Shown here: one piece after another, positions 1-64,000 of the stretch
How the letters are laid out: every line of letters begins with the position of its first letter
Numbering within the stretch: position 1 is the first letter of the stretch
Source: Oscillospiraceae bacterium
GTDB taxonomy: Bacteria > Bacillota > Clostridia > Oscillospirales > Acutalibacteraceae
Direction of reading: 5' to 3'
Assembly (NCBI GenBank): GCA_031261445.1
Contig: JAISJQ010000044.1
Location: forward strand, 1-64,000
Length of the DNA stretch: 64,000 nucleotides
Notes under the pieces: generated by a model
What the model was told of the DNA's origin: nothing
What the model saw: only the letters and a program-made list of their open reading frames with translations
Database searches by the model: none
Position numbers and translations under genes: made by a program

Positions 1-45
1 CTCCCCGCTGAGCCAAATTTCGTTGCCCGCCATCACATGCACCAT
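1..45 (-). CDS. 5' end of an unidentified gene (partial)
   Basis: The first bases of a minus-strand gene that runs off the left edge. Candidate starts are in one frame: ATG at 45, GTG at 42 and 36, ATG at 33. A purine-rich GGAAGAAGG sits just upstream, and its spacing favours the GTG/ATG at 36/33. The readable peptide is MAGNEIWLSGE, too short to identify. A good promoter lies immediately upstream, so this is probably the first gene of a transcript. Confidence 0.45.
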   Translation of the reverse strand, partial: MVHVMAGNEIWLSGE

Positions 46-63
46 CCTTCTTCCGTTTCGGAT

Positions 64-92
64 AGTTTAGCACATTTCTTGATGTTTGTCCA
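64..92 (-). promoter_or_regulatory. Sigma-A promoter for the left-edge gene
   Basis: On the minus strand TGGACA (92-87), a 17-bp spacer and TAAACT (69-64) lie about 20 bp before the start codon of the partial left-edge gene. Confidence 0.5.
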
Positions 93-104
93 GCTTTAGA
101 TGGG

Positions 105-480
105 ACGGGGTAGTAGGGGCTTTTCTGCGCTCGCCCGTGGTATTGTAGGGGTCGCCGCCCACGGCGCCCCGTGGCCCTCCGCGATTTTTCCGAACCGCGG
201 GACGCCGTGGGCAGCCAGACCCCCATTGTGTAGGGGCTTTTCTGCGCTCGCCCGCTGGGTTTGTGATACTATTCCGTTTTGGAAATTCTTCCGTAGGGGG
301 CGATGTCCACATCGCCCCGTTTGTCAATTATCACAAACCACAGCGGGCGGCAGGTTGCCGCCCCTACAGGTTTCATGCCTCCATGTAGGGGCGCGCACCC
401 AGCGTCCGCTGTGGAGAAGACAGATGTTAGAGGACAGAAGACAGAGCTTCGGGCGCAAGTCTGCCCTCTGTAAAATATGT
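105..480. repeat. Cluster of GTAGGGG palindromes and a CAGAGGA array
   Basis: This gene-free stretch is made almost only of repeats. GTAGGGG-type palindromes start near 112, 156, 231, 293 and 383, with one reversed at about 341-368. Each has a different self-complementary core. A CAGAGGA-type heptad array lies at about 418-478. The 265-335 part matches elements near 28.4 kb and 42.25 kb. ORFs called here (for example 100..588) are translations of repeats and were not annotated. Confidence 0.8.
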
Positions 481-561
481 CCAAATCATCAAGAAAATAT
501 GAATAATTTACACAAGAAACTAATTTATTTTTCTAAATTAGAAAAATGGGGGGGTGGAAAG

Positions 562-570
562 TGGTATAAT
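562..570 (+). promoter_or_regulatory. Extended -10 promoter for the 45-aa mini-gene
   Basis: TGGTATAAT is a perfect extended -10. The -35 region is A-rich with no clear TTGACA. It implies a leader of about 65 nt carrying a small GGGC...GCCC hairpin before the mini-gene. Confidence 0.6.
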
Positions 571-642
571 AGTTTCAGAGCAAAATGATCCCTAAGTCAC
601 CGGGCGGGGATTTTGCCCAATTCTAGTAACAGGAGTGTCAAC

Positions 643-780
643 ATGGACGCAATCGTCAAATTCCTCTGGGAAGCGCTTGTACCTTTCATCAATTGGCTGA
701 GCCAACTGGTTGATCCCAGCGCCAAACCACTGCCCACCGATCTCGACGTGCTCTTTCCTCCAAGCCCCCCGTTTCTCTAA
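643..780 (+). CDS. 45-aa amphipathic mini-protein
   Basis: Too short for the ORF track. ATG at 643 follows AGGAG with a 7-nt gap and an extended -10 promoter, and the frame ends at TAA 778-780. Residues 1-23 (MDAIVKFLWEALVPFINWL...) form a hydrophobic/amphipathic helix rich in Trp and Phe. The C-terminal half is Pro-rich and ends PPFL. No signal-peptide cleavage site is obvious. The function is unknown. It resembles, in architecture only, the 41-aa mini-gene at 31.2 kb and the truncated one at the right edge: each is a lone short ORF with its own strong promoter among repeats. A small membrane-active peptide or type I toxin-like role is possible but is only inference. Confidence 0.6.
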   Translation: MDAIVKFLWEALVPFINWLSQLVDPSAKPLPTDLDVLFPPSPPFL

Positions 781-788
781 GCACGAGC

Positions 789-805
789 CCACGGTTTCGC
801 CGTGG
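789..805 (+). other. Small hairpin after the mini-gene
   Basis: CCACGG-TTTCG-CCGTGG is a perfect 6-bp stem 8 bp after the mini-gene stop. It has no T-tract. Confidence 0.35.
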
Positions 806-824
806 CGGCACGTCAGCACAAAAA

Positions 825-866
825 AGCAGGGGCGCACAACCTCCCGGTGGGTTGTGCGCCTCTGCT
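825..866. terminator. Long hairpin, probable terminator
   Basis: AGCAGGGGCGCACAACC pairs almost perfectly with GGTTGTGCGCCTCTGCT around a short loop. The T-tract (TTTTTT) is on the minus-strand side, so it would work best for minus-strand transcription. In the plus direction it could still end the mini-gene transcript. It may also be a variant GTAGGGG palindrome. Confidence 0.5.
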
Positions 867-904
867 GGGTGAATATCCTCACACCTCCCTTTGCCTTCTG
901 TCAT

Positions 905-933
905 TTGACTTGTTCCGCGCCGCATGGTATAAT
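905..933 (+). promoter_or_regulatory. Promoter of the rhuM relic
   Basis: TTGACT (905-910), a 17-bp spacer and TATAAT (928-933) with an upstream TGG make an extended -10. It lies 28 bp before the rhuM-like ATG, with a GGAGG site between. Confidence 0.7.
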
Positions 934-961
934 TGTTTCAGCAGAGCGCAGGAGGACGGCA

Positions 962-1531
962 ATGGACGGCAAGCCCGAAATGATCATCTACCAAACGCAG
1001 GACGGTTTGGCGAAAATCGATGTGCAAATGCAAGGCGAGACGCTGTGGTTGACGCAAGCGCAGATTGCTGAGTTGTATGGGCGCGAACGTTCCGTAATTA
1101 CAAAGCATCTGCGCCACATTTTTGCCGAAGGCGAGTTTGAGGAAAAAAGCAATGTGCATTTTATGCACATTCCAAATTCTGACAAGCCCGTTGCTTACTA
1201 CAACCTTGACGTGATCCTCGCCGTAGGTTACCGCGTAAAATCGACGCGCGGCACGCAGTTTCGCCAGTGGGCGACGCAGGTTTTGCATTCGTACCTGCAA
1301 AAAGGCTTCGCCATGAACGATGACTTTTTGCAGAACATGGGCGGCGGCGTTTATTGGAAAGAGCTGCTTGAGCGCATCCGCGACATCCTTTCAGAGGGCA
1401 AAAGTCAGAAGACAGAGGACAGACGGAGGCGTGAGGATATTCACCCCGTAGGGGCGCGCATCGCGCGTCCGCTGATTGAGAAGGCAGATGTCAGAGGACA
1501 GACCTCTGGGCGTAATTCTGCCCGCTGCTAG
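962..1531 (+). pseudogene. Truncated RhuM-family protein with repeat-encoded tail
   Basis: ATG at 962 follows AGGAGG. Residues 1 to about 147 match the N-terminal half of the RhuM virulence-protein family: YQTQDGLAKIDVQ, WLTQAQIAELYGRERSVI (a helix-turn-helix-like segment), YYNLDVILAVGYRVKS.RGTQFR.WAT and ELLERIRDI. Intact members are usually over 300 aa. Here homology stops at the RIRDI motif, and the last ~42 residues are encoded by a CAGAGGA array plus a GTAGGGGCGCGC palindrome. The original C-terminal half is gone. The start, promoter and frame are intact, so a shortened protein could still be made. RhuM genes often travel with restriction or genomic islands, but nothing else of such an island is visible here. 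Confidence 0.75.
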
Positions 1532-1612
1532 CCGGGCGGATGATATCCGCCCCTACAAACGGAGTTAATCATCGTGTATCTATCCTCTGTCTTCTGACAT
1601 CTGCCATCTGAA
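1396..1612. repeat. CAGAGGA heptads and two GTAGGGG palindromes in and after rhuM
   Basis: CAGAAGA/CAGAGGA units start at the truncation point of rhuM. They are followed by CGTAGGGGCGCGCATCGCGC (about 1448-1475), another heptad block, a reversed palindrome (about 1535-1557) and the inverted heptads CTCTGTCTTCTGACATCTG. Confidence 0.8.
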
Positions 1613-1614
1613 AT

Positions 1615-1643
1615 TTGACAAACCCGCGCGTTTCTGCTATACT
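1615..1643 (+). promoter_or_regulatory. Consensus promoter of the CorC/HlyC gene
   Basis: TTGACA (1615-1620), a 17-bp spacer and TATACT (1638-1643), with TGC before the -10. Confidence 0.8.
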
Positions 1644-1688
1644 AATGGGCACAATAGGATTCAAGAATCAAAAGGAGTTCCCTGCCCC

Positions 1689-3008
1689 ATGGATACTGAC
1701 CCTATGGGTCTGGTCTTGCAAATACTGCTTCTGCTCGTGCTCATCACGGTGAACGCGTTTTTTGTCATGAGCGAGATCGCCGTCATCACCCTCAACGACA
1801 ACAAAAACGATCGCCTAGCCGCCAGCGGCAACAAAAAGGCCATCAAGGTGCAAAAACTCACCGAAAACTCCAGCCGTTTCCTCTCCACCGTGCAAATCGG
1901 TGTGACGCTCGCTGGCTTTTTGAGCTCCGCCCTGGCCTCGCTTACCTTTGCCGATATGCTCACCGATGCCCTCATGCGCACGCCAGCGCAAGCCATCGGT
2001 TTTTCGCTCCTGCACGGCATTTCGGTGGTGGTCATTACCCTGCTCATCAGCTATCTGTCGCTGGTGCTCGGCGAGCTTGTGCCGAAAAAAATCGCCATCC
2101 AGAACCCAGAGAAGGTGGCGTTCGCCGTCTCGAACCTGCTGTATGGCTTCTCCAAAGTCGTCAGCCCCTTTGTGCGCGTGCTGACTTTTTCCACCAACGG
2201 CATCCTGCGCTTCCTGCGCATTGATCCCGATGCGGACGAAGAGGCCGTGACGGAGGAGGAGATCCGCCTGCTGGTGGACGTGGGCGAGGAAAAAGGTGTC
2301 ATCGAGAGCGAACAGGGCGAGATGATCGACAACATTTTTGAGTTCGACGACCTGACGGCGGCGGATCTGATGACCCATCGCACGGACATGGTCAGCTTGG
2401 ACGCGGCGGGTGCGCTGCCAGAGGTGGCCGATCTGGCCGTGGCCACGGGGCACTCCCGCATTCCTGTCTATGAGGACGACCGCGACCACATCGTGGGCAT
2501 CCTCTATAGTAAGGATCTCCTGCCCTTCGTGGGCAAAAATCTCCCCGAAGGACAGACCATTCGCGGTCTGCTGCGCGAGCCGCTGTACGTGCCAGAGAGT
2601 ATGCACTGCGCGGGACTGCTCACGGAGATGAAGCAAAAGCGCGTGCAGATGGCCGTGGTGGTGGACGAATTCGGTGGCACGGCGGGCATTGTGACGATGG
2701 AGGACGTGCTCGAGGCCATCGTGGGCGATATCCAGGACGAATACGATGACGAAGAAAATGACGTGACGAAGATTGACGAGCACACCTTCACCGTGGACGG
2801 CGTGACGTATGTGGACGAACTGGAAGAAATCACTGGTGTGCGCCTGCCCGAAGGGGACTACGACACGCTGGGCGGGTTCATCCTAGCGCAACTGGGCTAC
2901 CTGCCCGAAGACGGCGCGAGCGACCTGACGGTCGAATACGAAAATGTGCGCTTAATCGTGCTGGGCGTGGAAGACCGCCGCATTGGGCGCGTGAGAATAG
3001 AGATTTAG
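1689..3008 (+). CDS. Hemolysin C / CorC-family CNNM-CBS membrane protein
   Basis: This 439-aa protein has the standard three-part layout. An N-terminal DUF21/CNNM membrane domain (about residues 1-190, several hydrophobic helices, starting LLLLVLITVNAFFVMSEIA) is followed by a CBS pair (about 205-330, including DLMTHRTDM and VVDEFGGTAGIVTMEDVLEAIVGDI) and a CorC_HlyC C-terminal domain (about 345-435). The family is linked to Mg2+/Co2+ homeostasis rather than true haemolysis. AAGGAG lies 11 nt before the ATG, and there is a consensus promoter upstream. The stop TAG is itself the first three bases of a TAGTGAA heptad array. It faces the anti-sigma gene tail to tail. The transported ion cannot be told from sequence. 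Confidence 0.93.
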   Translation: MDTDPMGLVLQILLLLVLITVNAFFVMSEIAVITLNDNKNDRLAASGNKKAIKVQKLTENSSRFLSTVQIGVTLAGFLSSALASLTFADMLTDALMRTPAQAIGFSLLHGISVVVITLLISYLSLVLGELVPKKIAIQNPEKVAFAVSNLLYGFSKVVSPFVRVLTFSTNGILRFLRIDPDADEEAVTEEEIRLLVDVGEEKGVIESEQGEMIDNIFEFDDLTAADLMTHRTDMVSLDAAGALPEVADLAVATGHSRIPVYEDDRDHIVGILYSKDLLPFVGKNLPEGQTIRGLLREPLYVPESMHCAGLLTEMKQKRVQMAVVVDEFGGTAGIVTMEDVLEAIVGDIQDEYDDEENDVTKIDEHTFTVDGVTYVDELEEITGVRLPEGDYDTLGGFILAQLGYLPEDGASDLTVEYENVRLIVLGVEDRRIGRVRIEI

Positions 3009-3120
3009 TGAATAGTGAATAGTGAATAGGTGTCGGTCTCTATACCATACCGTGTTTTGCAAAATAGTGAATAAGTTTTTGTTGAAAAACTTATTCACTA
3101 TTACTTATTACCTATCTAGA
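3006..3120. repeat. TAGTGAA heptad array with inverted half between convergent genes
   Basis: TAGTGAA-TAGTGAA-TAGTGAA-TAGGTGT begins exactly at the corC stop. It is followed by an 18-bp perfect inverted repeat (3063-3080 / 3085-3102, loop GTTG) that contains the same heptads inverted. Lying between convergent genes, it may work as a bidirectional terminator. Confidence 0.8.
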
Positions 3121-5340
3121 TTACTTGTCTAGGCGAATGATTCTCATCCCGCCGCGCAGGGGGATGAGCACGGTGCGCGTGGCCTCGTTGACGACCGTGT
3201 TGTAGTCGCTGGCATTGCTCTTGTCATCCACTAGGAGTTTACCCGTCTGGCGGTTATAGACCCGCACGGTGGTCGTGCTCTGGCTGTCGGATGGCCGGAC
3301 GCTCACGATATACTGGCCCGTCTCGCTCACGCTGGCGTAGCCGGATTCGTTGGGGTTCTGGAACGTGAAGCGGCTCAGTGCCCCTTTTTGCGCGTCGAAA
3401 ACCTCCACGCTGCCGTCCAGCGGGCCGGGCCGGATGGGTGCGTTGTCGCACTGCACATAAAAGCGCGTGTTCGGGTTCTCAAAACGCTGGTAGCTGCCCG
3501 AGAAGCGCATGACTTCCAACTGACCTGTGGCGATGTTCACGAAGCCGAAGGCCTCTTGCGCTTCGTTGGACGCGTCGTCGGCGGCAGAGTAGCTGTCAAA
3601 CAGCTGACCGATGAGCGTCAGATGCTCGCGATAGCCGCAGACTTCCGCCGTCACCAGCGTGCCGGTTGTGCCGAATTTCGGCAGGGTGTAAACCAGCTGG
3701 CGGTCGGTCTGCGCAAGGGTGTCGGTATAGATTTTCCGTGTGTATTCGATTGAGCCGTCGTCGAGCACGTAGGCAAAGCGCGTGCCGTCGGCATTGAACA
3801 CGGGCGCATGGAAGGCGTTCGGGTCGGCAAAGCGGAACTGCCCCGCGTCCACCGCATTGAGCCGACTGTCGTACTTTGTCCAGCTCTGCGTGCCGTATTG
3901 ATACACAATCAGACCTTGGTCATAGGGCGTGACGAGCACGGGTTTTTGGTATTGCCCGTTCGCGTCGGGCAGGCCGTGGAACTGTAGATCCGCGCGGTCG
4001 CGCTCTTCTGGTGTGCTGGGCATGAAGAACTCAGAGCTGGGTACGCTCTTCTCGCTCAGCTTGCCCGTGGCGGCATCAAAGAGGCGCAGAGCGGGTGCGC
4101 CGCCCTCGCGGCCAACGTTGAGGATGGTGTCGCCGCTGGCGAAGGTATACACGCCGCTGACAAAGTCCACGTCCGCGAACGTGTAGTCTCTCGCCGCGCC
4201 CGCGGGCAACGTGACGCGCGTTTCGTCGTCTGCGTCCATGGATTGTAGGAGCGCCGCCAGCTTTTCCGCCGCGCGACTTTCTTCCGCCGCGATGGTCGCC
4301 TTGTCGCCCACCAGCCAGATTTCGCTGTCGGACTTGAAGACGTTCGCGTAGCCGTCGGGGCGGTCAAGCGGCACGGCGACCACGGACACGTGATGCCACT
4401 GCGCTTGTGGCGCGGTGAGCGTGATTTTGCGGCTGCGTGCCGCATCCGAGAGCGTCATGTCCAGCGTGGTCTGTCCGTTAAAGACGGTCTGCGGCACATT
4501 GTCCACCCAGATGCTCACCCGCCAGCGCCCCGTGCCCGGCGCGGCGAAGAGCCACAGGTTCAGCGCACCATCGGGCGCACTGGTGTAGTACGGCGAGCGC
4601 TCGGCGGCGGGATCGGGACGCGCACGCAGCGTGAACATCTGGCCGTCCAGCGCGTCTGTGTGCTCGCTCTGGACATCGCTCACGGGCGTGCGCGTTTGCG
4701 CGGGGGCGACCTCACTGCGCAAGCTGTAGCCCACGGGCAACGCCTGCCCACGGTGCTGCGGGAGATAGCTCAGCCAGTCGAGCGACTGGAGAAGATAGGC
4801 CGGGTTCAGAACGGTCAGGACGTCCACCGGCACGAGGGCGTTTTGCGGGACGCCCTCTGGTGTGAACGTGAGGGTGACGGCCGTGCGCGGCTCTGTGAGG
4901 GTGACGCTCTGCAAGAGTGTTGCCTCTTCCTGCGCAACGCGGAACGCCGTGGGTACGCCGTCCACCAGCAGGACAAGGCCGCAATCAAACGCCGTCTTCC
5001 CGCGCGTGAGCGCAATCGTTACGGAGAGCGGCTCGCCCGTGTAGACCAAGGGCGTGTCTTGCGCGGTCACGGGGGTGATGTCCAGCGCGTAGCTGGCCGG
5101 GTCGTTGGGGTCGGCGGGTTTGTTCGCGTCGAGAAAATGCACAGTCGCAAACGCGGTCAGCGACAAGAGTATCAGCAACGCGGCGGCGAGGAGTGCCGTG
5201 CGTGCGCGGGGTGTTTTGGGTTTCATCGTTCGTGTCTCTCCTTTACATTGGGCGCACAGCCGAGCGTTCAGCTGCGCGGAGGGGAGCGCATCAGACGCGA
5301 GCGACTGCGCCAAAAGCGCGTCAAAGTGTTGTTGTGTCAT
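3121..5340 (-). CDS. Membrane-anchored beta-propeller-like protein, probable anti-sigma factor
   Basis: A 739-aa protein whose start overlaps the end of the ECF sigma gene by 20 nt, the usual arrangement for a cognate anti-sigma factor. Residues 1-47 are cytoplasmic and contain RLCAQCK, a CxxC that lacks the His of the zinc anti-sigma motif. One transmembrane helix follows (about 48-67, TALLAAALLILLSLTAFA). The remaining ~670 residues are extracytoplasmic. The second half has short repeated strands and phrases such as DPNAFHAPVFNADGTRFAYV that look like beta-propeller blades. The external part could sense a cell-surface signal. The anti-sigma role is inferred from position and topology; no named anti-sigma domain was recognised. 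Confidence 0.7.
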   Translation of the reverse strand: MTQQHFDALLAQSLASDALPSAQLNARLCAQCKGETRTMKPKTPRARTALLAAALLILLSLTAFATVHFLDANKPADPNDPASYALDITPVTAQDTPLVYTGEPLSVTIALTRGKTAFDCGLVLLVDGVPTAFRVAQEEATLLQSVTLTEPRTAVTLTFTPEGVPQNALVPVDVLTVLNPAYLLQSLDWLSYLPQHRGQALPVGYSLRSEVAPAQTRTPVSDVQSEHTDALDGQMFTLRARPDPAAERSPYYTSAPDGALNLWLFAAPGTGRWRVSIWVDNVPQTVFNGQTTLDMTLSDAARSRKITLTAPQAQWHHVSVVAVPLDRPDGYANVFKSDSEIWLVGDKATIAAEESRAAEKLAALLQSMDADDETRVTLPAGAARDYTFADVDFVSGVYTFASGDTILNVGREGGAPALRLFDAATGKLSEKSVPSSEFFMPSTPEERDRADLQFHGLPDANGQYQKPVLVTPYDQGLIVYQYGTQSWTKYDSRLNAVDAGQFRFADPNAFHAPVFNADGTRFAYVLDDGSIEYTRKIYTDTLAQTDRQLVYTLPKFGTTGTLVTAEVCGYREHLTLIGQLFDSYSAADDASNEAQEAFGFVNIATGQLEVMRFSGSYQRFENPNTRFYVQCDNAPIRPGPLDGSVEVFDAQKGALSRFTFQNPNESGYASVSETGQYIVSVRPSDSQSTTTVRVYNRQTGKLLVDDKSNASDYNTVVNEATRTVLIPLRGGMRIIRLDK

Positions 5341-5824
5341 AGCCTGATGCCTCCAGTTGTTGTTTCAGCAGGGCACGCGCCTTGTGCAGGCGGCTTTTCA
5401 CCGTGCCGGGCGGGATTTTCAGAATGCGGGCGATTTGCCCTACCTTGCAGTCGTTGGTGTAGTGCAGGACGAGCACCACGCGCATTTTCTCTGGCAGTGC
5501 GGCGATGCAGCGTTGTAAAAGCGCGATTTCGTCGTCCCGCTCCAGCTGAACGTCCGGCAGAGGCAGCGTGCTGACCCTGTCGGGGAGCTCGTCCAGCGGG
5601 AGGGGAGTGGGGCGGCGGCGTGCGCTGCGGAAGAGATTGATGCAGGTGGTGAAGAGATAGCTGCGGATGTTGCCGCCTGCGTCCACGCGCCGCCGCCGCT
5701 CCCACAGGCGCAGGAACGTCTCTTGGTACAGGTCGTCAGCGTCCCCGGCGCTCAGCCGCACGCAAAAGCGGTAAAGCGCCGCGCCGTGTTGCTCAACCAA
5801 AAGGCTGAAGTCCGCAAAATCCAT
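5321..5824 (-). CDS. ECF-type RNA polymerase sigma factor
   Basis: A 167-aa sigma-70 family protein read from ATG 5824, which follows AAGGGA. The longer ORF call starts upstream, in the promoter region. Region 2 is at about residues 10-75 (DADDLYQETFLRLWERRR...NIRSYLFTTCINLFRS). Region 4 is at about 105-155 (ALPEKMRVVLVLHYTNDCKVGQIARILKIPPGTVKSRLHKARALLK). There is no region 1 or 3, as expected for the ECF class. It is transcribed first, with the putative anti-sigma gene overlapping its 3' end. The promoter found is sigma-A-like, so autoregulation is not evident. Confidence 0.93.
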   Translation of the reverse strand: MDFADFSLLVEQHGAALYRFCVRLSAGDADDLYQETFLRLWERRRRVDAGGNIRSYLFTTCINLFRSARRRPTPLPLDELPDRVSTLPLPDVQLERDDEIALLQRCIAALPEKMRVVLVLHYTNDCKVGQIARILKIPPGTVKSRLHKARALLKQQLEASGYDTTTL

Positions 5825-5900
5825 CGGCAGTCCCTTGTTGTTTGCTATAGCACATGTATAACGCCGCGCAGGGGCGTTTGGTTCATTTTTCGTTGCATTA

Positions 5901-5929
5901 AGTATACAACATTGCGCAAGAACACGCAA
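5901..5929 (-). promoter_or_regulatory. Promoter of the ECF sigma operon
   Basis: On the minus strand TTGCGT (5929-5924), 17 bp, TATACT (5906-5901), about 77 bp before the sigma-factor ATG. Confidence 0.6.
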
Positions 5930-5937
5930 TGAGGGGG

Positions 5938-6056
5938 GCTATAGAAATCTGTAGGGGCGACCGTCTCGGTCGCCCGTGCGGCAGAATTGCCCTGAATATC
6001 TGTCCTCTCACAGCGGGCGAGCGCAGAAAAGCCCCTACAAACAATTGTTCATTGGT
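5938..6056. repeat. Two GTAGGGG palindromes and a short TTGTTCA unit
   Basis: TGTAGGGGCGACCGTCTCGG-type palindrome (about 5950-5980), then a reversed copy with the CTTTTCTGCGCTCGC core (about 6013-6041) and ACAATTGTTCATTGG (about 6042-6056). 6057-6160 holds no recognised element apart from a weak TATGAT. Confidence 0.75.
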
Positions 6057-6174
6057 CACCTTGTAACCCTCTGTGGCGCAAATGCATATGATACATCGAG
6101 AGCGGTGCAAGGGCGACCTCAACCCTTACATAACGCCTACGCCGACCTCACAAAAATCAATGCGGAGGTACCTT

Positions 6175-6390
6175 ATGGCTTGCGGAAACAACAACTGTCT
6201 TCTCCTTCTTCTGTTGCTCGGTGGTTTGGGCGGCAACTCCTGTGGCGGCGGCTTGCTGGGCAACGGGCTGGGCAACATCACTGAGTGCTTGCCCACCATC
6301 CTGCTCCTCAGCTGCTTGAGCGGCTCGGGCGACGGCGGTCTGCTGGGCAACAACGACTACAACAACGGTTGTGGTTGCGGCTGCAACTAA
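6175..6390 (+). CDS. 71-aa Gly/Leu/Cys/Asn-rich small protein
   Basis: ATG 6175 follows GGAGG with a 6-nt gap. The longer ORF starts upstream lack a site. The protein begins MACGNNNCLLLLLLLGG, continues with Gly-Leu-Asn-rich stretches and isolated Cys residues, and ends NNGCGCGCN. The hydrophobic LLLLLLL run is too short for a full membrane helix. A hairpin terminator follows 9 bp after the stop, so this is a monocistronic unit. No known family was recognised. Cys/Gly/Asn-rich peptides of this size can be spore-coat or surface proteins, metal binders or peptide-natural-product precursors. No modification enzyme is adjacent, so the role stays open. Confidence 0.7.
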   Translation: MACGNNNCLLLLLLLGGLGGNSCGGGLLGNGLGNITECLPTILLLSCLSGSGDGGLLGNNDYNNGCGCGCN

Positions 6391-6399
6391 GCAAACAGG

Positions 6400-6436
6400 C
6401 ACAAAGGCGCGGGGGCTTGACCCCCGTGCTTTTGTG
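6400..6436 (+). terminator. Hairpin terminator after the Gly/Cys-rich gene
   Basis: CACAAA...GCGGGGG-CTTGA-CCCCCGTGC...TTTGTG forms a long stem starting 9 bp after the stop, with TTTTG inside the descending arm. Confidence 0.7.
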
Positions 6437-6457
6437 TTAGGTGATGCGTAATGCGCT

Positions 6458-6500
6458 ACTCTTACAGAGGGCAGATCTTTGGGCGCAATTGTGCCGTCTG
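6458..6500. repeat. Short CAGAGGG element upstream of asnS
   Basis: ACAGAGGGCAGATCTTTGGGCGCAATTGTGCCGTCTG matches the core of the CAGAGGA family (the GGGCGCAA centre). Confidence 0.65.
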
Positions 6501-6501
6501 C

Positions 6502-6534
6502 GCGTTTGACAATCGGTCAAACGCATGGTATACT
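6502..6534 (+). promoter_or_regulatory. asnS promoter with a palindromic operator over the -35
   Basis: TTGACA (6506-6511), 17 bp, TATACT (6529-6534) with TGG extension. A perfect 9-bp inverted repeat GCGTTTGAC-AATCG-GTCAAACGC (6502-6524) covers the -35 and spacer, the position of a repressor site. The regulator is not known. Confidence 0.75.
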
Positions 6535-6600
6535 AAGTGGGAAATATGTGCGCAAACTAGAGCTACACACGTCCGCTTATTTGCCGCGAAGGGAAACGCC

Positions 6601-7953
<1,353 letters not shown>

Positions 7954-7959
7954 GCGGCA

Positions 7960-8190
7960 ATGAACAATTGACAAAGAACAATGGTCAATTGTGTGGTTAC
8001 TCACCCGCTGAACCCCGCAAACCCCTGTATCCCCCCCCAGCGGGCGCACGGGGGCGTGCGCCCCTACAGGTGAAGAGTGACTAAATCAGCCAATACATAA
8101 ATAACCCGTAGAGGCGCGCATCGCGCGTCCGCTGATTTCCAACGAATTTTTCAAGGCACGCGGGACGCCGAGGGCGGCGTCCCCTACATA
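7960..8190. repeat. TGAACAA array and three GTAGGGG palindromes between asnS and trmFO
   Basis: CAATGAACAATTGACAAAGAACAATGGTCAATTG (about 7960-7995) starts 6 bp after the asnS stop. A reversed palindrome (about 8038-8068), CGTAGAGGCGCGCATCGCGC (about 8107-8134) and CGGGACGCCGAGGGCGGCGT (about 8160-8189) follow. The last ends just before the trmFO ribosome binding site. Confidence 0.75.
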
Positions 8191-8206
8191 TCGAAAGGAG
8201 AAACCC

Positions 8207-9490
8207 ATAGAACACCAACAACAAGTCCAAGTAATTGGCGGCGGCTTCGCGGGCGTGGAGGCCGCCTGGCAGCTGGCGCGGGCGGGGATTGCCGCGACGA
8301 TTTGGGAGATGAAACCCAACCGCAAAAGTCCCGCCCACACGCTTGACACCCTCGCCGAGCCTGTGTGCTCCAACTCGTTCAAGGCCTTGCGCGTGGAGAG
8401 CGCGGCGGGGTTGCTCAAGGAGGAGATGGGGAGGCTGGGTTCACTCTGTCTCTCGTGTGCGTACGAATGCGCCGTGCCGGCGGGGGGCGCGTTGGCAGTG
8501 GACAGGGAAAAGTTCTCGCAGCTGGTGACAGACAAAATCGCCGCCGAACCGCTCGTCACCCTGCGCCGCGAGGAAGTGACAAAAATCCCCGCGACGGGGA
8601 CGGTCATTGTCGCGGCAGGGCCATTGTGCTCTGACGCGCTGGCGGACGACATCCAGCGCCTGTGCGGCGATGGGCTGCGCTTTTACGATGCCGCCGCCCC
8701 CATCGTCACCGCCGAGAGCCTCGACCCTGCGCACTGCTTCACCGCCTCGCGCTACGACCGCGGCGGCGCGGACGACTACATCAATTGCCCACTCACGCGT
8801 GACGAATATGAACAATTCCACGCCGCCCTGCGCACCGCCGAGCGTGCGCACACGCACGACTTTGATGTGTATGAGGGCTGTATGCCCATCGAGGTGCTCG
8901 CCGGGCGTGGCGCGGATGCCATCCGCTACGGCCCAATGAAGCCCGTGGGTTTGCGCGACCCCGCCACGGGAAAACGCCCGTGGGCAGTGCTCCAGCTGCG
9001 CCGCGAAAACGCCGAGGGCACAATGCTCAACCTTGTCGGCTTTCAGACGAACCTAAAGTTTGGCGAACAGAAACGCGTTTTTGGCTTGATGCCCGCCCTT
9101 GCGCACGCCGAATTTGTGCGCTATGGCGTGATGCACCGCAACAGCTACATCGATTCGCCCCGCCTGCTGGGCGCGGATTACGCCTTCCGCACGCGCGAGG
9201 GACTGTACTTTGCCGGGCAAATCACGGGCGTGGAGGGCTACATGGAATCCGCCGGCAGTGGTCTGCTCGCGGGGCTGAACGCCGCGCGGCGACTGCTGGG
9301 TCAGCCGCCGTTCATCCCGCCGCGCACCACCATGCTCGGTGCGCTGGCGCACTACATCAGCGACCCCAACGTGCAAGATTTTCAGCCCATGGGCGCGAAT
9401 TTCGGTCTCCTGCCGCCGCTGGACACTGTCATCAAAGGCAAGCGCGACCGCTACGCCGCGCTCGCGGAAAGAAGTTTGAGGAATCTTTGA
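8207..9490 (+). CDS. trmFO: tRNA (uracil-54-C5) methyltransferase, folate/FAD-dependent; apparent ATA start
   Basis: TrmFO makes ribothymidine-54 in tRNA using methylene-tetrahydrofolate and FAD, as in Firmicutes. Read from 8207 it is 427 aa, close to the family's ~435. It shows the N-terminal FAD motif VIGGGFAGVEAA, then PVCSNSFKALRVESAAGLLK, YGPMKPVGL, and the C-terminal FAGQITGVEGYMESAGSGLL. The track's start (GTG 8255) would cut off the GGGxAG loop. In the open frame back to the stop at 8102 there is no ATG, GTG or TTG. The only well-placed candidate is ATA 8207, 6 nt after a perfect GAAAGGAG. Either a rare ATA start is used, or this is an ATG-to-ATA mutation or an assembly error. Confidence 0.92.
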   Translation: MEHQQQVQVIGGGFAGVEAAWQLARAGIAATIWEMKPNRKSPAHTLDTLAEPVCSNSFKALRVESAAGLLKEEMGRLGSLCLSCAYECAVPAGGALAVDREKFSQLVTDKIAAEPLVTLRREEVTKIPATGTVIVAAGPLCSDALADDIQRLCGDGLRFYDAAAPIVTAESLDPAHCFTASRYDRGGADDYINCPLTRDEYEQFHAALRTAERAHTHDFDVYEGCMPIEVLAGRGADAIRYGPMKPVGLRDPATGKRPWAVLQLRRENAEGTMLNLVGFQTNLKFGEQKRVFGLMPALAHAEFVRYGVMHRNSYIDSPRLLGADYAFRTREGLYFAGQITGVEGYMESAGSGLLAGLNAARRLLGQPPFIPPRTTMLGALAHYISDPNVQDFQPMGANFGLLPPLDTVIKGKRDRYAALAERSLRNL

Positions 9491-9517
9491 GGGTTAGGTA
9501 TGGGGGCACGCTAAGAT

Positions 9518-9544
9518 AGGGGATGCCAATGGAGGCATCCCCTA
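9518..9544. terminator. Perfect hairpin between trmFO and the minus-strand transcript
   Basis: TAGGGGATGCC-AATGGA-GGCATCCCCTA is an 11-bp perfect stem 28 bp after trmFO. It could end both trmFO and the minus-strand transcript starting near 9662. It is related in form to the GTAGGGG palindromes. Confidence 0.55.
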
Positions 9545-9664
9545 CTTCAGCAATGGGTACATCCTGTCGCTTCGTTCCAATAAAGCAAAGTAACCATCAA
9601 GGGGGCAGAAACCGTCTATACGATCGTGCCGACGACGCACAGGTGCTACCAACACCTGTGTCAT
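9518..9664 (-). ncRNA. Candidate small RNA or leaderless 40-codon mRNA
   Basis: A perfect consensus promoter on the minus strand should start RNA at about 9662-9663. The first ~25 nt fold as CACAGGTG-loop-CACCTGTG, and the unit ends at the GGGGATGCC hairpin, giving a ~145-nt transcript. An ATG (9664) sits at the predicted start and opens a 40-codon frame (MTQVLVAPVRRRHDRID... to TAG 9542) with no ribosome binding site. No SRP, 6S, tmRNA or RNase P signature was recognised. Confidence 0.45.
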
Positions 9665-9668
9665 CTTT

Positions 9669-9697
9669 ATTATAGTACGTTTGCTGGAAAATGTCAA
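9669..9697 (-). promoter_or_regulatory. Perfect consensus promoter on the minus strand
   Basis: TTGACA (9697-9692), 17 bp, TATAAT (9674-9669) on the minus strand, facing away from cinA. It drives the candidate small RNA. Confidence 0.75.
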
Positions 9698-9739
9698 GGT
9701 TCTTACTGAAAAATCAGAGCCCGGAAGCGTGGGAAATGT

Positions 9740-9815
9740 GGACTGTAGGGGCGCACGCCCCGTGCGCCCGCTGATTCCAACATACTCAACGGGCGGCAGA
9801 TTGCCGCCCCTACAG
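9740..9815. repeat. Pair of opposed GTAGGGG palindromes
   Basis: TGTAGGGGCGCACGCCCCGTGC (about 9744-9773) and the reversed ACGGGCGGCAGATTGCCGCC (about 9789-9815). 9816-10015 shows no further element. Confidence 0.75.
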
Positions 9816-10016
9816 ACATCACGCCTGTATCCTCGAGCCCTTATCAACAGCGGACGCACACCTACTGCCTGCCTTTCTTCGATTTGATTCAACAAAACAA
9901 ATGTTCTATCTCCGCGTCGTTCACTTCCAAAAAACAACTTTCCCACGCAAAACCCCAGCTTTTTCTAGTCAAAATCGACAAAATGCAAGTTGTTTGGCAA
10001 ACTTCCTACCAAACCC

Positions 10017-10045
10017 TTGCTTTTTTTGGTTATAATAAGTATAAT
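10017..10045 (+). promoter_or_regulatory. cinA promoter
   Basis: TTGCTT (10017-10022), 17 bp, TATAAT (10040-10045). A second TATAAT sits at 10031-10036. Transcription would start near 10052, which makes the track's TTG start at 10057 implausible. Confidence 0.65.
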
Positions 10046-10074
10046 ATACAGGGTATTTGGGGAGGTGTGTCCAA

Positions 10075-11346
10075 ACGGCAAAATGTGAACTGATTTGCGT
10101 GGGTACGGAGCTTTTGCTCGGCGACATCCTGAACACCAACGCCCGCTTTGCGGCGCGGGAACTGGCGGCGCTGGGCATCGACCAGTTGCGGCAGTGCGTA
10201 GTGGGCGATAACCCAGAACGTCTGCGGGCGGATTTCCTTTGCGCGTGGGCGCGTGCGGACATCGTCCTGCTCAGCGGGGGACTGGGGTCCACGGCGGACG
10301 ACATCACCCGCCAGAGCGTTTGTGCCGCTTTGGGCATCCAGCTGGAAGAGAGCGCCGAGCTCCTTGCGGAGATCCAAAGCTTCTTCATGCGGCGCGCACA
10401 GCCCATGCCGCAGAGCAACGCGCGACAGGCCTGTGTGCCCAAAGACGCCAGAGCGTTTGTGCCCGGCCAGAGCACCCCCTCTGCCGCAGACGCCACCTAC
10501 TATTTCCCCAACCCGAACGGCACTGCGCCGGGGCTGGCCATCGTGCGCGAACAAAAATGCGCCGTGCTCTTGCCCGGCCCGCCCAGCGAGTTTGAGCCCA
10601 TGTTCACCCACAGCGTGCGCGACTTCCTGCGCCCATGGACGGACGGTGTGCTCGTTTCCCACACGGTGCGCACCATGGGCATTGGCGAGAGTGACATGGC
10701 CGAGCGTCTGGCGGATCTGCTGGAGGGCAGCAACCCCACCGTTGCGCCCTATGCCAAAGTCGGCGAGGCCATCGTGCGCGTGACGGCGCGGGCAGAGAGT
10801 GCACAGGCCGCGGAAGAGCGCATCGCGCCGATTTTGGCGCAGATTCGGGCGCGTTTGGGCGCACACGTCTATGGCGTGGACGCAGAGAGCCTCGAAGCCG
10901 TCCTCGTGCAGAGGCTGACCGAGCGCGGCCAGACCCTCAGCACGGCCGAGAGCCTCACGGGCGGCGGCATCGCCCAGCGCATCACCGCCGTGGCTGGCGC
11001 GTCGAACGTGTTGAGTGGTTCTGCCGTCACGTATTGTGACCAGAGCAAGCGCAGTGTACTGGGCGTTCATGCCCAAACGCTCGCCGACCACAGCGCCGTC
11101 AGCGAGCAAGTCGCCACCGAAATGGCGGAGAATGTCCGCCGCCAACTGGGCACAGACTACGCGCTGGCCACCACAGGCTATGCCGGGCCCGACGACCCCG
11201 AACTGCACGCGTGGGTTGCGCTGGCCAGCGAGAGAGACACCGTTACAGAGCACATCCGCTTTGCGCGGCGTGACCGCGCCGCCAACCGCCTATACACCGA
11301 GAACGCCGCCCTGCGCTTGCTGTGGCAGGCACTCGGAACTTCATAA
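10075..11346 (+). CDS. cinA: CinA-family protein (COG1058 + PncC-like domains); start unclear, possibly ACG
   Basis: A competence/damage-inducible CinA homologue, 423 aa as drawn. The N-terminal MoCF-like COG1058 domain (about residues 1-170) has CVGTELLLGDILNTNA and LSGGLGSTADDITR. The C-terminal PncC-type nicotinamide-nucleotide amidase domain (about 265-423) has STAESLTGGGIAQRI. Family proteins begin directly before the (I/V)xVGTELLxG strand. GGGGAGG at 10059-10065 is a strong binding site, but no ATG/GTG/TTG follows it in frame. ACG 10075 has a 9-nt gap and gives (M)AKCELICVGTE. The track's TTG 10057 overlaps that site and lies ~5 nt from the predicted transcript start. The start is therefore near-cognate or mutated. 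Confidence 0.88.
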   Translation, partial: TAKCELICVGTELLLGDILNTNARFAARELAALGIDQLRQCVVGDNPERLRADFLCAWARADIVLLSGGLGSTADDITRQSVCAALGIQLEESAELLAEIQSFFMRRAQPMPQSNARQACVPKDARAFVPGQSTPSAADATYYFPNPNGTAPGLAIVREQKCAVLLPGPPSEFEPMFTHSVRDFLRPWTDGVLVSHTVRTMGIGESDMAERLADLLEGSNPTVAPYAKVGEAIVRVTARAESAQAAEERIAPILAQIRARLGAHVYGVDAESLEAVLVQRLTERGQTLSTAESLTGGGIAQRITAVAGASNVLSGSAVTYCDQSKRSVLGVHAQTLADHSAVSEQVATEMAENVRRQLGTDYALATTGYAGPDDPELHAWVALASERDTVTEHIRFARRDRAANRLYTENAALRLLWQALGTS

Positions 11347-11371
11347 ACAGCACTTTTTAGGAGAGAACAGT

Positions 11372-13111
11372 ATGCCGGACGAGACAAACACCCCACCGCA
11401 GGCGCAGGACGGGCAAGACCCGCAACCTACGGGACAAATCCCGCCGCAAGGGATGCCCTATCCGTACCCGTTTTATGGGTACGGTGCCCCGCAGGGTATG
11501 CCGCCCATGCCGCAAATGCCGCCGATGGACGCGCAGGGGCAGATGCCCTATCCCGGCGGGCAGTACCCCATGTTTATCCCCGTGCCCGTGCCCATGATGA
11601 TGTCGCCCTATGGCTATCCGCAGGCACTGCCGCCGCAGGGCGGCGCGAGCCTGAACAGCTACGAGCGTCAGGCAGGGATGCAGGTGGTCTATCAAGACGG
11701 CGCGGGGCAACAGCCCATGGGCTATGGCGGCTATATGCCCCCGATGATGCCCATGATGCCGCCCTATGGCTATGGCGGGATGCAGCCGCCCTTTGCGGGC
11801 TATGGCGCAACGCAACAGCCCCCGAAAGCCGCGTTTGATGAGGACGTGGAGGTGCTCTACCAAGCGCACGAGCAGCCCCCCACCGAGCCAGAGGAAACGC
11901 CGCAACCCGTTCAGCCCAGTCCCGCCGCGAAGGACACAAAAAAAGAAGACGCGCCGAAGAAAAAGAGCGCGAAAGAGCCCGTGGGTGAATACAGCTCTCT
12001 GCGCGATCTGTTTGAAGAGGCGGGCGTGACGGTGCTCCAAACGCTGGAGGAAGAGGCGGAAGATCTGGCCGACCTGTTTGAAGAGCCGGGCACACATGCC
12101 TCCCCTCTAAAACAGCAGTGGCACGACCTGTTCCCCCACAAAGAGGACTCCAAGGGCGAGAAAGTGCGCAAGTCGGTGTTCCTCACGCTCATCCCCGTGA
12201 TTCTCATCTCTGCCTCCCTTGTGCTCAACACCTTCTTGCTCACGCCCATGCGCGAAGCCAAAAAGCTCGGGCAAGTCAAAACGGTTGTGATGAGCGTGCC
12301 CATCCCCATGGAGACCATGATTGCGCAAAACGCGGACGTGAACTTCCTGCCGAACATGCAGGCGAAATATGCCGGCGCATACGTGGAAAATCAGGACTTG
12401 CGCGGGTGGATCAACATTCCGTGGCTAGAGATTGACTACCCCGTGGTGCAAAAGACCTATGACGACCCGGCGCAACAGAGACGAGAGGGCAACCAGTACT
12501 ACCTCTCCCACGCGTTCGATGGCTCGAAAAACAAGTACGGCGTGCCGTTCTTTGATACCTACGACCGCTTTGAGCCGGCGAAGCTCAGCCGCAATTTGGT
12601 CATATATGGGCACAACAACAAATATGTTGATCTTGTGTTCCATAATTTGCTCAAATACGCCGACCCCGCCCAGTGGCAGGCCGAGCCGACCATTAAGGTG
12701 GACACCGTCTATGCCGAATACCGCTGGCAGATCTACGCGGTGTTCTATGCCAAAGGCGAGCGGCACAGCGAGGGCGAATACCTCTTCCCCTATAACTGGG
12801 TCAAGATGGACAGCGACCAAGAGTTCCTGAACTATATCGCCGAGGTGGATCGCCGCAAGCTCTACGACACGGGCATCAAAATGCAGCCAGACGACCACAT
12901 CCTCACGCTCTCCACCTGCGCCTATAACTTTGACAACTCGCGCTTTGTCGTCGTCGCGCGTCTCGTCAAGCCCGGCGAAGAGCCGTACCCCGACCGCAAC
13001 AAAGTGCGCGTCAACGCCAACCCGCAGTACCCGGCGTACTACTACCAAAAGAAAAAGCTCAACAATCCCTTCAAGGATTTCCCCGACTGGCAATACGACC
13101 CGAAGATGTAA
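11372..13111 (+). CDS. Class B-type sortase with long Pro/Met/Tyr-rich cytoplasmic region
   Basis: ATG 11372 follows GGAGAG, 25 bp after cinA. The protein is 579 aa, about twice the usual sortase. Residues 1 to ~190 are low-complexity and rich in Pro, Met, Gly, Tyr and Gln (GYGGYMPPMMPMMPPYGYGG). Next comes an acidic/Lys-rich linker and one membrane helix (about 268-289, SVFLTLIPVILISASLVLNTF). The sortase fold follows with the catalytic His in VIYGHNN (~412), Cys in TLSTCAY (~513) and Arg in NSRFVVVARL (~523). The TLSTC and YGHN forms fit class B. Sortases join sorting-signal proteins to the wall or to pili. No LPxTG/NPxTN substrate lies in the window. The unusual part is the long N-terminal extension, predicted cytoplasmic. 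Confidence 0.9.
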   Translation: MPDETNTPPQAQDGQDPQPTGQIPPQGMPYPYPFYGYGAPQGMPPMPQMPPMDAQGQMPYPGGQYPMFIPVPVPMMMSPYGYPQALPPQGGASLNSYERQAGMQVVYQDGAGQQPMGYGGYMPPMMPMMPPYGYGGMQPPFAGYGATQQPPKAAFDEDVEVLYQAHEQPPTEPEETPQPVQPSPAAKDTKKEDAPKKKSAKEPVGEYSSLRDLFEEAGVTVLQTLEEEAEDLADLFEEPGTHASPLKQQWHDLFPHKEDSKGEKVRKSVFLTLIPVILISASLVLNTFLLTPMREAKKLGQVKTVVMSVPIPMETMIAQNADVNFLPNMQAKYAGAYVENQDLRGWINIPWLEIDYPVVQKTYDDPAQQRREGNQYYLSHAFDGSKNKYGVPFFDTYDRFEPAKLSRNLVIYGHNNKYVDLVFHNLLKYADPAQWQAEPTIKVDTVYAEYRWQIYAVFYAKGERHSEGEYLFPYNWVKMDSDQEFLNYIAEVDRRKLYDTGIKMQPDDHILTLSTCAYNFDNSRFVVVARLVKPGEEPYPDRNKVRVNANPQYPAYYYQKKKLNNPFKDFPDWQYDPKM

Positions 13112-13161
13112 TTGCTGGGCGGTGGAGATAGATCAATCACATCACATAAGAGGAGAAACAC

Positions 13162-13860
13162 ATGGCAACTTGTACGAAATGCGGCAACGAATTTGTGGAC
13201 GGATCGCTGTTCTGCCCGTCCTGTGGCGCATTGGTGGGCAACACCACTGTGCCGCCCCTAGCCCCCGAAAGCAACCAAACACAGGCAGAACCTGCCCCGC
13301 AGGCGAGCGCTTGGCAAGCCCCCCAACCCGCCCCCGCGCCGCTACCTGGAACATATCCGCCGCCGCAAAACACCGCTGGGCAACCGCCGCTCTATGGCAC
13401 TGCACCGAACGGGCAAGCCCAGCCGGGCTACGGCTACCCCGCGCCTGAGCAGGACGACGTGCAGACCAACAAGGTCATGGCAATCCTGTCCTACTTTGGC
13501 CTGCTGGCGCTCATCCCGTGGTTCGCCGCGCCGAACAGCAAGTTCGCGCGTTTCCACGCCAAAGAGGGCATCAAACTGTTGCTCATTGAGGCGGCCGTGT
13601 CGGTTGTGCGCTATCTGATTAACTCCTTGCTCTTCAAGACACTGCTCTTCCCCCTCACGGGCTATAACCCGTTTATCAGCCTCCTGAGCGGCATCATTAG
13701 CTTTGCAGTGGGTGCAGTGAGCCTCGTTGCCTTCGTGCTGTCCATCATGGGCATCGTCAACGCGGCCAATGGCGAGTTCAAGAAAGTGCCGCTGCTGGAC
13801 AAAATCCCCCTGTGGGACAAATTCTCGTTCCTGCAGGACGACGAGTCCGCGAACATCTAA
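13162..13860 (+). CDS. Zinc-ribbon membrane protein with Pro/Gln-rich linker
   Basis: A 232-aa protein starting after AGAGGAG. An N-terminal zinc ribbon (CTKCGNEFVDGSLFCPSCGALVG, two CxxC pairs) is followed by a Pro/Gln/Ala-rich linker (about 30-95). Then comes a DUF4870-like membrane domain with about three helices (KVMAILSYFGLLALIPWF; two helices at ~140-205). It sits 50 bp after the sortase gene and probably shares its transcript. A strong terminator follows. The function is unknown; the low-complexity linker echoes the sortase N-terminus. Confidence 0.85.
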   Translation: MATCTKCGNEFVDGSLFCPSCGALVGNTTVPPLAPESNQTQAEPAPQASAWQAPQPAPAPLPGTYPPPQNTAGQPPLYGTAPNGQAQPGYGYPAPEQDDVQTNKVMAILSYFGLLALIPWFAAPNSKFARFHAKEGIKLLLIEAAVSVVRYLINSLLFKTLLFPLTGYNPFISLLSGIISFAVGAVSLVAFVLSIMGIVNAANGEFKKVPLLDKIPLWDKFSFLQDDESANI

Positions 13861-13876
13861 AGAGCAAATCGGGCTT

Positions 13877-13912
13877 CCGCGCACGGGGCGCATTCTGTGC
13901 GCGGGGCTTTTT
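13877..13912 (+). terminator. Rho-independent terminator
   Basis: CCGCGCAC...GTGCGCGG stem followed by GGCTTTTT, 17 bp after the zinc-ribbon gene. Confidence 0.85.
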
Positions 13913-13933
13913 CTGGCGGGAGGGGGAGACGCG

Positions 13934-14662
13934 TTGGCGTACCGCATTGCGTTGGTCTCTGGCAAAGGCGGATCGGGCAAAAGTACCGCGACTGCGGGTC
14001 TGGCACAGGCGTTCTGTGCGCAAGGCCTGCGCGTGCTGTGCGTGGACTGTGACATCGGTCTGCGCAGTTTGGATTTGTTGCTGGGTTTTCCCGGCGACAT
14101 TGTGTTCTCATGGGCGGATGTGCTGCGGGGGAACTGCACCCTAGAGCAGGCCTTGCGCACGCGCGACACGATCTCCCTGCTGCCTGCCCCCCTTGCCACC
14201 ATGGAAAAACCCGATGGCGAGGCCTATTTCGCGCTCCTGCGCCGCGTCTCAAGCGACTACGACATCGTGCTGCTGGATGCCCCGGCGGGGTTCTCCGTGG
14301 GCTTTGCGCTGGCGGCCGCGCCGGCCGATTTGGCGCTGGTGGTGGCGCAGGCCGAGCCGGTGGCCTTGCGCAGTGCGGCGGTCTGTGTGCGCGATCTGCA
14401 CGAGGCGTACCCCACGCTGAAGGTGCGCTTGCTGCTCAATCGTCTGCACAAAAAGCGCGTGCAAAACGGCATCAACCTCAACATTGACGATGCCATCGAC
14501 AGCGTGGGCGCACAGCTCATCGGCATCATCCCCGAGGACGAGGCCGTCCCCGCCATGCTCGGCAAGGGCAAGCCCCTGCCGGACTATGCCCGCGCGGCCG
14601 GGGCGTTCGCCCGCACAGCGCGGCGCGTGGGCGGCGAGAGCCTCCCGCTGAGGATCGACTGA
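13934..14662 (+). CDS. MinD/ParA-type P-loop ATPase
   Basis: Start TTG 13934 after GGGGGAG; the longer ORF call overlaps the previous gene and terminator. The protein is 242 aa. The deviant Walker A motif is SGKGGSGKSTATAGLAQAF, followed by VDCDIGLRSLD (A') and IVLLDAPAG (Walker B). NGINLNIDDAIDSVGAQLIGIIPEDEAV matches the MinD C-terminal half. The end (RRVGGESLPLRID) lacks the amphipathic membrane-targeting helix of true MinD, and no minC/minE/flhF is nearby. It overlaps the methyltransferase start (ATGA). A spatial-regulator ATPase is likely, but its cargo is unknown. Confidence 0.85.
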   Translation: MAYRIALVSGKGGSGKSTATAGLAQAFCAQGLRVLCVDCDIGLRSLDLLLGFPGDIVFSWADVLRGNCTLEQALRTRDTISLLPAPLATMEKPDGEAYFALLRRVSSDYDIVLLDAPAGFSVGFALAAAPADLALVVAQAEPVALRSAAVCVRDLHEAYPTLKVRLLLNRLHKKRVQNGINLNIDDAIDSVGAQLIGIIPEDEAVPAMLGKGKPLPDYARAAGAFARTARRVGGESLPLRID

Positions 14663-15351
14663 TGACCAAGCAGAGCCACTATTTTGTGGATGATCCGCTT
14701 GTGCAACCGGACAAGCGGCAGTTTGCCCATTACTTTGGTGCACAGCGTCTGCAGTTCACCAGTGACGCGGGCTTGTTCAGCCACGGCGCGGTGGACGGCG
14801 CAACGGACTTTCTCTTGCGCACCATGGCGGCGGATGCCGCATTTTGTGCGCTTGCCGAGCAGGGCGGCGCACTGCTGGACTTAGGTTGCGGCTGGGGCGC
14901 GGTGGGTGTGACATTGGGCGCGGCGTACCCCAAACTGCGCGTGCTCTTTGCGGACGTCAACCCCAAGGCACTGCGTTTGGCCGAAAAAAATGCCGCCGAT
15001 AATCACGTTGCCGCCGAATTTGTGCACACAGACGGCTTTGCCGCTTTGGCGGAGCGGTGCTTTGACTGCATCGCGGTCAACCCGCCGATTCACGCAGGCA
15101 AGGACGTCTGCCGCCGCCTGCTGACGGACGCGCTCTCGCACTTGACGCCGCAGGGTGCGCTGTACGTGGTGATGCACAAAAAACACGGTGCGCTCTCGAT
15201 GCTCGACACGCTGGCGGCTGTCTGCCCTGTAGAGATTCTCGCGCGGGAAAAGGGCAAAATAGTTTTCAAATCAGAGGGGAGAGGGCAGAGGACAGAAGAC
15301 AGATTTTTGGGGTGCAATTCTGCCCTCTGTCCTCTGCCCTCTGAGTTCTGA
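14662..15351 (+). CDS. RsmC/YbxB-like class I SAM methyltransferase with repeat-encoded C-terminus
   Basis: ATG overlaps the stop of the MinD-like gene. The protein is 229 aa. It resembles the small RsmC-type rRNA guanine-N2 methyltransferases of Firmicutes (~200 aa): FTSDAGLFSHGAVDGAT, the SAM-binding LLDLGCGWGAVGVTLG, VNPPIHAGK (NPPF-type catalytic motif) and VVMHKKHGA. Homology ends at EKGKIVFKS. The last ~25 residues (EGRGQRTEDRFLGCNSALCP...) are translated from a CAGAGGA heptad array and its inverted half. The tail puts the stop 2 nt before the next gene's ATG. Substrate specificity is not proven. Confidence 0.87.
   Translation: MTKQSHYFVDDPLVQPDKRQFAHYFGAQRLQFTSDAGLFSHGAVDGATDFLLRTMAADAAFCALAEQGGALLDLGCGWGAVGVTLGAAYPKLRVLFADVNPKALRLAEKNAADNHVAAEFVHTDGFAALAERCFDCIAVNPPIHAGKDVCRRLLTDALSHLTPQGALYVVMHKKHGALSMLDTLAAVCPVEILAREKGKIVFKSEGRGQRTEDRFLGCNSALCPLPSEF
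15273..15350. repeat. CAGAGGA array with inverted half inside the RsmC-like gene
   Basis: CAGAGGGGAGAGGGCAGAGG followed by ACAGAAGACAGA, a TTTTTGGGGTGCAA core, then TCTGCCCTCTGTCCTCTGCC. It is wholly translated and open in this frame. Confidence 0.85.
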
Positions 15352-15353
15352 TT

Positions 15354-16556
15354 ATGCACTATACCCCAGAACAGTTTGGCGCGGTGGGCGATGGTGTCGC
15401 ATTGGATACCGCCGCGTTGCAGTGTGCGCTGGACGCTTGCGCGGGGACGGGCGGGTGCGTGCGGTTGGCGGCGGGGAAGACCTATCTCTCTGGCTCGCTG
15501 ACGCTGGGTGCGCACACGGATCTGCACCTTGAGCCGGGCGCGACCCTCTTGGCCAGCCCGAATCTCGCGCACTACTACGCGCCGGGCACGGTGGACAACG
15601 CGGACAATCGCGGCGTGGGTACGCCCGTCACCCGTGGTCCCGCCTTCGTGTTTCTCCACGCGGCGCACGTCAGCCACCTGCGCTTCACGGGCACGGGGCG
15701 CATCGACGGCAATGGCGGCGTTTTCATGCACCGTGTCAATCCATACTACGCCACGGGGGACTTTTACCCGCGCCCCACGCTGCTGTATCTGGAGGACTGC
15801 GACCATCTGCGCCTGCGCGACATCACGCTGCAAAACGCGCCCTTTTGGACGCTACACACCGCTGGTTGTCGCGATGTGGAAATCGACCACATCACCATCG
15901 ACAACCCCCTCGACTGGGCGAACAGCGACGGGATTGACCCAGATCACTGCCAAAATGTGCGCATCAAAAACTGCCGCATCTCTTGCGCGGACGACTGCAT
16001 CTGCCTGAAAAACACGCGTGGCGCGGCGGCCTATCCCGGCACGCGGGATGTGCACATCAGCGGTTGCCGCCTGTGCTCCACCAGCGCGGCCATCAAAATC
16101 GGCACAGAGGGGGTGGACGACTTTGCGGACATCCTCGTGGAGGACTGTGTCATCGAGGCCTCCAATCGCGGCGTGAGCATCCAGATCCGCGACGGCGGCA
16201 GTGTGTCGGGCGCGGTGTTTCGCAATCTGCAGATCCAAACGCGCCGCTTTTCCCCCGACTGGTGGGGCTCGGCCGAACCCATCGCCCTCACGGCGTTTGA
16301 CCGCGACGAAAATACGCACTGTGGTAGCATTTCAAACGTGCGTTTCGAGCACATACAAGCGCAGGGCGAAAACGGCGTGCTCCTGTGCGGACAGGACGGC
16401 CGCATCCACGACATCACGCTCGAAGACGTGCACGTCACGCTCCAGACCACCTCGCGCTGGCCGCACATCGGCTATGACTTGCGCCCCGGCTCTGCGCCCG
16501 CGCCGTTTTTGGATTGCCCAACCCAGCCCTTTCTGTCGATCGCCGCAAAACGCTAA
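15354..16556 (+). CDS. GH28 family glycoside hydrolase (polygalacturonase-like)
   Basis: A 400-aa right-handed beta-helix protein. The start is typical of pectin-acting GH28 enzymes (FGAVGDGVALDTAALQCALDACAGTGG). The active-site motifs appear as NSDGIDPDHCQNV (NxDG), CADDCICLK (the DD pair) and AIKIGTEG (RIK-like). There is no signal peptide, so it acts in the cytoplasm, perhaps on imported pectic or other uronide oligomers. The ATG lies 2 nt after the preceding stop with no ribosome binding site: the DNA just upstream is the heptad array. Translation probably depends on coupling to the methyltransferase. Confidence 0.9.
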   Translation: MHYTPEQFGAVGDGVALDTAALQCALDACAGTGGCVRLAAGKTYLSGSLTLGAHTDLHLEPGATLLASPNLAHYYAPGTVDNADNRGVGTPVTRGPAFVFLHAAHVSHLRFTGTGRIDGNGGVFMHRVNPYYATGDFYPRPTLLYLEDCDHLRLRDITLQNAPFWTLHTAGCRDVEIDHITIDNPLDWANSDGIDPDHCQNVRIKNCRISCADDCICLKNTRGAAAYPGTRDVHISGCRLCSTSAAIKIGTEGVDDFADILVEDCVIEASNRGVSIQIRDGGSVSGAVFRNLQIQTRRFSPDWWGSAEPIALTAFDRDENTHCGSISNVRFEHIQAQGENGVLLCGQDGRIHDITLEDVHVTLQTTSRWPHIGYDLRPGSAPAPFLDCPTQPFLSIAAKR

Positions 16557-16587
16557 CGTGCGTGCGCTGTAGCGAGACATGAGAACA

Positions 16588-16620
16588 TTGTTCATTGTTC
16601 ATTGTCCATTGTTCATTGCC
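16588..16620. repeat. TTGTTCA heptad array
   Basis: Four to five units (TTGTTCA, TTGTTCA, TTGTCCA, TTGTTCA, TTG), merging with the -35 of the next promoter. Confidence 0.85.
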
Positions 16621-16644
16621 TTGCGTGCCCGATTGTGTTATACT
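16616..16644 (+). promoter_or_regulatory. Promoter of the NAPRTase-like gene, -35 inside a heptad array
   Basis: TTGCCT (16616-16621), 17 bp, TATACT (16639-16644). The -35 is made from the end of the TTGTTCA array. Confidence 0.6.
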
Positions 16645-16668
16645 ATACGCTGGCAGGGAGGCTGTATC

Positions 16669-17742
16669 ATGTCGATGGTGAAAAATGCGCTGTTTGAGCT
16701 GTATTTTCAGCGCAACCCCCGCAGTGGCGGGTTCGCACTGTTCAGTGCCGGGCAACGCCCGCTAGACGAGCTTTTGGACACAGGCGGCTTGACGCTGCGC
16801 CGCGTGCCGGAGGGCACAGCCGTCTTTCCGGGCGAGCCCGTGCTCACGCTGGAGGGTGCGCCGGAGGACTGCGTCCGCCTCGCGCCGCTGCTGGCGGAAA
16901 AAGTCCGCGCCGCAACCGCCCGCGCCACCGCCGCCGTGCGCATGAAACTGGCCGCCGAAGACAGCGCGGTGCAGCTCCCCGGCGAGCATGGTGCGCTCCC
17001 CGATAACACCTTCATCCACTGCTTCACCGACGAAAAAAGCGCGTTTGCGTATCTTGTCGCCCAAAATCGGGCACAGTGCGTCTTGCCCGTGGACAGCGTC
17101 AGCGTCCTGCAAAGCGGCATCCCCAACGCCATCGCGGCGTTCGTGGACTACGGCGGCGAAAAGGGCGTGCGCATCGCCAATGGCGACATCGCCTACGCCG
17201 CCATCCATGCCCGCCGCCAGCTGGACGCCGCAGGTCTGCAGTCCGTGCGGATTTTCGCGGGCGGTGCGCTCGATGAGTTCCTCATCCGCGACCTGAAACG
17301 GCAAGGTGCGCCCATCGACGTGTTCTGCGTGGACACGCTACCGGCCAGCAACGAGTTTCGCGTGCGCTGGGCGGTGAGCGAGGGCGACGGCGTGCCCAAA
17401 ATGACCCGCAGCCAGAACATCGACAAAATCACGCCGCCCGGGCGCAAGCGGCTGTGGCGCGTGTGGGACGAAGACGGCAAGGCGCTGGCGGATCTGCTGA
17501 CGCTGGCGGACGAGACCCTCCCCATCGGTCAGCCCTACACGCTCTTTGACCCGCACTATCCGTGGAAAAAGACCACCGTACAGTCGCTGAACGCCACGGA
17601 ACTCTTGGGCGCTTCCGCGCAAAATCTGGGCGTAGAGACCCTCTGGGACACCGTCAAACGCTTTGAAAATCCGCACAAATACTACGTGGATTACGCACAG
17701 AGGCTCTGGGATTTGTTTCAAGAAACTATGCAAAGTGCGTGA
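16669..17742 (+). CDS. Degenerate nicotinate phosphoribosyltransferase-like protein
   Basis: ATG 16669 follows GGGAGG. The protein is 357 aa against ~480 for bacterial NAPRTase. Family landmarks remain: ALFELYFQRNPRSGGFALFSAG, HCFTDEKSAFAYL, LDEFLIRDLKRQGAPID, PPGRKRLWRVWDEDGKALADLLTLADE. Expected active-site sequences are changed. RLDSGD reads RIANGD, the S-x-LDE serine is Gly (AGGALDE), FGVGT reads FCVDT, and the RRAxG region is deleted. The reading frame is intact, so it is not a simple pseudogene. It may be a repurposed or inactive paralogue of the NAD-salvage enzyme. TTGTTCA arrays flank it on both sides. Confidence 0.75.
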   Translation: MSMVKNALFELYFQRNPRSGGFALFSAGQRPLDELLDTGGLTLRRVPEGTAVFPGEPVLTLEGAPEDCVRLAPLLAEKVRAATARATAAVRMKLAAEDSAVQLPGEHGALPDNTFIHCFTDEKSAFAYLVAQNRAQCVLPVDSVSVLQSGIPNAIAAFVDYGGEKGVRIANGDIAYAAIHARRQLDAAGLQSVRIFAGGALDEFLIRDLKRQGAPIDVFCVDTLPASNEFRVRWAVSEGDGVPKMTRSQNIDKITPPGRKRLWRVWDEDGKALADLLTLADETLPIGQPYTLFDPHYPWKKTTVQSLNATELLGASAQNLGVETLWDTVKRFENPHKYYVDYAQRLWDLFQETMQSA

Positions 17743-17751
17743 AGGCTTCAC

Positions 17752-17796
17752 AATAATTGTTCATTGTTCATTGTTAATTCTTAATTGTACTAAGGG
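17752..17796. repeat. TTGTTCA/TTGTTAA heptad array
   Basis: ATTGTTCATTGTTCATTGTT, continuing AATTCTTAATTGTAC, 10 bp after the NAPRTase-like stop and ending just before the pcrA binding site. Confidence 0.85.
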
Positions 17797-17807
17797 AGTC
17801 ACACCGC

Positions 17808-20267
17808 ATGTCCAACGATTTCTTGCAACTGCGCAAACAAGTCCTCTCCTTGCAGTTTAGCCACCTGAACGATGCCCAGCGTGAGGCCGTGTTCACCACG
17901 GATGGGCCGCTTTTGGTGCTCGCGGGGGCGGGGAGCGGCAAGACGACCGTCATCGTCAACCGCATCGCCTCTCTGGTGCAGTTTGGCGATGCCTACACCA
18001 GCGAGGCGGTGTTCCCAGAGCCAAACGAGGCCGATGCGGACGCCCTGCGCGGCTACTTAAACGACCACAGCGACACCCTGCCCGCGCTTCTCCGCGCGGA
18101 CGGCTACACCCCCGCCCACTGCCTGCGCACGCTGCCTGAGCGGACAAGCCAGAAGCTACGCGGCACGTGTCCGCGCCCGTGGGAGATTTTGGCGGTGACA
18201 TTCACCAACAAGGCGGCGGGCGAGCTGAAAGCACGTCTGGAGCGCATTTTGGGCGAAGACGGCCGCGACATCTGGGCGGGCACGTTCCACGCCACCTGTG
18301 CCAAGCTCCTGCGCCGCCACGCCAGCGACATCGGCTTCCCCAGCAACTTCACCATCTACGACACCGACGACCAAAAACGCGCCCTCAAGGCCTGTTACAC
18401 CCAAGAGGGCATCGACCCCAAAATCCTTGAGCCCAAGTTCACGGCCAAACAGATCAGCACCGCCAAGGACTTGCTCATCTCGCCCAAACAGTACCAAGCC
18501 GAGCACGCGAAAGACCCCAAGAAGAAGCAAGTGGGCGCGCTCTATGCGGCCTATCAGCGGGCGCTGCACAAGGCGGGCGCGATGGATTTTGACGACCTGA
18601 TCTACTACACCGTCAAGCTCCTGCAAGAGCACGCGGACGTGCTTTCTAAGTATCAGAAACGCTTCAAGTACGTGCTGGTGGACGAGTATCAGGACACCAA
18701 CAAAGCGCAGGACGTGCTCACCGCACTGCTGGCCGGCGGCTGGGGCAACCTGTGCGTGGTGGGGGACGACGACCAGAGCATCTACAAATTCCGTGGCGCA
18801 ACAGTGGAGAATATCCTCAACTTTGACGAGCGATTCCCCGGCGCAAAGGTCATTCGGCTGGAGGAAAACTACCGCTCCACCGGCAACATCCTCACGGCCG
18901 CCAACGCCGTCATCGCCAAAAACGAGACCCGCCGTGGCAAGACCCTCTGGACGCAGGCCGACGCGGGCGATGCCATTGCGCTGGCCATCTGCGCCGATGA
19001 GCGCGAAGAAGCGGGCTACGTGGGTGACCAAATCATGCTCGACAAGGCCAAAGATCTGCCCTTTGCCGGGCACGCTGTGCTCTACCGCATGAACGCGCAG
19101 TCCAACATGATTGAGACCGCGCTGACCCGCCGTGGCATCCCGTACCGCATGGTGGGCGGCCTGAAGTTCTACGATCGCAAGGAGATCCGCGACGCGCTGG
19201 CGTACCTGCAGGTGCTGCTCAACGAGGGCGATGCCGTGCGGCTGCGGCGCATCATCAACGAGCCCAAGCGCGGCATTGGCGAGGCCACGGTCACGCGCCT
19301 GCTCGCGATTGCCGAGAGCCTAGAGATTTCGCCGCTGGCGGTGGCGCGGGAGGCGGCGCAGTACCCGCTCTTGAGTGCATCCGCGAACCGACTGAGCGGC
19401 TTTGCGCACATGATGGATGCCCTGCGGGAGCAACTGGAAGAGTTGCCCCTAGCGGACTTTTTGGAGGAGCTCCTAAAGCGCACGGGCTACGACATTTTGT
19501 TGGCCAACGACAAAGAAAAGGGCGACGAGCGCAAGGAGAACCTCGCCGAGCTGGGCGCGTCGCTGGCGCGTTATGAGGAGGAGAACCCAGAGGGCGACTT
19601 GGCGGGCTTCCTGCAGGAAGTCGCGCTACAGACCGACCTAGATGGCTTCAACGAGGACGACGATGCGGCGGTGCTCATGACGCTGCACGCGGCCAAGGGA
19701 CTGGAGTTCCCCACGGTGTTCCTCATTGGGCTGGAGGAGGGCGTGTTCCCCGGTCAGCAGGCGCTGTATAACCCCGAAGACATCGAGGAGGAGCGGCGGC
19801 TGGCGTATGTGGGCATCACGCGGGCGCGGCGGAAGCTGCACCTGTGCGCGGCGCGGCAACGCATGGTCTTTGGACGCACGGGGCGCAACCCGGTGAGCCG
19901 TTTTGTGCGCGATATCCCCACGGAGCTGCTGGACGAAATCGAGCTGACGCCGCCGCCTGCGAGCAATTATTCCTCTGGCAATTATGGCGGCTTTGGCAGC
20001 GCGTGGGGTCGCCCCAGTGCCCCCCGCGCGGGCGCGGTGTCGATTGAACAACCCGCCGCGCCGCGCCGTCCCGCGCCCAAAAAGGCCGCGCCCAAAGCCC
20101 CTGCCGTGGTCTACCAGGTGGGTGAGCGCGTGCAACACGGCACGTTTGGCGTGGGCACAGTGCGCAAGGTCACCCCCATGGGCAACGACACCCTGCTGGA
20201 AATCGCGTTCGATGCCTCTGGCACAAAAAAACTCATGGCCAACTACGCAAAGTTAGTGAATAGCTAA
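17808..20267 (+). CDS. pcrA: ATP-dependent DNA helicase PcrA/UvrD
   Basis: An 819-aa SF1A 3'-5' helicase for repair and replication restart. Seen in order: Q motif LNDAQREAVFTTDG, Walker A LAGAGSGKTTV (~40), VTFTNKAAGELKAR, DFDDLIYYTV, Walker B VLVDEYQDTN, GDDDQSIYKFRGA, LEENYRST, VLYRMNAQS, LMTLHAAKGLEFPTVFLIGLEEG and YVGITRARRKLHL. A Tudor-like PcrA C-terminus follows (VYQVGERVQHGTFGVGTV). About 50 residues (75-125) are inserted between motif I and Ia, longer than usual, which is a known variation. The last residues (VNS) and the stop lie inside a TAGTGAA array. Confidence 0.96.
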   Translation: MSNDFLQLRKQVLSLQFSHLNDAQREAVFTTDGPLLVLAGAGSGKTTVIVNRIASLVQFGDAYTSEAVFPEPNEADADALRGYLNDHSDTLPALLRADGYTPAHCLRTLPERTSQKLRGTCPRPWEILAVTFTNKAAGELKARLERILGEDGRDIWAGTFHATCAKLLRRHASDIGFPSNFTIYDTDDQKRALKACYTQEGIDPKILEPKFTAKQISTAKDLLISPKQYQAEHAKDPKKKQVGALYAAYQRALHKAGAMDFDDLIYYTVKLLQEHADVLSKYQKRFKYVLVDEYQDTNKAQDVLTALLAGGWGNLCVVGDDDQSIYKFRGATVENILNFDERFPGAKVIRLEENYRSTGNILTAANAVIAKNETRRGKTLWTQADAGDAIALAICADEREEAGYVGDQIMLDKAKDLPFAGHAVLYRMNAQSNMIETALTRRGIPYRMVGGLKFYDRKEIRDALAYLQVLLNEGDAVRLRRIINEPKRGIGEATVTRLLAIAESLEISPLAVAREAAQYPLLSASANRLSGFAHMMDALREQLEELPLADFLEELLKRTGYDILLANDKEKGDERKENLAELGASLARYEEENPEGDLAGFLQEVALQTDLDGFNEDDDAAVLMTLHAAKGLEFPTVFLIGLEEGVFPGQQALYNPEDIEEERRLAYVGITRARRKLHLCAARQRMVFGRTGRNPVSRFVRDIPTELLDEIELTPPPASNYSSGNYGGFGSAWGRPSAPRAGAVSIEQPAAPRRPAPKKAAPKAPAVVYQVGERVQHGTFGVGTVRKVTPMGNDTLLEIAFDASGTKKLMANYAKLVNS

Positions 20268-20520
20268 TAGTGAATAGTGAATAGGTGTGGGATTGCAGGA
20301 TGTAGGGGCATTGAGGAATGAGGATTGAGGGTTCAGGCGTGAGGATTGTAGGGGCGACCCTTGTGGTCGCCCTGATGAGGGTTGAGGGATGAGGATACAG
20401 GCGTGAGGGTTACAGGGGTAGGGTGCGCAACCCTCATTTCTGAACCCTCATCCCTCACGCCTCCATGGGCGACCATACCCGCAGGGCACAGGCAAGGGTC
20501 GTCCCTACAGGTGAATGGCG
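20253..20520. repeat. TAGTGAA array, TGAGGAT arrays and GTAGGGG palindromes
   Basis: TAGTGAA-TAGCTAA-TAGTGAA-TAGTGAA starts inside the pcrA end. TGAGGAA/TGAGGAT/TGAGGGT units follow (about 20310-20415), with the inverted half at about 20434-20465 and palindromes at about 20301, 20349 and 20466-20511. Nothing else is seen before the promoter. Confidence 0.8.
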
Positions 20521-20594
20521 GATTTCCTAACACCTAAAACGCCGCGTGCCTAACGCCTAATTCCCAATTTTCAAAATTTATTCACATTCTGCCG

Positions 20595-20624
20595 TTGACA
20601 GTTGCGGGGTATTTCGTTTATAAT
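20595..20624 (+). promoter_or_regulatory. Promoter of the ABC transporter operon
   Basis: TTGACA (20595-20600), 18 bp, TATAAT (20619-20624), about 42 bp before the ATG. Confidence 0.8.
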
Positions 20625-20665
20625 ATACGTTGGACTATTGGGACACACATTATTGCGGAGGGTCT

Positions 20666-21367
20666 ATGTCATTTATTGAATTTGAGGGCGTCACCAAACG
20701 CTACCACATGGGAGAAATTACCATCAACGCGGCGGAAGACGTGACGTTTAACATCGAGCAAGGCGAGTTTGTGGTGGTGGTGGGCCCGTCCGGCGCGGGC
20801 AAGACCACCGTGCTCAACATGCTCGGCGGCATGGACGGCTGCAGCGACGGCAACATCCGCGTCGACAGCGAGCTGGTCAACGAGTTCACCCGCAAGCGGC
20901 TCATTGAGTACCGCCGCTGGGAGGTGGGCTTTGTGTTCCAGTTCTATAATCTGGTGCAGAACCTCACCGCGCTGGAGAACGTGGAGCTGGCCACGCAGAT
21001 TGGGCGCAAGGCGCTCAATCCCCGCCGCGTGCTGGAGCGCGTGGGGCTGGGCGAGCGGCTGGGCTCGTTCCCGGCGCAGCTCTCCGGCGGCGAGCAGCAG
21101 CGCGTTTCCATCGCGCGCGCCCTAGCGAAGAACCCCAAGCTCCTGCTGTGTGACGAACCCACGGGCGCACTGGATTACGGCACGGGCAAGCAGATCCTCA
21201 AGCTTCTGCAAGAAACCTCCCGCGAGACGGGCATGACCATCATCGTCATCACCCACAATCAGGCCATCACCCCCATGGCCAACCGTATCATCACCATGCG
21301 CTCCGGCCGCGTGCACCGCATCGCGCTCAACAACCGCCCCATGCCCGTGGAAAAAATTGAATGGTAG
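20666..21367 (+). CDS. ABC transporter ATP-binding protein (MacB/LolD type)
   Basis: ATG 20666 follows GGAGGG; the ORF call starting at 20630 includes leader sequence. The protein is 233 aa. Walker [11 protein letters not shown]-loop [20 protein letters not shown], signature [19 protein letters not shown], Walker [13 protein letters not shown], switch His in VITHNQ. It belongs to the MacB/FtsE-like group that pairs with FtsX-type permeases, and the next gene is one. The stop TAG directly abuts a TAGATGT heptad array. Confidence 0.95.
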
Positions 21368-21406
21368 TCTAGATGCTAGATGTTAGAGACTAGAGACTAG
21401 ATTCTT
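21365..21406. repeat. TAGATGT heptad array at the ATPase stop
   Basis: TAG(TC) then TAGATGC-TAGATGT-TAGAGAC-TAGAGAC-TAGATTC. The stop codon is the first three bases of the array. Confidence 0.85.
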
Positions 21407-21460
21407 GAGGCATGATGTGTTAAGAACTAAAAACTAACGTCAAAGAAAAGGTTGCATCGA

Positions 21461-24400
21461 ATGAACAAGACCCTCCGTAAAGACATTTTGCGCACCATTG
21501 GGCGCAGCAAGGCGCGGTTTATCAGCGTGATTGCCATCGTCGCGCTGGGCATTGCCTTTTTTGCGGGCATGAACGTGACGCCGCGGGACATGCTCACCAC
21601 GGCGGGGGATTACTTTGAGGCCACCAACCTCATGGACATCTCCGTCGTTTCCACCGCTGGCCTCACCGAGAGCGACATCTACGCCATCATGGTCAAAAAC
21701 GGGCGGCAATTGCAATCGTTTATGCCCGTCAAGTTTGTCGACAGCCTGCTCTACATGGGCGGCCAAGGTCTGGTGGACATTGACGGTTCGGCCTTTACCT
21801 GCCGCGCCATCGGCATGGATTTCGACATGGTGCGCACGTTTGAGCAGAACAACCCCAACTTTAAGGACGGCGTGGTGGAGTGGGACGATGTCTCCTACAT
21901 CAACCGCCTGACGCTGCTGGACGGCGAATGGCCGGATCAACCCTACGAGTGCTTAGTGGACGACAGCGCCCTCTCTACGCCCGAAGAGTTTGAGATCGGC
22001 AAGCTCATCACCCTCAAGGGCGACCGCGAGGATCTCTCCAAGTCGCTCAGCTCCACCACCTTCCAGATTGTGGGTGTGGTGCGCACGCCCACGTATATCA
22101 ACTTTGAGCGCGGCAACACAAACGTGGGCTCTGGCAAGCTGGGCACGTTCATCTATGTGCCGCAACAGAGCTTCATCCAGTCGTACTATTCTCAGCTGTA
22201 TCTAAAACTGAAAAACACCGCCAACAAAAAGAGCGAGAAGAGCGATGAGGGCGACTTTGTCGTCTATTCCGACAGCTATAAAAAATACGTCGACGCGGTC
22301 ATCAACCCCATTGCAGGCATGGCCGAGGATCGGCTGGACATACGCCGTCGCACGCTGGGCAACGAGCTGGGCAAGAAAATCACAGACGGGCAAACGGCGC
22401 TGGCGGACAAAGAAAAAGAAGTCGCCCAGCAACTGGCCGATGCCGCCGCGCATCTGGCGCAGGTGGAGGACGCCGCCCTCAATGGCGATGCGCAGATTGC
22501 CGCCAAAAAGGCGGAGTTTGAGCGAGAGCTCACCGCCGGGCAACGGCAGTTTTACTCCGGCCAGAGCGAATACAACGCCAAGCTGGCCGAATACAACAAG
22601 GCGGCGGCGGAGCTGGCCGAGGCCATGCAGAAGCTGGAGGAGAACCCCAACTACAAAACCGATTACCTCAAGGCCAAGCAGGATTTGGACGCCGCCAAAG
22701 CCAAGATTGACGACGGCGCGAAGCAGATTGTCTCCACCGAAAAAATGCTCAACACGCTCAAGGGCTTTTTCGCCAAGCTGGACACCAACAGCTCTTGGGA
22801 AGGCATGATGGCGCAACTGCAAGCGGCGGGCGTCTCCACGAGCATCCTCGACCAATTCAAAAAAGCCACCGCCGTTGGCGTGGCGGAAGAGGCGCTGGGG
22901 CTGGCTGGGCCTATGATTGAGGACTACGAAAAAGAACTCCAGACCCAAAAAATCAACCTCGTGCGCGGACAGCTGGAGTACAACCAAAAGTACGCCGAGT
23001 GGGAGGCCAAGGCCAGCGACATCGAGGGGCTCGATCGCCTGCCGTCGCTGCAAACCAAGCTCAACGCCGAATGGCAGAAGCTCCAGGCGGGGCTGAGCGA
23101 AATCGAAAAAGGCGAGCTGACCCTGACGCAAAAGCAGACCGAGGGGCAGTATCAGCTGCTGCTGGCGCAGACACAAGTGGCGCAGGCCAAAGCGGCGTAT
23201 CCCACCGCGCGCGCCACCTATGAAGCCGAAAAAGCCAAGGCCGAGGCCGCGCTGGAAGCCGCGCGGGAGGAGCTCGACGCCGCCCAAACCACCATGAACA
23301 ACCTGCCCAAAACGCGCTGGATGGTCACCGGGCGCGAGGATCTGCCCGGCAACACGAGCTATCAGCAAAACGCCGAGAATGTGAAAATTTTGGGCACGGT
23401 GTTCCCGCTGGTGTTCTTAGCAGTGGCGGTGCTGGTGGTGCTGGCCACGGTGCAGCGCATGGTGGAGGAAGAGCGCACCCAAATGGGCACGCTCAAGGCG
23501 CTGGGCTATGACGAGACCGCCATCGCGTGGAAGTATATTTTCTACGCGCTGCTGGCCGGGAGCATCGGCGCACTCATCGGCTTGGGCATCGGCTTTACGG
23601 TCTTGCCCATTGCCATCAGCGCGGCGTTTGGGATTATGTTCGATATGCCGCCCGTGGAGCTGAGTATGCCTTGGGATTTGGCCGTTGTCGGCTTCCTCAT
23701 TGCGCTGGCGTGCTCTGTGGGCGCGGCTCTGTTTGCTTGCTGGAAAGAGATGCGCACCAACCCGGCGACTCTCATGCGCCCCAAAGCCCCCAAGGCGGGC
23801 AAGCGCGTCTTGCTCGAGCGCATCCCCTTCATCTGGCGGCGATTGGGCTTCACGCAAAAAGTTACTACGCGCAACCTCCTGCGCAACAAACGCCGCTTTG
23901 TCACCACCTTTATCGGCATCGCGGGCGCAACGGCGCTGCTTCTGGCGTCCTTCGGGCTGGGCGACTCCGTGGGCGCGATCATCGGCTACCAATACGGCGA
24001 GGGCGGCATCAGTCGGCAGGATGTCCAGCTGGTGTTGCGCGACGCGCAGAATCCCGACAATCCCAATGAGGGCGTGCTGGCCAAGCTGAACGCCGAAAAG
24101 CGTCTGGGCGACAAAGTGGCCGTGTCCATGAGCGTGCTGAATGCAGGCGCGGCGGCGGATGGCGGCATGAATCTGCAGGAAGTCAACGTGCTCGTGCCAG
24201 CGGACGCGGCGCAAATGCACACCATCGCCACGTTGCAAGACCGCAAAACGGGCGTGCCCATCACCCTCACCCAAAACGGCGTGGTGGTCACCGAAATGTT
24301 CGCCGACCGCGCGGGCATCAGTTTGGGCGACGAGATCATCATCAAAGACGTGGACGGCGTGCTCAGCCGCCCCGTGGCTGTGCGCGGCATCACCGAGAAC

Positions 24401-25036
24401 TACACCTTCAGCTATATCTACATGATTCGCCCCGTGTATGAGTACGCATTCAACGTGCGCCCAGAATTCAATATGGTCTACGCCCAACTGGGCGCGGCCA
24501 TCAAGAGCGCGGACGAAGAGACGCGCACGAGCGAAAAGGCCGCGCTAGGCGCAGACCTGATGAAGATTGACGGCGTGAGCGCGGTGGTCTATACCACCCA
24601 GGTGGTGGAAAACTTCAACAACATCATCGGCTCGCTCAATTATGTCATACTCGTGTTCATTCTGGCGGCGGCGGCGCTGGCCTTTGTGGTGCTCTTTAAC
24701 CTCTCCAACCTCAATGTCAACGAGCGCATCCGCGAGATTGCCACCATCAAGGTGCTGGGCTTCTACGACAAAGAGGTCAGCGCGTATCTCTACCGCGAAA
24801 ACATCATCCTCACGCTGTTGGGCATGGCCGGCGGCATCGTGGGCGGCTACTTCCTGCACACGCTCATGGCGGGCGTGGTGCGCATCAACGTAGTGATGTT
24901 GGGGCAGAGCATCGAGTGGTCCAGCTACCTGTTCGCGCTGCTCTTGACCGCTGGTTTCGCGGTGATTGTGAACGTGATGATGCACCGGAGACTCAAAAAA
25001 GTGAGCATGGTGGAATCGCTCAAGAGCGTGGAATAG
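21461..25036 (+). CDS. Giant FtsX-type ABC permease with coiled-coil insertion
   Basis: ATG 21461 follows AAAAGG (the track's TTG 21452 overlaps it). The protein is 1191 aa. The N-terminal membrane anchor is about residues 18-40 (FISVIAIVALGIAFFAGMNV). A large extracytoplasmic part follows, with a long Ala/Glu/Lys-rich coiled coil at about 300-620 (KEKEVAQQLADAAAHLAQVE; many heptads). Then come three FtsX helices (~650-775), a second extracytoplasmic domain, and three more helices (~1055-1175). The layout matches Firmicute permeases fused to a coiled-coil (YhgE-like) region and involved in lipid, peptide or envelope processes. It pairs with the upstream ATPase and probably with the two downstream proteins. 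Substrate unknown. Confidence 0.9.
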   Translation: MNKTLRKDILRTIGRSKARFISVIAIVALGIAFFAGMNVTPRDMLTTAGDYFEATNLMDISVVSTAGLTESDIYAIMVKNGRQLQSFMPVKFVDSLLYMGGQGLVDIDGSAFTCRAIGMDFDMVRTFEQNNPNFKDGVVEWDDVSYINRLTLLDGEWPDQPYECLVDDSALSTPEEFEIGKLITLKGDREDLSKSLSSTTFQIVGVVRTPTYINFERGNTNVGSGKLGTFIYVPQQSFIQSYYSQLYLKLKNTANKKSEKSDEGDFVVYSDSYKKYVDAVINPIAGMAEDRLDIRRRTLGNELGKKITDGQTALADKEKEVAQQLADAAAHLAQVEDAALNGDAQIAAKKAEFERELTAGQRQFYSGQSEYNAKLAEYNKAAAELAEAMQKLEENPNYKTDYLKAKQDLDAAKAKIDDGAKQIVSTEKMLNTLKGFFAKLDTNSSWEGMMAQLQAAGVSTSILDQFKKATAVGVAEEALGLAGPMIEDYEKELQTQKINLVRGQLEYNQKYAEWEAKASDIEGLDRLPSLQTKLNAEWQKLQAGLSEIEKGELTLTQKQTEGQYQLLLAQTQVAQAKAAYPTARATYEAEKAKAEAALEAAREELDAAQTTMNNLPKTRWMVTGREDLPGNTSYQQNAENVKILGTVFPLVFLAVAVLVVLATVQRMVEEERTQMGTLKALGYDETAIAWKYIFYALLAGSIGALIGLGIGFTVLPIAISAAFGIMFDMPPVELSMPWDLAVVGFLIALACSVGAALFACWKEMRTNPATLMRPKAPKAGKRVLLERIPFIWRRLGFTQKVTTRNLLRNKRRFVTTFIGIAGATALLLASFGLGDSVGAIIGYQYGEGGISRQDVQLVLRDAQNPDNPNEGVLAKLNAEKRLGDKVAVSMSVLNAGAAADGGMNLQEVNVLVPADAAQMHTIATLQDRKTGVPITLTQNGVVVTEMFADRAGISLGDEIIIKDVDGVLSRPVAVRGITENYTFSYIYMIRPVYEYAFNVRPEFNMVYAQLGAAIKSADEETRTSEKAALGADLMKIDGVSAVVYTTQVVENFNNIIGSLNYVILVFILAAAALAFVVLFNLSNLNVNERIREIATIKVLGFYDKEVSAYLYRENIILTLLGMAGGIVGGYFLHTLMAGVVRINVVMLGQSIEWSSYLFALLLTAGFAVIVNVMMHRRLKKVSMVESLKSVE

Positions 25037-25050
25037 GGGAGGAGATTGTA

Positions 25051-25749
25051 ATGAAAAAACGCCCGTCTGCTTTGTGGTATCTGTTGGCTATAGCGCTGAT
25101 TGTGGCTTCGCCCATCATCATGCTTTCGGTGGTTTTGTCACAGGTGGAGTTTATGGAGGATGATCCAGCTGAATACTTGGCGTTCACACTGGATGTGGAG
25201 CACCAGAGTGCCACACTGACGTTTGCGCAAGAAGGAAAGTACCAAATCGAATATCTGACAGCGGAAAAACTGCCCAACGGGTCTTTTCCCGATGTGAGTG
25301 CCCTGCTGGTGACTAATAAAATCACGAAGCAAACGATCGTCTACAGCTTCCAGTATCCAGACCCACCCGTGCAACCGTACACAACTAGCGATGGTCTCTA
25401 TAGCTACGACCTCTTTACCGTTGTCATTGATGTACCCGGCGACTATGATTTTGCCGTCATTGTCCAACCATGGTCGTCGGACAAACGTGTACCCGTCTAT
25501 GGCGAGTACGTTGTCAACCAAATCTTTGAGCCGTCAGCGGCGCAAGTCGCCACAGTCATTGGCGGTGTGTTGCTGATGTTTGCCGCATTCATGGGCGGCA
25601 TTGTGCTCATCATCGTGCTGGCGATTCTGCGGGCACTGCATAAACAGCCCCCAGCCTATGCCTATCCACCACAACCCTATCCACCCCCACCCTACTACCC
25701 TGCGCAATATCCACCCTATAACCCACCCACACAAGGAGAAAACTCATGA
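25051..25749 (+). CDS. Two-helix membrane protein with Pro/Tyr-rich tail (paralogue 1)
   Basis: A 232-aa protein starting after GGGGAGGAG. N-terminal helix ~8-30 (ALWYLLAIALIVASPIIMLS), an extracytoplasmic domain of ~130 residues, a second helix at ~172-198 (GVLLMFAAFMGGIVLIIVLAI), and a cytoplasmic tail of Pro and Tyr (YPPQPYPPPPYYPAQYPP). It is paralogous to the next gene in topology and in the MKK(R/K)PS start. Its ATG lies 14 bp after the permease stop, so it is part of the ABC operon. It is likely an accessory subunit; family not recognised. Confidence 0.8.
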   Translation: MKKRPSALWYLLAIALIVASPIIMLSVVLSQVEFMEDDPAEYLAFTLDVEHQSATLTFAQEGKYQIEYLTAEKLPNGSFPDVSALLVTNKITKQTIVYSFQYPDPPVQPYTTSDGLYSYDLFTVVIDVPGDYDFAVIVQPWSSDKRVPVYGEYVVNQIFEPSAAQVATVIGGVLLMFAAFMGGIVLIIVLAILRALHKQPPAYAYPPQPYPPPPYYPAQYPPYNPPTQGENS

Positions 25750-26621
25750 AAAAGAAACCCTCAGGCCTCTTCTACCTCATCCCCGTGGCGTTGCTGATCA
25801 TCTCGCTCATCACGCCTTTCGCGGCCATCTTTGGCTTTGCCATCAACATTGGCGAAGAGCTCATTGCCACCGGGAACATCCAAAAGTCCCAAGAGCTCAC
25901 CGTCACAAAGGGTGCGGCCAGCTATCGCTTCACCGAAATGGGCTATGCGGTCTTCGACCTGACAGTGAAACCCGACACCGCACCGACCATCGCCCTCCCC
26001 GGGGGCGGCTCTGTCGATATCGCTGTGCCGATTGACGCCGAGAGCTACACCATCAACGCCGAGGACAAAGAGACCGGGGCACAGCTCATTTACTCCGGCA
26101 ACTTCATGCCGCTCAATCAGGAAACGGATGTGGGTTTGATGATTGGGCTGTTGTATGTCGAAAAGCCCGGCGAGTACACACTCTCCGTCAAGGACGCGGA
26201 CGGCAAGGATGCCAATGTAAAATTGGGCGTGTTGCCCGTGCTCAAGCAAGCGCAGTTTGATAAGCTCAAGAGCGACTTGATTCTGGGCGTTGTGCTCTTT
26301 GTCGCCGCCATTGTGCTGTTCATCACCCTAGGCATCGCCCGTGGCGCGAGCAAGAGGAAGCAACTGGCCAACATGCCGGCCGAGCAACCATTTGTGGCGT
26401 ATCCCGGCCAACAGCCCGGCGGCTATCCCCAGCAAGCGTATCCGCCCAGCAATGTGCCGCAATACGCGCCGCCGCAGTATAGCAACCAGCCGCCCCTGCA
26501 ACCCATCGCGCCACCCGTGCCGTATGCGCCGCCCATCGCGCCACCGATTGCGCCTCCGCCTGTGCAGGATGCATTGCCCCCCGTGCAGGATTTCCCGCCC
26601 TTCCCGCCTGTTGAGGGATGA
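25746..26621 (+). CDS. Two-helix membrane protein with Pro/Gln-rich tail (paralogue 2)
   Basis: The ATG overlaps the upstream stop (ATGA), with AAGGAG 10 nt before. The protein is 291 aa. It has the same architecture as the preceding gene: MKKKPSGLFYLIPVALLIIS helix, a ~130-residue extracytoplasmic domain, a second helix at ~180-198 (DLILGVVLFVAAIVLFITL), and a long cytoplasmic Pro/Gln/Tyr-rich tail (QPGGYPQQAYPPSNVPQYAP). The last two codons and the TGA stop are part of a TGAGGGA heptad array. Function unknown; probable partner of the ABC system. Confidence 0.8.
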   Translation: MKKKPSGLFYLIPVALLIISLITPFAAIFGFAINIGEELIATGNIQKSQELTVTKGAASYRFTEMGYAVFDLTVKPDTAPTIALPGGGSVDIAVPIDAESYTINAEDKETGAQLIYSGNFMPLNQETDVGLMIGLLYVEKPGEYTLSVKDADGKDANVKLGVLPVLKQAQFDKLKSDLILGVVLFVAAIVLFITLGIARGASKRKQLANMPAEQPFVAYPGQQPGGYPQQAYPPSNVPQYAPPQYSNQPPLQPIAPPVPYAPPIAPPIAPPPVQDALPPVQDFPPFPPVEG

Positions 26622-26900
26622 GGCATGAGGTTACAGGCGTGAGGGCAGGATTTGCCCTCACGCCTGTGAATATATCTACACCTGTAGGGGCGACCCTTGT
26701 GGTCGCCCGCTGTTAAGAATGCGCCGTGTTTTGGATATCCGCGTTGGTAAAAATCAGCGGGCGAGCGCAGAAAAGCCCCTACAATACACAACAACCCGTA
26801 GGGGCGCGCATCGCGCGTCCGCTGTGTAGAGGGCAGACATCAGAGGACAGAAGACAGAGCTTTGCCCCAAACCTATTCACTATTCACTATTACCTATTCA
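26611..26900. repeat. TGAGGGA array, three GTAGGGG palindromes, CAGAGGA and TTCACTA arrays
   Basis: TGAGGGA-TGAGGCA-TGAGGTT starts inside the previous gene, and the inverted half (TGCCCTCACGCCTG) is at about 26654. Palindromes are at about 26685-26712, 26756-26783 (reversed) and 26800-26823. CAGAGGA units are at about 26826-26860. Inverted TAGTGAA units (TTCACTATTCACTATTACC) run into the 3' end of nudF. Confidence 0.85.
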
Positions 26901-27446
26901 CTACTCAAATTCACTACTCAAAATAGCGTTGATTTTCAAAATGGCCGTCTGCGTTTTGCCGTCGGCGATTTCGCCTGAGAGCACCATCTGTACCGCGTCT
27001 GCCAGCGCGATGCGCTCGACCTCTAGGAACTCGTCCACGTCGGGCGTGGCCTCGCCTTCGGTCAAGTCCAGTGCCAAAAACATGTGAATGATTTCGCTGC
27101 AATAGCCCGGCGTGGGGTAGAACTGCCCCAGCGAACGCGTCCGCCCGGCGACTGCGCCCACTTCCTCTTTCAATTCCCGCAAGCCGGCCGCCAGCGAGTC
27201 TTCGCCCGGCTCTAGCTTGCCCGCGGGCAACTCCAGCAGCACTTTGTGGTAGGGATAACGAAACTGCCGTACAAACAACAGTGCGCCGTCTTGCGTCAGC
27301 GGTGCAATGAGCACGCCGCCCGTGTGTTCCACCACTTCCCGATAGCCAACGTGTCCGTCCGGCAGGGCGACGCTGTCCACGTGCAAGCGCACCACGCGCC
27401 CGACAAATTTTTCGTCCTGCGTCAGCGTCTTTTCCGTCAAGTCCAT
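26901..27446 (-). CDS. nudF: ADP-ribose pyrophosphatase (Nudix hydrolase)
   Basis: ATG 27446 follows AAGGAG; the longer ORF calls run through the divergent promoter. The protein is 181 aa. The Nudix box is GKLEPGEDSLAAGLRELKEEVG, preceded by FVRQFRYPYHKVLLELPAG and followed by YPTPGYCSEIIHMFLA, the ADP-ribose pyrophosphatase signature. The C-terminal SSEFE and TAG stop lie in TAGTGAA heptads. It is divergent from the M14 peptidase gene. Confidence 0.93.
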   Translation of the reverse strand: MDLTEKTLTQDEKFVGRVVRLHVDSVALPDGHVGYREVVEHTGGVLIAPLTQDGALLFVRQFRYPYHKVLLELPAGKLEPGEDSLAAGLRELKEEVGAVAGRTRSLGQFYPTPGYCSEIIHMFLALDLTEGEATPDVDEFLEVERIALADAVQMVLSGEIADGKTQTAILKINAILSSEFE

Positions 27447-27516
27447 CGTCTGCTCCTTGTGCGTATATCTGCCGCCGCCGCGCATAGTATAAACAAAACG
27501 CGCGGAGGAGACCGTC

Positions 27517-28392
27517 TTGCGAAGTGTTGTGCCTATTATACCATATGACGCCCGTGCAGTGCAACGGGTCTGTGCGCATTTGCAGGACAAATGCCCCGCC
27601 CTGCGCGTGGGGACTTTCGGGCGCAGTCTCTGCGGGCGAGCGCTGTGGGCGCTGTCGATGGGGCAGGGCGAGAGTGTGCTTGTGGCGGCGGCGTTCCACG
27701 GGCAGGAGTGGATCAGCACGTATGTGGCACTGCGTCTGGCGGAGGATCTGTGCGCGGAGGGAACACTGCCGTGCCGCGTGGTGATTGTCCCCAGCGTGAA
27801 CCCCGACGGCGTGGAGATTGCGCTCCACGGCGCGGCTACGGCGGGACGCTACGCAAATCTGGTTCTGGAGGCAGCGCACAGGGCGCACCCAGAAAACCCG
27901 ACCCTTGCGGACTGGAACGCCAACGCGCGGGGCGTGGATCTGAATCACGACTACGACGCAGGCTGGCAGACCTTGCGTGCGCTGGAGACCGCCGCGGGTA
28001 TCACCGCCCCCGCGCCGCGCCGCTATGGCGGCACAGCCCCCGCCAGCGAGCCCGAAACGCAAGCGCTCATACGCCTGACGCGGCGGCTCGATCCCGTGCG
28101 CGTTGTGGCACTGCATAGCCAAGGGGAAGAGATCTATTGGCAGTATGGCGGTGTGGACGTGTCCGGCGCGGAAAACCTCGCCCGTGCCTTTGCGCAAGCC
28201 AGCGGCTACAAGCTGGTCGAGAACGACGGCCTGGCCTCCCACGGCGGCTATAAGGACTGGTTCATCCAGGAATACACGCGCCCCGGCTTCACGCTCGAAC
28301 TGGGCAAAGGGCAAAATCCCCTGCCCCTAGCGGACTTTGCGCAGGTGTATGAAAGGGCACGAGAAATGCTCTTGCTAGCTACAAAATGCTAG
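27517..28392 (+). CDS. M14-family zinc carboxypeptidase (gamma-D-glutamyl-diamino acid type)
   Basis: TTG 27517 with GGAGGAG 6 nt upstream. The protein is 291 aa. Zinc ligands are in AAFHGQEWIS (HxxE) and in LHSQGEEIYW (His). DLNHDYDAGW and the catalytic Glu region TLELGKGQNPLPLADF are also present. This is closest to the cytoplasmic/spore M14 peptidases that cut gamma-D-Glu-diaminopimelate in wall peptides. There is no signal peptide, which fits cytoplasmic recycling of murein peptides. Confidence 0.88.
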   Translation: MRSVVPIIPYDARAVQRVCAHLQDKCPALRVGTFGRSLCGRALWALSMGQGESVLVAAAFHGQEWISTYVALRLAEDLCAEGTLPCRVVIVPSVNPDGVEIALHGAATAGRYANLVLEAAHRAHPENPTLADWNANARGVDLNHDYDAGWQTLRALETAAGITAPAPRRYGGTAPASEPETQALIRLTRRLDPVRVVALHSQGEEIYWQYGGVDVSGAENLARAFAQASGYKLVENDGLASHGGYKDWFIQEYTRPGFTLELGKGQNPLPLADFAQVYERAREMLLLATKC

Positions 28393-28668
28393 GCAATACT
28401 ATTCTATTTTGAAATCCTTCCGTAGGGGGCGATGTCCACATCGCCCCGTTTGTCTATTATCACAATTAATGCTGTTCCATATAAAGAATCCTTCCGTAGG
28501 GGCGCCCCTTGCCTGTGCCCTGCGGGTATGGTCGCCCTGATTGTCTACGGAATGGCGGGCGACTATACCCGTAGGGCACACAGGCAAGAGTCGCCCCTAC
28601 AAATTGGAGTTTTCCAGCGCAACGCTGAGCGCACAATTGTACATTGTTCTTTGTTCATTGTTCATTGG
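28393..28668. repeat. Composite repeat element (shared with 42.2 kb) and TTGTTCA array
   Basis: About 28405-28550 repeats, with few changes, the block at about 42240-42385. It contains TTTTGAAATCCTTCCGTAGG, GGCGATGTCCACATCGCCCC, a second CCTTCCGTAGG and TTGCCTGTGCCCTGCGGGTA. Opposed copies follow to 28605. A TTGTTCA array (28636-28668) includes the stop codon of the metal ATPase. Confidence 0.85.
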
Positions 28669-30524
28669 CGAAGCAATCGCGCCGCATTGAGCACCGTGAG
28701 CGCCAGCACGCCGACATCCGCGAAGACCGCCGCCGCAATGGGCGCATCGCCCAGCACCGCCCAGAGCAGCACCGCCGCTTTCGCCGCCAGAGAAAACGCA
28801 ATGTTGGCCGCCACGATGCGCCGCGTGCGCTGTGCCAGTGCGCGGACCTCCGCCAGCGCGCTCAGGTCTTCCGCCAGCAGGAGCACATCGGCCGCCTCGC
28901 TCGCCGCCTGTGTGCCCAAGCCCATGGCGATGCCCACGTCCGCCGCCGCGAGGGACGGCGTGTCGTTCACGCCGTCGCCCACAAAGGCCGTGATGCCGCC
29001 CAACCGCGTGAGCGTGTGGAGTTTGTCGGCGGGCAGCAGCTGGGCGTACACTTCATCAACCTGCGTGCACTGTGCCACAACGTCCGCTTGCGCCTGCGTG
29101 TCGCCCGTGAGTAGCACCGTGCGCTGGACACCGTTTTTTTTCAGTTTCTGGCTGATTTCCGCCGCGCCGGGGCGCAGTGCGCTCGCAAAGCGGAACGCCG
29201 CCGCCGCCACGCCGTCCACCGCCAGATACACAGGCGCATCGGACAAGGACGTGGCATCCACGCCGTACTGCGTCAACAGTCGCTTGCCACCGCAGAGCAG
29301 CTGTTGCCCAGCCACCTGCGCCACCGTGCCGCCCGCCGGGATTTCTTCGCTACTGTCCGGCGCGGGGGTGTCCCCCTGCGCGGCGGCGCGGATCGCGACC
29401 GCGAGCGGATGCTCCGAGTAGTGCTCACAGATGGCGGCCAAGCGTAAGGCCTCCTCGGCGGAAATGTCCGCCAGCGGCAGGGTTTCCGCCAGCGTGAGCG
29501 TGCCGGACGTGAGCGTGCCGGTCTTGTCAAAGGCGAAGGTGTCCGCCGTGGCGAGGGCGTCCAAAAACGTGCCGCCCTTGATGATCACGCCCTGTTTGGC
29601 CGCCGCGCCCATGCCCGCAAAGTACGCCAGCGGCACGCTGAGCACCAACGCGCAGGGACAGCTGGCCACCAAAAACGCCAGCGATTTCGTCAGCCACGTG
29701 ACCCATTCGCCCGTCAAGAGCGCACCCAGGACGAACACCAGCGCCGCCGCGCCCACCACGGAGGGCGTGTAGATTTTCGCGAATTTGGCGATCAGTTTTT
29801 GCGTTTTGGAGCGGCGACCCTGCGCCTCCTCCACCATCTGCAAAATCCGCGAGGCCGCGCTGTCGCCAAACGCCGCCGTCGTGCGGATGGTGAGCAGCCC
29901 CGCGCCGTTGACCATGCCGCTGAGAACCGGCGTGCCCTCCGTGGCCTCGCGGGGGAGGCTCTCGCCCGTCAGCGCGGCGGTGTCCAGCGTGGAGCTGCCA
30001 GAGAGCACCACACCGTCCAGCGGCACGCGTGCGTGCGGCGGAATTTGCAGCAGAGCGCCCACCGCCACGTCCTGCGCCGGGACGGTCTGCACGGTATCGT
30101 CCGTCAGCAGCAACGCTTCGTCCGGGCGTATGTCCGCCAGTGCGCTGATCTCGCGGCGGCTACGCTTTTCGGCGGAGTCCTCCAGCAGTTCGCCCAAGCG
30201 AAAGAAGAGCACCACCGCCGCGCCCTCCGCAAAATCGCCGATGGCAAAGGCCGCGAGCGCCGCGATGGACATAAGCAAGGTCTCGTCAAATTCGTGCGCC
30301 CAAATGGATTTTCCCGCCGCGCGGAACACCGGCCACCCGGCCAGCAGTACGCTCGCGCCGCAGAGCGCCAGCTTGACCCAAAACGCCGCCGCGTCTGGGT
30401 ACACGGGCAACAGGCTCGCCAAAAGCAGCACGCCCGCGCTGAGCAAATCCCAAGGGAATCCGCGTTTTTCTTCGTGTTCGTGGCTGTGTCCGCAGCCGCA
30501 GCAATCGCCGTCACAGTGTGCCAT
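28662..30524 (-). CDS. Heavy-metal P1B-type ATPase (Cd/Zn/Pb class)
   Basis: A 620-aa metal-exporting ATPase, ATG after AGGAGG. There is no full N-terminal HMA domain. Instead there is a short Cys/His cluster (MAHCDGDCCGCGHSHEHEE) likely to bind metal. Membrane helices at about 30-85, TGES phosphatase motif, CPC in VASCPCALVLS (~288), phosphorylation site FDKTGTLTSG (~331), SEHPLA, and hinge GDGVNDTPSLAAADVG. The CPC motif and the upstream ArsR/CadC-type repressor point to Cd2+/Zn2+/Pb2+ export. The last codon CAA and the TGA stop are part of a TGAACAA array. Transcribed with the repressor gene 10 bp upstream. Confidence 0.94.
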   Translation of the reverse strand: MAHCDGDCCGCGHSHEHEEKRGFPWDLLSAGVLLLASLLPVYPDAAAFWVKLALCGASVLLAGWPVFRAAGKSIWAHEFDETLLMSIAALAAFAIGDFAEGAAVVLFFRLGELLEDSAEKRSRREISALADIRPDEALLLTDDTVQTVPAQDVAVGALLQIPPHARVPLDGVVLSGSSTLDTAALTGESLPREATEGTPVLSGMVNGAGLLTIRTTAAFGDSAASRILQMVEEAQGRRSKTQKLIAKFAKIYTPSVVGAAALVFVLGALLTGEWVTWLTKSLAFLVASCPCALVLSVPLAYFAGMGAAAKQGVIIKGGTFLDALATADTFAFDKTGTLTSGTLTLAETLPLADISAEEALRLAAICEHYSEHPLAVAIRAAAQGDTPAPDSSEEIPAGGTVAQVAGQQLLCGGKRLLTQYGVDATSLSDAPVYLAVDGVAAAAFRFASALRPGAAEISQKLKKNGVQRTVLLTGDTQAQADVVAQCTQVDEVYAQLLPADKLHTLTRLGGITAFVGDGVNDTPSLAAADVGIAMGLGTQAASEAADVLLLAEDLSALAEVRALAQRTRRIVAANIAFSLAAKAAVLLWAVLGDAPIAAAVFADVGVLALTVLNAARLLRQ

Positions 30525-30534
30525 GGTGTGCCTC

Positions 30535-30879
30535 CTATTTCTTGTGTGCTAGGTGAATCAGGCCGATTTGTACGATGCACTTGACGTGGTCGTCGTCCAG
30601 TGCGTAGTAGACCGTTTTGCCGTCTCGCCGTGGCTTGACCAGCCCCGCAGAGCGCAGAATCCGTAGCTGGTGCGACACCGCGCTCTGCCCCATCCCCAGC
30701 GTTTCGGCCAGATGATTGACACACAGATCGCCCGCCAACAGTGCGCAGAGAATGCGCACGCGGGTCGTGTCCCCAAACACCTTGAAGAGCTCCGCCAGCT
30801 CGTAGAGCGCGATTTCGTCCTCGGTGGGCATGGGGTGGTCAAAGCAGTCGCAACGTGCAGTCGTTTCGTGTGTATCCAT
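30535..30879 (-). CDS. ArsR/SmtB-family metal-responsive repressor (CadC-like)
   Basis: A 114-aa winged-helix regulator after AGGAGG. The N-terminus has RCDCFDH, a Cys pair like the alpha-3N metal site of CadC. ELFKVFGDTTRVRILCALL with LCVNHLA is the alpha-3 region, QSAVSHQLRILRSAGLVKPRRDGKTVYYAL the DNA-binding wing, and DDDHVKCIVQIGLIHLAHKK the alpha-5 site with Asp and His residues. It precedes the P-type ATPase and should repress both until Cd/Zn/Pb binds. A palindromic operator is present. Confidence 0.93.
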   Translation of the reverse strand: MDTHETTARCDCFDHPMPTEDEIALYELAELFKVFGDTTRVRILCALLAGDLCVNHLAETLGMGQSAVSHQLRILRSAGLVKPRRDGKTVYYALDDDHVKCIVQIGLIHLAHKK

Positions 30880-30902
30880 ACGCCGAACCTCCTATACAAT
30901 AT

Positions 30903-30918
30903 ATGAGCACTTGTTCAT
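30903..30918 (-). promoter_or_regulatory. SmtB/ArsR-type operator
   Basis: ATGAACA-AG-TGCTCAT on the minus strand is a 16-bp imperfect palindrome of the type bound by SmtB/CadC. It lies just downstream of the -10, at the expected transcription start. Confidence 0.7.
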
Positions 30919-30926
30919 TTGCTGAT

Positions 30927-30955
30927 AGTATACCATAACGCGCCCAATATGTCAA
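30927..30955 (-). promoter_or_regulatory. Consensus promoter of the metal-resistance operon
   Basis: TTGACA (30955-30950), 17 bp, TATACT (30932-30927) with TGG before it, minus strand. Confidence 0.85.
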
Positions 30956-30961
30956 CCCCTC

Positions 30962-31132
30962 GGATTAGGTAATAGGTAATAGTGAATAGTGAATAGGTGT
31001 TGGGATGAGGTTCGTAGGGGTGGATATCATCCGCCCGCTGTTCTAGCAGATGTCAGATGTCAGAAGTTAGAAGACAGAGGACAGAATGGCGAACCCCAAA
31101 ATCTGCCCTCTGTCCTCTGAACTCTGCCTTCT
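30962..31132. repeat. TAGTGAA and CAGAGGA arrays with a GTAGGGG palindrome
   Basis: TTAGGTAATAGGTAATAGTGAATAGTGAATAGG (about 30965-30997), CGTAGGGGTGGATATCATCC (about 31014-31040), then CAGATGT/CAGAAGT/CAGAGGA units (about 31048-31085) with the inverted half TCTGCCCTCTGTCCTCTG at about 31102-31132. Confidence 0.85.
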
Positions 31133-31160
31133 AAAAAAACCACCCGCGCTGGTGCGCGGG
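31133..31160 (-). terminator. Rho-independent terminator of the 41-aa mini-gene
   Basis: Minus strand: CCCGCGC-ACCA-GCGCGGG stem followed by TGG and TTTTTTT. Confidence 0.85.
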
Positions 31161-31177
31161 CAGTTTTTGGGGCGCAA

Positions 31178-31303
31178 TCAGTAGTACTCAACGCCGAACA
31201 ATTGCAGGAAATTCTTGAATTGTTCGCCAAAATAGTCGAACACAATCGTGAAGAAGGCGTTGAACCAGACGGCGGTTTCCTCCAGAGAGAAAGGCAAGGA
31301 CAT
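31178..31303 (-). CDS. 41-aa aromatic-rich mini-protein
   Basis: ATG 31303, with AAAGGAG 7 nt upstream, a consensus promoter and a terminator right after: a complete stand-alone transcription unit. The sequence MSLPFSLEETAVWFNAFFTI... is rich in Phe, Tyr and Trp and ends VEYY. The middle could form an amphipathic membrane helix. No family was recognised. It shares its set-up (tiny ORF, strong private promoter, surrounded by repeats) with the 45-aa gene at 643 and the partial gene at 63955. Confidence 0.7.
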   Translation of the reverse strand: MSLPFSLEETAVWFNAFFTIVFDYFGEQFKNFLQLFGVEYY

Positions 31304-31334
31304 AGCGGACTCCTTTGCGTGAAGTGATGGCTTG

Positions 31335-31363
31335 ATTGTAACATATTGCGCCCGACTTGTCAA
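31335..31363 (-). promoter_or_regulatory. Promoter of the 41-aa mini-gene
   Basis: TTGACA (31363-31358), 17 bp, TACAAT (31340-31335) with TGT before it, minus strand. Confidence 0.8.
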
Positions 31364-31371
31364 GCCCTTTG

Positions 31372-31505
31372 ATTAGGTAATAGGTAATAGTGAATAGGTG
31401 TTGGGGCAATGAGGCGTGAGGAGGGGGTGAGGTTTGTAGGGGCGAGCTGTGCTCGCCCGCTGGTTATGCCTCATCCCTGAACCCTCACCCCTCATTCCTC
31501 AACGC
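31372..31505. repeat. TAGTGAA and TGAGGCG arrays with a GTAGGGG palindrome
   Basis: TTAGGTAATAGGTAATAGTGAATAGG (about 31373-31399), TGAGGCG-TGAGGAG (about 31410-31430), TGTAGGGGCGAGCTGTGCTC (about 31436-31462), and the inverted CCTCATCCCTGAACCCTCACC to about 31502. Confidence 0.8.
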
Positions 31506-31508
31506 CTC

Positions 31509-31537
31509 TTGTCAAGCAAGGCAAAATGGTGTATAAT
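31509..31537 (+). promoter_or_regulatory. Promoter of the phenylacetate-CoA ligase-like gene
   Basis: TTGTCA (31509-31514), 17 bp, TATAAT (31532-31537) preceded by GTG. Confidence 0.75.
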
Positions 31538-31594
31538 TAAGCGCAGAATATCGCTAGGGGCGCAGCCCCCCATATAAGAACAAGGAGCACCCCC

Positions 31595-32830
31595 ATGGAA
31601 TTCACCCCCACCCTCATCGCCGACCTGCAACAGGCCATCGGCCACGCCTTGGATGGCGCGTTTTATCAGAAGCGTTTTGCTGGGCTCGATCCCCGCGAGA
31701 TTGACAGCCAGGCTGCCTTTGAGGCACTGCCCTTCACCGACAAAAACGACCTGCGCGAGGCCTACCCGCTGGGCTTGTCCGCCGTGGACGAGCGCGAAAT
31801 CGTGCGCATCCACTCCTCCAGCGGCACGACCGGCACGCCCGTCATCATCCCCTACACGCGCCAAGACGTCGCCGACTGGGCGACCATGTTCGCGCGTTGC
31901 TACGCCACCGCGGGCATCACGCCGGCCGACCGCATCCACATCACGCCGGGCTATGGGCTCTGGACGGCGGGCATCGGCTTTCAGCTGGGCGCGGAAAAAC
32001 TGGGCGCTATGGCCATCCCCATGGGCCCGGGCAACACCGAAAAACAGCTGCAGATGATGCAGGATTTGGGGAGCACGGTGCTGTGCGCCACGTCCAGCTA
32101 TGCGCTGTTGCTGGCGGAAGAAATCGCCAAGCGCGGCCTGAAGGACAAAATCCAGCTGAAAAAAGGCGTCATCGGCAGCGAGCGTTGGGGCGAAAAAATG
32201 CGCCAGCGCATCGCCGACGAGCTGGGCGTTGCGCTCTACGACATCTACGGGCTGACGGAAATCTACGGCCCGGGCATCGGCATCAACTGCTCCCAGAGCA
32301 GCGCCATGCACCTGTGGACGGACTTTTTCTACTACGAAATCATCGACCCCAAGACGGGCGTCGCCGTGCCTGAGGGCGAAATCGGCGAGCTGGTCATCAC
32401 CACCCTGCGCAAAGAGGGCGCACCGCTCATCCGCTACCGTACGCACGACCTGACCCGCGCCGTGCCCGGCGCTTGCCCCTGCGGCAGTCCCTTCCCGCGC
32501 ATTGACGCGATTTTGGGGCGCAGTGACGACATGATTAAGGTCAAGGGCGTGATACTTTTCCCCGGAAAGGTGGATAGCCTCCTGAGCGGCATCGCCGACG
32601 TGTCCAGCGAGTACCAAATCATGATTGACCATCTGGGTGGCCGCGACCAGCTGACCGTGTTCTTCGAGACCGCCATCGAAAACGTCGATTTCCGCGCCGC
32701 GCTCGAACAGAACGTGCAGGCCGCGTTCAAGCAACAAATCGGCTTCCTGCCCATCGCCAAAGCCGTCGGCATGGGCGAGTTGCCGCGCTCGGAAAAGAAA
32801 TCCACGCGGATTTTTGATAACAGGTATTGA
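31595..32830 (+). CDS. Phenylacetate-CoA ligase family adenylate-forming enzyme
   Basis: A 411-aa protein after AAGGAG. The ATP-binding loop is HSSSGTTGTPVIIPYT, then IYGLTEIYGPGIGINC, RYRTHDLT and LGRSDDMIKVKGVILFPGKV, and the C-terminal PaaK_C domain. Such enzymes activate phenylacetate, indoleacetate or other aryl acids as CoA thioesters. In gut Clostridia they often belong with indolepyruvate oxidoreductase, but no iorAB is in the window. Substrate is inferred from family only. Confidence 0.9.
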   Translation: MEFTPTLIADLQQAIGHALDGAFYQKRFAGLDPREIDSQAAFEALPFTDKNDLREAYPLGLSAVDEREIVRIHSSSGTTGTPVIIPYTRQDVADWATMFARCYATAGITPADRIHITPGYGLWTAGIGFQLGAEKLGAMAIPMGPGNTEKQLQMMQDLGSTVLCATSSYALLLAEEIAKRGLKDKIQLKKGVIGSERWGEKMRQRIADELGVALYDIYGLTEIYGPGIGINCSQSSAMHLWTDFFYYEIIDPKTGVAVPEGEIGELVITTLRKEGAPLIRYRTHDLTRAVPGACPCGSPFPRIDAILGRSDDMIKVKGVILFPGKVDSLLSGIADVSSEYQIMIDHLGGRDQLTVFFETAIENVDFRAALEQNVQAAFKQQIGFLPIAKAVGMGELPRSEKKSTRIFDNRY

Positions 32831-32879
32831 TTATGCGTATGGGGTACACGGCGGCAAAAGCGAGGAAGGGGATTGACAA

Positions 32880-33350
32880 ATGAACTTTCATAAAATTGTG
32901 GTCAGCGAGCTTACAAAACTGGCGGAATTATTTACAGCATTTGACAATGACGCCTTTATCGCGCAACGCCGCAGAGAAATCGAAAGCGGCGAAACTGCGA
33001 TTTTCGCGCTGGAGCAAAATGGCAGAATCATGGCTGAGATTACTGTTCGCTATTATGATACCGACGGCTACACTGATTTTTCTGAAAGAGGAAAGCGCGC
33101 ATATCTCTATGCTTTGCGGGTTCTGCCAGAATATCAGGGACACGGGTTGGCACAATCGCTCACGATGCAGGTGCTGGCTGAACTGCGCAAATCGGGATAT
33201 TCTGAAGCGACAATCGGCGTTGAGGACGACAACGATAGGGCAAAACATATCTACAGAAAACTGGGCTTTACAACGCTCGTGAAGCGTTGCCGCGAAACTT
33301 TCCAAGTTGACACATATGAGTTTAATCTGTATCTGAACGATGATATTTGA
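32880..33350 (+). CDS. GNAT-family N-acetyltransferase
   Basis: A 156-aa protein after GAGGAAGGGG. The acetyl-CoA motif is LRVLPEYQGHGLAQSLTMQVL and the family's C-terminal part IGVEDDNDRAKHIYRKLGFTTL. The acceptor substrate is unknown. Base and codon use are clearly more AT-rich (many AAA, GAA, TTT, ATT, GCG-poor wobble) than the GC-rich neighbours, which suggests recent acquisition. It lies 18 bp before dut. Confidence 0.88.
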   Translation: MNFHKIVVSELTKLAELFTAFDNDAFIAQRRREIESGETAIFALEQNGRIMAEITVRYYDTDGYTDFSERGKRAYLYALRVLPEYQGHGLAQSLTMQVLAELRKSGYSEATIGVEDDNDRAKHIYRKLGFTTLVKRCRETFQVDTYEFNLYLNDDI

Positions 33351-33368
33351 AAAGGAGACCTGCGCACC

Positions 33369-33809
33369 ATGCCCAACCTACCCATCAAGCTCCTGCGCCC
33401 AGACGCAAAGCTGCCTACCCGCGCCACCGATGGCTCTGCGGGCTATGACCTGTGCGCCGTGCTCGATGCCCCGTGCACACTCGCGCCGGGCGACCACGCA
33501 GTGATTGGTACGGGCATCGCCATCGCCCTGCCGTCCAGCGACTGCGCGGCGTTTGTGTTCGCGCGGAGCGGTCTGGCGACCAAACACGGCATCGCCCCCG
33601 CCAACGCCGTGGGCGTGATTGATAGCGACTATCGCGGCGAAATCCGCGTCGGACTTGTCAATCACTATGACGCGCCCTACACCATCACCCCCGGCGAGCG
33701 CATCGCGCAGTTGCTGTTCCTGCCCGTGCTGCTCCCCGCGCTCGTCCCCGTGGACAGCCTGCCGGAAACAGAAAGAGGCAGCGGCGGTTTTGGGTCGACG
33801 GGAAGCTAG
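33369..33809 (+). CDS. dut: dUTP diphosphatase
   Basis: A 146-aa trimeric dUTPase after AAGGAG. Motifs in order: ATDGSAGYDL, FARSGLATKHGI, NAVGVIDSDYRGEIRV, ERIAQLLFLPV, and the P-loop-like C-terminal RGSGGFGSTG. It removes dUTP and supplies dUMP. The stop TAG is the first base triplet of a TAGATTT-TAGATGT-TAGAGAC array. Confidence 0.95.
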   Translation: MPNLPIKLLRPDAKLPTRATDGSAGYDLCAVLDAPCTLAPGDHAVIGTGIAIALPSSDCAAFVFARSGLATKHGIAPANAVGVIDSDYRGEIRVGLVNHYDAPYTITPGERIAQLLFLPVLLPALVPVDSLPETERGSGGFGSTGS

Positions 33810-34035
33810 ATTTTAGATGTTAGAGACTAGATGTTAGCCTTTTGGGGGCTACACCTGCTGCAATATCTTTGGCAACCAGTGATCTAAGCGTTTTCAACCC
33901 GTAGGGGCGCACGCCCCCGTGCGCCCGCTGATTCCCACAAGCTTTTGGAGAAAGGTAAAACCTAACCGAGTCATTCATTTGAATAGTAGTATTGTACATA
34001 GACAGCGGGCGCGCAGGGGCGCGCGCCCCTACAAT
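33807..34035. repeat. TAGATGT array at the dut stop and opposed GTAGGGG palindromes
   Basis: TAGATTT-TAGATGT-TAGAGAC-TAGATGT-TAG begins at the stop (33807). Palindromes CGTAGGGGCGCACGCCCCCG (about 33900) and reversed CAGCGGGCGCGCAGGGGCGC (about 34002-34033) follow. 33840-33898 shows nothing recognisable. Confidence 0.85.
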
Positions 34036-34064
34036 ACCAATTACAAAAACCTAACACCAATCTG

Positions 34065-34073
34065 TGTTATACT
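34065..34073 (+). promoter_or_regulatory. Extended -10 promoter of uvrC
   Basis: TGTTATACT; only a weak TTACAA at non-ideal distance upstream. Confidence 0.5.
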
Positions 34074-34094
34074 AAAAAAACATCTAGGACACCC

Positions 34095-35939
34095 ATGGAC
34101 ACGCGCCTTCACCGCCTGAAAGACAAAGCCAACGCCCTCCCGCGCACGCCCGGCGTGTACCTCATGCGGGACGCGCGGGGGCAGATTTTGTATGTCGGCA
34201 AGGCCAAGGCGCTCAAAAACCGCGTGGGCAGCTACTTCACCCAGCAGCAGCACACCCACCTCCCCAAAGTCCGCGCCATGGTCGAGCACGTGGAAGATTT
34301 CGACGTCATCCTCACCGACACCGAGGCCGAGTGCCTCCTACTCGAGAACTCCCTCATCAAGCAACACGCCCCAAAATACAACATCCTCCTCAAGGACGAC
34401 AAAGGTTATCACTATCTGCGCGTCACGCCGCCGCCTTGGAGCAACTTTTACGGCGTGCACGATGCCATGCGCGTCAAATACACCGATGGCTCGGAGTTTC
34501 TGGGCCCTTACACCAGCTCATGGTTGGTGACGCAGGTGGTCGATTCTGTCAAAAAGATCTTCCGCCTGCCGCAGTGCGCCAAAGTTTTTCCGCGCGATAT
34601 CGGCAAATCGCGCCCTTGCCTCAACCACTTCATCGGCCTGTGTTCCGCGCCCTGCGCGGGCAAAATCCGCCAGGAGGACTACGCCCAGTGCGTTGCCGAT
34701 GCCCTCTCGTTCCTCAAGCAGGGCGAGTCCGCCGCCGTGGCCGCCCTGACAGAGCGCATGGAATCCGCCGCCGCGCGGCTGGACTTTGAGACCGCCGCGC
34801 GTCTGCGCGACAACCTAAAGGCCATGGAAACCCTGCGCAAAAAGCAGAAAGTCGTGGAGAGCACCTACCCGAAGCAGGACGTTTTTGCGCTGGTGCGCGA
34901 GCGAGAGAAGTGCTGCCTGTGCGTCCTGCGCTTTCAGCAGGGCAAGCTCAGCGATGCCGAACACTTCCTCATCGACACCCCAGATGAGCTGCCCGAGGCG
35001 CGGCACGAGCTGCTGCTGCGCTACTACGCCATGCGCAACCCCGTTCCGCCGCGCATTGTGCTCGATGGGGAACTGGCCGAGGAAGAGATTTTGCTCCCGT
35101 GGCTACGCGAAAAAGCGGGGCGCAAGGTCGCCATCGTCCTGCCCGAAAAGGGCGAGCCCGCCCGTTTGGTGGAGATGTGCCGCAGCAACGCGGCGCAGTA
35201 CCTCGCCCAGCACATGGGGCGGGCGGGCAAAACCACCGCTGCGCTCGATGAGCTGGCGAGCGTGCTGGGGTTGTCCGTGCCGCCAAAGCGCATCGAGGCC
35301 TACGACATCAGCCACACCGGCGGCGCACAGAGCGTGGCGGGCATGGTGGTGTTTCAGGACGGCGCGCCCTACAAAAAGGCCTACAAACGCTTCTCCATCA
35401 AGACGGTGCAGGGCAACGACGACTACGCCAGCATGGCCGAAGTGCTCCGCCGCCGCTTGACGCACTATCTAGCCGAAAAAGACCAGAACGACGGCTTTGG
35501 TGTCCTGCCGGACTTGATTTTGCTCGACGGCGGCGCGGGGCAGGTGCACGCCGTGTTGCCCGTCCTGCAAGAGCTCTCGCTGCCCGTGCCGCTCTTTGGC
35601 ATGGTGAAGGACGGTCGCCACCGCACGCGTGCCATTGCGGCCGACGGCGGCGAAATCGCCCTCTCGTTCAAGCGGGCGGCGTTCACGCTCGTGGGGCAGA
35701 TTCAGGAGGAAGTGCACCGCTTTGCCATTGCCTATCACCGCCAAAAACGCGGCAAGGCGACCCTGTCGGGCACGCTCACGCAAATCCCCGGCATTGGGGA
35801 GGGGAGAGCCAAAGCCCTGTTGCGCCACTTCAAGACCATGACCGCCATCCGCGCCGCCTCCCTAGAAGAACTCACCGCCGCCCCCGGCATGACAAAATCT
35901 AGCGCAGAAGCAGTATTTGCACAGTTTAGGGATAAGTGA
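34095..35939 (+). CDS. uvrC: Excinuclease ABC subunit C
   Basis: A 614-aa nucleotide-excision-repair endonuclease. GIY-YIG domain (PGVYLMRDARGQILYVGKAK, ~15-95), UVR motif (~205-240, LTERMESAAARLDFETAARL), C-terminal RNase H-like UvrC domain (RIEAYDISHTGGAQSVAGMVVFQDG; LILLDGGAGQVHAV) and helix-hairpin-helix repeats (LTQIPGIGEGRAKALLRHF). Complete and of normal length. It is convergent with ftsK, with a TAGTGAA palindromic array between. Confidence 0.97.
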   Translation: MDTRLHRLKDKANALPRTPGVYLMRDARGQILYVGKAKALKNRVGSYFTQQQHTHLPKVRAMVEHVEDFDVILTDTEAECLLLENSLIKQHAPKYNILLKDDKGYHYLRVTPPPWSNFYGVHDAMRVKYTDGSEFLGPYTSSWLVTQVVDSVKKIFRLPQCAKVFPRDIGKSRPCLNHFIGLCSAPCAGKIRQEDYAQCVADALSFLKQGESAAVAALTERMESAAARLDFETAARLRDNLKAMETLRKKQKVVESTYPKQDVFALVREREKCCLCVLRFQQGKLSDAEHFLIDTPDELPEARHELLLRYYAMRNPVPPRIVLDGELAEEEILLPWLREKAGRKVAIVLPEKGEPARLVEMCRSNAAQYLAQHMGRAGKTTAALDELASVLGLSVPPKRIEAYDISHTGGAQSVAGMVVFQDGAPYKKAYKRFSIKTVQGNDDYASMAEVLRRRLTHYLAEKDQNDGFGVLPDLILLDGGAGQVHAVLPVLQELSLPVPLFGMVKDGRHRTRAIAADGGEIALSFKRAAFTLVGQIQEEVHRFAIAYHRQKRGKATLSGTLTQIPGIGEGRAKALLRHFKTMTAIRAASLEELTAAPGMTKSSAEAVFAQFRDK

Positions 35940-36065
35940 AATAGGTAATAGTGAATAGTGAATAGTGAATAACTTTTCCGCAAAAGTGCCACGGTGTTTG
36001 ACAGAACACAGCGGCGTATAGATTCCAACACCTATTCACTATTTACTATTACCTATTCACTATTA
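35935..36065. repeat. TAGTGAA array and its inverted half between convergent uvrC and ftsK
   Basis: AATAGGTAATAGTGAATAGTGAATAGTGAATAAC directly after the uvrC stop. After ~50 bp, ACCTATTCACTATTTACTATTACCTATTCACTATTATTC runs into the ftsK stop. Same arrangement as at 3006-3120. Confidence 0.85.
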
Positions 36066-38480
36066 TTCTTCCCACGGCGGCGGTTCATCGGGCGCGGGGA
36101 CGAACGATGCGCCGAGGGCTGTGCGCTCGTAATATTGCGACTTGCTGATGAGCACTTTGCGCGGTTTTGAGCCCTCAAACGGCCCCACAATGCCCGCCTG
36201 CTCCAGCTCGTCAATCACGCGCGATGCCCGCGCGTAGCCCAGCTTCAGCCGCCGTTGCAAGAGCGTGGTGGATGCCATCTCCGCCTCGACCACCACCCGC
36301 ACGGCCTCCTCAAAGTTCTCGTCCCGCTCGCCGTCGTCGTTCCCAAAGTCCATCGGGTCGCCGCCGCCGGGCTTCTTTTTCGTGCCCAGCTCCACCGCCA
36401 AACGGTCGATTTCGCCCAGCACGTCGGCGTTCACTTCACCGTCTGTTTGCATCGAGACAAAGCGCACCACCTGCTCCACTTCAGCGTCGCTGATGAAGCA
36501 GCCCTGCACGCGCACGGGCTTTTGCATGTCGATGGGCAGATACAGCATGTCGCCGTAGCCCAGCAACTTTTCCGCGCCGCCTATGTCCAGAATCGTGCGG
36601 CTGTCGATTTGACTGCTGACCGACAGCGCGATGCGGCTGGGGATGTTCGCCTTGATGAGCCCCGTAATCACGTCCACGCTCGGCCGTTGCGTGGCAATGA
36701 CTAGGTGGATGCCCGCCGCGCGTGCCTTCTGCGCCAAGCGGCAAATCGAGTCCTCCACGTCTTTGGGCGCGATCATCATCAGATCCGCCAGCTCGTCGAT
36801 GAAAATCACCATGCGCGTCAGCGGGTCAAAGTCGCCCGTGCGGGCGGCCAGCTCGTTGAAGCTGGTGATGTCCCGCGCACCGTGTTCGCTCAGCAGTTTG
36901 TAGCGTTTTTCCATTTCGCCCACCGCCCACGCCAGTGCCCCGGCCGCCTTGCGCGGGTCGCTGACCACGGGGATTTCCAGATGCGGCACGCCGTTATAGA
37001 CCGAAAACTCCACCTGTTTGGGGTCGATCATCAGCAGGCGCACTTCGTCGGGCGAGGCATTGAAGAGTAGCGAGCAAATCATGGTGTTCATGCACACCGA
37101 CTTGCCCGAACCCGTTGTGCCCGCGATGAGCAAGTGCGGCATTTTCGCCAAATCACAGCACATCACCTGCCCAGAGATATCGCGCCCCAGCGCCACGCAC
37201 AGCTTTGAGCGCACGCGCTTATAGATGGGGCTGTCGATGATTTCGCGCAGTCCCACGGCGGATTTGTGGCGGTTGGGCACTTCAATCCCCACCGCCGCCT
37301 TGCCGGGAATGGGCGCTTCAATGCGCACGCCCACCGCCGCCAAGCGCAGCGCAATGTCGTCGGCCAGATTGGTGATTTTGTTGATGCGCACCCCTGCATC
37401 GGGCAGCAGCTCGTAGCGCGTGACGGAAGGGCCGCGGGCAATGTCGGAGATGGTCGCACGCACGCCAAAGCTCTCGAGCGTCTCCACCAGCGTGCGTGCC
37501 GTGGACTGCTCCTGCTCCTGCGCCAGCGCAGAGCCCGCATCGCGCACGCTCTCCTTGAGGATGGACAGCGGGGGAAAGTGGTACTCGCCCGGCTCGACCG
37601 CAGGGTCAGGGGTCACAAAAACTTTTTTTGCAGGCGTGGCATTTTTCGCGCGGCTTTTTGGCGCAGTGACTTCCGCCTCGTCCGGCACAATATGAAATAC
37701 ATCGGCGGGGATGTCGCGCTCTTCATCGGGCGCGTCTTCATCATCCTCGTCCGCATTGTCATCCTGCTTGACGGCGGACTTTCTGCGGACTTTTTTGTCG
37801 GGGACGGTCTCTTCCTTCTCGTCCGTAGCATTTTTGCCCAAGATTTTTTTCGCCCAAAGTGACACATTCCCCGCCGCAGAGAGCACGGTGTTGTGCGTCC
37901 AAAACAAAATGAGCGTCAAGAGCAGTACGCCCAAAATCAGTAGTGCCGGGACTTTGCCCATGTAGCTCAGTACGCCGCCGATGGCCGCGCCAAACGCGCC
38001 GCCAGAGCGCAGGATGCTCTCAGGCGCGAAGGCATCCGTGATTTGCGTCCAAAGGTCGCTGGCCTCTAGGTAGAAGTCCTCGCTGCACAGCAGATGCCAC
38101 GCGCTCAGCAGCACCGTGCCCATCAGCCCCACATACTTGACCCGGCTCCCCGCGCCAGCGCGTCCTTTCTCGCTAGAGAACACAATCGCGCCCGCCAAAA
38201 ACACGAGCACAAGCCCATACGCGCCAATGCCCAGCACGCCGCGATACACGTCGTGCATCCACAGCCAGCCAGAGCGGCCGGGCACAACGCTCACGAACAG
38301 CAGCAACAGCCCCGCCGCCAAACACAACGCCGAGCCGTGCCGCATAAAGAGTGGCTCGCGCCGCGCAAAGGGTGCGGGCGCAGTGCCTGCGCTCTTCTTT
38401 TTGGGCGTTGCTGCGGCTTTGGGCTTTGTGCTGCCGCTCTTGCCTTTTTGGGTGCTCGTGTCTTTTCTATCCTGCGCCAT
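36063..38480 (-). CDS. ftsK: DNA translocase FtsK/SpoIIIE
   Basis: Start ATG 38480 after GGGGGG. The track's ATG 38501 coincides with the predicted transcription start and is rejected. The protein is 805 aa. N-terminal cytoplasmic Lys/Pro-rich tail, four to five membrane helices (~50-210), acidic linker (~235-300), motor domain with Walker [22 protein letters not shown], Walker [13 protein letters not shown] and [26 protein letters not shown]. The C-terminal winged-helix gamma domain follows ([30 protein letters not shown]). It pumps DNA through the closing septum; which of FtsK or SpoIIIE it serves as cannot be told. Confidence 0.95.
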
Positions 38481-38506
38481 ATCGTCCCCCCGTTTGTTCA
38501 TTAGAG

Positions 38507-38535
38507 ATTATAGCAACTTTTGCGACTTTTTGCAA
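38507..38535 (-). promoter_or_regulatory. Promoter of ftsK
   Basis: TTGCAA (38535-38530), 17 bp, TATAAT (38512-38507) with TGC before it, minus strand. Confidence 0.75.
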
Positions 38536-38564
38536 GAGAGCGTACAAAAAAATGCGCGGGGGGC

Positions 38565-38593
38565 TGGTAATTTATTTCCTGTTGTGGTATAAT
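38565..38593 (+). promoter_or_regulatory. Promoter of tig
   Basis: TGGTAA (38565-38570), 17 bp, TATAAT (38588-38593) with a perfect TGG extension; divergent from the ftsK promoter. Confidence 0.65.
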
Positions 38594-38646
38594 ACGTGAC
38601 TGACCGTAAAAATCAGGTTGAACAAAACCCCGAGGAGTGCAAGATA

Positions 38647-39960
38647 ATGAGCTTTTTGAACAAAACCGAGCTGGAAACCAATCTCTGGTCGCTGGAAATC
38701 GGCGTGCCTGCGGCGGATTTTACCGCCCAGACCGCCAAGGTCTTCCAAAAACAACGCGGCCGTATCAACGTGCCGGGCTTCCGCAAGGGCAAAGCCCCGC
38801 GCCACATCGTGGAGACGCTCTACGGCAAAGACGTTTTCTATGAAGACGCGCTGGATAACCTCCTGCCGGAGCTACTGAAAGAGGCCTACGCCGAAGGCGA
38901 GCTGGACGTTGTCGCCTCCCCGTTTGATCTGGAAGCGAAGCTGGACAACGCGCCCGAAGACATCACACTGACCGTGAAGGTCTGGACGAAGCCCGACGTG
39001 ACGGTGGAACAATACGAGGGTCTGGAAGCGGAGAAGGACGAGGTGGAAGCGTCCGATGAAGACATCGACGCCGAAATCACCCGCCGCCGCCAGCGCAACA
39101 GTCGCGTTATCACCAAAGAGGGCGCAGCCGAAGAGGGCGACATCGCCACCATCGATTTTGAAGGCTTTGCCGATGACATCCCCTTTGAGGGCGGCAAAGG
39201 CGATAACTATGATTTGGAGCTGGGCAGCGGTTCGTTCATCCCCGGCTTTGAAGAGCAAGTGGTCGGGCACAGCGCGGGCGAGAGCTTTGACGTGAACGTG
39301 ACCTTCCCGGAGGAGTACCACGCAGAGGATCTGGCGGGCAAAGCGGTCGTCTTCAAAGTGACGGTGCAAGAAGTCAAGCACAAAGAAGAGCCGGAACTGG
39401 ACGACGATTTTGCCAAGGACTGCGGCTTTGAAGACGTGGCCGAACTGCGCGAGGGCGTGAAGACCGAACTGCTCGAACAGCGCCAAGCCCACGCGGACGA
39501 ACACTTTGAGAGTAGCGTGATCGAGGCGCTCATTGACCAGGTGAGTGGCGAAATCCCCCCGCCCATGGTGGAGGCGCAGGCCAAAGAGCAAGTGCAAAAC
39601 ATGGCCAGAAACATCCAGCAGCAGGGCATGGAACTGGAGATGTACCTGCAGTACATCGGTCAAACGCCAGAGGAATTCCTTGAGAGCCAGTTGCCCACGG
39701 CAGAGCGCCGCGTGCGCCTAGAGCTGGCGCTGGAGAAGATTGTGGCGGCGCAGGGCTACGAAATCAGCGAAGAAGAGCAGGAAGCTGAATACGCCAAAAT
39801 CGCCGAGCAATACAAGATAGACACAGAGCGCGTCAAGACGCTCATTCCCGTGGAAGACCTGACGCTCTCGCTCAAGCGCGAGAAGGCACTCAACCTTGTC
39901 AAGAGCACGGCCAAAGCCGTTCCCCCCAAACCCCAAGAGACGGAAGACGATGCAGAATAA
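38647..39960 (+). CDS. tig: Trigger factor (ribosome-associated chaperone, PPIase)
   Basis: ATG 38647 after GAGGAG; the track's start is in the leader. The protein is 437 aa. Ribosome-binding domain with VPGFRKGKAPRHIVETLYG (the GFRxGxxP loop, ~42-60), FKBP-type PPIase (~150-240, GDIATIDFEGFADD...FIPGFEEQVVG), and a C-terminal helical chaperone domain ending in an acidic tail (PQETEDDAE). First of the conserved tig-clpP-clpX order. Confidence 0.97.
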   Translation: MSFLNKTELETNLWSLEIGVPAADFTAQTAKVFQKQRGRINVPGFRKGKAPRHIVETLYGKDVFYEDALDNLLPELLKEAYAEGELDVVASPFDLEAKLDNAPEDITLTVKVWTKPDVTVEQYEGLEAEKDEVEASDEDIDAEITRRRQRNSRVITKEGAAEEGDIATIDFEGFADDIPFEGGKGDNYDLELGSGSFIPGFEEQVVGHSAGESFDVNVTFPEEYHAEDLAGKAVVFKVTVQEVKHKEEPELDDDFAKDCGFEDVAELREGVKTELLEQRQAHADEHFESSVIEALIDQVSGEIPPPMVEAQAKEQVQNMARNIQQQGMELEMYLQYIGQTPEEFLESQLPTAERRVRLELALEKIVAAQGYEISEEEQEAEYAKIAEQYKIDTERVKTLIPVEDLTLSLKREKALNLVKSTAKAVPPKPQETEDDAE

Positions 39961-39961
39961 C

Positions 39962-40150
39962 AATGTAGGGGACGTCGTCCTCGACGTCCCGTGGTTTCAA
40001 ACAATCAAAATCCACCTGTAGGGGCGGCAACCTGCCGCCCGCTGTTGAGAAGGCAGATGTCAGAGGACAGAGGACAGATATTTAGGGCATTTCTGCCCTC
40101 TGCTAGACCACGGGCGGCAGATTGCCGCCCCGACAACAATTGTACATTGC
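39962..40150. repeat. Three GTAGGGG palindromes and a CAGAGGA array between tig and clpP
   Basis: TGTAGGGGACGTCGTCCTCG (about 39964), TGTAGGGGCGGCAACCTGCC (about 40017), CAGATGT-CAGAGGA-CAGAGGA (about 40052-40105) and a reversed palindrome (about 40107-40135), then ACAATTGTACATTG. Confidence 0.85.
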
Positions 40151-40214
40151 TCACCCAACTGCATAAGTGCACAACGACAAACCTATACTGAACCAAAGAA
40201 ACAGGAGGCATCCC

Positions 40215-40796
40215 ATGGCATTAGTCCCTTACGTCATTGAACAAACCAACCGTGGCGAGCGTAGCTACGACATCTTCTCGCGCTTGCTCAACGACCGCAT
40301 CGTGTTGCTGAGCGACGAAGTGAACGACGCGACCGCCAGCGTGGTCGTGGCGCAAATGCTCTTTCTGGAGAGCCAAGACCCCGACAAGGACATCCACCTG
40401 TATATCAACAGCCCCGGCGGCAGCGTCACATCGGGTCTGGCCATTTACGACACCATGCAGTACCTCAAGTGCGATGTGTCCACCATCTGCATGGGCATGG
40501 CCGCCAGCATGGGCGCGTTCCTGTTCGCCAGCGGCACGAAGGGCAAGCGCCTCATTCTGCCCAACGCCGAGGTCATGATTCACCAGCCCTCTGGCGGCAC
40601 GCAAGGGCAGGCCAGCGAGATTGAGATTGCCGCCAAACACATCCTGCGCACCAAAGAGCGTCTCAACCGCATTTTGGCGCAGAACACCGGCAAGTCCATT
40701 GAGCAAATCGCCATCGACAGCGACCGCGACAACTGGCTGACGGCGGAAGAGGCCGTAGAATACGGTCTGGCCGACAGCATCATCTCGAAACGCTAA
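40215..40796 (+). CDS. clpP: ATP-dependent Clp protease proteolytic subunit
   Basis: ATG 40215 after AGGAGG. The protein is 193 aa, normal ClpP length. Catalytic triad: Ser98 in [10 protein letters not shown], His123 in [10 protein letters not shown], Asp ~172 in [13 protein letters not shown]. Fourteen-mer partner of ClpX, whose gene is next. Confidence 0.97.
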
Positions 40797-40805
40797 ACGC
40801 GCACC

Positions 40806-40834
40806 TGTAGGGGCGAGCTTTGCTCGCCCGCTGC
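40806..40834 (+). repeat. Single GTAGGGG palindrome between clpP and clpX
   Basis: TGTAGGGGCGAGC-TTT-GCTCGCCCGCTG, 9 bp after the clpP stop. Confidence 0.85.
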
Positions 40835-40876
40835 CGATGATAGAAGCATCGCCCAACCAATTGCGGAGGAAAAAAT

Positions 40877-42145
40877 ATGGACGAGCGAACCCCACAGATT
40901 TATTGCTCCTTTTGCGGCAAACGCGAGGATCATGTGTTGCAGATGTTCCGCGGCACGAGCGGCTTTATTTGTGACGAGTGCGTCGAAAGCTGCTGGCACA
41001 TGCTTGACGCGGATGAAAACGACATGCGCCGCCTGCCGACGGCGGCGGACGCCAGCTACCTGATGCGCCCCAAAGAAATGAAAGCGCGGCTGGACGACTA
41101 CGTCATTGGGCAGGAGAACGCCAAAGTGGCGCTGTGCGTGGCGGTGTATAACCAATACAAGCGGATGCTCCTGCGCCCGAAAAGTCGCGACCAGGTGGAG
41201 CTACAAAAGAGCAACATCCTCATGCTGGGACCCACGGGTACGGGTAAAACCATGCTCGCGCAGACCCTCGCGCGTATCCTCAACGTGCCCTTCGCCATTG
41301 CCGACGCCACCACCCTCACCGAGGCGGGCTACGTGGGTGAGGACGTGGAGAACATCCTCCTGCGCCTGATTCAGGCGGCGGACTACGATGTGGAACGCGC
41401 CCAGCACGGAATCATTTACGTGGACGAAATCGACAAAATCGGTCGCAAGAGTGAGAACGCCTCCATCACGCGGGACGTGAGCGGCGAGGGCGTGCAGCAG
41501 GCACTGCTGAAAATCATTGAGGGCACGGTGGCCAACGTCCCCCCCGGGGGCGGCCGCAAGCATCCCCAGCAAGAGTATGTGTCCATCGACACCACCGATA
41601 TCCTCTTCATCATGGGCGGCGCGTTTGACGGGCTGGAGCAGATTGTGGAACGCCGCTTGGGCGGTTCGGCACTGGGCTTTGGCGCGGATGTGCGTAGCAA
41701 ATCGAGCCTGTGGCAGGGCGAGCTGATGGGGCACGTCATCCATCAGGATCTGGTGCGTTTCGGGCTGATTCCCGAACTCGTGGGGCGTATCCCCGTCCTG
41801 ACCGCACTGCAAGAGCTGGACGTGGACGCGCTGGTGACCATCATGGCCAAACCCAAAAACGCCATCGTCAAGCAGTACCAAGCGCTCTTTCACTTTGACG
41901 GCGCACGCCTGAGCTTTGAGCCGGCGGCACTGTCCGCCATCGCCGAAAAGGCGCTGGAGAAAAAGACGGGTGCGCGTGGTCTGCGCTCCATCATGGAGAA
42001 CCTGCTCACGCCGCTCATGTTTGAGCTGCCCAGCGACCCCACGATTGAAGAAATCACCATCACGGCGGCCTGCGTCAACAACAACGCCGCCCCCATCATC
42101 GAGCGCAACCCCGCCCGCGTGCGCAAACACCTACAGGCCAGCTGA
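40877..42145 (+). CDS. clpX: ATP-dependent Clp protease ATP-binding subunit ClpX
   Basis: A 422-aa AAA+ unfoldase after GGAGGA. N-terminal zinc-binding domain ([11 protein letters not shown]...CDECVESC), Walker [30 protein letters not shown] pore region, Walker [29 protein letters not shown], sensor/arginine [13 protein letters not shown] and C-terminal [13 protein letters not shown]. The ClpP-contact IGF loop position reads MGHVIHQDL, a diverged form worth noting. A terminator follows directly. Confidence 0.97.
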
Positions 42146-42155
42146 ACACGTGTAT

Positions 42156-42188
42156 AAAAAGATCCTCTTTTTAACAGAGGATCTTTTT
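42156..42188 (+). terminator. Rho-independent terminator of clpPX
   Basis: AAAAAGATCCTCT-TTTTAAC-AGAGGATCTTTTT: 13-bp stem ending in T's. Confidence 0.92.
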
Positions 42189-42194
42189 GTTGCT

Positions 42195-42442
42195 GTAGGG
42201 GACGCCGCCCTCGGCGTCCCGTGGTCTAGATGTTATACGATTCCGTTTTAGAAATCCTTCCGTAGGGGGCGATGTCCACATCGCCCCGTTTGTCTATGAT
42301 CACAATTAACACTATTCCGTATTAAGAATCCTTCCGTAGGCACAACCATTGCCTGTGCCCTGCGGGTATGGTTGCCCCGATAATGTGTTTTGCGTAAAGG
42401 GCGACCACAAGGGTCGCCCCTACATCTGTCCTCTGCCTTCTG
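42195..42442. repeat. GTAGGGG palindromes and second copy of the composite element
   Basis: TGTAGGGGACGCCGCCCTCG (about 42195); the composite block 42240-42385 that matches 28.4 kb; a reversed palindrome GGGCGACCACAAGGGTCGCC (about 42399-42424); and inverted CAGAGGA units (TCTGTCCTCTGCCTTCTGTC) ending at the AEC gene. Confidence 0.85.
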
Positions 42443-43399
42443 TCATCTAAAAAGCCACGAACAGAGCATGTAAATCCCCGGCAGTGTGCCGGCACTGAGC
42501 AGCGTGCTGATAAAAATCACCTGCGCGGCGTAGGCGGAATCGGAGCGGTAGCGGTCGGCGATGACGGACAGACTGGTTTGCGGCGGCATCGCAATTTGTA
42601 GCGCAATCACCGTGAGCATCACGGGCGCGACGCCGCGTTGCGGGATGCCTAAGATCCACAATATCCCCAGAAAAAGCAGCGGCACGAGAACCATTTTGAT
42701 GACGCACAGCGACCAGATTGAGACAGATTTCAGCGCATCCTTGAGTTTTGTGCCCGCCAAAACAGAGCCGATGAACAGCATCGACAGCGGCACGGTGGTC
42801 TCGCCCAAACGTGCCAGCGGCGCGTGCAGAATCTCTGGCAGGGGGAGGCGCAGGGCAAAGAGTGCCAGACCGATGAGGTAGCCCACCGTGTTGGGATTCA
42901 TCAGGTATTTCAGCTCCAGCTTGGCGTCGCCGCCCTGCGCGTGCCGATTGAGGAAATACACGCCCGCGCTCCAGAGCACTAGGTCGTTGGCCATGGAAAA
43001 GAGGATGGCGTAGAACAGGCCGCGTGCCCCCAGCACGGCGGAAATGAGCGGATAGGCCAGAAAGATCACATTGCCGAACGCGCCCAAATATGCGTGAATG
43101 AGCGTGCGTTCTGGCGGCACTTTCAGTCGCTTGCCCACGCGATAGTTGACCGCCAATAGCAGCACAATGGCGCACAGCCCAACGCCCAACACCGTGCCCA
43201 TCTCGCCCAGCGGCACTTGTGTCACGTCTTGGTCAGAGAGCGACACAATCACCAGCGCCGGCAAGCTCACGCTGGTGATGAGTTTGGAGATGCTCTTGCC
43301 CAAATTCGGCACAAGACGCGTTTTTTCGACAACAAAGCCCACGGCGATGGAAATCGCCAGAAACAAAATGGGCGACAAAACCGCCGTGAAACTCTCCAC
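42443..43399 (-). CDS. AEC (auxin efflux carrier) family transporter
   Basis: GTG start after GGAGG. The protein is 318 aa with about ten hydrophobic helices in two inverted halves. Typical phrases: PILFLAISIAVGFVVEKTRLV, KSISKLITSVSLPALVI, GNVIFLAYPLISAVLGARG, and C-terminal PQTSLSVIADRYRSD. Members export organic anions such as malate or amino-acid-like compounds; substrate unknown. The 3' end touches an inverted CAGAGGA array. Confidence 0.9.
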   Translation of the reverse strand: MESFTAVLSPILFLAISIAVGFVVEKTRLVPNLGKSISKLITSVSLPALVIVSLSDQDVTQVPLGEMGTVLGVGLCAIVLLLAVNYRVGKRLKVPPERTLIHAYLGAFGNVIFLAYPLISAVLGARGLFYAILFSMANDLVLWSAGVYFLNRHAQGGDAKLELKYLMNPNTVGYLIGLALFALRLPLPEILHAPLARLGETTVPLSMLFIGSVLAGTKLKDALKSVSIWSLCVIKMVLVPLLFLGILWILGIPQRGVAPVMLTVIALQIAMPPQTSLSVIADRYRSDSAYAAQVIFISTLLSAGTLPGIYMLCSWLFR

Positions 43400-43449
43400 G
43401 CTGCCTCCAAAATTTATGTGCTGGGGTGTGCACTGATTGAATCGCTATT

Positions 43450-43522
43450 GTCTGTAGGGGCGGCAATCCGCCGCCCGTTGATCCCTAAAAGCACGGGCGA
43501 CCGGGACGGTCGCCCCTACATT
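43450..43522. repeat. Opposed GTAGGGG palindromes between alr and the AEC gene
   Basis: TGTAGGGGCGGCAATCCGCC (about 43452) and reversed CACGGGCGACCGGGACGGTCG (about 43492-43522). Confidence 0.85.
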
Positions 43523-43527
43523 AGACG

Positions 43528-44721
43528 TTATGCCCCAATCATGTAGTTGGCCACGCCCACGCGCTGGCCGCCGCGCAGATACACCCGTGGAACGCGCTTG
43601 TTGATGCCGCACAGCAGCTCGTAGGGGATCGCGCCCACGGCCTGCGTCAGGGCAACGGCGGGGAGCGTCTCGTCGCCGTCGTGCCCGAAGACGGTGACGC
43701 GGTCGCCGGGCGCGGCATTGGGCACGGCGGAGATATCCAACACGCACTGATCCATGCACACGCGTCCCAAAATGGGCACGGCCTGCCCGTTCAGTAGCAT
43801 ATGTCCCCGCCCACCAGAGAGCCCGCGAAAGTAGCCGTCGGCATAGCCCACGGGCACGGTGGCCGAGAGCGTGGGGCGATCCGTCACCAGCGTGCTGCCA
43901 TAGCTCACGGGTGCGCCAGCGGGTAACAGCTTGACCTGCGAGAGCACGGTCTTCATCTCCATCACTGGGCGCAGTTCGTCCGCGAGGGGAAAATCGGGCG
44001 TGGGCACGATGCCATAGAGCGCGAGACCGGGGCGGATCAAGTCCATGTGATTCTCTGGATAGAGCAGTGCCCCGGCGGAATTGCAGCAATGGCGCAGCGC
44101 GAACGTCACGCCCCGCGTACGCAGTATTTCCACGCACTGCGTGAACAGCGCGGCTTGCTTTTGCGTGAACGCGCCGCCGTGCGCGGCATCGTCCGCCTGC
44201 GCAAAGTGGGTGAAGATGCCCTCCGCCGCCAGCGCGGGCAGGGCGCAGGTGGTCGCGATGTCATCGAGCACGGGGCTGTCGTGGGCGGCATCCTGATAGA
44301 AAAAGCCCAGCCGGCTCATGCCCGTGTCGACTTTGATGTGCACCCGCACGCGCACGCCGCCGGCCGCCGCGGCGGCATTGAGCGCACGCGCGTTGTCGAG
44401 ATCCAGCACGGCTTGCGTGATGTTGTGTTTCGCCAGCGTGGTGGCATAGTGCGGCGGGGTGTAGCCCAGAATCAGGATGTTGACCTGCGGCGCGGCAGCG
44501 CGCACTTGCAGGGCCTCCTCCAGATTGGAGACGGCGAACCAGCCGCAACCCTCAGCGGCCAGCGCATGGACGCACTGCGTCACGCCGTGGCCGTAGGCGT
44601 CCGCCTTGACCACCGCCATCACGGCGCAGCCCTGTCCCGCCAGCGCACGCAGACGCGCGAAATTGTGCGCCAGCGCGTCCAGATGTATTTCGAGCCACGC
44701 TCGTTGAAAAAAGTTGTCCAA
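43528..44721 (-). CDS. alr: Alanine racemase
   Basis: TTG start 44721 after AAGGTG. The protein is 397 aa. PLP-binding Lys39 in VMAVVKADAYGHGV; family landmarks RHCCNSAGALLYPENHMDLIRPGLALYG and PVSYGSTLVTDRPTLSATVPVGYADGY with the second catalytic Tyr; metal/substrate loop ILGRVCMDQCVLDIS. Supplies D-alanine for peptidoglycan. Own consensus promoter. Confidence 0.96.
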   Translation of the reverse strand: MDNFFQRAWLEIHLDALAHNFARLRALAGQGCAVMAVVKADAYGHGVTQCVHALAAEGCGWFAVSNLEEALQVRAAAPQVNILILGYTPPHYATTLAKHNITQAVLDLDNARALNAAAAAGGVRVRVHIKVDTGMSRLGFFYQDAAHDSPVLDDIATTCALPALAAEGIFTHFAQADDAAHGGAFTQKQAALFTQCVEILRTRGVTFALRHCCNSAGALLYPENHMDLIRPGLALYGIVPTPDFPLADELRPVMEMKTVLSQVKLLPAGAPVSYGSTLVTDRPTLSATVPVGYADGYFRGLSGGRGHMLLNGQAVPILGRVCMDQCVLDISAVPNAAPGDRVTVFGHDGDETLPAVALTQAVGAIPYELLCGINKRVPRVYLRGGQRVGVANYMIGA

Positions 44722-44750
44722 TGGTGCACCTTGTTGTTGGGATTTCTATA

Positions 44751-44779
44751 AGTATAGTATTGTCTAAGTCGCTTGTCAA
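44751..44779 (-). promoter_or_regulatory. alr promoter
   Basis: TTGACA (44779-44774), 17 bp, TATACT (44756-44751), minus strand, starting 4 bp after the upstream gene's stop. Confidence 0.8.
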
Positions 44780-44782
44780 GAA

Positions 44783-45196
44783 CTACAGCGCCAATACCAC
44801 CGTGCCCACGGTGATGAGAATGCCGCCGACGATGGATTTCCAGTCCGCTTTTTCGCCCAGAAACGCAAACGCCAGCAGCATGGAGAGTACCACAGAGAGT
44901 TTGTCGATGGGCACCACGCGGGAGGCCTCGCCCAGTTGGAGCGCTTTGTAGAAAAACAGCCACGACAGCCCCGTTGCTAGGCCAGAGAGAAGCAGGAAAA
45001 GCCAGCTCTTCTGGGCGATGTTCGCGATACCCGTCTGCTTGCCCGTGAGGAAAACGATGCCCCAAGCCATTATTAGCACCACCACAGTGCGCAGGGCGGT
45101 GGCCAGCGTAGAGTCCACGCCGTCCAGCCCGGCCTTGGCCAAGATGGAGGTCAGCGCGGCGAACACCGCCGAGAGTATGGCATAGAGTAGCCACAT
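44783..45196 (-). CDS. Half-size EamA/DMT-family membrane protein
   Basis: Start ATG 45196 after GGAGG. The protein is 137 aa with one EamA domain of five helices (MWLLYAILSAVFAALTSILAK...SVVLSMLLAFAFLGEKADWK...GGILITVGTVVLAL). Full DMT exporters have two such domains; this size works as a dimer (YnfA/EmrE-like principle, here the EamA type). Substrate unknown. Confidence 0.88.
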   Translation of the reverse strand: MWLLYAILSAVFAALTSILAKAGLDGVDSTLATALRTVVVLIMAWGIVFLTGKQTGIANIAQKSWLFLLLSGLATGLSWLFFYKALQLGEASRVVPIDKLSVVLSMLLAFAFLGEKADWKSIVGGILITVGTVVLAL

Positions 45197-45239
45197 GGGA
45201 AAGCCTCCAGCTTTTTGGTGAAAGGGTTCATGATTTTCA

Positions 45240-45325
45240 TCCGTAGGGGCGGCAACCTGCTGCCCGTTGATTCCCACAGACGCTACATTTTACACAGCGG
45301 GCGATCGCAACTCGCCCCTACAGTG
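45240..45325. repeat. Opposed GTAGGGG palindromes
   Basis: CGTAGGGGCGGCAACCTGCTGCCCGTTG (about 45241) and reversed CAGCGGGCGATCGCAACTCGCC (about 45296-45322). Confidence 0.8.
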
Positions 45326-45330
45326 GGGCA

Positions 45331-46359
45331 CTAAAGTTCAAACGTCTGTTGCCCGGGCGGCTCTAACCCCAAATGCCGATAGCCCGCCGCCGAGACGCAG
45401 CGTCCGCGCGGGGTGCGCTTGAGGTAGCCCAGCTGCATCAGGTACGGCTCGTACACGTCCTCAATGGTCACGCTCTCTTCGCCGATGACCGCCGAGATGG
45501 TCTCGAGCCCCACAGGGCCGCCGCCGTAGTTCTCAATCATGCTGCGCAGGAGCAGACGGTCGACGTTGTCCAGCCCCATACTGTCGATTTCTAGCCGCGT
45601 CAGGGCATTGTTCGCGCCCTCGCGTGAGATTTCGCGCTCGCCCATGACCTGCGCGAAGTCGCGCACACGGCGCAGCAGACGGTTGGCGATGCGCGGTGTG
45701 CCACGACTGCGCTGGGCGATTTCGTGCGCCCCGTCGGCACTCACGGCAATGCCCAAAATCCCCGCCGAACGCACGACAATTTGCGCCAGCTCCTTGGGAC
45801 TATACAGCTCTAAGCGCAAAATCACCCCAAAGCGATCGCGCAACGGCGCGGAGAGCTGCCCCGCGCGGGTCGTCGCGCCCACGAGCGTAAAGTGCGGCAA
45901 ATCCAGCCGAATGCTGCGGGCGCTGGGTCCTTTGCCGATGATGATGTCCAGCGCACCGTCCTCCATGGCGGGGTAGAGAATCTCCTCCACGGAGCGTTCC
46001 AGCCGGTGGATTTCGTCGATGAACAGCACATCGCCTTCGCTCAGGTTGGTCAGCAGCGCCGCCAAATCGCCCTGTTTTTCAATGGCAGGGCCGGAGGTGA
46101 CGCGAAAGTGCACGCCCATTTCGTTGGCGACAATGCCCGCCAGCGTCGTCTTGCCCAAGCCCGGCGGGCCATACAGCAACACATGGTCGAGCGATTCGCC
46201 GCGCTGCTTGGCCGCCTCAATATACACGGCCAGATTGTCCTTGACCTTGCCCTGCCCAATGTATTCCCCGAACGCGCGGGGGCGCAGGCTCAGTTCCGTG
46301 GTCTCGTCGGCGGCGGTGTATTCGGGCGCAACGATACGGTTTTCAAAATCGGGTTCCAT
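45331..46359 (-). CDS. ruvB: Holliday junction branch-migration helicase RuvB
   Basis: Start ATG 46359 after GAGGAG; the longer call reads through the promoter. The protein is 342 aa. Walker [22 protein letters not shown], Walker [25 protein letters not shown], sensor [20 protein letters not shown], arginine region [19 protein letters not shown], and winged-helix C-terminus. ruvA is not adjacent, unlike in many bacteria. Confidence 0.97.
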
Positions 46360-46417
46360 TCGGACTCCTCTGTGCCACATTTTGCGGCGTTTTTGCGCAC
46401 GACTCGCGCAGGTCTTA

Positions 46418-46446
46418 ATTATACCATTTTTGGCGTGGTGCGTCAA
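46418..46446 (-). promoter_or_regulatory. ruvB promoter
   Basis: TTGACG (46446-46441), 17 bp, TATAAT (46423-46418) with TGG before it, minus strand. Confidence 0.8.
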
Positions 46447-46448
46447 AT

Positions 46449-46537
46449 GAGAGGGCAGAGGTCAGAGGGCAGAAGACAGAGGGCAGAGACGCGCCCAAAT
46501 AATCTGTCCTCTGTCTTCTGATTTCCGTCCTCTGAAA
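46449..46537. repeat. CAGAGGG array with inverted half
   Basis: AGAGGGCAGAGGTCAGAGGG and CAGAAGACAGAGGGCAGAG, core ACGCGCCCAAAT, then TCTGTCCTCTGTCTTCTG: a clear imperfect palindrome. Confidence 0.85.
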
Positions 46538-46546
46538 AAGCGAGAC

Positions 46547-46575
46547 TTGTAATCTTTCGGCGTTTATGCTATAAT
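46547..46575 (+). promoter_or_regulatory. Promoter of the deoxysugar operon
   Basis: TTGTAA (46547-46552), 17 bp, TATAAT (46570-46575) with TGC before it. No other promoter was seen before 56.3 kb. Confidence 0.75.
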
Positions 46576-46646
46576 GGTGTCGCAGTTGGGTCTAATCCAA
46601 AAATAGGCGCAGGTTCTTTGTTTGCGCTTATGAGGCGGAGGGTCAT

Positions 46647-48590
46647 ATGACCAAGAAAAATATATATTTAGCACAGGTGGATACGTTGCGAAAATTGCCA
46701 ACGCATTACACTGTGTATTTGCCCTATGCCGTTGGCACGCTGTGGGCTTATGCCAAGCAGTCTGCAGACGTGTCCGAAAACTATCAATTGGCCGAAATGC
46801 TCTTTATGCGCGACCCCGTCGAGGACGTTGTCGCCCGGATGGACAACCCATTTTTGGTCGGCTTTTCGTGCTATATCTGGAGCACAGAATACAACAAAGC
46901 GCTGGCGCAGGCCGTGAAAAAAGCGTTTCCAGACTGCTATATCCTCTTTGGCGGACACAACGTGCCCGCCGACGGCGTGATGCTCGATGAGCTGCCGTAT
47001 GTGGACTTTTTGATGCACGATGAAGGCGAAATTCCGTTCCAAGCCCTGCTGATAGAGCTAGCCAAAGAAACCCCCGATTGGCGCAATGTCCCGGCCATTT
47101 CGTTCCGCACCGCCGAGGGCACGCAGACCAATCCGACCGCGGTGGCCGATTCTGTGGAAGATTTTCCTTCGCCCTACCTTGAGGGTCTGTTTGACGCAAT
47201 CGTCGAGCGCTATCCCCATATCCAGTGGAGCACCGTTTGGGAGACCAACCGCGGCTGTCCCCACCACTGCGCCTATTGCGATTGGGGCGAAAAAAAGTCC
47301 CGCGTGCGCCCGTTTTCCATGGAGCGCCTGCTCGCCGAAATCGAGTGGATCAGCACGCACAACGTGGGCTTTGTGTATGGCGCGGACGCCAACTTTGGGA
47401 TTCTCCCGCGCGATGAGGGCTTGCTCGATGCGCTGGCAGAGGCCAAAAGCCGCACGGGTCTGCCGCGCCTGTTTGACGTGAACACCACCAAAATCTTCAA
47501 CGACCAAACCTTCCGCATCACCGAAAAGCTCAACGCCAGCGGCCTAGACCAAACCGGCGCGAGCTTTTCGGCGCAGAGCTTGTCGCCCGTGGTGCTGAAA
47601 AACATTGGTCGCGTGAACATTGACGAAGAGAAAGTGCGCCAGTGGCTGGCGCGTTGCCGCAAGGCGGGCTACCGCACCCATACGGATCTCATCATCGGCC
47701 TGCCGGGCGAAACGCTGCAGAGCTATTGCGCGGGTGTGGAGAAAATGTTCACGCTCGGGCAGCACGAGGGCATCCGCTATTTCCCCTGCAATCTGCTCGT
47801 CAACGCCCCCATGGCCGACCCCGCCTACCGCGAAAAACACGGCATCCACACCATCCGCACCATCTTCCGTCTGACCATGGAGGCCGCGCCCGACCCCATC
47901 GATGAATTCATTGATGTTGTCGATGCCACCGCCACCATGCCGTACCCCGACAGTTTCACCGCCATCTACTTCATGCAATTGGTGCACGGCGCACACTGCT
48001 TTGGCTTGTTGCGCTTTATCGCGATGTTGCTCCATACGGAAGGCATCGTCTCCTACGCAGACTTCTACCTACATCTGCTGGATTTTTGCAGTGCGCATGA
48101 AGACACGCTCATCGGTCAGACGGTAGGTCATATGTGCCAAAACTTTTTCGACATGGCGCATGGAAAAGAGACGCAGCCGCTGCAGATAGAGGGTTTCAGC
48201 TATGGGCGCATGGGGCATGACCAATATTTCGTCGCCCGTGCCTTGCTCGATCCTGAGCGTTTCTATGCGGACGTGGACGCGTTTTTGCAGCAGTTTTCTA
48301 TTGCGCCAGAGCTGCGCGAGCAGTTGCTAAAGTACCAGCGCGAGAGCCTCCTCATGCCGGGCGGAACGGAAAAAACACGGGCGTTCGACTACGATTTCCC
48401 GGCGTACTTCCACGCAATCTACGAAGGCACGCCGATCCCGCTGGTCAAACGACCTGTGCGCTTGCGCTTTCGCTTTGAGGAGGGCACAACCGATGCCGAC
48501 CTTGTGAGCCCGCAAAAGTACTTTCACGCCATCGTGCAACTGGGGCGGTTCACCAGCAAGGCATTCTACAAAATCGAAGAGCAGTCTTAA
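46647..48590 (+). CDS. B12-binding-type radical SAM protein
   Basis: A 647-aa protein after GGCGGAGGG. The N-terminal ~170 residues resemble the cobalamin-binding fold of class B radical SAM enzymes (FLVGFSCYIWSTEYN, LFGGHNVPADG, HDEGEIPFQALL). The radical SAM core has the 4Fe-4S motif CPHHCAYCDWGEKK (C~205, 209, 212), VYGADANFGILPRDEG, and HTDLIIGLPGETLQSY. It opens an operon with CDP-deoxysugar genes, 33 bp before ddhA, so methylation or rearrangement of a sugar or its carrier is plausible. The reaction is not known. Confidence 0.85.
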   Translation: MTKKNIYLAQVDTLRKLPTHYTVYLPYAVGTLWAYAKQSADVSENYQLAEMLFMRDPVEDVVARMDNPFLVGFSCYIWSTEYNKALAQAVKKAFPDCYILFGGHNVPADGVMLDELPYVDFLMHDEGEIPFQALLIELAKETPDWRNVPAISFRTAEGTQTNPTAVADSVEDFPSPYLEGLFDAIVERYPHIQWSTVWETNRGCPHHCAYCDWGEKKSRVRPFSMERLLAEIEWISTHNVGFVYGADANFGILPRDEGLLDALAEAKSRTGLPRLFDVNTTKIFNDQTFRITEKLNASGLDQTGASFSAQSLSPVVLKNIGRVNIDEEKVRQWLARCRKAGYRTHTDLIIGLPGETLQSYCAGVEKMFTLGQHEGIRYFPCNLLVNAPMADPAYREKHGIHTIRTIFRLTMEAAPDPIDEFIDVVDATATMPYPDSFTAIYFMQLVHGAHCFGLLRFIAMLLHTEGIVSYADFYLHLLDFCSAHEDTLIGQTVGHMCQNFFDMAHGKETQPLQIEGFSYGRMGHDQYFVARALLDPERFYADVDAFLQQFSIAPELREQLLKYQRESLLMPGGTEKTRAFDYDFPAYFHAIYEGTPIPLVKRPVRLRFRFEEGTTDADLVSPQKYFHAIVQLGRFTSKAFYKIEEQS

Positions 48591-48623
48591 GCCTGCGGGC
48601 ACTACGAAAGAAGGGGGCGTTGG

Positions 48624-49328
48624 ATGAAAGCGGTACTTCTGGCGGGCGGCTATGGCAGACGCATGGCGGACGCGTATCCCGCCGTCCCCAAGCCCATGAT
48701 CGCCATCGGTGGGCGACCGTTGCTGTGGCATATCATGCAGATTTACGCGCACTACGGCGTGCAGGATTTCATCGTCTGCGCGGGCTTTGGGCAACAGGTG
48801 ATCCACGACTATTTTTCGCCCGGTGTATTGCCCGGTTGCCATGTGACGGTCGCCGACACGGGGCTGGACACCACAACGGCGGGGCGCATTTTGCGCGTGC
48901 GTGAGTTATTGGCGGACGCGCCGTTTTTCCTCACCTACGGCGATGGCGTGGCGGACATCAACATACAGGCACTGCTGGATTTTCACCAAAAACAGCAAAA
49001 GGCGGCCACCATCACCGTTGTGCTCGAAACGCCGCATTTTGGCGCGGTGGAGCTGGGCGAAACGGGGCTTGTCACCGCGTTCCGCGAAAAAAATCCGCTC
49101 GACAGCCGCCGCATCAATGGCGGTTTTATGGTCTTTGAACCGGCGATTTTTGACTACCTCACGCCCGAAGCCGCCCTAGAGTGCGCCCCCATGACAAGCC
49201 TTGTGCAGGTCGAACAGTTGGCGGGCTATGCCCACGACGGCTTTTGGCAGTGCATGGATACGCCGCAGGACAAGCAGCTGCTCGAAGAGCTGTGGAACGG
49301 CGGAAACGCGCCATGGAAAGTCTGGTGA
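48624..49328 (+). CDS. ddhA: Glucose-1-phosphate cytidylyltransferase
   Basis: A 234-aa nucleotidyltransferase, ATG after AAGGGGGC. VLLAGGYGRRMADAYPAVPKPMIAIG is the nucleotide-binding signature (the usual GTR is GRR). FLTYGDGVADI is the metal site, RINGGFMVFEPAIFDYL is typical of RfbF/DdhA, and GFWQCMDTPQDKQLLEELW...APWKVW closes the family pattern. It forms CDP-glucose from CTP and glucose-1-P, the first step to CDP-3,6-dideoxyhexoses. The gene ends 3 bp before ddhB. Confidence 0.93.
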   Translation: MKAVLLAGGYGRRMADAYPAVPKPMIAIGGRPLLWHIMQIYAHYGVQDFIVCAGFGQQVIHDYFSPGVLPGCHVTVADTGLDTTTAGRILRVRELLADAPFFLTYGDGVADINIQALLDFHQKQQKAATITVVLETPHFGAVELGETGLVTAFREKNPLDSRRINGGFMVFEPAIFDYLTPEAALECAPMTSLVQVEQLAGYAHDGFWQCMDTPQDKQLLEELWNGGNAPWKVW

Positions 49329-49331
49329 AGA

Positions 49332-50408
49332 ATGCAAACACTACAGGAATTCTATCAAGGGCGGCGCGTTTTTGTGACCGGGCACACCGGCTTTAAGGGC
49401 GCGTGGCTCTCGCAAATGCTCCGCTTGTTCGGAGCGGAAGTGACGGGCTATGCCCTCGCGCCGCCCACCGATCCTTCGCTCTACCAGCTACTGGATTTAG
49501 CGCACGAAATGACCAGCGTCATCGGCGATGTGCGCGATTTTTCTGCGCTGAAAGCGGCATTTGACAAAGCCCAGCCAGAGATCGTCTTGCATCTGGCGGC
49601 GCAACCCATCGTGCTCACGGGCTACAGCGACCCGCGCGGGACATACGACACCAACGTCATGGGCACGGTCAATCTGCTGGAATGCGTGCGGGGCGCGGCG
49701 AGCGTGCGCAGTGTCGTCAACGTCACCACCGACAAAGTCTATCGCCGCCACGAAAAGGCGCAGGAATACCACGAAGAGGACGTGCTCAATGGTTTTGACC
49801 CCTATTCCAACTCCAAAAGCTGTTCGGAACTGGTGACCAGTTGTTACGTCAACAGCTTCTTTGCGGCGGGGCAGCCGCCCGTGTCCACCATGCGTGCGGC
49901 CAACGTCATCGGCGGCGGGGACTTTGCCGCCAACCGCATCATCCCCGACTGCGTGCGTGCTAAGCGCACGCAAAAACCGCTGGTGCTGCGCAATCCCCAC
50001 GCCGTGCGCCCCTATCAATATGTGCTTGAGCCGTTGGTGGCGTATCTGCTGCTGGCCATGCGCCAGTGTGAAGAGCCGGCCCTGGCGGGCGCATACAACA
50101 TTGGGCCGGGCGCGGAGGGTTGCGTGCGCACGGAGGAGATTGTGCGCTTGTTCCAACAAGCCACCACCGCGCCAGAGACCATCGCCCAGCCCAACGCGGC
50201 CGCGCCTTATGAATCCGACTTTTTGTCGCTGGACTGCGCCAAAGCACGCGAAAAACTGCATTGGCAGCCCACCCTGTCCGTTGCCCAAGCGGTGGCGTTG
50301 ACCGCCCAGTGGGTAGATGCGTGGCTGGGCGGCGAAGACCTCAAAGCGTTTTCGCGGGCGCAAATCGCGTTTTTCTTGCAGGAATGGGCAAAACAAGGAT
50401 GTGCGTGA
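49332..50408 (+). CDS. ddhB: CDP-glucose 4,6-dehydratase
   Basis: A 358-aa short-chain dehydrogenase. NAD motif VFVTGHTGFKGAWLSQML, HLAAQPIVLTGY, TTDKVY, and the catalytic Tyr/Lys in DPYSNSKSCSELV, then DFAANRIIPDCVRA. This is the RfbG/DdhB pattern. It makes CDP-4-dehydro-6-deoxyglucose. No binding site is obvious 3 bp after ddhA, so translation is probably coupled. Confidence 0.94.
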   Translation: MQTLQEFYQGRRVFVTGHTGFKGAWLSQMLRLFGAEVTGYALAPPTDPSLYQLLDLAHEMTSVIGDVRDFSALKAAFDKAQPEIVLHLAAQPIVLTGYSDPRGTYDTNVMGTVNLLECVRGAASVRSVVNVTTDKVYRRHEKAQEYHEEDVLNGFDPYSNSKSCSELVTSCYVNSFFAAGQPPVSTMRAANVIGGGDFAANRIIPDCVRAKRTQKPLVLRNPHAVRPYQYVLEPLVAYLLLAMRQCEEPALAGAYNIGPGAEGCVRTEEIVRLFQQATTAPETIAQPNAAAPYESDFLSLDCAKAREKLHWQPTLSVAQAVALTAQWVDAWLGGEDLKAFSRAQIAFFLQEWAKQGCA

Positions 50409-50455
50409 ATGCGCCTTTCGGATGCCGGCGATATATAGAGGATTGAGGGAAACGA

Positions 50456-51793
50456 ATGCAGACACAAGCCCAGGCACGGGCAGAGATTTTGGCGCAGGTG
50501 CGCCGTTATTGCGATACCTACCACGCGCCGAGCGCGTATACCCCCGGGGCGCGCATCGAATACGCCAAGCGCGTGTACGACGGCGACGAAATGACGGCGC
50601 TGGTGGATGTCGCGCTGGATTTCGTCCTGACGGCCGATCGCTATGCCGCGCAGTTTGAAGCGGACTTGGCGGCGTACTTAGGTGTGCGGCACTGCCTGCT
50701 GGTCAATTCCGGCTCTAGCGCCAATCTGCTGGCGTTCAGTGCGCTCACGTCCCCCTTGTTGGGCGACGCCGCTGTGCGTCCGGGCGATGAGGTGCTCACC
50801 GTCGCCGCCAGCTTCCCCACCACCATCGCGCCCATTGTCCAGTTCGGCGCAGTACCCGTCTTTGTGGATGTCACCCTCCCGCAGTATAACATCGATGTCG
50901 CCCAGTTGGAGACGGCGTATTCCCCTCGCATGAAAGCGGTGTTTTTGGCGCATACTTTGGGCAATCCCTTCAACATTGCGGCGGTCAAGGCGTTTTGTGC
51001 GGCGCATAAGCTCTGGCTGATTGAGGACAACTGCGATGCGTTGGGCGCGGAGTATACCTTGGACGGAACAACAGCCCGCACGGGCACGTTTGGCGATATC
51101 GGCACGTCCAGCTTCTATCCGCCGCACCACATGACCACGGGAGAGGGCGGCGCGGTCTACACAAACCACGACCAGCTGGCGCAGATTCTGCGCTCCCTGC
51201 GCGATTGGGGACGCGGCTGCGTCTGTCCCGCCGGGCAAGACGACCTCTGCGGGGCGCGGTTCGATGGCCAATTCGGCACGCTGCCGCCGGGCTATGACCA
51301 CAAATATGTCTACACCCACTTGGGCTACAACCTCAAGGCCACGGAGATGCAGGCCGCCATCGGTTGCGCACAGCTGAAAAAGCTTCCGGACTTCATCGCC
51401 CAGCGCCGAGCCAACTTTGCGCTTTTGCACGAACGGCTAATGCCCTTGCAGGATTTCCTCATTTTGCCTGTCGCCACCGAAAACGCCCAGCCCAGCTGGT
51501 TTGGCTATCCCATCACCTGCCGCGCACCTATCAGCCGAAACGCCCTTGTGCGTGCGCTCGAAGCGCAGGACATCCAAACGCGGATGCTGTTTTCGGGGAA
51601 CATTGTGCGCCACCCCTGTTTTGCGGCGCTCTCGCCCGACGCATACCGCATAGTCGGCGACCTGACGAACAGCGACCGCGTCACCGAGAGCACCTTCTGG
51701 GTGGGTGTCTCCCCAGCACTGACCCCGCCGCATCTGGCGGCCATGGCGGACGCGATTGTCCGCGCAATTGGGGGCGGAGGTTGTAACGCGTGA
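50456..51793 (+). CDS. ddhC: CDP-4-dehydro-6-deoxyglucose 3-dehydrase (E1)
   Basis: A 445-aa PMP-dependent, iron-sulfur 3-dehydratase (RfbH/DdhC). The PLP-lysine of aminotransferases is replaced by His in YPPHHMTTGEGGAVYT (~224), the hallmark of E1. A C-x-C-x7-C cluster motif (CVCPAGQDDLC) with an upstream Cys in EDNCDALGAEY fits its [2Fe-2S] site. YDHKYVYTHLGYNLKATEMQAAIG is conserved in the family. It removes the C3 hydroxyl. No E3 reductase (ddhD) is in the operon, so a cellular reductase must serve. GTGA overlap with the next gene. Confidence 0.94.
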   Translation: MQTQAQARAEILAQVRRYCDTYHAPSAYTPGARIEYAKRVYDGDEMTALVDVALDFVLTADRYAAQFEADLAAYLGVRHCLLVNSGSSANLLAFSALTSPLLGDAAVRPGDEVLTVAASFPTTIAPIVQFGAVPVFVDVTLPQYNIDVAQLETAYSPRMKAVFLAHTLGNPFNIAAVKAFCAAHKLWLIEDNCDALGAEYTLDGTTARTGTFGDIGTSSFYPPHHMTTGEGGAVYTNHDQLAQILRSLRDWGRGCVCPAGQDDLCGARFDGQFGTLPPGYDHKYVYTHLGYNLKATEMQAAIGCAQLKKLPDFIAQRRANFALLHERLMPLQDFLILPVATENAQPSWFGYPITCRAPISRNALVRALEAQDIQTRMLFSGNIVRHPCFAALSPDAYRIVGDLTNSDRVTESTFWVGVSPALTPPHLAAMADAIVRAIGGGGCNA

Positions 51794-53616
51794 CACAACG
51801 AGTATCGGACTATATCGCGGATTTTCTGGCTGCGCATGGCATCCACGACGTCTTTAGCATCGTGGGTGGCGGGGCAATGTACCTCAACGCCGCTTTGGGC
51901 AACCATGCCGATTTGCGCTGCGTCTATAACCACCACGAGCAGGCCTGCGCCATGGCGGCGGAGGCCTATGCCCGCGTGGAGAACCGCATCGCCGCCGTGT
52001 GCGTCACCAGCGGGCCGGGCGGCACAAACGCCCTCACGGGCGTGCTGGGCGGCTGGCTGGACAGCATCCCCATGCTCGTAATCTCGGGGCAAGTGCGCTA
52101 CGACACCACCGCGCGCTCTACCGGGCTGCCGCTGCGCGCCATGGGCGATCAGGAGTTCGACATCACCCGCGCCGCCGCCTCCATGACCAAATACGCCCAC
52201 ATGGTTGTCGACCCACAAAGCATTCGTTTTTGCTTAGAAAAAGCCCTGCATCTCGCACTCACTGGGCGACCGGGCCCTTGCTGGCTGGATATCCCCCTAG
52301 ACGTGCAGGGTGCGCTGATTGACCCAGACACATTGCCTGGCTTTGCGCCCGAGACAACAGAAGAGACCATCCCGCCCATGGATACGGCGACCGTGTCGGC
52401 GGTCATCAATGCGATCCAACGCGCTCGCCGCCCCGTGCTGTATGCGGGCAATGGCATCCGCCTCTCTGGGGGCTACGCGGAATTTTTGCAAGCCGTCGAG
52501 GCGTTGGGTGTCCCTGTGGTGACGGGTTGGGACAGCATCGACCTCTTGTGGGACACGCACCCGCTCTACGTGGGGCGCGGCGGCATGATGGGCGACCGCG
52601 CGGGGAATTTCGCGGTACAAAACAGCGATCTGCTCATCGCCCTGGGTAACCGCCTGAGCATACGGCAGGTGGGCTACAACTGGAAAAGCTGGGCGCGTGC
52701 GGCGTACAAAATCATGGTGGACATCGACAAAACGGAGCTACAAAAGCCCACCATCCAAATCGATTTGCCCGTGCACGCGGATGCGCGGGATTTTCTGCGT
52801 GCCTTGCTCGCGGCACTGCCGGCCGAAGAAACGCCGCTCTTTGGCGGCGACGACTGGCGTGCGCAATGCCAAAAGTGGCGGCAAGCGTATCCCGTGGTGC
52901 TGCCCCGGCACTGCACCGCAGGCGAGAGAGCCAACGTCTATTGTTTCATCAAAGAACTCAGCCGCCGCCTGCCCGAAGGGGCGCAAACCGTGGTGGGCAA
53001 CGGTTCGGCCTGCGTGGTGGGCAGCCATGCCTACGAAATCAAAGCGGGGCAGCGGTTTATCATCAATTCCGGTGCGGCCTCCATGGGCTATGACCTGCCG
53101 GCGGCCATCGGCGTGCGCTTTGCGAGCGGGGGCGGCGAAGTCGTCTGCGTCACGGGGGACGGCAGCATCCAGATGAATCTGCAGGAGTTGCAGACCATCG
53201 TGCACCACCAGTTGCCCATCAAAATCTTTGTCATCAACAATGAGGGCTATCACTCCATTCGCCTGACCCAGCAGGGACACTTTGCCGACCTGCCGCGCAC
53301 GGGCATTGGCCCAGAGAGCGCGGACTTGTCCTTCCCATCGCTGGAAAAACTGGCCGCGGCCTATGGTCTGCCGTATACTTGCCTGTACACAAACGAAGAC
53401 ATGCCGCAGCTGGGTGAGATACTCGCACAGCCCGGCGCGTGCCTGTGTGAAGTGATGGTGTCGCCCAGTCAGCCTTTCGAGCCCAAAGCCGCCGCCAAAC
53501 GCCTGCCGGACGGCACACTCTATAGTCCGCCGCTGGAAGATTTAGCCCCCTTCTTGCCACGGGAGGAGCTGCGGGGAAACATGTTCATCCCCCTCCTAGA
53601 GGAGCGTGCGCCGTGA
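51790..53616 (+). CDS. TPP-dependent enzyme, YerE-like (acetolactate synthase family)
   Basis: A 608-aa thiamine-diphosphate enzyme starting with GTG after GGAGG. N-terminal Pyr domain with the TPP Glu in YNHHEQACAMAAEAYARV; middle domain ~190-325; C-terminal PP domain with VTGDGSIQMNLQELQTIV and VINNEGYHSI. Directly after ddhABC such enzymes (YerE in Yersinia) add an acetyl branch from pyruvate to CDP-4-keto-3,6-dideoxyglucose. Context therefore favours a branched-sugar role over acetolactate synthesis; no small ilvN subunit is present. Assignment is by context and family. Confidence 0.85.
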   Translation: MTQRVSDYIADFLAAHGIHDVFSIVGGGAMYLNAALGNHADLRCVYNHHEQACAMAAEAYARVENRIAAVCVTSGPGGTNALTGVLGGWLDSIPMLVISGQVRYDTTARSTGLPLRAMGDQEFDITRAAASMTKYAHMVVDPQSIRFCLEKALHLALTGRPGPCWLDIPLDVQGALIDPDTLPGFAPETTEETIPPMDTATVSAVINAIQRARRPVLYAGNGIRLSGGYAEFLQAVEALGVPVVTGWDSIDLLWDTHPLYVGRGGMMGDRAGNFAVQNSDLLIALGNRLSIRQVGYNWKSWARAAYKIMVDIDKTELQKPTIQIDLPVHADARDFLRALLAALPAEETPLFGGDDWRAQCQKWRQAYPVVLPRHCTAGERANVYCFIKELSRRLPEGAQTVVGNGSACVVGSHAYEIKAGQRFIINSGAASMGYDLPAAIGVRFASGGGEVVCVTGDGSIQMNLQELQTIVHHQLPIKIFVINNEGYHSIRLTQQGHFADLPRTGIGPESADLSFPSLEKLAAAYGLPYTCLYTNEDMPQLGEILAQPGACLCEVMVSPSQPFEPKAAAKRLPDGTLYSPPLEDLAPFLPREELRGNMFIPLLEERAP

Positions 53617-54542
53617 AGAGAATACTCAGCCATGCCCTCATCACCGGGGGCACGAGCATGTTGGGGCAGGCGTTGGCGCGGCACTTGCACAAGCAAGGCG
53701 TAGTGGTCACGCTGCTTGTCCGCCCAGATTCCCCGCGTTTGCACGCTGTCCCAGCGAGCGAAAACGTCCGCTTGATCCCCTGCGACTTAGCCCATCTGTC
53801 CACACTTTCCGCCGAGAAAATCGGCACTTGCGATGCGTTTTTCCACTTAGGCTGGGTGGGCACGCGGGGGCGCGAGCGCGACGATGCCGCGCTACAGGCG
53901 CAGAACGTGCAGTACACATTAGAGGCCGTAAAACTGGCGGCGCGGCTACAGTGCGCGGTGTTCGTGGGCGCGGGGTCACAGGCGGAATACGGGCACGCCC
54001 CGCCGCCCCTCACCCCCACAACGCCCACCCACCCCGTCACCGCCTACGGCAAAGCCAAACACGCGGCGGGGCACTTATCCGCCGAGGCGTGCCGCGCACA
54101 GGGCATCGACCACGTTTGGGCGCGTATCCTGAGCGTCTACGGGCCGGGTGACCACCCCGACACCATGATGATGTCCTGCATCCAGTCGCTCGTGTGCGGC
54201 GAACCTATGGCGTTCACCGCTGGAGAGCCGCTCTGGGACTATCTCTACAGCGCGGATGCCGCGCGGGCGCTGGCGCGCATGGCATTATCTGGAAAAAACG
54301 GCACAAACTATCCCTTGGGGAGCGGACACGCGCGTCCCCTGAAGGAATACATTCTCGAGGCGCGGGACGTCCTGCGCCCGGGGCAGACGATGCAGTTGGG
54401 CGCACTGCCCACGCCGCCCGGGCAAGTCTCGCTGGCGGCGGACATCAGTCCACTCACGCGCGACACGGGCTTTGTGCCCCAAGTGCCCTTTGCAGAGGGT
54501 GTCCGCCGAACGGCGAATTGGATCAAGGAGCAGACGCAATGA
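53613..54542 (+). CDS. NAD(P)-dependent sugar epimerase/reductase (YerF-like position)
   Basis: GTG start overlapping the previous stop by 4 nt. The protein is 309 aa. Extended SDR with ALITGGTSMLGQALARHL, FVGAGSQAEYG, catalytic YxxxK as TAYGKAKHAAGHL, and RILSVYGPGD. By position it could reduce the keto-acetyl branch (YerF role) or act at C4. Those two cannot be separated from sequence. Confidence 0.8.
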   Translation: MKRILSHALITGGTSMLGQALARHLHKQGVVVTLLVRPDSPRLHAVPASENVRLIPCDLAHLSTLSAEKIGTCDAFFHLGWVGTRGRERDDAALQAQNVQYTLEAVKLAARLQCAVFVGAGSQAEYGHAPPPLTPTTPTHPVTAYGKAKHAAGHLSAEACRAQGIDHVWARILSVYGPGDHPDTMMMSCIQSLVCGEPMAFTAGEPLWDYLYSADAARALARMALSGKNGTNYPLGSGHARPLKEYILEARDVLRPGQTMQLGALPTPPGQVSLAADISPLTRDTGFVPQVPFAEGVRRTANWIKEQTQ

Positions 54543-55489
54543 AAAAAATCAGCATTCTCATCCCCACCTATAACGAGGCCGACAACCTGTCGCTACTCTA
54601 TGATGTCGTGCGGGCGCAATTGTTGGCGCTGGCGGATCGCTACGACTACGAAATCGTCTTCATCGACAACAAGTCGACCGACGGCACGCGTGCCATCATC
54701 CGTCAGCTTTGCGCCAAAGACGAGCGCGTGAAGGCCATTTTCAACGCACGCAACTTTGGCTCAGGTGTGTCGTCCTATTACGGCAGTCTACAGACCACGG
54801 GGGACTGCACCATTGGCATGTGCGCGGACTTTCAAGATCCGCCGGAGTACATCCCGCAAATGATTGAAGCTTGGGAGCAGGGCAGCAAAATCGTCTGCAT
54901 GGTCAAAACGCAAAGCCGCGAGCACAAAGGTCTGCGCTTTGTCCGCACGCTCTATTACAAAGTCCTCAACCGCTTTTCGGATGTGGCGCTCATTGAGCAC
55001 TTCTCATCCTTTGGGCTTTGGGACAAAAGCGTCATGGACATTGGCCGGCGTTGGGGCGAGCGAGTCCCTTTCCTGCGCGGCATGACGGCGGAGGCGGGCT
55101 ATGGGATTACCATCCTGCCCTACACGCAACAAAAACGCCGCAAGGGCAAGTCCTCCTATCGTTTCTTCAAACTGTATGACGACGCCATGGTCGGCATCAC
55201 CCGCTACACCAAAGTGGGACTGCGCCTAGCGACGCTGTTGGGCGTGCTGCTCAGCGGCGTGAGCGCACTGATTGCAGTCGTTTTGCTCATTGTAAAACTG
55301 GCCAGCGGGGACGCGAGCCCGCTGGGACTGGGTGCGCTGGGCTTGGGGTTGTTTTTCCTGGGCGGTGTCCAGCTGTTCTTCATGGGCATGTTGGGGGAAT
55401 ATATCCTGAGCATCCAGCGCTACAGCATGAATCGCCCCTTGGTGTTTGAGGAAGAGCGCATCAATTTTGACGAGAAGGCGGGGGAGTAG
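54539..55489 (+). CDS. Family 2 glycosyltransferase with C-terminal membrane helices
   Basis: ATG 54539 overlaps the preceding TGA, with AAGGAG upstream; the longer call overlaps another gene. The protein is 316 aa. GT2 motif ISILIPTYNEADNLSLLYDVV, DNKSTDGTRAII, ADFQDPPEYI (DxD-like) and KRRKGKSSYRFFKL. Two helices at about 222-245 and 258-285. This is the DPM1/GtrB type that loads sugar onto undecaprenyl phosphate or an acceptor at the membrane. It probably uses a product of this operon. Confidence 0.9.
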   Translation: MKKISILIPTYNEADNLSLLYDVVRAQLLALADRYDYEIVFIDNKSTDGTRAIIRQLCAKDERVKAIFNARNFGSGVSSYYGSLQTTGDCTIGMCADFQDPPEYIPQMIEAWEQGSKIVCMVKTQSREHKGLRFVRTLYYKVLNRFSDVALIEHFSSFGLWDKSVMDIGRRWGERVPFLRGMTAEAGYGITILPYTQQKRRKGKSSYRFFKLYDDAMVGITRYTKVGLRLATLLGVLLSGVSALIAVVLLIVKLASGDASPLGLGALGLGLFFLGGVQLFFMGMLGEYILSIQRYSMNRPLVFEEERINFDEKAGE

Positions 55490-56332
55490 ATGCAAACAAA
55501 GCCCATCGCCTTGGTCTTTGGCGCAGGTTCGGGGGCACTGTCCCTTCTGCCGATGATGCAAGCGCAATATGACCTGCGGGCGATATTGGACAACGACCCG
55601 CAAAAATGGGGCAGCGAGATTCAGGGCATCCCCGTTTGCGCCCCCCAAACGCTGTTGGAGATTGAGCACGACAAAATCCTCATCGCCAGCGGCCACGGCG
55701 TGTCCGAAATCGTGGCGCAGCTGCTCGCGCTGGGCGTGCCCTATGCGCACATCGATGCCGACTTGGTCTACGCCGCCCAAAAGCCCCGCGTCCTCTTTCT
55801 GGAAAAACTCGCAGCACTTATGATCGAAGAGGGGACACAGGGCGCGGTGGCGGAAGCCGGTGTTTTCCGCGGCGAATTCGCGCGGGAAATCAACCGCGTG
55901 TTCCCCGCAAAAACGCTCTATTTGTTCGACACGTTCGCGGGCTTTGACGCGCGGGACGTGTCGATTGACCGCGCCCACGCGTATTCCCAGCGGGAGGGTG
56001 CGCAGTTTCGCGAAACGAGCGAAGAAGTGGTGCTCAGCCGAATGCCGCACCCAGAAAAGTGCGTCTTGCGGCGGGGCTATTTCCCCGACACCACGCAGGG
56101 GCTGGAGGCGCAGTACTGCTTCGTGAGCCTAGACATGGATCTATACCAACCCACACGCGCGGGGCTAGAGTACTTCCTGCCGCGCATGGAAAAAAACGGC
56201 GTGATTTTGCTACACGACTATTTTTCCGACGAATACATAGGCGTGAAACAGGCCGTGCAGGATTACGAAAAAGAACACGGACAGCTCCGCCTATTCCCTA
56301 TAGGCGACCTATGGAGCATTGGTATTCAATGA
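55490..56332 (+). CDS. TylF-like SAM methyltransferase with N-terminal Rossmann-like domain
   Basis: The ATG directly follows the previous stop. The protein is 280 aa. Residues 1-90 form a small Rossmann-like domain (PIALVFGAGSGALSLLPMMQ, LDNDPQKWGSEIQGIPV), like those preceding sugar acyltransferases. Residues ~100-280 match the TylF/MycF sugar O-methyltransferase fold: GAVAEAGVFRGEFAREI, YLFDTFAGFD, SLDMDLYQPTRAGLEYF, ILLHDYFSDEY. It likely O-methylates a sugar. The final CAA codon and TGA stop are the start of a TGAACAA array. Confidence 0.85.
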   Translation: MQTKPIALVFGAGSGALSLLPMMQAQYDLRAILDNDPQKWGSEIQGIPVCAPQTLLEIEHDKILIASGHGVSEIVAQLLALGVPYAHIDADLVYAAQKPRVLFLEKLAALMIEEGTQGAVAEAGVFRGEFAREINRVFPAKTLYLFDTFAGFDARDVSIDRAHAYSQREGAQFRETSEEVVLSRMPHPEKCVLRRGYFPDTTQGLEAQYCFVSLDMDLYQPTRAGLEYFLPRMEKNGVILLHDYFSDEYIGVKQAVQDYEKEHGQLRLFPIGDLWSIGIQ

Positions 56333-56605
56333 ACAATTGACAATGAACAATGTACAATTGTCGTAGGGGCTTTTCTGTGCTCGCCCGCTGATTCTCACAA
56401 ACACAGCGGGCGGCAGGTTGCCGCCCCTACAGAATGCGGACGCATCATCGGTATGTACCTGTAGGGGCGCACGCCCCGCCTGTGCCCTGCGGGTATGCAC
56501 CCGCTGAACCCCCAGAAACACTATGATTCCCCCGCGGGCGACCGAGGACGGTCGCCCCTACAGGCAATTGTTCATTGTCAATTGTTAATTGTTAATTGAT
56601 AAACA
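56329..56605. repeat. TGAACAA array, four GTAGGGG palindromes, inverted TGAACAA array
   Basis: TGAACAA-TTGACAA-TGAACAA-TGTACAA-TTG starts at the methyltransferase stop. Palindromes are at about 56363, 56401 (reversed), 56460 and 56535 (reversed). The inverted array CAATTGTTCATTGTCAATTG and TTAATTGTTAATTG runs into the queA stop. This convergent junction is framed by the same family on both genes. Confidence 0.88.
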
Positions 56606-57665
56606 TGCAGTCGCCGAACGAAAAGAATCGGTATTGTTCCCGCACGGCCTCGGCGTAAGCCGCCAGCGTTTCCTTGCGCCCCAGCAGGGCGCTCACCAGC
56701 ATGATCAGCGTGCTCTGCGGCAGATGAAAGTTTGTCAGTAGCCCATCAATCACGCGGAACTCGTAGCCCGGATAGATGAAAATATCGGTCCAGCCTTCGG
56801 CAGAAGGCAGAGGGGAGAGGGGAGAGGACAGATTTTGCCCGCTCTGCTCTCTGCCTTCTGACATCTGCCCTCTGCTTTCTAAAGTGCGGCAACAGGTTGT
56901 GCCAACGGCAATCACGCGGCCGCCGGCGGCTTTGGTTTCGTCAATGGCCTTTGCGGTTTCGGGCGGGATGCTGTACCACTCGCTGTGCATGTGGTGTGCC
57001 TCTATGCTTTCCGCCTTGACGGGGCGGAATGTCCCCAGCCCCACGTGCAACGTGATGGTCGCCACGCGCACGCCCTTGGCGCGTAGTGCGTCCAGCAGCT
57101 CAGGCGTGAAGTGCAAGCCCGCCGTGGGTGCGGCGGCAGAGCCCAGTGCCCGCGCGTAGACCGTCTGGTAGCGACTCTTTTCGCGCAGCTTTTCGGTGAT
57201 ATACGGCGGTAGCGGCATCTCGCCCAGCGCATCGAGCACTTCCAGAAACTGGTCGCTGTAGGAAAAATGCACCACGCGGTTGCCGTCCGCCTGCACTTCA
57301 CGCACTTCGGCGTGTAGCGTATGGTCGGCATCACCAAACACAAAGCGTGCCCCCGCCTTGGCGCGTCTGCCGGGTTTGGTGAGGCATTCCCAGTTATCCC
57401 CACCCAAATCGCGCAGGAGCAGCAGCTCCATGGGCGAACCCGTCTTCTCGCTGACGCCCAAAAGCCGGGCGGGCATCACCTTGCTGTCGTTGAGCACCAA
57501 ACAGTCGCCCGCGTGCAGTGCGTCCACAATGTCGCGGAAGTGGCCGTGCCGCCACGCGCCCGTGGTCTTGTCCAGCAGCATCATCCGTGCGCCATCGCGG
57601 CGTTCGGTGGGGTGCTGGGCAATCAGCTCTGGCGGCAAAAAATAATCAAAATCGCGCGTTTGCAT
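56592..57665 (-). CDS. queA: tRNA preQ1(34) S-adenosylmethionine ribosyltransferase-isomerase with repeat-coded insert
   Basis: ATG 57665 after AGGAG. The protein is 357 aa (family ~342). N-terminal [70 protein letters not shown], and C-terminal [26 protein letters not shown]. Between RTLES and GWTDIF, where homologues have a ~14-residue surface loop, there are ~26 residues ([18 protein letters not shown]...) translated from a CAGAGGA palindromic array. All core motifs are intact, so activity is probably kept. The stop TAA is inside a TTAACAA array. Other que genes are not in the window. Confidence 0.94.
56798..56880. repeat. CAGAGGA palindromic array inserted in-frame inside queA
   Basis: CAGAAGGCAGAGGGGAGAGG and GGAGAGGACAGA, core TTTTGCCCGCTCT, then CTCTCTGCCTTCTGACATCT and GCCCTCTGCTTTCT. 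The two halves are imperfect inverted copies, and the unit is wholly inside the reading frame. Confidence 0.9.
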
Positions 57666-57673
57666 GGGTGCTC

Positions 57674-57785
57674 CTGTTCTAGATACTAGATTTTTGAAAC
57701 AAAACGTTTTTGTCGTCCTTGTTGTCGTCCTTGTTAAAGAAGAGAAGAAAGGTATTGGCGCAGAATCTAACATCTAGCATCTAGG
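57674..57785. repeat. CTAGATA/TAGATGT units flanking the queA-asd gap
   Basis: TCTAGATACTAGATT (about 57677-57692) and inverted AATCTAACATCTAGCATCTAGG (about 57765-57785). In between lies a direct repeat TTGTCGTCCTTG twice (about 57709-57732). Confidence 0.75.
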
Positions 57786-57814
57786 TTGACTTTTCGCGTG
57801 AATACTGGTACAAT
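57786..57814 (+). promoter_or_regulatory. Promoter of the asd-dap operon
   Basis: TTGACT (57786-57791), 17 bp, TACAAT (57809-57814). The leader of ~70 nt shows no lysine riboswitch. Confidence 0.75.
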
Positions 57815-57885
57815 ATTATATCGCGTTTCGCGCGAGAATACAAGAGACCCTCTGGGCATATACATCAATAAAGGGGAATGACACT

Positions 57886-58971
57886 GTGAAAAAGTTCAAC
57901 GTAGGCATTATCGGCGCAACCGGGATGGTGGGGCAACGCTTCGCTACGCTTTTGGCGGAGCACCCTTGGTTCAACGTGACCCTGCTGGCGGCCAGCCCCC
58001 GCAGCCGTGGGAAGACATACCGCGAGGCGCTGGGTCCCCGCTGGAGTATGACACAGCCACTGCCCGAAAAACTGGCTTCTTTGGTGCTCTATGATGCCAC
58101 GGCGGACATCGCGGAAATTACGCGCCAGGTGGACTTTGTCTTCTGCGCCGTGGATATGCCCAAAGCCGAAATCCGTGCGCTGGAGGAAGCCTATGCCAAG
58201 GCGGAGTGCCCGGTCATCAGCAACAACAGTGCCCACCGCTTCACGCCGGACGTCCCCATGATCGTCCCCGAACTCAACGCCGACCACTCTGGGATCATCC
58301 CCGCCCAGCGTGCCCGTTTGGGCACAAAGCGCGGCTTTGTGGCGGTCAAGTCCAACTGCTCCCTCCAAAGCTACGTCCCCGCGCTCTTCCCGCTCCATGC
58401 AGGGTACGGCGTGCAGGACGTGCTCGTGTGTACCTATCAGGCCATCAGCGGCGCGGGCAAAACCTTTGCCACTTGGCCAGAGATGGTGGACAACGTCATC
58501 CCCTTCATCGGTGGCGAAGAAGAGAAAAGCGAGCAAGAGCCGCTGAAAATCTGGGGCAGCATCGTGGGGGACGAGATCGTCCCCGCCGCCGCGCCGCGCT
58601 TCACCGCCCAGTGCATCCGCGTCCCGGCCAGCGATGGCCACCTAGCCGCCGTGTTCGTGCGCTTCAAAAACAAGCCCACCCGTGAGCAGATTCTCGCCCA
58701 CTGGGCGGCGTTCTCTGGCATTCCCCAAGCGGCGGGGTTGCCCAGCGCACCAAAGCAATTCCTGCACTACTTTGCCGAGGACAATCTGCCGCAAACGCGC
58801 CTCCAGCGCGACCTAGAGGGCGGCATGGCCGTCAGCGTTGGTCGCCTGCGCGAAGACAGCCAGTACGACTACAAGTTCGTGTGCCTGAGCCACAACACCC
58901 TGCGCGGCGCGGCAGGCGGCGCAGTGCTCATGGCAGAACTGCTGGCCTACCAAGGCTACTTAGATCAATGA
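57886..58971 (+). CDS. asd: Aspartate-semialdehyde dehydrogenase
   Basis: GTG start after AAGGGG. The protein is 361 aa. NADP motif VGIIGATGMVGQRFATLL, NNSAHRFTPDVPMIVPELNADH, catalytic Cys in VKSNCSLQS (~158), GAGKTF, and RVPASDGHLAAVFVRF. This is the ~350-360-residue archaeal/Clostridial type of Asd. Shared step to Lys, DAP, Thr and Met. Ends LDQ with its TGA inside a TGAACAA array. Confidence 0.96.
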   Translation: MKKFNVGIIGATGMVGQRFATLLAEHPWFNVTLLAASPRSRGKTYREALGPRWSMTQPLPEKLASLVLYDATADIAEITRQVDFVFCAVDMPKAEIRALEEAYAKAECPVISNNSAHRFTPDVPMIVPELNADHSGIIPAQRARLGTKRGFVAVKSNCSLQSYVPALFPLHAGYGVQDVLVCTYQAISGAGKTFATWPEMVDNVIPFIGGEEEKSEQEPLKIWGSIVGDEIVPAAAPRFTAQCIRVPASDGHLAAVFVRFKNKPTREQILAHWAAFSGIPQAAGLPSAPKQFLHYFAEDNLPQTRLQRDLEGGMAVSVGRLREDSQYDYKFVCLSHNTLRGAAGGAVLMAELLAYQGYLDQ

Positions 58972-59006
58972 ACAATTAACAATTTACAATGAACAATTGT
59001 TGATTC
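58968..59006. repeat. TGAACAA/TTAACAA array at the asd stop
   Basis: TGAACAA-TTAACAA-TTTACAA-TGAACAA-TTGTTGA starts at the TGA stop codon and ends 15 bp before the dapA ATG. Confidence 0.9.
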
Positions 59007-59021
59007 AGAAATGAGGTTTTT

Positions 59022-59912
59022 ATGGCAAAGCAACCCATTTTCAGCGGGGCGGGCGTTGCGATTGTGACACCGTTTGACGCGGACAATCGCATCAACTACC
59101 CCGTCTTCCAAAAGCTCATCGATTGGCAAATCGCGCAGGGCACGGATGCCATCATCGTCTGCGGCACAACGGGCGAGAGCCCCACGCTCACCCATGTGGA
59201 GCATTCGGAGCTCATCCGCCAGTGCGTGCAGTACGTGGGCGGGCGCGTGCCCGTGATTGCGGGTACGGGCAGCAACGACACGGCCTTCGGGCTGAAGCTG
59301 AGCAACGAAGCCGAACGCGATGGCGTGGACGGCCTGCTCATGGTCACGCCGTACTACAACAAGACCAGCCAGCAGGGGCTCGTTGACCACTTCACCTATC
59401 TGGCCGACCGCGTCAGCACGCCCATTATCCTCTATAACGTGCCCTCCCGCACGGGGCTGAACATCCAGCCGGCGACGTATCAGGCGCTCAGCGCCCACAA
59501 AAACATCAACGCCGCCAAAGAGGCAAACGGCGATGTCTCCTCCTTGGCGCAGACCGCCGCCCTGTGTGGCGATGAGCTGGTGCTCTATTCCGGCAACGAC
59601 GACCAAATCGTGCCCTTCATGAGTTTGGGCGCGGCGGGTGTGATTTCCGTGCTCTCCAACGTCGTGCCCAAAACCGCGCACGACATCGCCGCCGCCGCCT
59701 TGGCGGGGGACTACAAAACCGCCGCCGCGTTACAGCTTGGCAACCTAGACTTGTGCACCGATCTCTTCGCGGACGTGAACCCTGTCCCCGTGAAAGAGGC
59801 GCTGAACCTGATGGGTTGGGGCGTGGGCGACTGCCGCCTGCCGCTGACGAAAATCGGCGACGGGGCACGCGAAAAACTGCTGCGTGCGCTCAAAAATCAC
59901 CAACTGATTTAA
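59022..59912 (+). CDS. dapA: 4-hydroxy-tetrahydrodipicolinate synthase
   Basis: A 296-aa TIM-barrel aldolase after GAGG. GTTGESPTLTHVEH, VTPYYNKTSQQGLVDHF, LYNVPSRTGLNIQ (catalytic Tyr) and Schiff-base Lys in INAAKEANGD (~166). Condenses pyruvate with aspartate semialdehyde. Confidence 0.97.
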   Translation: MAKQPIFSGAGVAIVTPFDADNRINYPVFQKLIDWQIAQGTDAIIVCGTTGESPTLTHVEHSELIRQCVQYVGGRVPVIAGTGSNDTAFGLKLSNEAERDGVDGLLMVTPYYNKTSQQGLVDHFTYLADRVSTPIILYNVPSRTGLNIQPATYQALSAHKNINAAKEANGDVSSLAQTAALCGDELVLYSGNDDQIVPFMSLGAAGVISVLSNVVPKTAHDIAAAALAGDYKTAAALQLGNLDLCTDLFADVNPVPVKEALNLMGWGVGDCRLPLTKIGDGAREKLLRALKNHQLI

Positions 59913-59985
59913 CATGACACAGGGGCAGGCGGTCTGCGCTTGCCCCGAAAAAGGTTCGGCAAGGAATTGGAAAGAAGGAAACTCC

Positions 59986-60732
59986 ATGGTGGACATTCTG
60001 CTGTGCGGTTGCGGCGGCAAAATGGGGCGCGTGGTGGCGGGGCTCGCCGCCGGGCGGGACGATGTGCGCATTCTGGCGGGCATCGATGTGGCGCAGGACA
60101 AGTCCCAGCCCTTCCCGGTGTATGCCACGGCCGCCGCGTTCACGGGCAAGGCGGACGTGATCATCGACTTCTCCCACCCCAGCGGTTTGGCGGGTTTGCT
60201 GGAGTACGCCGTGTCCACCCGCACCCCGGCGGTCATCTGCACCACGGGTCTGACCGATGCGCAAATCGCGCTCATCAAGCGCACAGCGGAGCGCATCCCC
60301 GTGTTTTTCAGCGCGAACATGAGTTTGGGCGTGAACCTCTTGCGGGCACTGGCCGTGCGTGCGGCCCAGGTGCTCGGCGGCGCGTATGACATCGAAATCC
60401 TCGAAGAGCACCACAACCAAAAAGTCGATGCCCCCAGCGGCACGGCGCTCATGCTGGCCGACGCCATCCACAGCGTTTTGCCCCAGACGCACTATGTTTA
60501 CGACCGCTCACAAAAAAGAGAGAAGCGCGATGGGCACGAAATCGGCATTTCGGCCATCCGCGGCGGCACAATTGTGGGCGAACACACCGTGATTTTCGCT
60601 GGGCATAGCGAAGTGCTGCGCCTGTCGCATTCGGCGCAGAGCAAGGAGCTCTTCGCGGCCGGTGCACTACGCGCGGCGGTGTTTTTGCACAGGCAAAAGC
60701 CCGGGCTCTATGACATGAACGACTTGATTTGA
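59986..60732 (+). CDS. dapB: 4-hydroxy-tetrahydrodipicolinate reductase
   Basis: Start ATG 59986 after GAAGGAA. The protein is 248 aa. NAD(P) motif ILLCGCGGKMGRVVAG, FSHPSGLAGLL, TTGLTDAQI, EEHHNQKVDAPSGTALML (the substrate His/Lys and GT loop), and ISAIRGGTIVGEHTVIFAG. Follows dapA by 73 bp, in which GGGGCA...TGCCCC could form a small hairpin. Confidence 0.97.
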   Translation: MVDILLCGCGGKMGRVVAGLAAGRDDVRILAGIDVAQDKSQPFPVYATAAAFTGKADVIIDFSHPSGLAGLLEYAVSTRTPAVICTTGLTDAQIALIKRTAERIPVFFSANMSLGVNLLRALAVRAAQVLGGAYDIEILEEHHNQKVDAPSGTALMLADAIHSVLPQTHYVYDRSQKREKRDGHEIGISAIRGGTIVGEHTVIFAGHSEVLRLSHSAQSKELFAAGALRAAVFLHRQKPGLYDMNDLI

Positions 60733-60770
60733 ATCGAGCGCGAGCGAGCACAACCACGAAGGAGAACAGC

Positions 60771-61226
60771 ATGAGCACATTCAACATCAGCGCACGCGAG
60801 AGCGTGACCGTCATTTCTCTGAGCGATTGCCCAGCGGGGGCGACATTTTTGGCGGAGGTCTTTGGGCGCTTCGCGGACAGCGTGAACGTGGACATGATTG
60901 CGCTCACGCCCGGCAGCAGTGGCTGCACGGCGGTGTCGTTCACGCTGGACACCGAGCAGTTCGCGCCCGCGTTGGCCACCACGGGGGCGCTGCAAAAGGA
61001 GTACCCGACACTCAAAGTGAGCGTCAGCACGGGCTACACCAAAATCACCGTGGGCAGCGCGGCCATGGAGGACGCCAAGGGCGTGGCGGCGCAGGTGTTC
61101 GCGCTGGTGGAGCGCGTGGGCGCGGACCTGCGCATGGTCACCACCGCGCTCACGGAGATCAGCCTCCTTGTGCCCGAAGCGGACGCCACGGTGACCATCG
61201 CCGCGCTTGGTGTCCTGAAGGCGTGA
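60771..61226 (+). CDS. Stand-alone ACT-domain protein (aspartokinase regulatory-like)
   Basis: A 151-aa protein after GGAGAA. Two ACT-like repeats: residues ~8-75 (VTVISLSDCPAGATFLAEVFGRFADSVNVDMI) and ~82-151 (LKVSVSTGYTKITVGSAAMEDAKGVAAQVFALVER...ISLLVPEADATVTIAAL). This looks like the C-terminal regulatory part of aspartate kinase without the kinase domain. In a lysine/DAP operon it could sense lysine or threonine for a separate aspartokinase. GTGA overlap with truA. Confidence 0.85.
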   Translation: MSTFNISARESVTVISLSDCPAGATFLAEVFGRFADSVNVDMIALTPGSSGCTAVSFTLDTEQFAPALATTGALQKEYPTLKVSVSTGYTKITVGSAAMEDAKGVAAQVFALVERVGADLRMVTTALTEISLLVPEADATVTIAALGVLKA

Positions 61227-61987
61227 GCACATTTTTACTCTCCCTGTGCTTTGATGGCACGGACTATCACGGCTGGCAGGTGCAGGATAACGCCGTGAGC
61301 GTGCAGGGGACGCTCCACCGCGCCTTGCGGGTGCTTGATGAGACCGCGCCCATCCCGCGCGGCTGCTCCCGGACGGACGCAGGCGTGCACGCGCGTATCT
61401 TCTGCTGCACCGTGCGCACAGAGCGCGTGTGGGAAACGGACGCGCTCGTGCGTGCACTGAACGGCAACCTGCCCCGCAGCATTCGCGTACTGTCGGCGCA
61501 GCCCGTTCCCGCGACCTTCCACCCGCAGTACGACTGTCTGGGCAAGCAGTACGCGTACCAAATCTGGAATGGCGCAGTCGAAAACCCCTTTTTGTTGCGC
61601 TATGCGCATTGGGAACGCCGAGCGCTGGATGCGGAGCAACTCAGCCAGCTGGCTCAGCCACTCATCGGCGCGCACGATTTCGCGGCGTTCTGCGCGGCGG
61701 GCGGCGAGACCAAAAGCACCGTGCGCACCATCACCCGCGCCGACTTTGCCCGCCGGGGCGACCTGGTGACCTTCACCGTGGCGGCCGACGGCTTCCTCTA
61801 CAACATGGTGCGCATTCTCGCCGGGACGCTCCTGCAGGCGCACTTGCAGCCCGACAAAGTGGGGGACATCCGCACGATTTTGGCCTCTGGAAAGCGAGAG
61901 AACGCGGGGGTTACTCTGCCGCCGCAAGGGCTGTTTTTAGAAAAAGTCTGCTATCTGCAGGGCAACTACGAGGGAGGGCACGTGTGA
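61223..61987 (+). CDS. truA: tRNA pseudouridine(38-40) synthase
   Basis: GTG start overlapping the upstream stop; the longer call is out of place. The protein is 254 aa. FDGTDYHGWQVQ, catalytic Asp in SRTDAGVHARIF, FHPQYDCLGKQYAYQIW, and FTVAADGFLYNMVRILAGTLL. Normal TruA size. Confidence 0.96.
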   Translation: MSTFLLSLCFDGTDYHGWQVQDNAVSVQGTLHRALRVLDETAPIPRGCSRTDAGVHARIFCCTVRTERVWETDALVRALNGNLPRSIRVLSAQPVPATFHPQYDCLGKQYAYQIWNGAVENPFLLRYAHWERRALDAEQLSQLAQPLIGAHDFAAFCAAGGETKSTVRTITRADFARRGDLVTFTVAADGFLYNMVRILAGTLLQAHLQPDKVGDIRTILASGKRENAGVTLPPQGLFLEKVCYLQGNYEGGHV

Positions 61988-63081
61988 AAAAGATCCAGAA
62001 AAAAGATCTGCCCCGCGTGGTGGGCTTTTCCATTGCGGGGCTCATTGTGTTGACGCTACTGATTTTGACGATTCGCAGCGACGGCGGCGGCTTTGCGCAA
62101 TTGTTCCCGCAGGAGGAAGGCGTGGGCTTCCCCTATGACGCGGGGACGGCCGCCCTGCGCCTGTTGCCGCAAGCGCGTGGCGTGGAAATCCTCAGCGCGG
62201 ACGGCGTGACACTGCTGGACAAAAAAGGTGAGGAACTCTACACCCGCCGCTTGGATTACACCGACCTCATCGCCGCCTCCGCAGAGGGACGCACATTGGT
62301 GGCCAACCGCGTGGACGGGCGGTATTTTCTGCATAACGCAAAAAAAAAGCTCTTCGAGGGCACGCTCACGCGCCCCGTCACCTCCGTGGCCGTCAGCCGA
62401 AAACAGGCGGCACTGGTGAGCCAAACAGCCGCCGGGCTCTCGCGCGTGGAGGTGCTGGATGAAGACGGCGCGGTGGTGTTCACCTGGGAAACGCGGGAGG
62501 GGCGCATTGTCTCGGCGGCGCTCTCGCCCAACGACAAACTGCTGTGTATCGCGCTCCTGCGCGTGTCGGAAGGGGAGCGCAGTGGCAGTGTGCACACGTT
62601 CAACCTCAAAAAGAACACGGAGCAAAGCACGTGGGAGTTGCCGCTCGATACCCCCCTGCGCGTGGGCTTTACGGCGCAAAATCGCCCGTATTTCCTGACG
62701 GATCACGCGCTCCAGTGGGCGAACCAAAACGAGGCGCTAGAGGGCGTGGCGTTCAACACCGACACCCTAGAGCGCTTTGCGTTTGCGCCCGGCGGACAAG
62801 CCGCGCTGATTTTGCGCGGGGCGGACGGCGCACAGCGATTGGTGGTCTATAGCAGCAAAGGCGCACTGGCTTGGGAGAAGCCTTGCGGCGCGGCGGACGG
62901 CTTGGCGACAGACGGCGAGCACACCGTGCTCTTGGCGGAGAAAACGCTCACGCTCTATGACAAAGTCGGGCAGGTGCTGGGGATGGCGGACGCGGGCGAA
63001 GCACTCGACACGCTGTGCGTCAGCGGCAAAACGGTCTATGGGCTCACGGTCTCGGGCGTGGTGGTGTCGTTTGTGTTTTGA
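61984..63081 (+). CDS. Membrane-anchored beta-propeller protein (DUF5711-like)
   Basis: GTG overlaps the truA stop. The protein is 365 aa. A basic N-terminus (MKKIQKKDLPR) precedes one membrane helix (~13-33, VVGFSIAGLIVLTLLILTI). The rest is extracytoplasmic with ~40-residue repeated strands (VEILSADGVTLLDKKGEELY, VEVLDEDGAVVFTWETREGR, LVVYSSKGALAWEKP, LTLYDKVGQVLGMA) like propeller blades. It resembles the DUF5711 proteins common in Oscillospiraceae. Function unknown. Confidence 0.75.
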   Translation: MKKIQKKDLPRVVGFSIAGLIVLTLLILTIRSDGGGFAQLFPQEEGVGFPYDAGTAALRLLPQARGVEILSADGVTLLDKKGEELYTRRLDYTDLIAASAEGRTLVANRVDGRYFLHNAKKKLFEGTLTRPVTSVAVSRKQAALVSQTAAGLSRVEVLDEDGAVVFTWETREGRIVSAALSPNDKLLCIALLRVSEGERSGSVHTFNLKKNTEQSTWELPLDTPLRVGFTAQNRPYFLTDHALQWANQNEALEGVAFNTDTLERFAFAPGGQAALILRGADGAQRLVVYSSKGALAWEKPCGAADGLATDGEHTVLLAEKTLTLYDKVGQVLGMADAGEALDTLCVSGKTVYGLTVSGVVVSFVF

Positions 63082-63122
63082 TGTCCCATCGGGGCGAACA
63101 TTGAGAAAAGGAGGCGGATAAA

Positions 63123-63734
63123 GTGCCAAAATTCGGACTTTTCGGCGGGAGCTTTGATCCGCCGCATATCGGACACCTGCGCTTGGCCGTGGCGGCGGCC
63201 AACGACTTGGGACTAGAGCGCGTGTTCATTGTGCCCAGCGGGCAGTCCCCCGGCAAGCACACCTCCTTTGCGGACGACTACGACCGCTTGCTCATGTGCC
63301 AGATGACCTTTGGCGGGGTGGACGACCGCTTTTGCGTGGACGATCGCGAAATTCGCCGTGGCGGCGTGAGCTACACCATCGACACCCTGCAGGAGCTACA
63401 GGAGGAATACGCCAGCAACATGGATGCCAGCAAATCGTGGTACATCATCGCGGGTGCGGACTGTCTGGAGCATTTTCACTCTTGGCATGAGTACCGCAAA
63501 ATCCTGAAGCTGGCCACGCTGGCCATCGCCCGGCGGGAACAGGGCGGAGCGCCCTTTAAGCACGCCGGGCTCAGCCCCACAGAGCGCGGACGCGTGCGCT
63601 TTATCGACGTAGAACCCACGGTGGTCAGCTCCACCGAAGTGCGCAGCGCGATTTTGGGCGGCGGCGCGTGGACACCGCTGGTCACCACCGCCGTGGCGGA
63701 ATTTATCCAGACGCAGGAGTTATACGCGGGCTAG
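63123..63734 (+). CDS. nadD: Nicotinate-nucleotide adenylyltransferase
   Basis: GTG start after GGAGG. The protein is 203 aa. FGGSFDPPHIGHLRLAVAA (GxFxPxHxGH), FIVPSGQSPGK, DNLGREQ-like SWYIIAGADCLEHFHSW, and C-terminal TVVSSTEVRSAI (SSTxxR). NAD synthesis. The usual followers yqeK and rsfS are absent. Directly after the TAG a CAGAGGA array begins. Confidence 0.95.
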   Translation: MPKFGLFGGSFDPPHIGHLRLAVAAANDLGLERVFIVPSGQSPGKHTSFADDYDRLLMCQMTFGGVDDRFCVDDREIRRGGVSYTIDTLQELQEEYASNMDASKSWYIIAGADCLEHFHSWHEYRKILKLATLAIARREQGGAPFKHAGLSPTERGRVRFIDVEPTVVSSTEVRSAILGGGAWTPLVTTAVAEFIQTQELYAG

Positions 63735-63845
63735 CAGAGGACAGATATCAGAGGACAGAGTGCAGAGTTGCGCCCGAAAATCTGTCTTCTGCTCTCTGAC
63801 CTCTGCATTCTGTACAGCGGACGCGCAGGGGCGCGCGCCCCTACA
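63735..63845. repeat. CAGAGGA array with inverted half and a reversed GTAGGGG palindrome
   Basis: CAGAGGA-CAGATAT-CAGAGGA-CAGAGTG-CAGAG begins at the base after the nadD stop. Core TTGCGCCCGAAAA, then TCTGTCTTCTGCTCTCTGACC and ACAGCGGACGCGCAGGGGCGC palindrome (about 63814-63843). Confidence 0.88.
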
Positions 63846-63883
63846 TAATGTTTATGAGATGCTCGTGGGAATCACAAAAACGC

Positions 63884-63912
63884 TTGACATGTTTTGTGAA
63901 GTGTGTTATACT
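63884..63912 (+). promoter_or_regulatory. Consensus promoter of the right-edge mini-gene
   Basis: TTGACA (63884-63889), 17 bp, TATACT (63907-63912). Confidence 0.82.
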
Positions 63913-63954
63913 CATGTTAACAGCTCAAGCGAAACGATGAAAGGGGGTCTTGGC

Positions 63955-64000
63955 ATGTTGGATGCATTGTCTCTGTTGGCAGATGCCCTGGCCGGTGCGG
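63955..64000 (+). CDS. Start of a short hydrophobic protein (partial)
   Basis: ATG 63955 follows AAGGGGG and a consensus promoter. The readable peptide is MLDALSLLADALAGA, a Leu/Ala amphipathic helix. It is cut by the window end. The set-up matches the two other mini-genes in the window. Confidence 0.55.
   Translation, partial: MLDALSLLADALAGA

Follow-up and report, generated by a model that had tools for sequence, protein, structure and literature searches.

In Coxiella burnetii Dugway, about 33 C-terminal residues of EnhC are encoded by a QMITE2 element, and the stop codon lies just beyond it; in another strain, an indel puts the stop just before QMITE2 at enhC, and all the overlaps between QMITEs and functional genes are at 3' ends (PMC5896051). 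As regards translation across gene junctions, reinitiation is assumed for pairs whose stop-start spacing falls between -8 and +10 nt, and a distance of about 20 nt nearly abolishes it (PMC10666635). An SD sequence aids the process, yet it is dispensable in some pairs (PMC6728339; PMC12548453). SD removal cut reinitiation in four of five pairs in Escherichia coli (PMC6728339), and SD-free reinitiation is known, although it is usually weaker (PMC12548453; PMC6728339).

Here we analyze a gene junction in a 64,000-nucleotide stretch of Oscillospiraceae DNA (the window), where a palindrome built of CAGARGN heptamers encodes the C-terminal tail of a methyltransferase and ends at the start codon of a GH28 glycosidase gene.

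Results

Methyltransferase gene and its surroundings

The product of the upstream gene contains an MTS domain (PF05175; Pfam domain search), and its nearest solved chain is MJ0882 (1dus), followed by RsmC. The original prediction had called it RsmC-like; RsmC itself proved too specific a name, since the protein scored 69.5 bits against the RsmC equivalog NF007023, below the cut-off of 295. RsmC proper (16S rRNA m2G1207) was thus discarded as its identity, and we refer to it as an RsmC-like member of the MTS family. A homologue is present in all four congeners, with identities of 55 to 63%. The order of the sortase-like (so labeled from its TLSTC motif alone), MinD-like and methyltransferase genes is kept in two of them (G002 and G003), and the downstream neighbors differ. 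A terminator-like hairpin (consensus match only), which precedes the MinD-like gene, suggests that the MinD-like, methyltransferase and GH28 genes constitute one unit (Table 1).

Table 1. Positions of the features discussed in the text, numbered along the window
Feature	Position	Strand	Remarks
Terminator-like hairpin, 5' of MinD-like gene	13875-13906	+	Consensus match only
MinD-like ATPase	13934-14662	+	Overlaps methyltransferase start (TGATG)
Methyltransferase, MTS family (PF05175), RsmC/MJ0882-like	14662-15351	+	229 aa including repeat-coded tail
CAGARGN heptamer palindrome, 85 nt	15269-15353	.	Arms 15269-15306 and 15316-15353, 9-nt center
Repeat-coded tail SEGRGQRTEDRFLGCNSALCPLPSEF, residues 204-229	15271-15348	+	From homologue comparison; model confidence low
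UGA stop from palindrome right end (TCTGATT)	15349-15351	+	
GH28 glycosidase (polygalacturonase-like), 400 aa	15354-16556	+	ATG at palindrome edge, no SD
Repeat copy, 79% identical	31053-31132	-	
Repeat copy, 83% identical	46456-46534	-	
Repeat copy	63735-63812	-	

A palindrome fills the junction

The palindrome occupies all of the space between the last native-looking codon of the methyltransferase and the ATG of GH28. Its arms, of 38 nt each, are 82% complementary, and the junction RNA was predicted to fold at -58 kcal/mol (z = -5.4 versus shuffles). The heptamer CAGAGGA occurs 22 times in the window, almost five times more often than expected (4.65 ± 1.95). No target-site duplication was seen when positions 15263-15268 and 15354-15359 were compared by eye, and a search of positions 14600-17800 against Rfam gave no match.

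The methyltransferase tail is encoded by the repeat

Read in frame, the same-genus homologues end in ...VARCGV*, ...VFRLYVN* and ...VARLRPVK* (G001 to G003), and a more distant one (G041) ends in ...VFELKK*. All four stops lie 2 to 5 residues past the position aligned with VFK. In the fourth congener the open frame, at 211 aa from stop to stop, is too short to accommodate a long tail. Since the homologues end so soon after VFK, residues 204-229, which include the peptide TEDRFLGCNSALCPLPSEF, are the addition made by the palindrome. These 26 residues are in agreement with the approximately 25 announced by the original prediction, which had also located the end of the homologues at FKS; the position was correct within the distance given above, but no homologue literally ends in FKS.

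That the repeat changed the end of the protein, as had been proposed, is well supported by these comparisons. The tail is absent in all the homologues read, the repeat is absent in all congeners, and comparison of the junction in relatives revealed no homologue with the same tail but without the repeat. Furthermore, a second enzyme of this genome, a PLP aminotransferase (C21:45663-46907, minus strand, L207), bears a repeat-coded tail of about 12 residues that is absent in its homologues. These two genes alone were recovered in a stricter scan for repeat-coded tails, and looser scans gave further overlaps.

In the AlphaFold2 model of the methyltransferase, the fold is complete at the strand formed by residues 199-205. 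The pLDDT falls below 50 for residues 209-229 (32 to 34 in the tail), which agrees with a disordered tail but would be expected anyway for any tail without homologues. The tail is probably disordered and tolerated.

GH28 start codon

The downstream gene has an intact, full-length frame with a good coding score, and its GH28 domain (PF00295) reached 104 bits, versus a cut-off of 22.9. Its N-terminus (MHYTPEQFGAVGDG) fits those of its relatives, and the ATG at the palindrome edge is likely to be the start codon. The next in-frame candidate, a GTG without SD, is located within the conserved GAVGDG motif and was rejected.

Two further elements of the original prediction were confirmed, namely, that the new stop lies 2 nt before the GH28 start and that this start has no ribosome binding site. 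Because the palindrome edge touches the start codon, GH28 lacks a separate SD. The SD duplex energy was -2.2 kcal/mol versus a genome median of -7.9, weaker than that of about 96% of 416 starts and no better than that of random ATGs (median, -2.8). No independent start site for GH28 was found: no sigma-70-like promoter site was detected on the plus strand from 13000 to 16600, and both a promoter within the element and a leaderless start were considered and discarded, neither being found. For its part, the closest GH28 homologue (67% identity; G003) is located elsewhere, beside an rnc-like gene and in divergent orientation, and is preceded by TATAAT- and AGGAG-like sites. A scan of the GH28 loci in other genomes revealed no CAGARGN doublets.

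The initiation region is predicted to be buried in the free mRNA, with a mean unpaired probability of 0.16 (84% paired) over positions -20 to -1 of the AUG. When the left arm was held open, the unpaired probability over positions -15 to -1 was approximately 0.5.

Downstream of GH28, the longest open reading frame of the nicotinate phosphoribosyltransferase gene begins at an AATGAAC-type repeat (MRTLFIVHCPLFIALRA...; window positions 16579-16680). Beyond this start there is a promoter-like site (16616-16644), which probably places the true start close to 16669-16675.

The repeat family

A genome-wide search for the pattern CAGARGNCAGARGNCAGA gave 216 matches (115 + 101), and a reversed control gave none. 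Elsewhere, the pattern was absent in the four congeners and in 54 other genomes, and a further genus of the family had four matches. The matches being almost confined to this species, the expansion is recent and took place at the species level. The copies consist of CAGARGN heptamer arms around a center like ATTGCGCCCAAAAAT, and they have diverged, with best identities of 87 to 88%.

Other families of like build were recognized, of the AATGAAC, AATAGTG, TGAGGNT and CTAGATT types. Perfect heptamer doublets numbered 847 in 814 kb, versus 82 in a Markov control, and those of period 8 numbered 27 versus 24. Samples from congeners showed a weak excess of heptamer doublets (G003) or nearly none (G002).

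When CAGARGN was entered in any frame, the median distance to the first stop was 23 codons, and 75% of the runs extended over at least 15 codons. The medians were 10 codons for AATGAAC, 6 for AATAGTG and 3 for CTAGATT; these three families and TGAGGNT contain a stop (TGA or TAG) within the heptamer itself. The CAGARGN element is open over long runs, so that, once the preceding stop is lost, a long tail follows.

No Y1 transposase (PF01797, RAYT) was found in this genome, which is about 90% complete, and the domain was present in 5 of 14 control genomes. A RAYT transposase was accordingly rejected as the mover of the palindrome.

Location of the repeats with respect to genes

A census was carried out on 814 kb (41% of the genome), read as stretches (C61, C12, C60, C55, C18, C21, C26, C40, C28, C69 and C42; loci L155-L174 and L180-L199), with genes taken from a home-made Markov caller, on which the numbers depend. 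This sample contained 62 CAGARGN clusters, 55 of them intergenic. A stop lay within 10 nt of 19 of 61 3' flanks, versus 9.3 ± 2.4 when elements were placed at random in the same gaps, and an extended definition of the element gave 29 of 65 versus 11.3 ± 1.9. Crowding was stronger for AATGAAC (48/102 versus 15.3 ± 3.3) and AATAGTG (20/44 versus 5.7 ± 2.0). At the 5' flanks, none of 51 CAGARGN flanks lay within 10 nt of a start, versus 5.5 simulated, and four heptamer families had no element within 10 nt before a start. The methyltransferase-GH28 element, which lies inside a called gene and was therefore omitted from the 5'-flank count, is the exception to this avoidance.

Seen from the genes, the stop codon lay inside a heptamer element in 60 of 493 confident genes (about 12%), and in a further 46 an element began 0 to 10 nt past the stop. 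Control positions 60, 90 and 120 nt downstream of the stop fell inside an element in just 25, 14 and 23 cases, respectively. In three convergent gene pairs, the element fills the stop-to-stop gap entirely. The GTAGGGGCG...CGCCCCTAC palindromes, a very abundant family (533 clusters in the 814 kb) that is also present in the window, often abut heptamer elements. They behaved in the opposite manner to the heptamer families and were depleted near stops: of their 477 flanks, 19 lay within 10 nt of a stop, versus 48.7 expected.

Repeat-derived pieces were also noted in other genes. The mutL gene (C18:20766-22604, minus strand, L200) carries an in-frame CAGARGN piece, VLEQKAEDRGQRAESLPEN, in a variable linker, with no counterpart in congeners. 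The N-terminal part of a PolC-type DNA polymerase (C60:84976-88647, plus strand) holds AAMNNEQRTMNNS, apparently encoded by the AATGAAC family. At C26:47534-48838 (plus strand), a gene ends in ...SADFCPLPSV, derived from the other CAGARGN arm, with its TAG stop provided by the adjoining GTAGGGGCG repeat. In the window, a short RhuM-like open reading frame (962-1531; named by sequence only) has a repeat-coded C-terminal part (SEGKSQKTEDRRRREDIHPVGARIARPL...) and is probably a truncated gene.

Discussion

The events that would best account for this junction begin with a species-specific, non-autonomous palindromic repeat that came to rest at the methyltransferase 3' end, as its relatives did at many other genes. 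The native stop would have been lost on the way, by the insertion or by a small adjoining deletion. Since neither the forward direction of CAGARGN nor the center of this copy contains a stop codon, the ribosome would read through the whole element, halt at the UGA of the distal edge and so add 26 residues. The hairpin would hide the GH28 initiation region in free mRNA; a ribosome translating the tail would melt it and terminate 2 nt before the AUG, and GH28 would be translated by termination-reinitiation. Taken as a whole, we favor this explanation, if only by a modest measure of confidence. The original interpretation was well supported for the changed protein end, and its coupling part is plausible in that it agrees with the anatomy of the junction (+2-nt spacing, no SD, buried start, no promoter).

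The spacing lies inside the range given for reinitiating pairs, and the SD that is usual, though not obligatory, before the downstream start of such pairs is absent. The latter point is relevant, because the 74 close gene pairs of this genome show a median SD energy of -9.0, with only three as weak as GH28. SD-free reinitiation is therefore not the habit of this organism, which counts against coupling, as does the effect of SD removal in E. coli. That close pairs normally retain a strong SD favors instead a situation in which the tail is real and GH28 is largely silenced, the element having cut off its former ribosome binding site and promoter, with too few ribosomes reinitiating in the absence of an SD and the gene on its way out. 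The same direction is indicated by the promoter- and SD-like sites in front of the nearest homologue and by four heptamer families leaving the region before starts free. Against silencing, GH28 has an intact, full-length frame with good coding and Pfam scores and an N-terminus matching those of its relatives, and we regard silencing as rather unlikely. GH28 might also be translated independently, from an unrecognized promoter or by SD-independent initiation, with no role for the nearby stop. About 4% of gene starts are as SD-poor as that of GH28, so some SD-free initiation probably exists; nevertheless, the lack of a sigma-70-like site upstream on the plus strand and the pairing of the initiation region make independent translation improbable. 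Judged from sequence features, coupling is plausible and more likely than either silencing or independent initiation.

Two further explanations concern the tail and the junction themselves. The genome is a draft in 75 contigs, approximately 90% complete and with very many repeat copies, and two places could have been joined erroneously at a repeat. Against such an error, the copies are diverged, the methyltransferase and GH28 each have near relatives within the genus, and exact words shared with the other sequence (814 kb) reach at most 24 nt, which is short for a misjoin; an assembly artifact is thus disfavored and very improbable. Recruitment of the tail for a function under selection (localization, stability or partner binding) finds nothing in its favor beyond the openness of the frame and the length of the tail. 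A CAGARGN element yields just such a sequence in that frame, the tail was modeled without structure, and an unrelated enzyme bears a similar peptide, so that we give recruitment hardly any credence.

The high proportion of stops found inside repeats raises the question of whether the palindromes target gene ends or simply persist at them. We put forward, as a tentative and rather doubtful generalization, that heptamer-palindrome families might settle preferentially on stops, with about one in eight genes owing its stop to a repeat, and some owing it C-terminal residues as well; the junction between the methyltransferase and GH28 would then be the extreme case, in which the start region of a neighbor was taken over and unrelated genes were coupled. 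A small repeat may rewrite the end of one protein and the translation start of its neighbor in one step, which would offer a simple route to operon-like coupling between unrelated genes. Heptamer palindromes located at stop codons were not described in the literature searched, an absence that is not proof of novelty.

Among known systems, REP/BIME sequences with RAYT are also short, mostly intergenic palindromes that number more than 100 (PMC2817692); here, the palindromes are larger and heptamer-armed, and no Y1 transposase was found. TAACTGA heptamers of Beggiatoaceae, Cyanobacteria and Bacteroidetes are likewise intergenic, some overlap the upstream stop, and their downstream genes are often without SD; however, they are direct repeats, mostly before starts, and not palindromes at stops (PMC4679880). 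Rickettsia palindromic elements (RPE) are open-frame palindromes that lie in frame inside conserved protein genes, as does the MutL linker piece here, but they are in-frame insertions of conserved sequence (PMC2229807), whereas the present elements are variable heptamer arrays, mostly intergenic and at stops. Termination-reinitiation pairs share with this junction a stop and a start a few nucleotides apart and the expectation that upstream translation feeds the downstream gene (PMC6728339, PMC10666635); they differ in that here the junction is made by a repeat, the functions are unrelated and there is no SD.

The QMITE2-EnhC case resembles that of the methyltransferase in having a palindromic, non-autonomous element at the 3' end of a gene. 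QMITEs, however, have terminal inverted and direct repeats, their arms are not heptamer arrays, and a downstream gene beginning right at the edge of the element has not been reported for them (PMC5896051). The element described here is palindromic and multi-copy, and the residues that it encodes are absent from homologues; it is thus a MITE-like 3'-end extension, a kind already known, whose variant features are the heptamer build, the crowding on stops and the take-over of a neighbor's start region.
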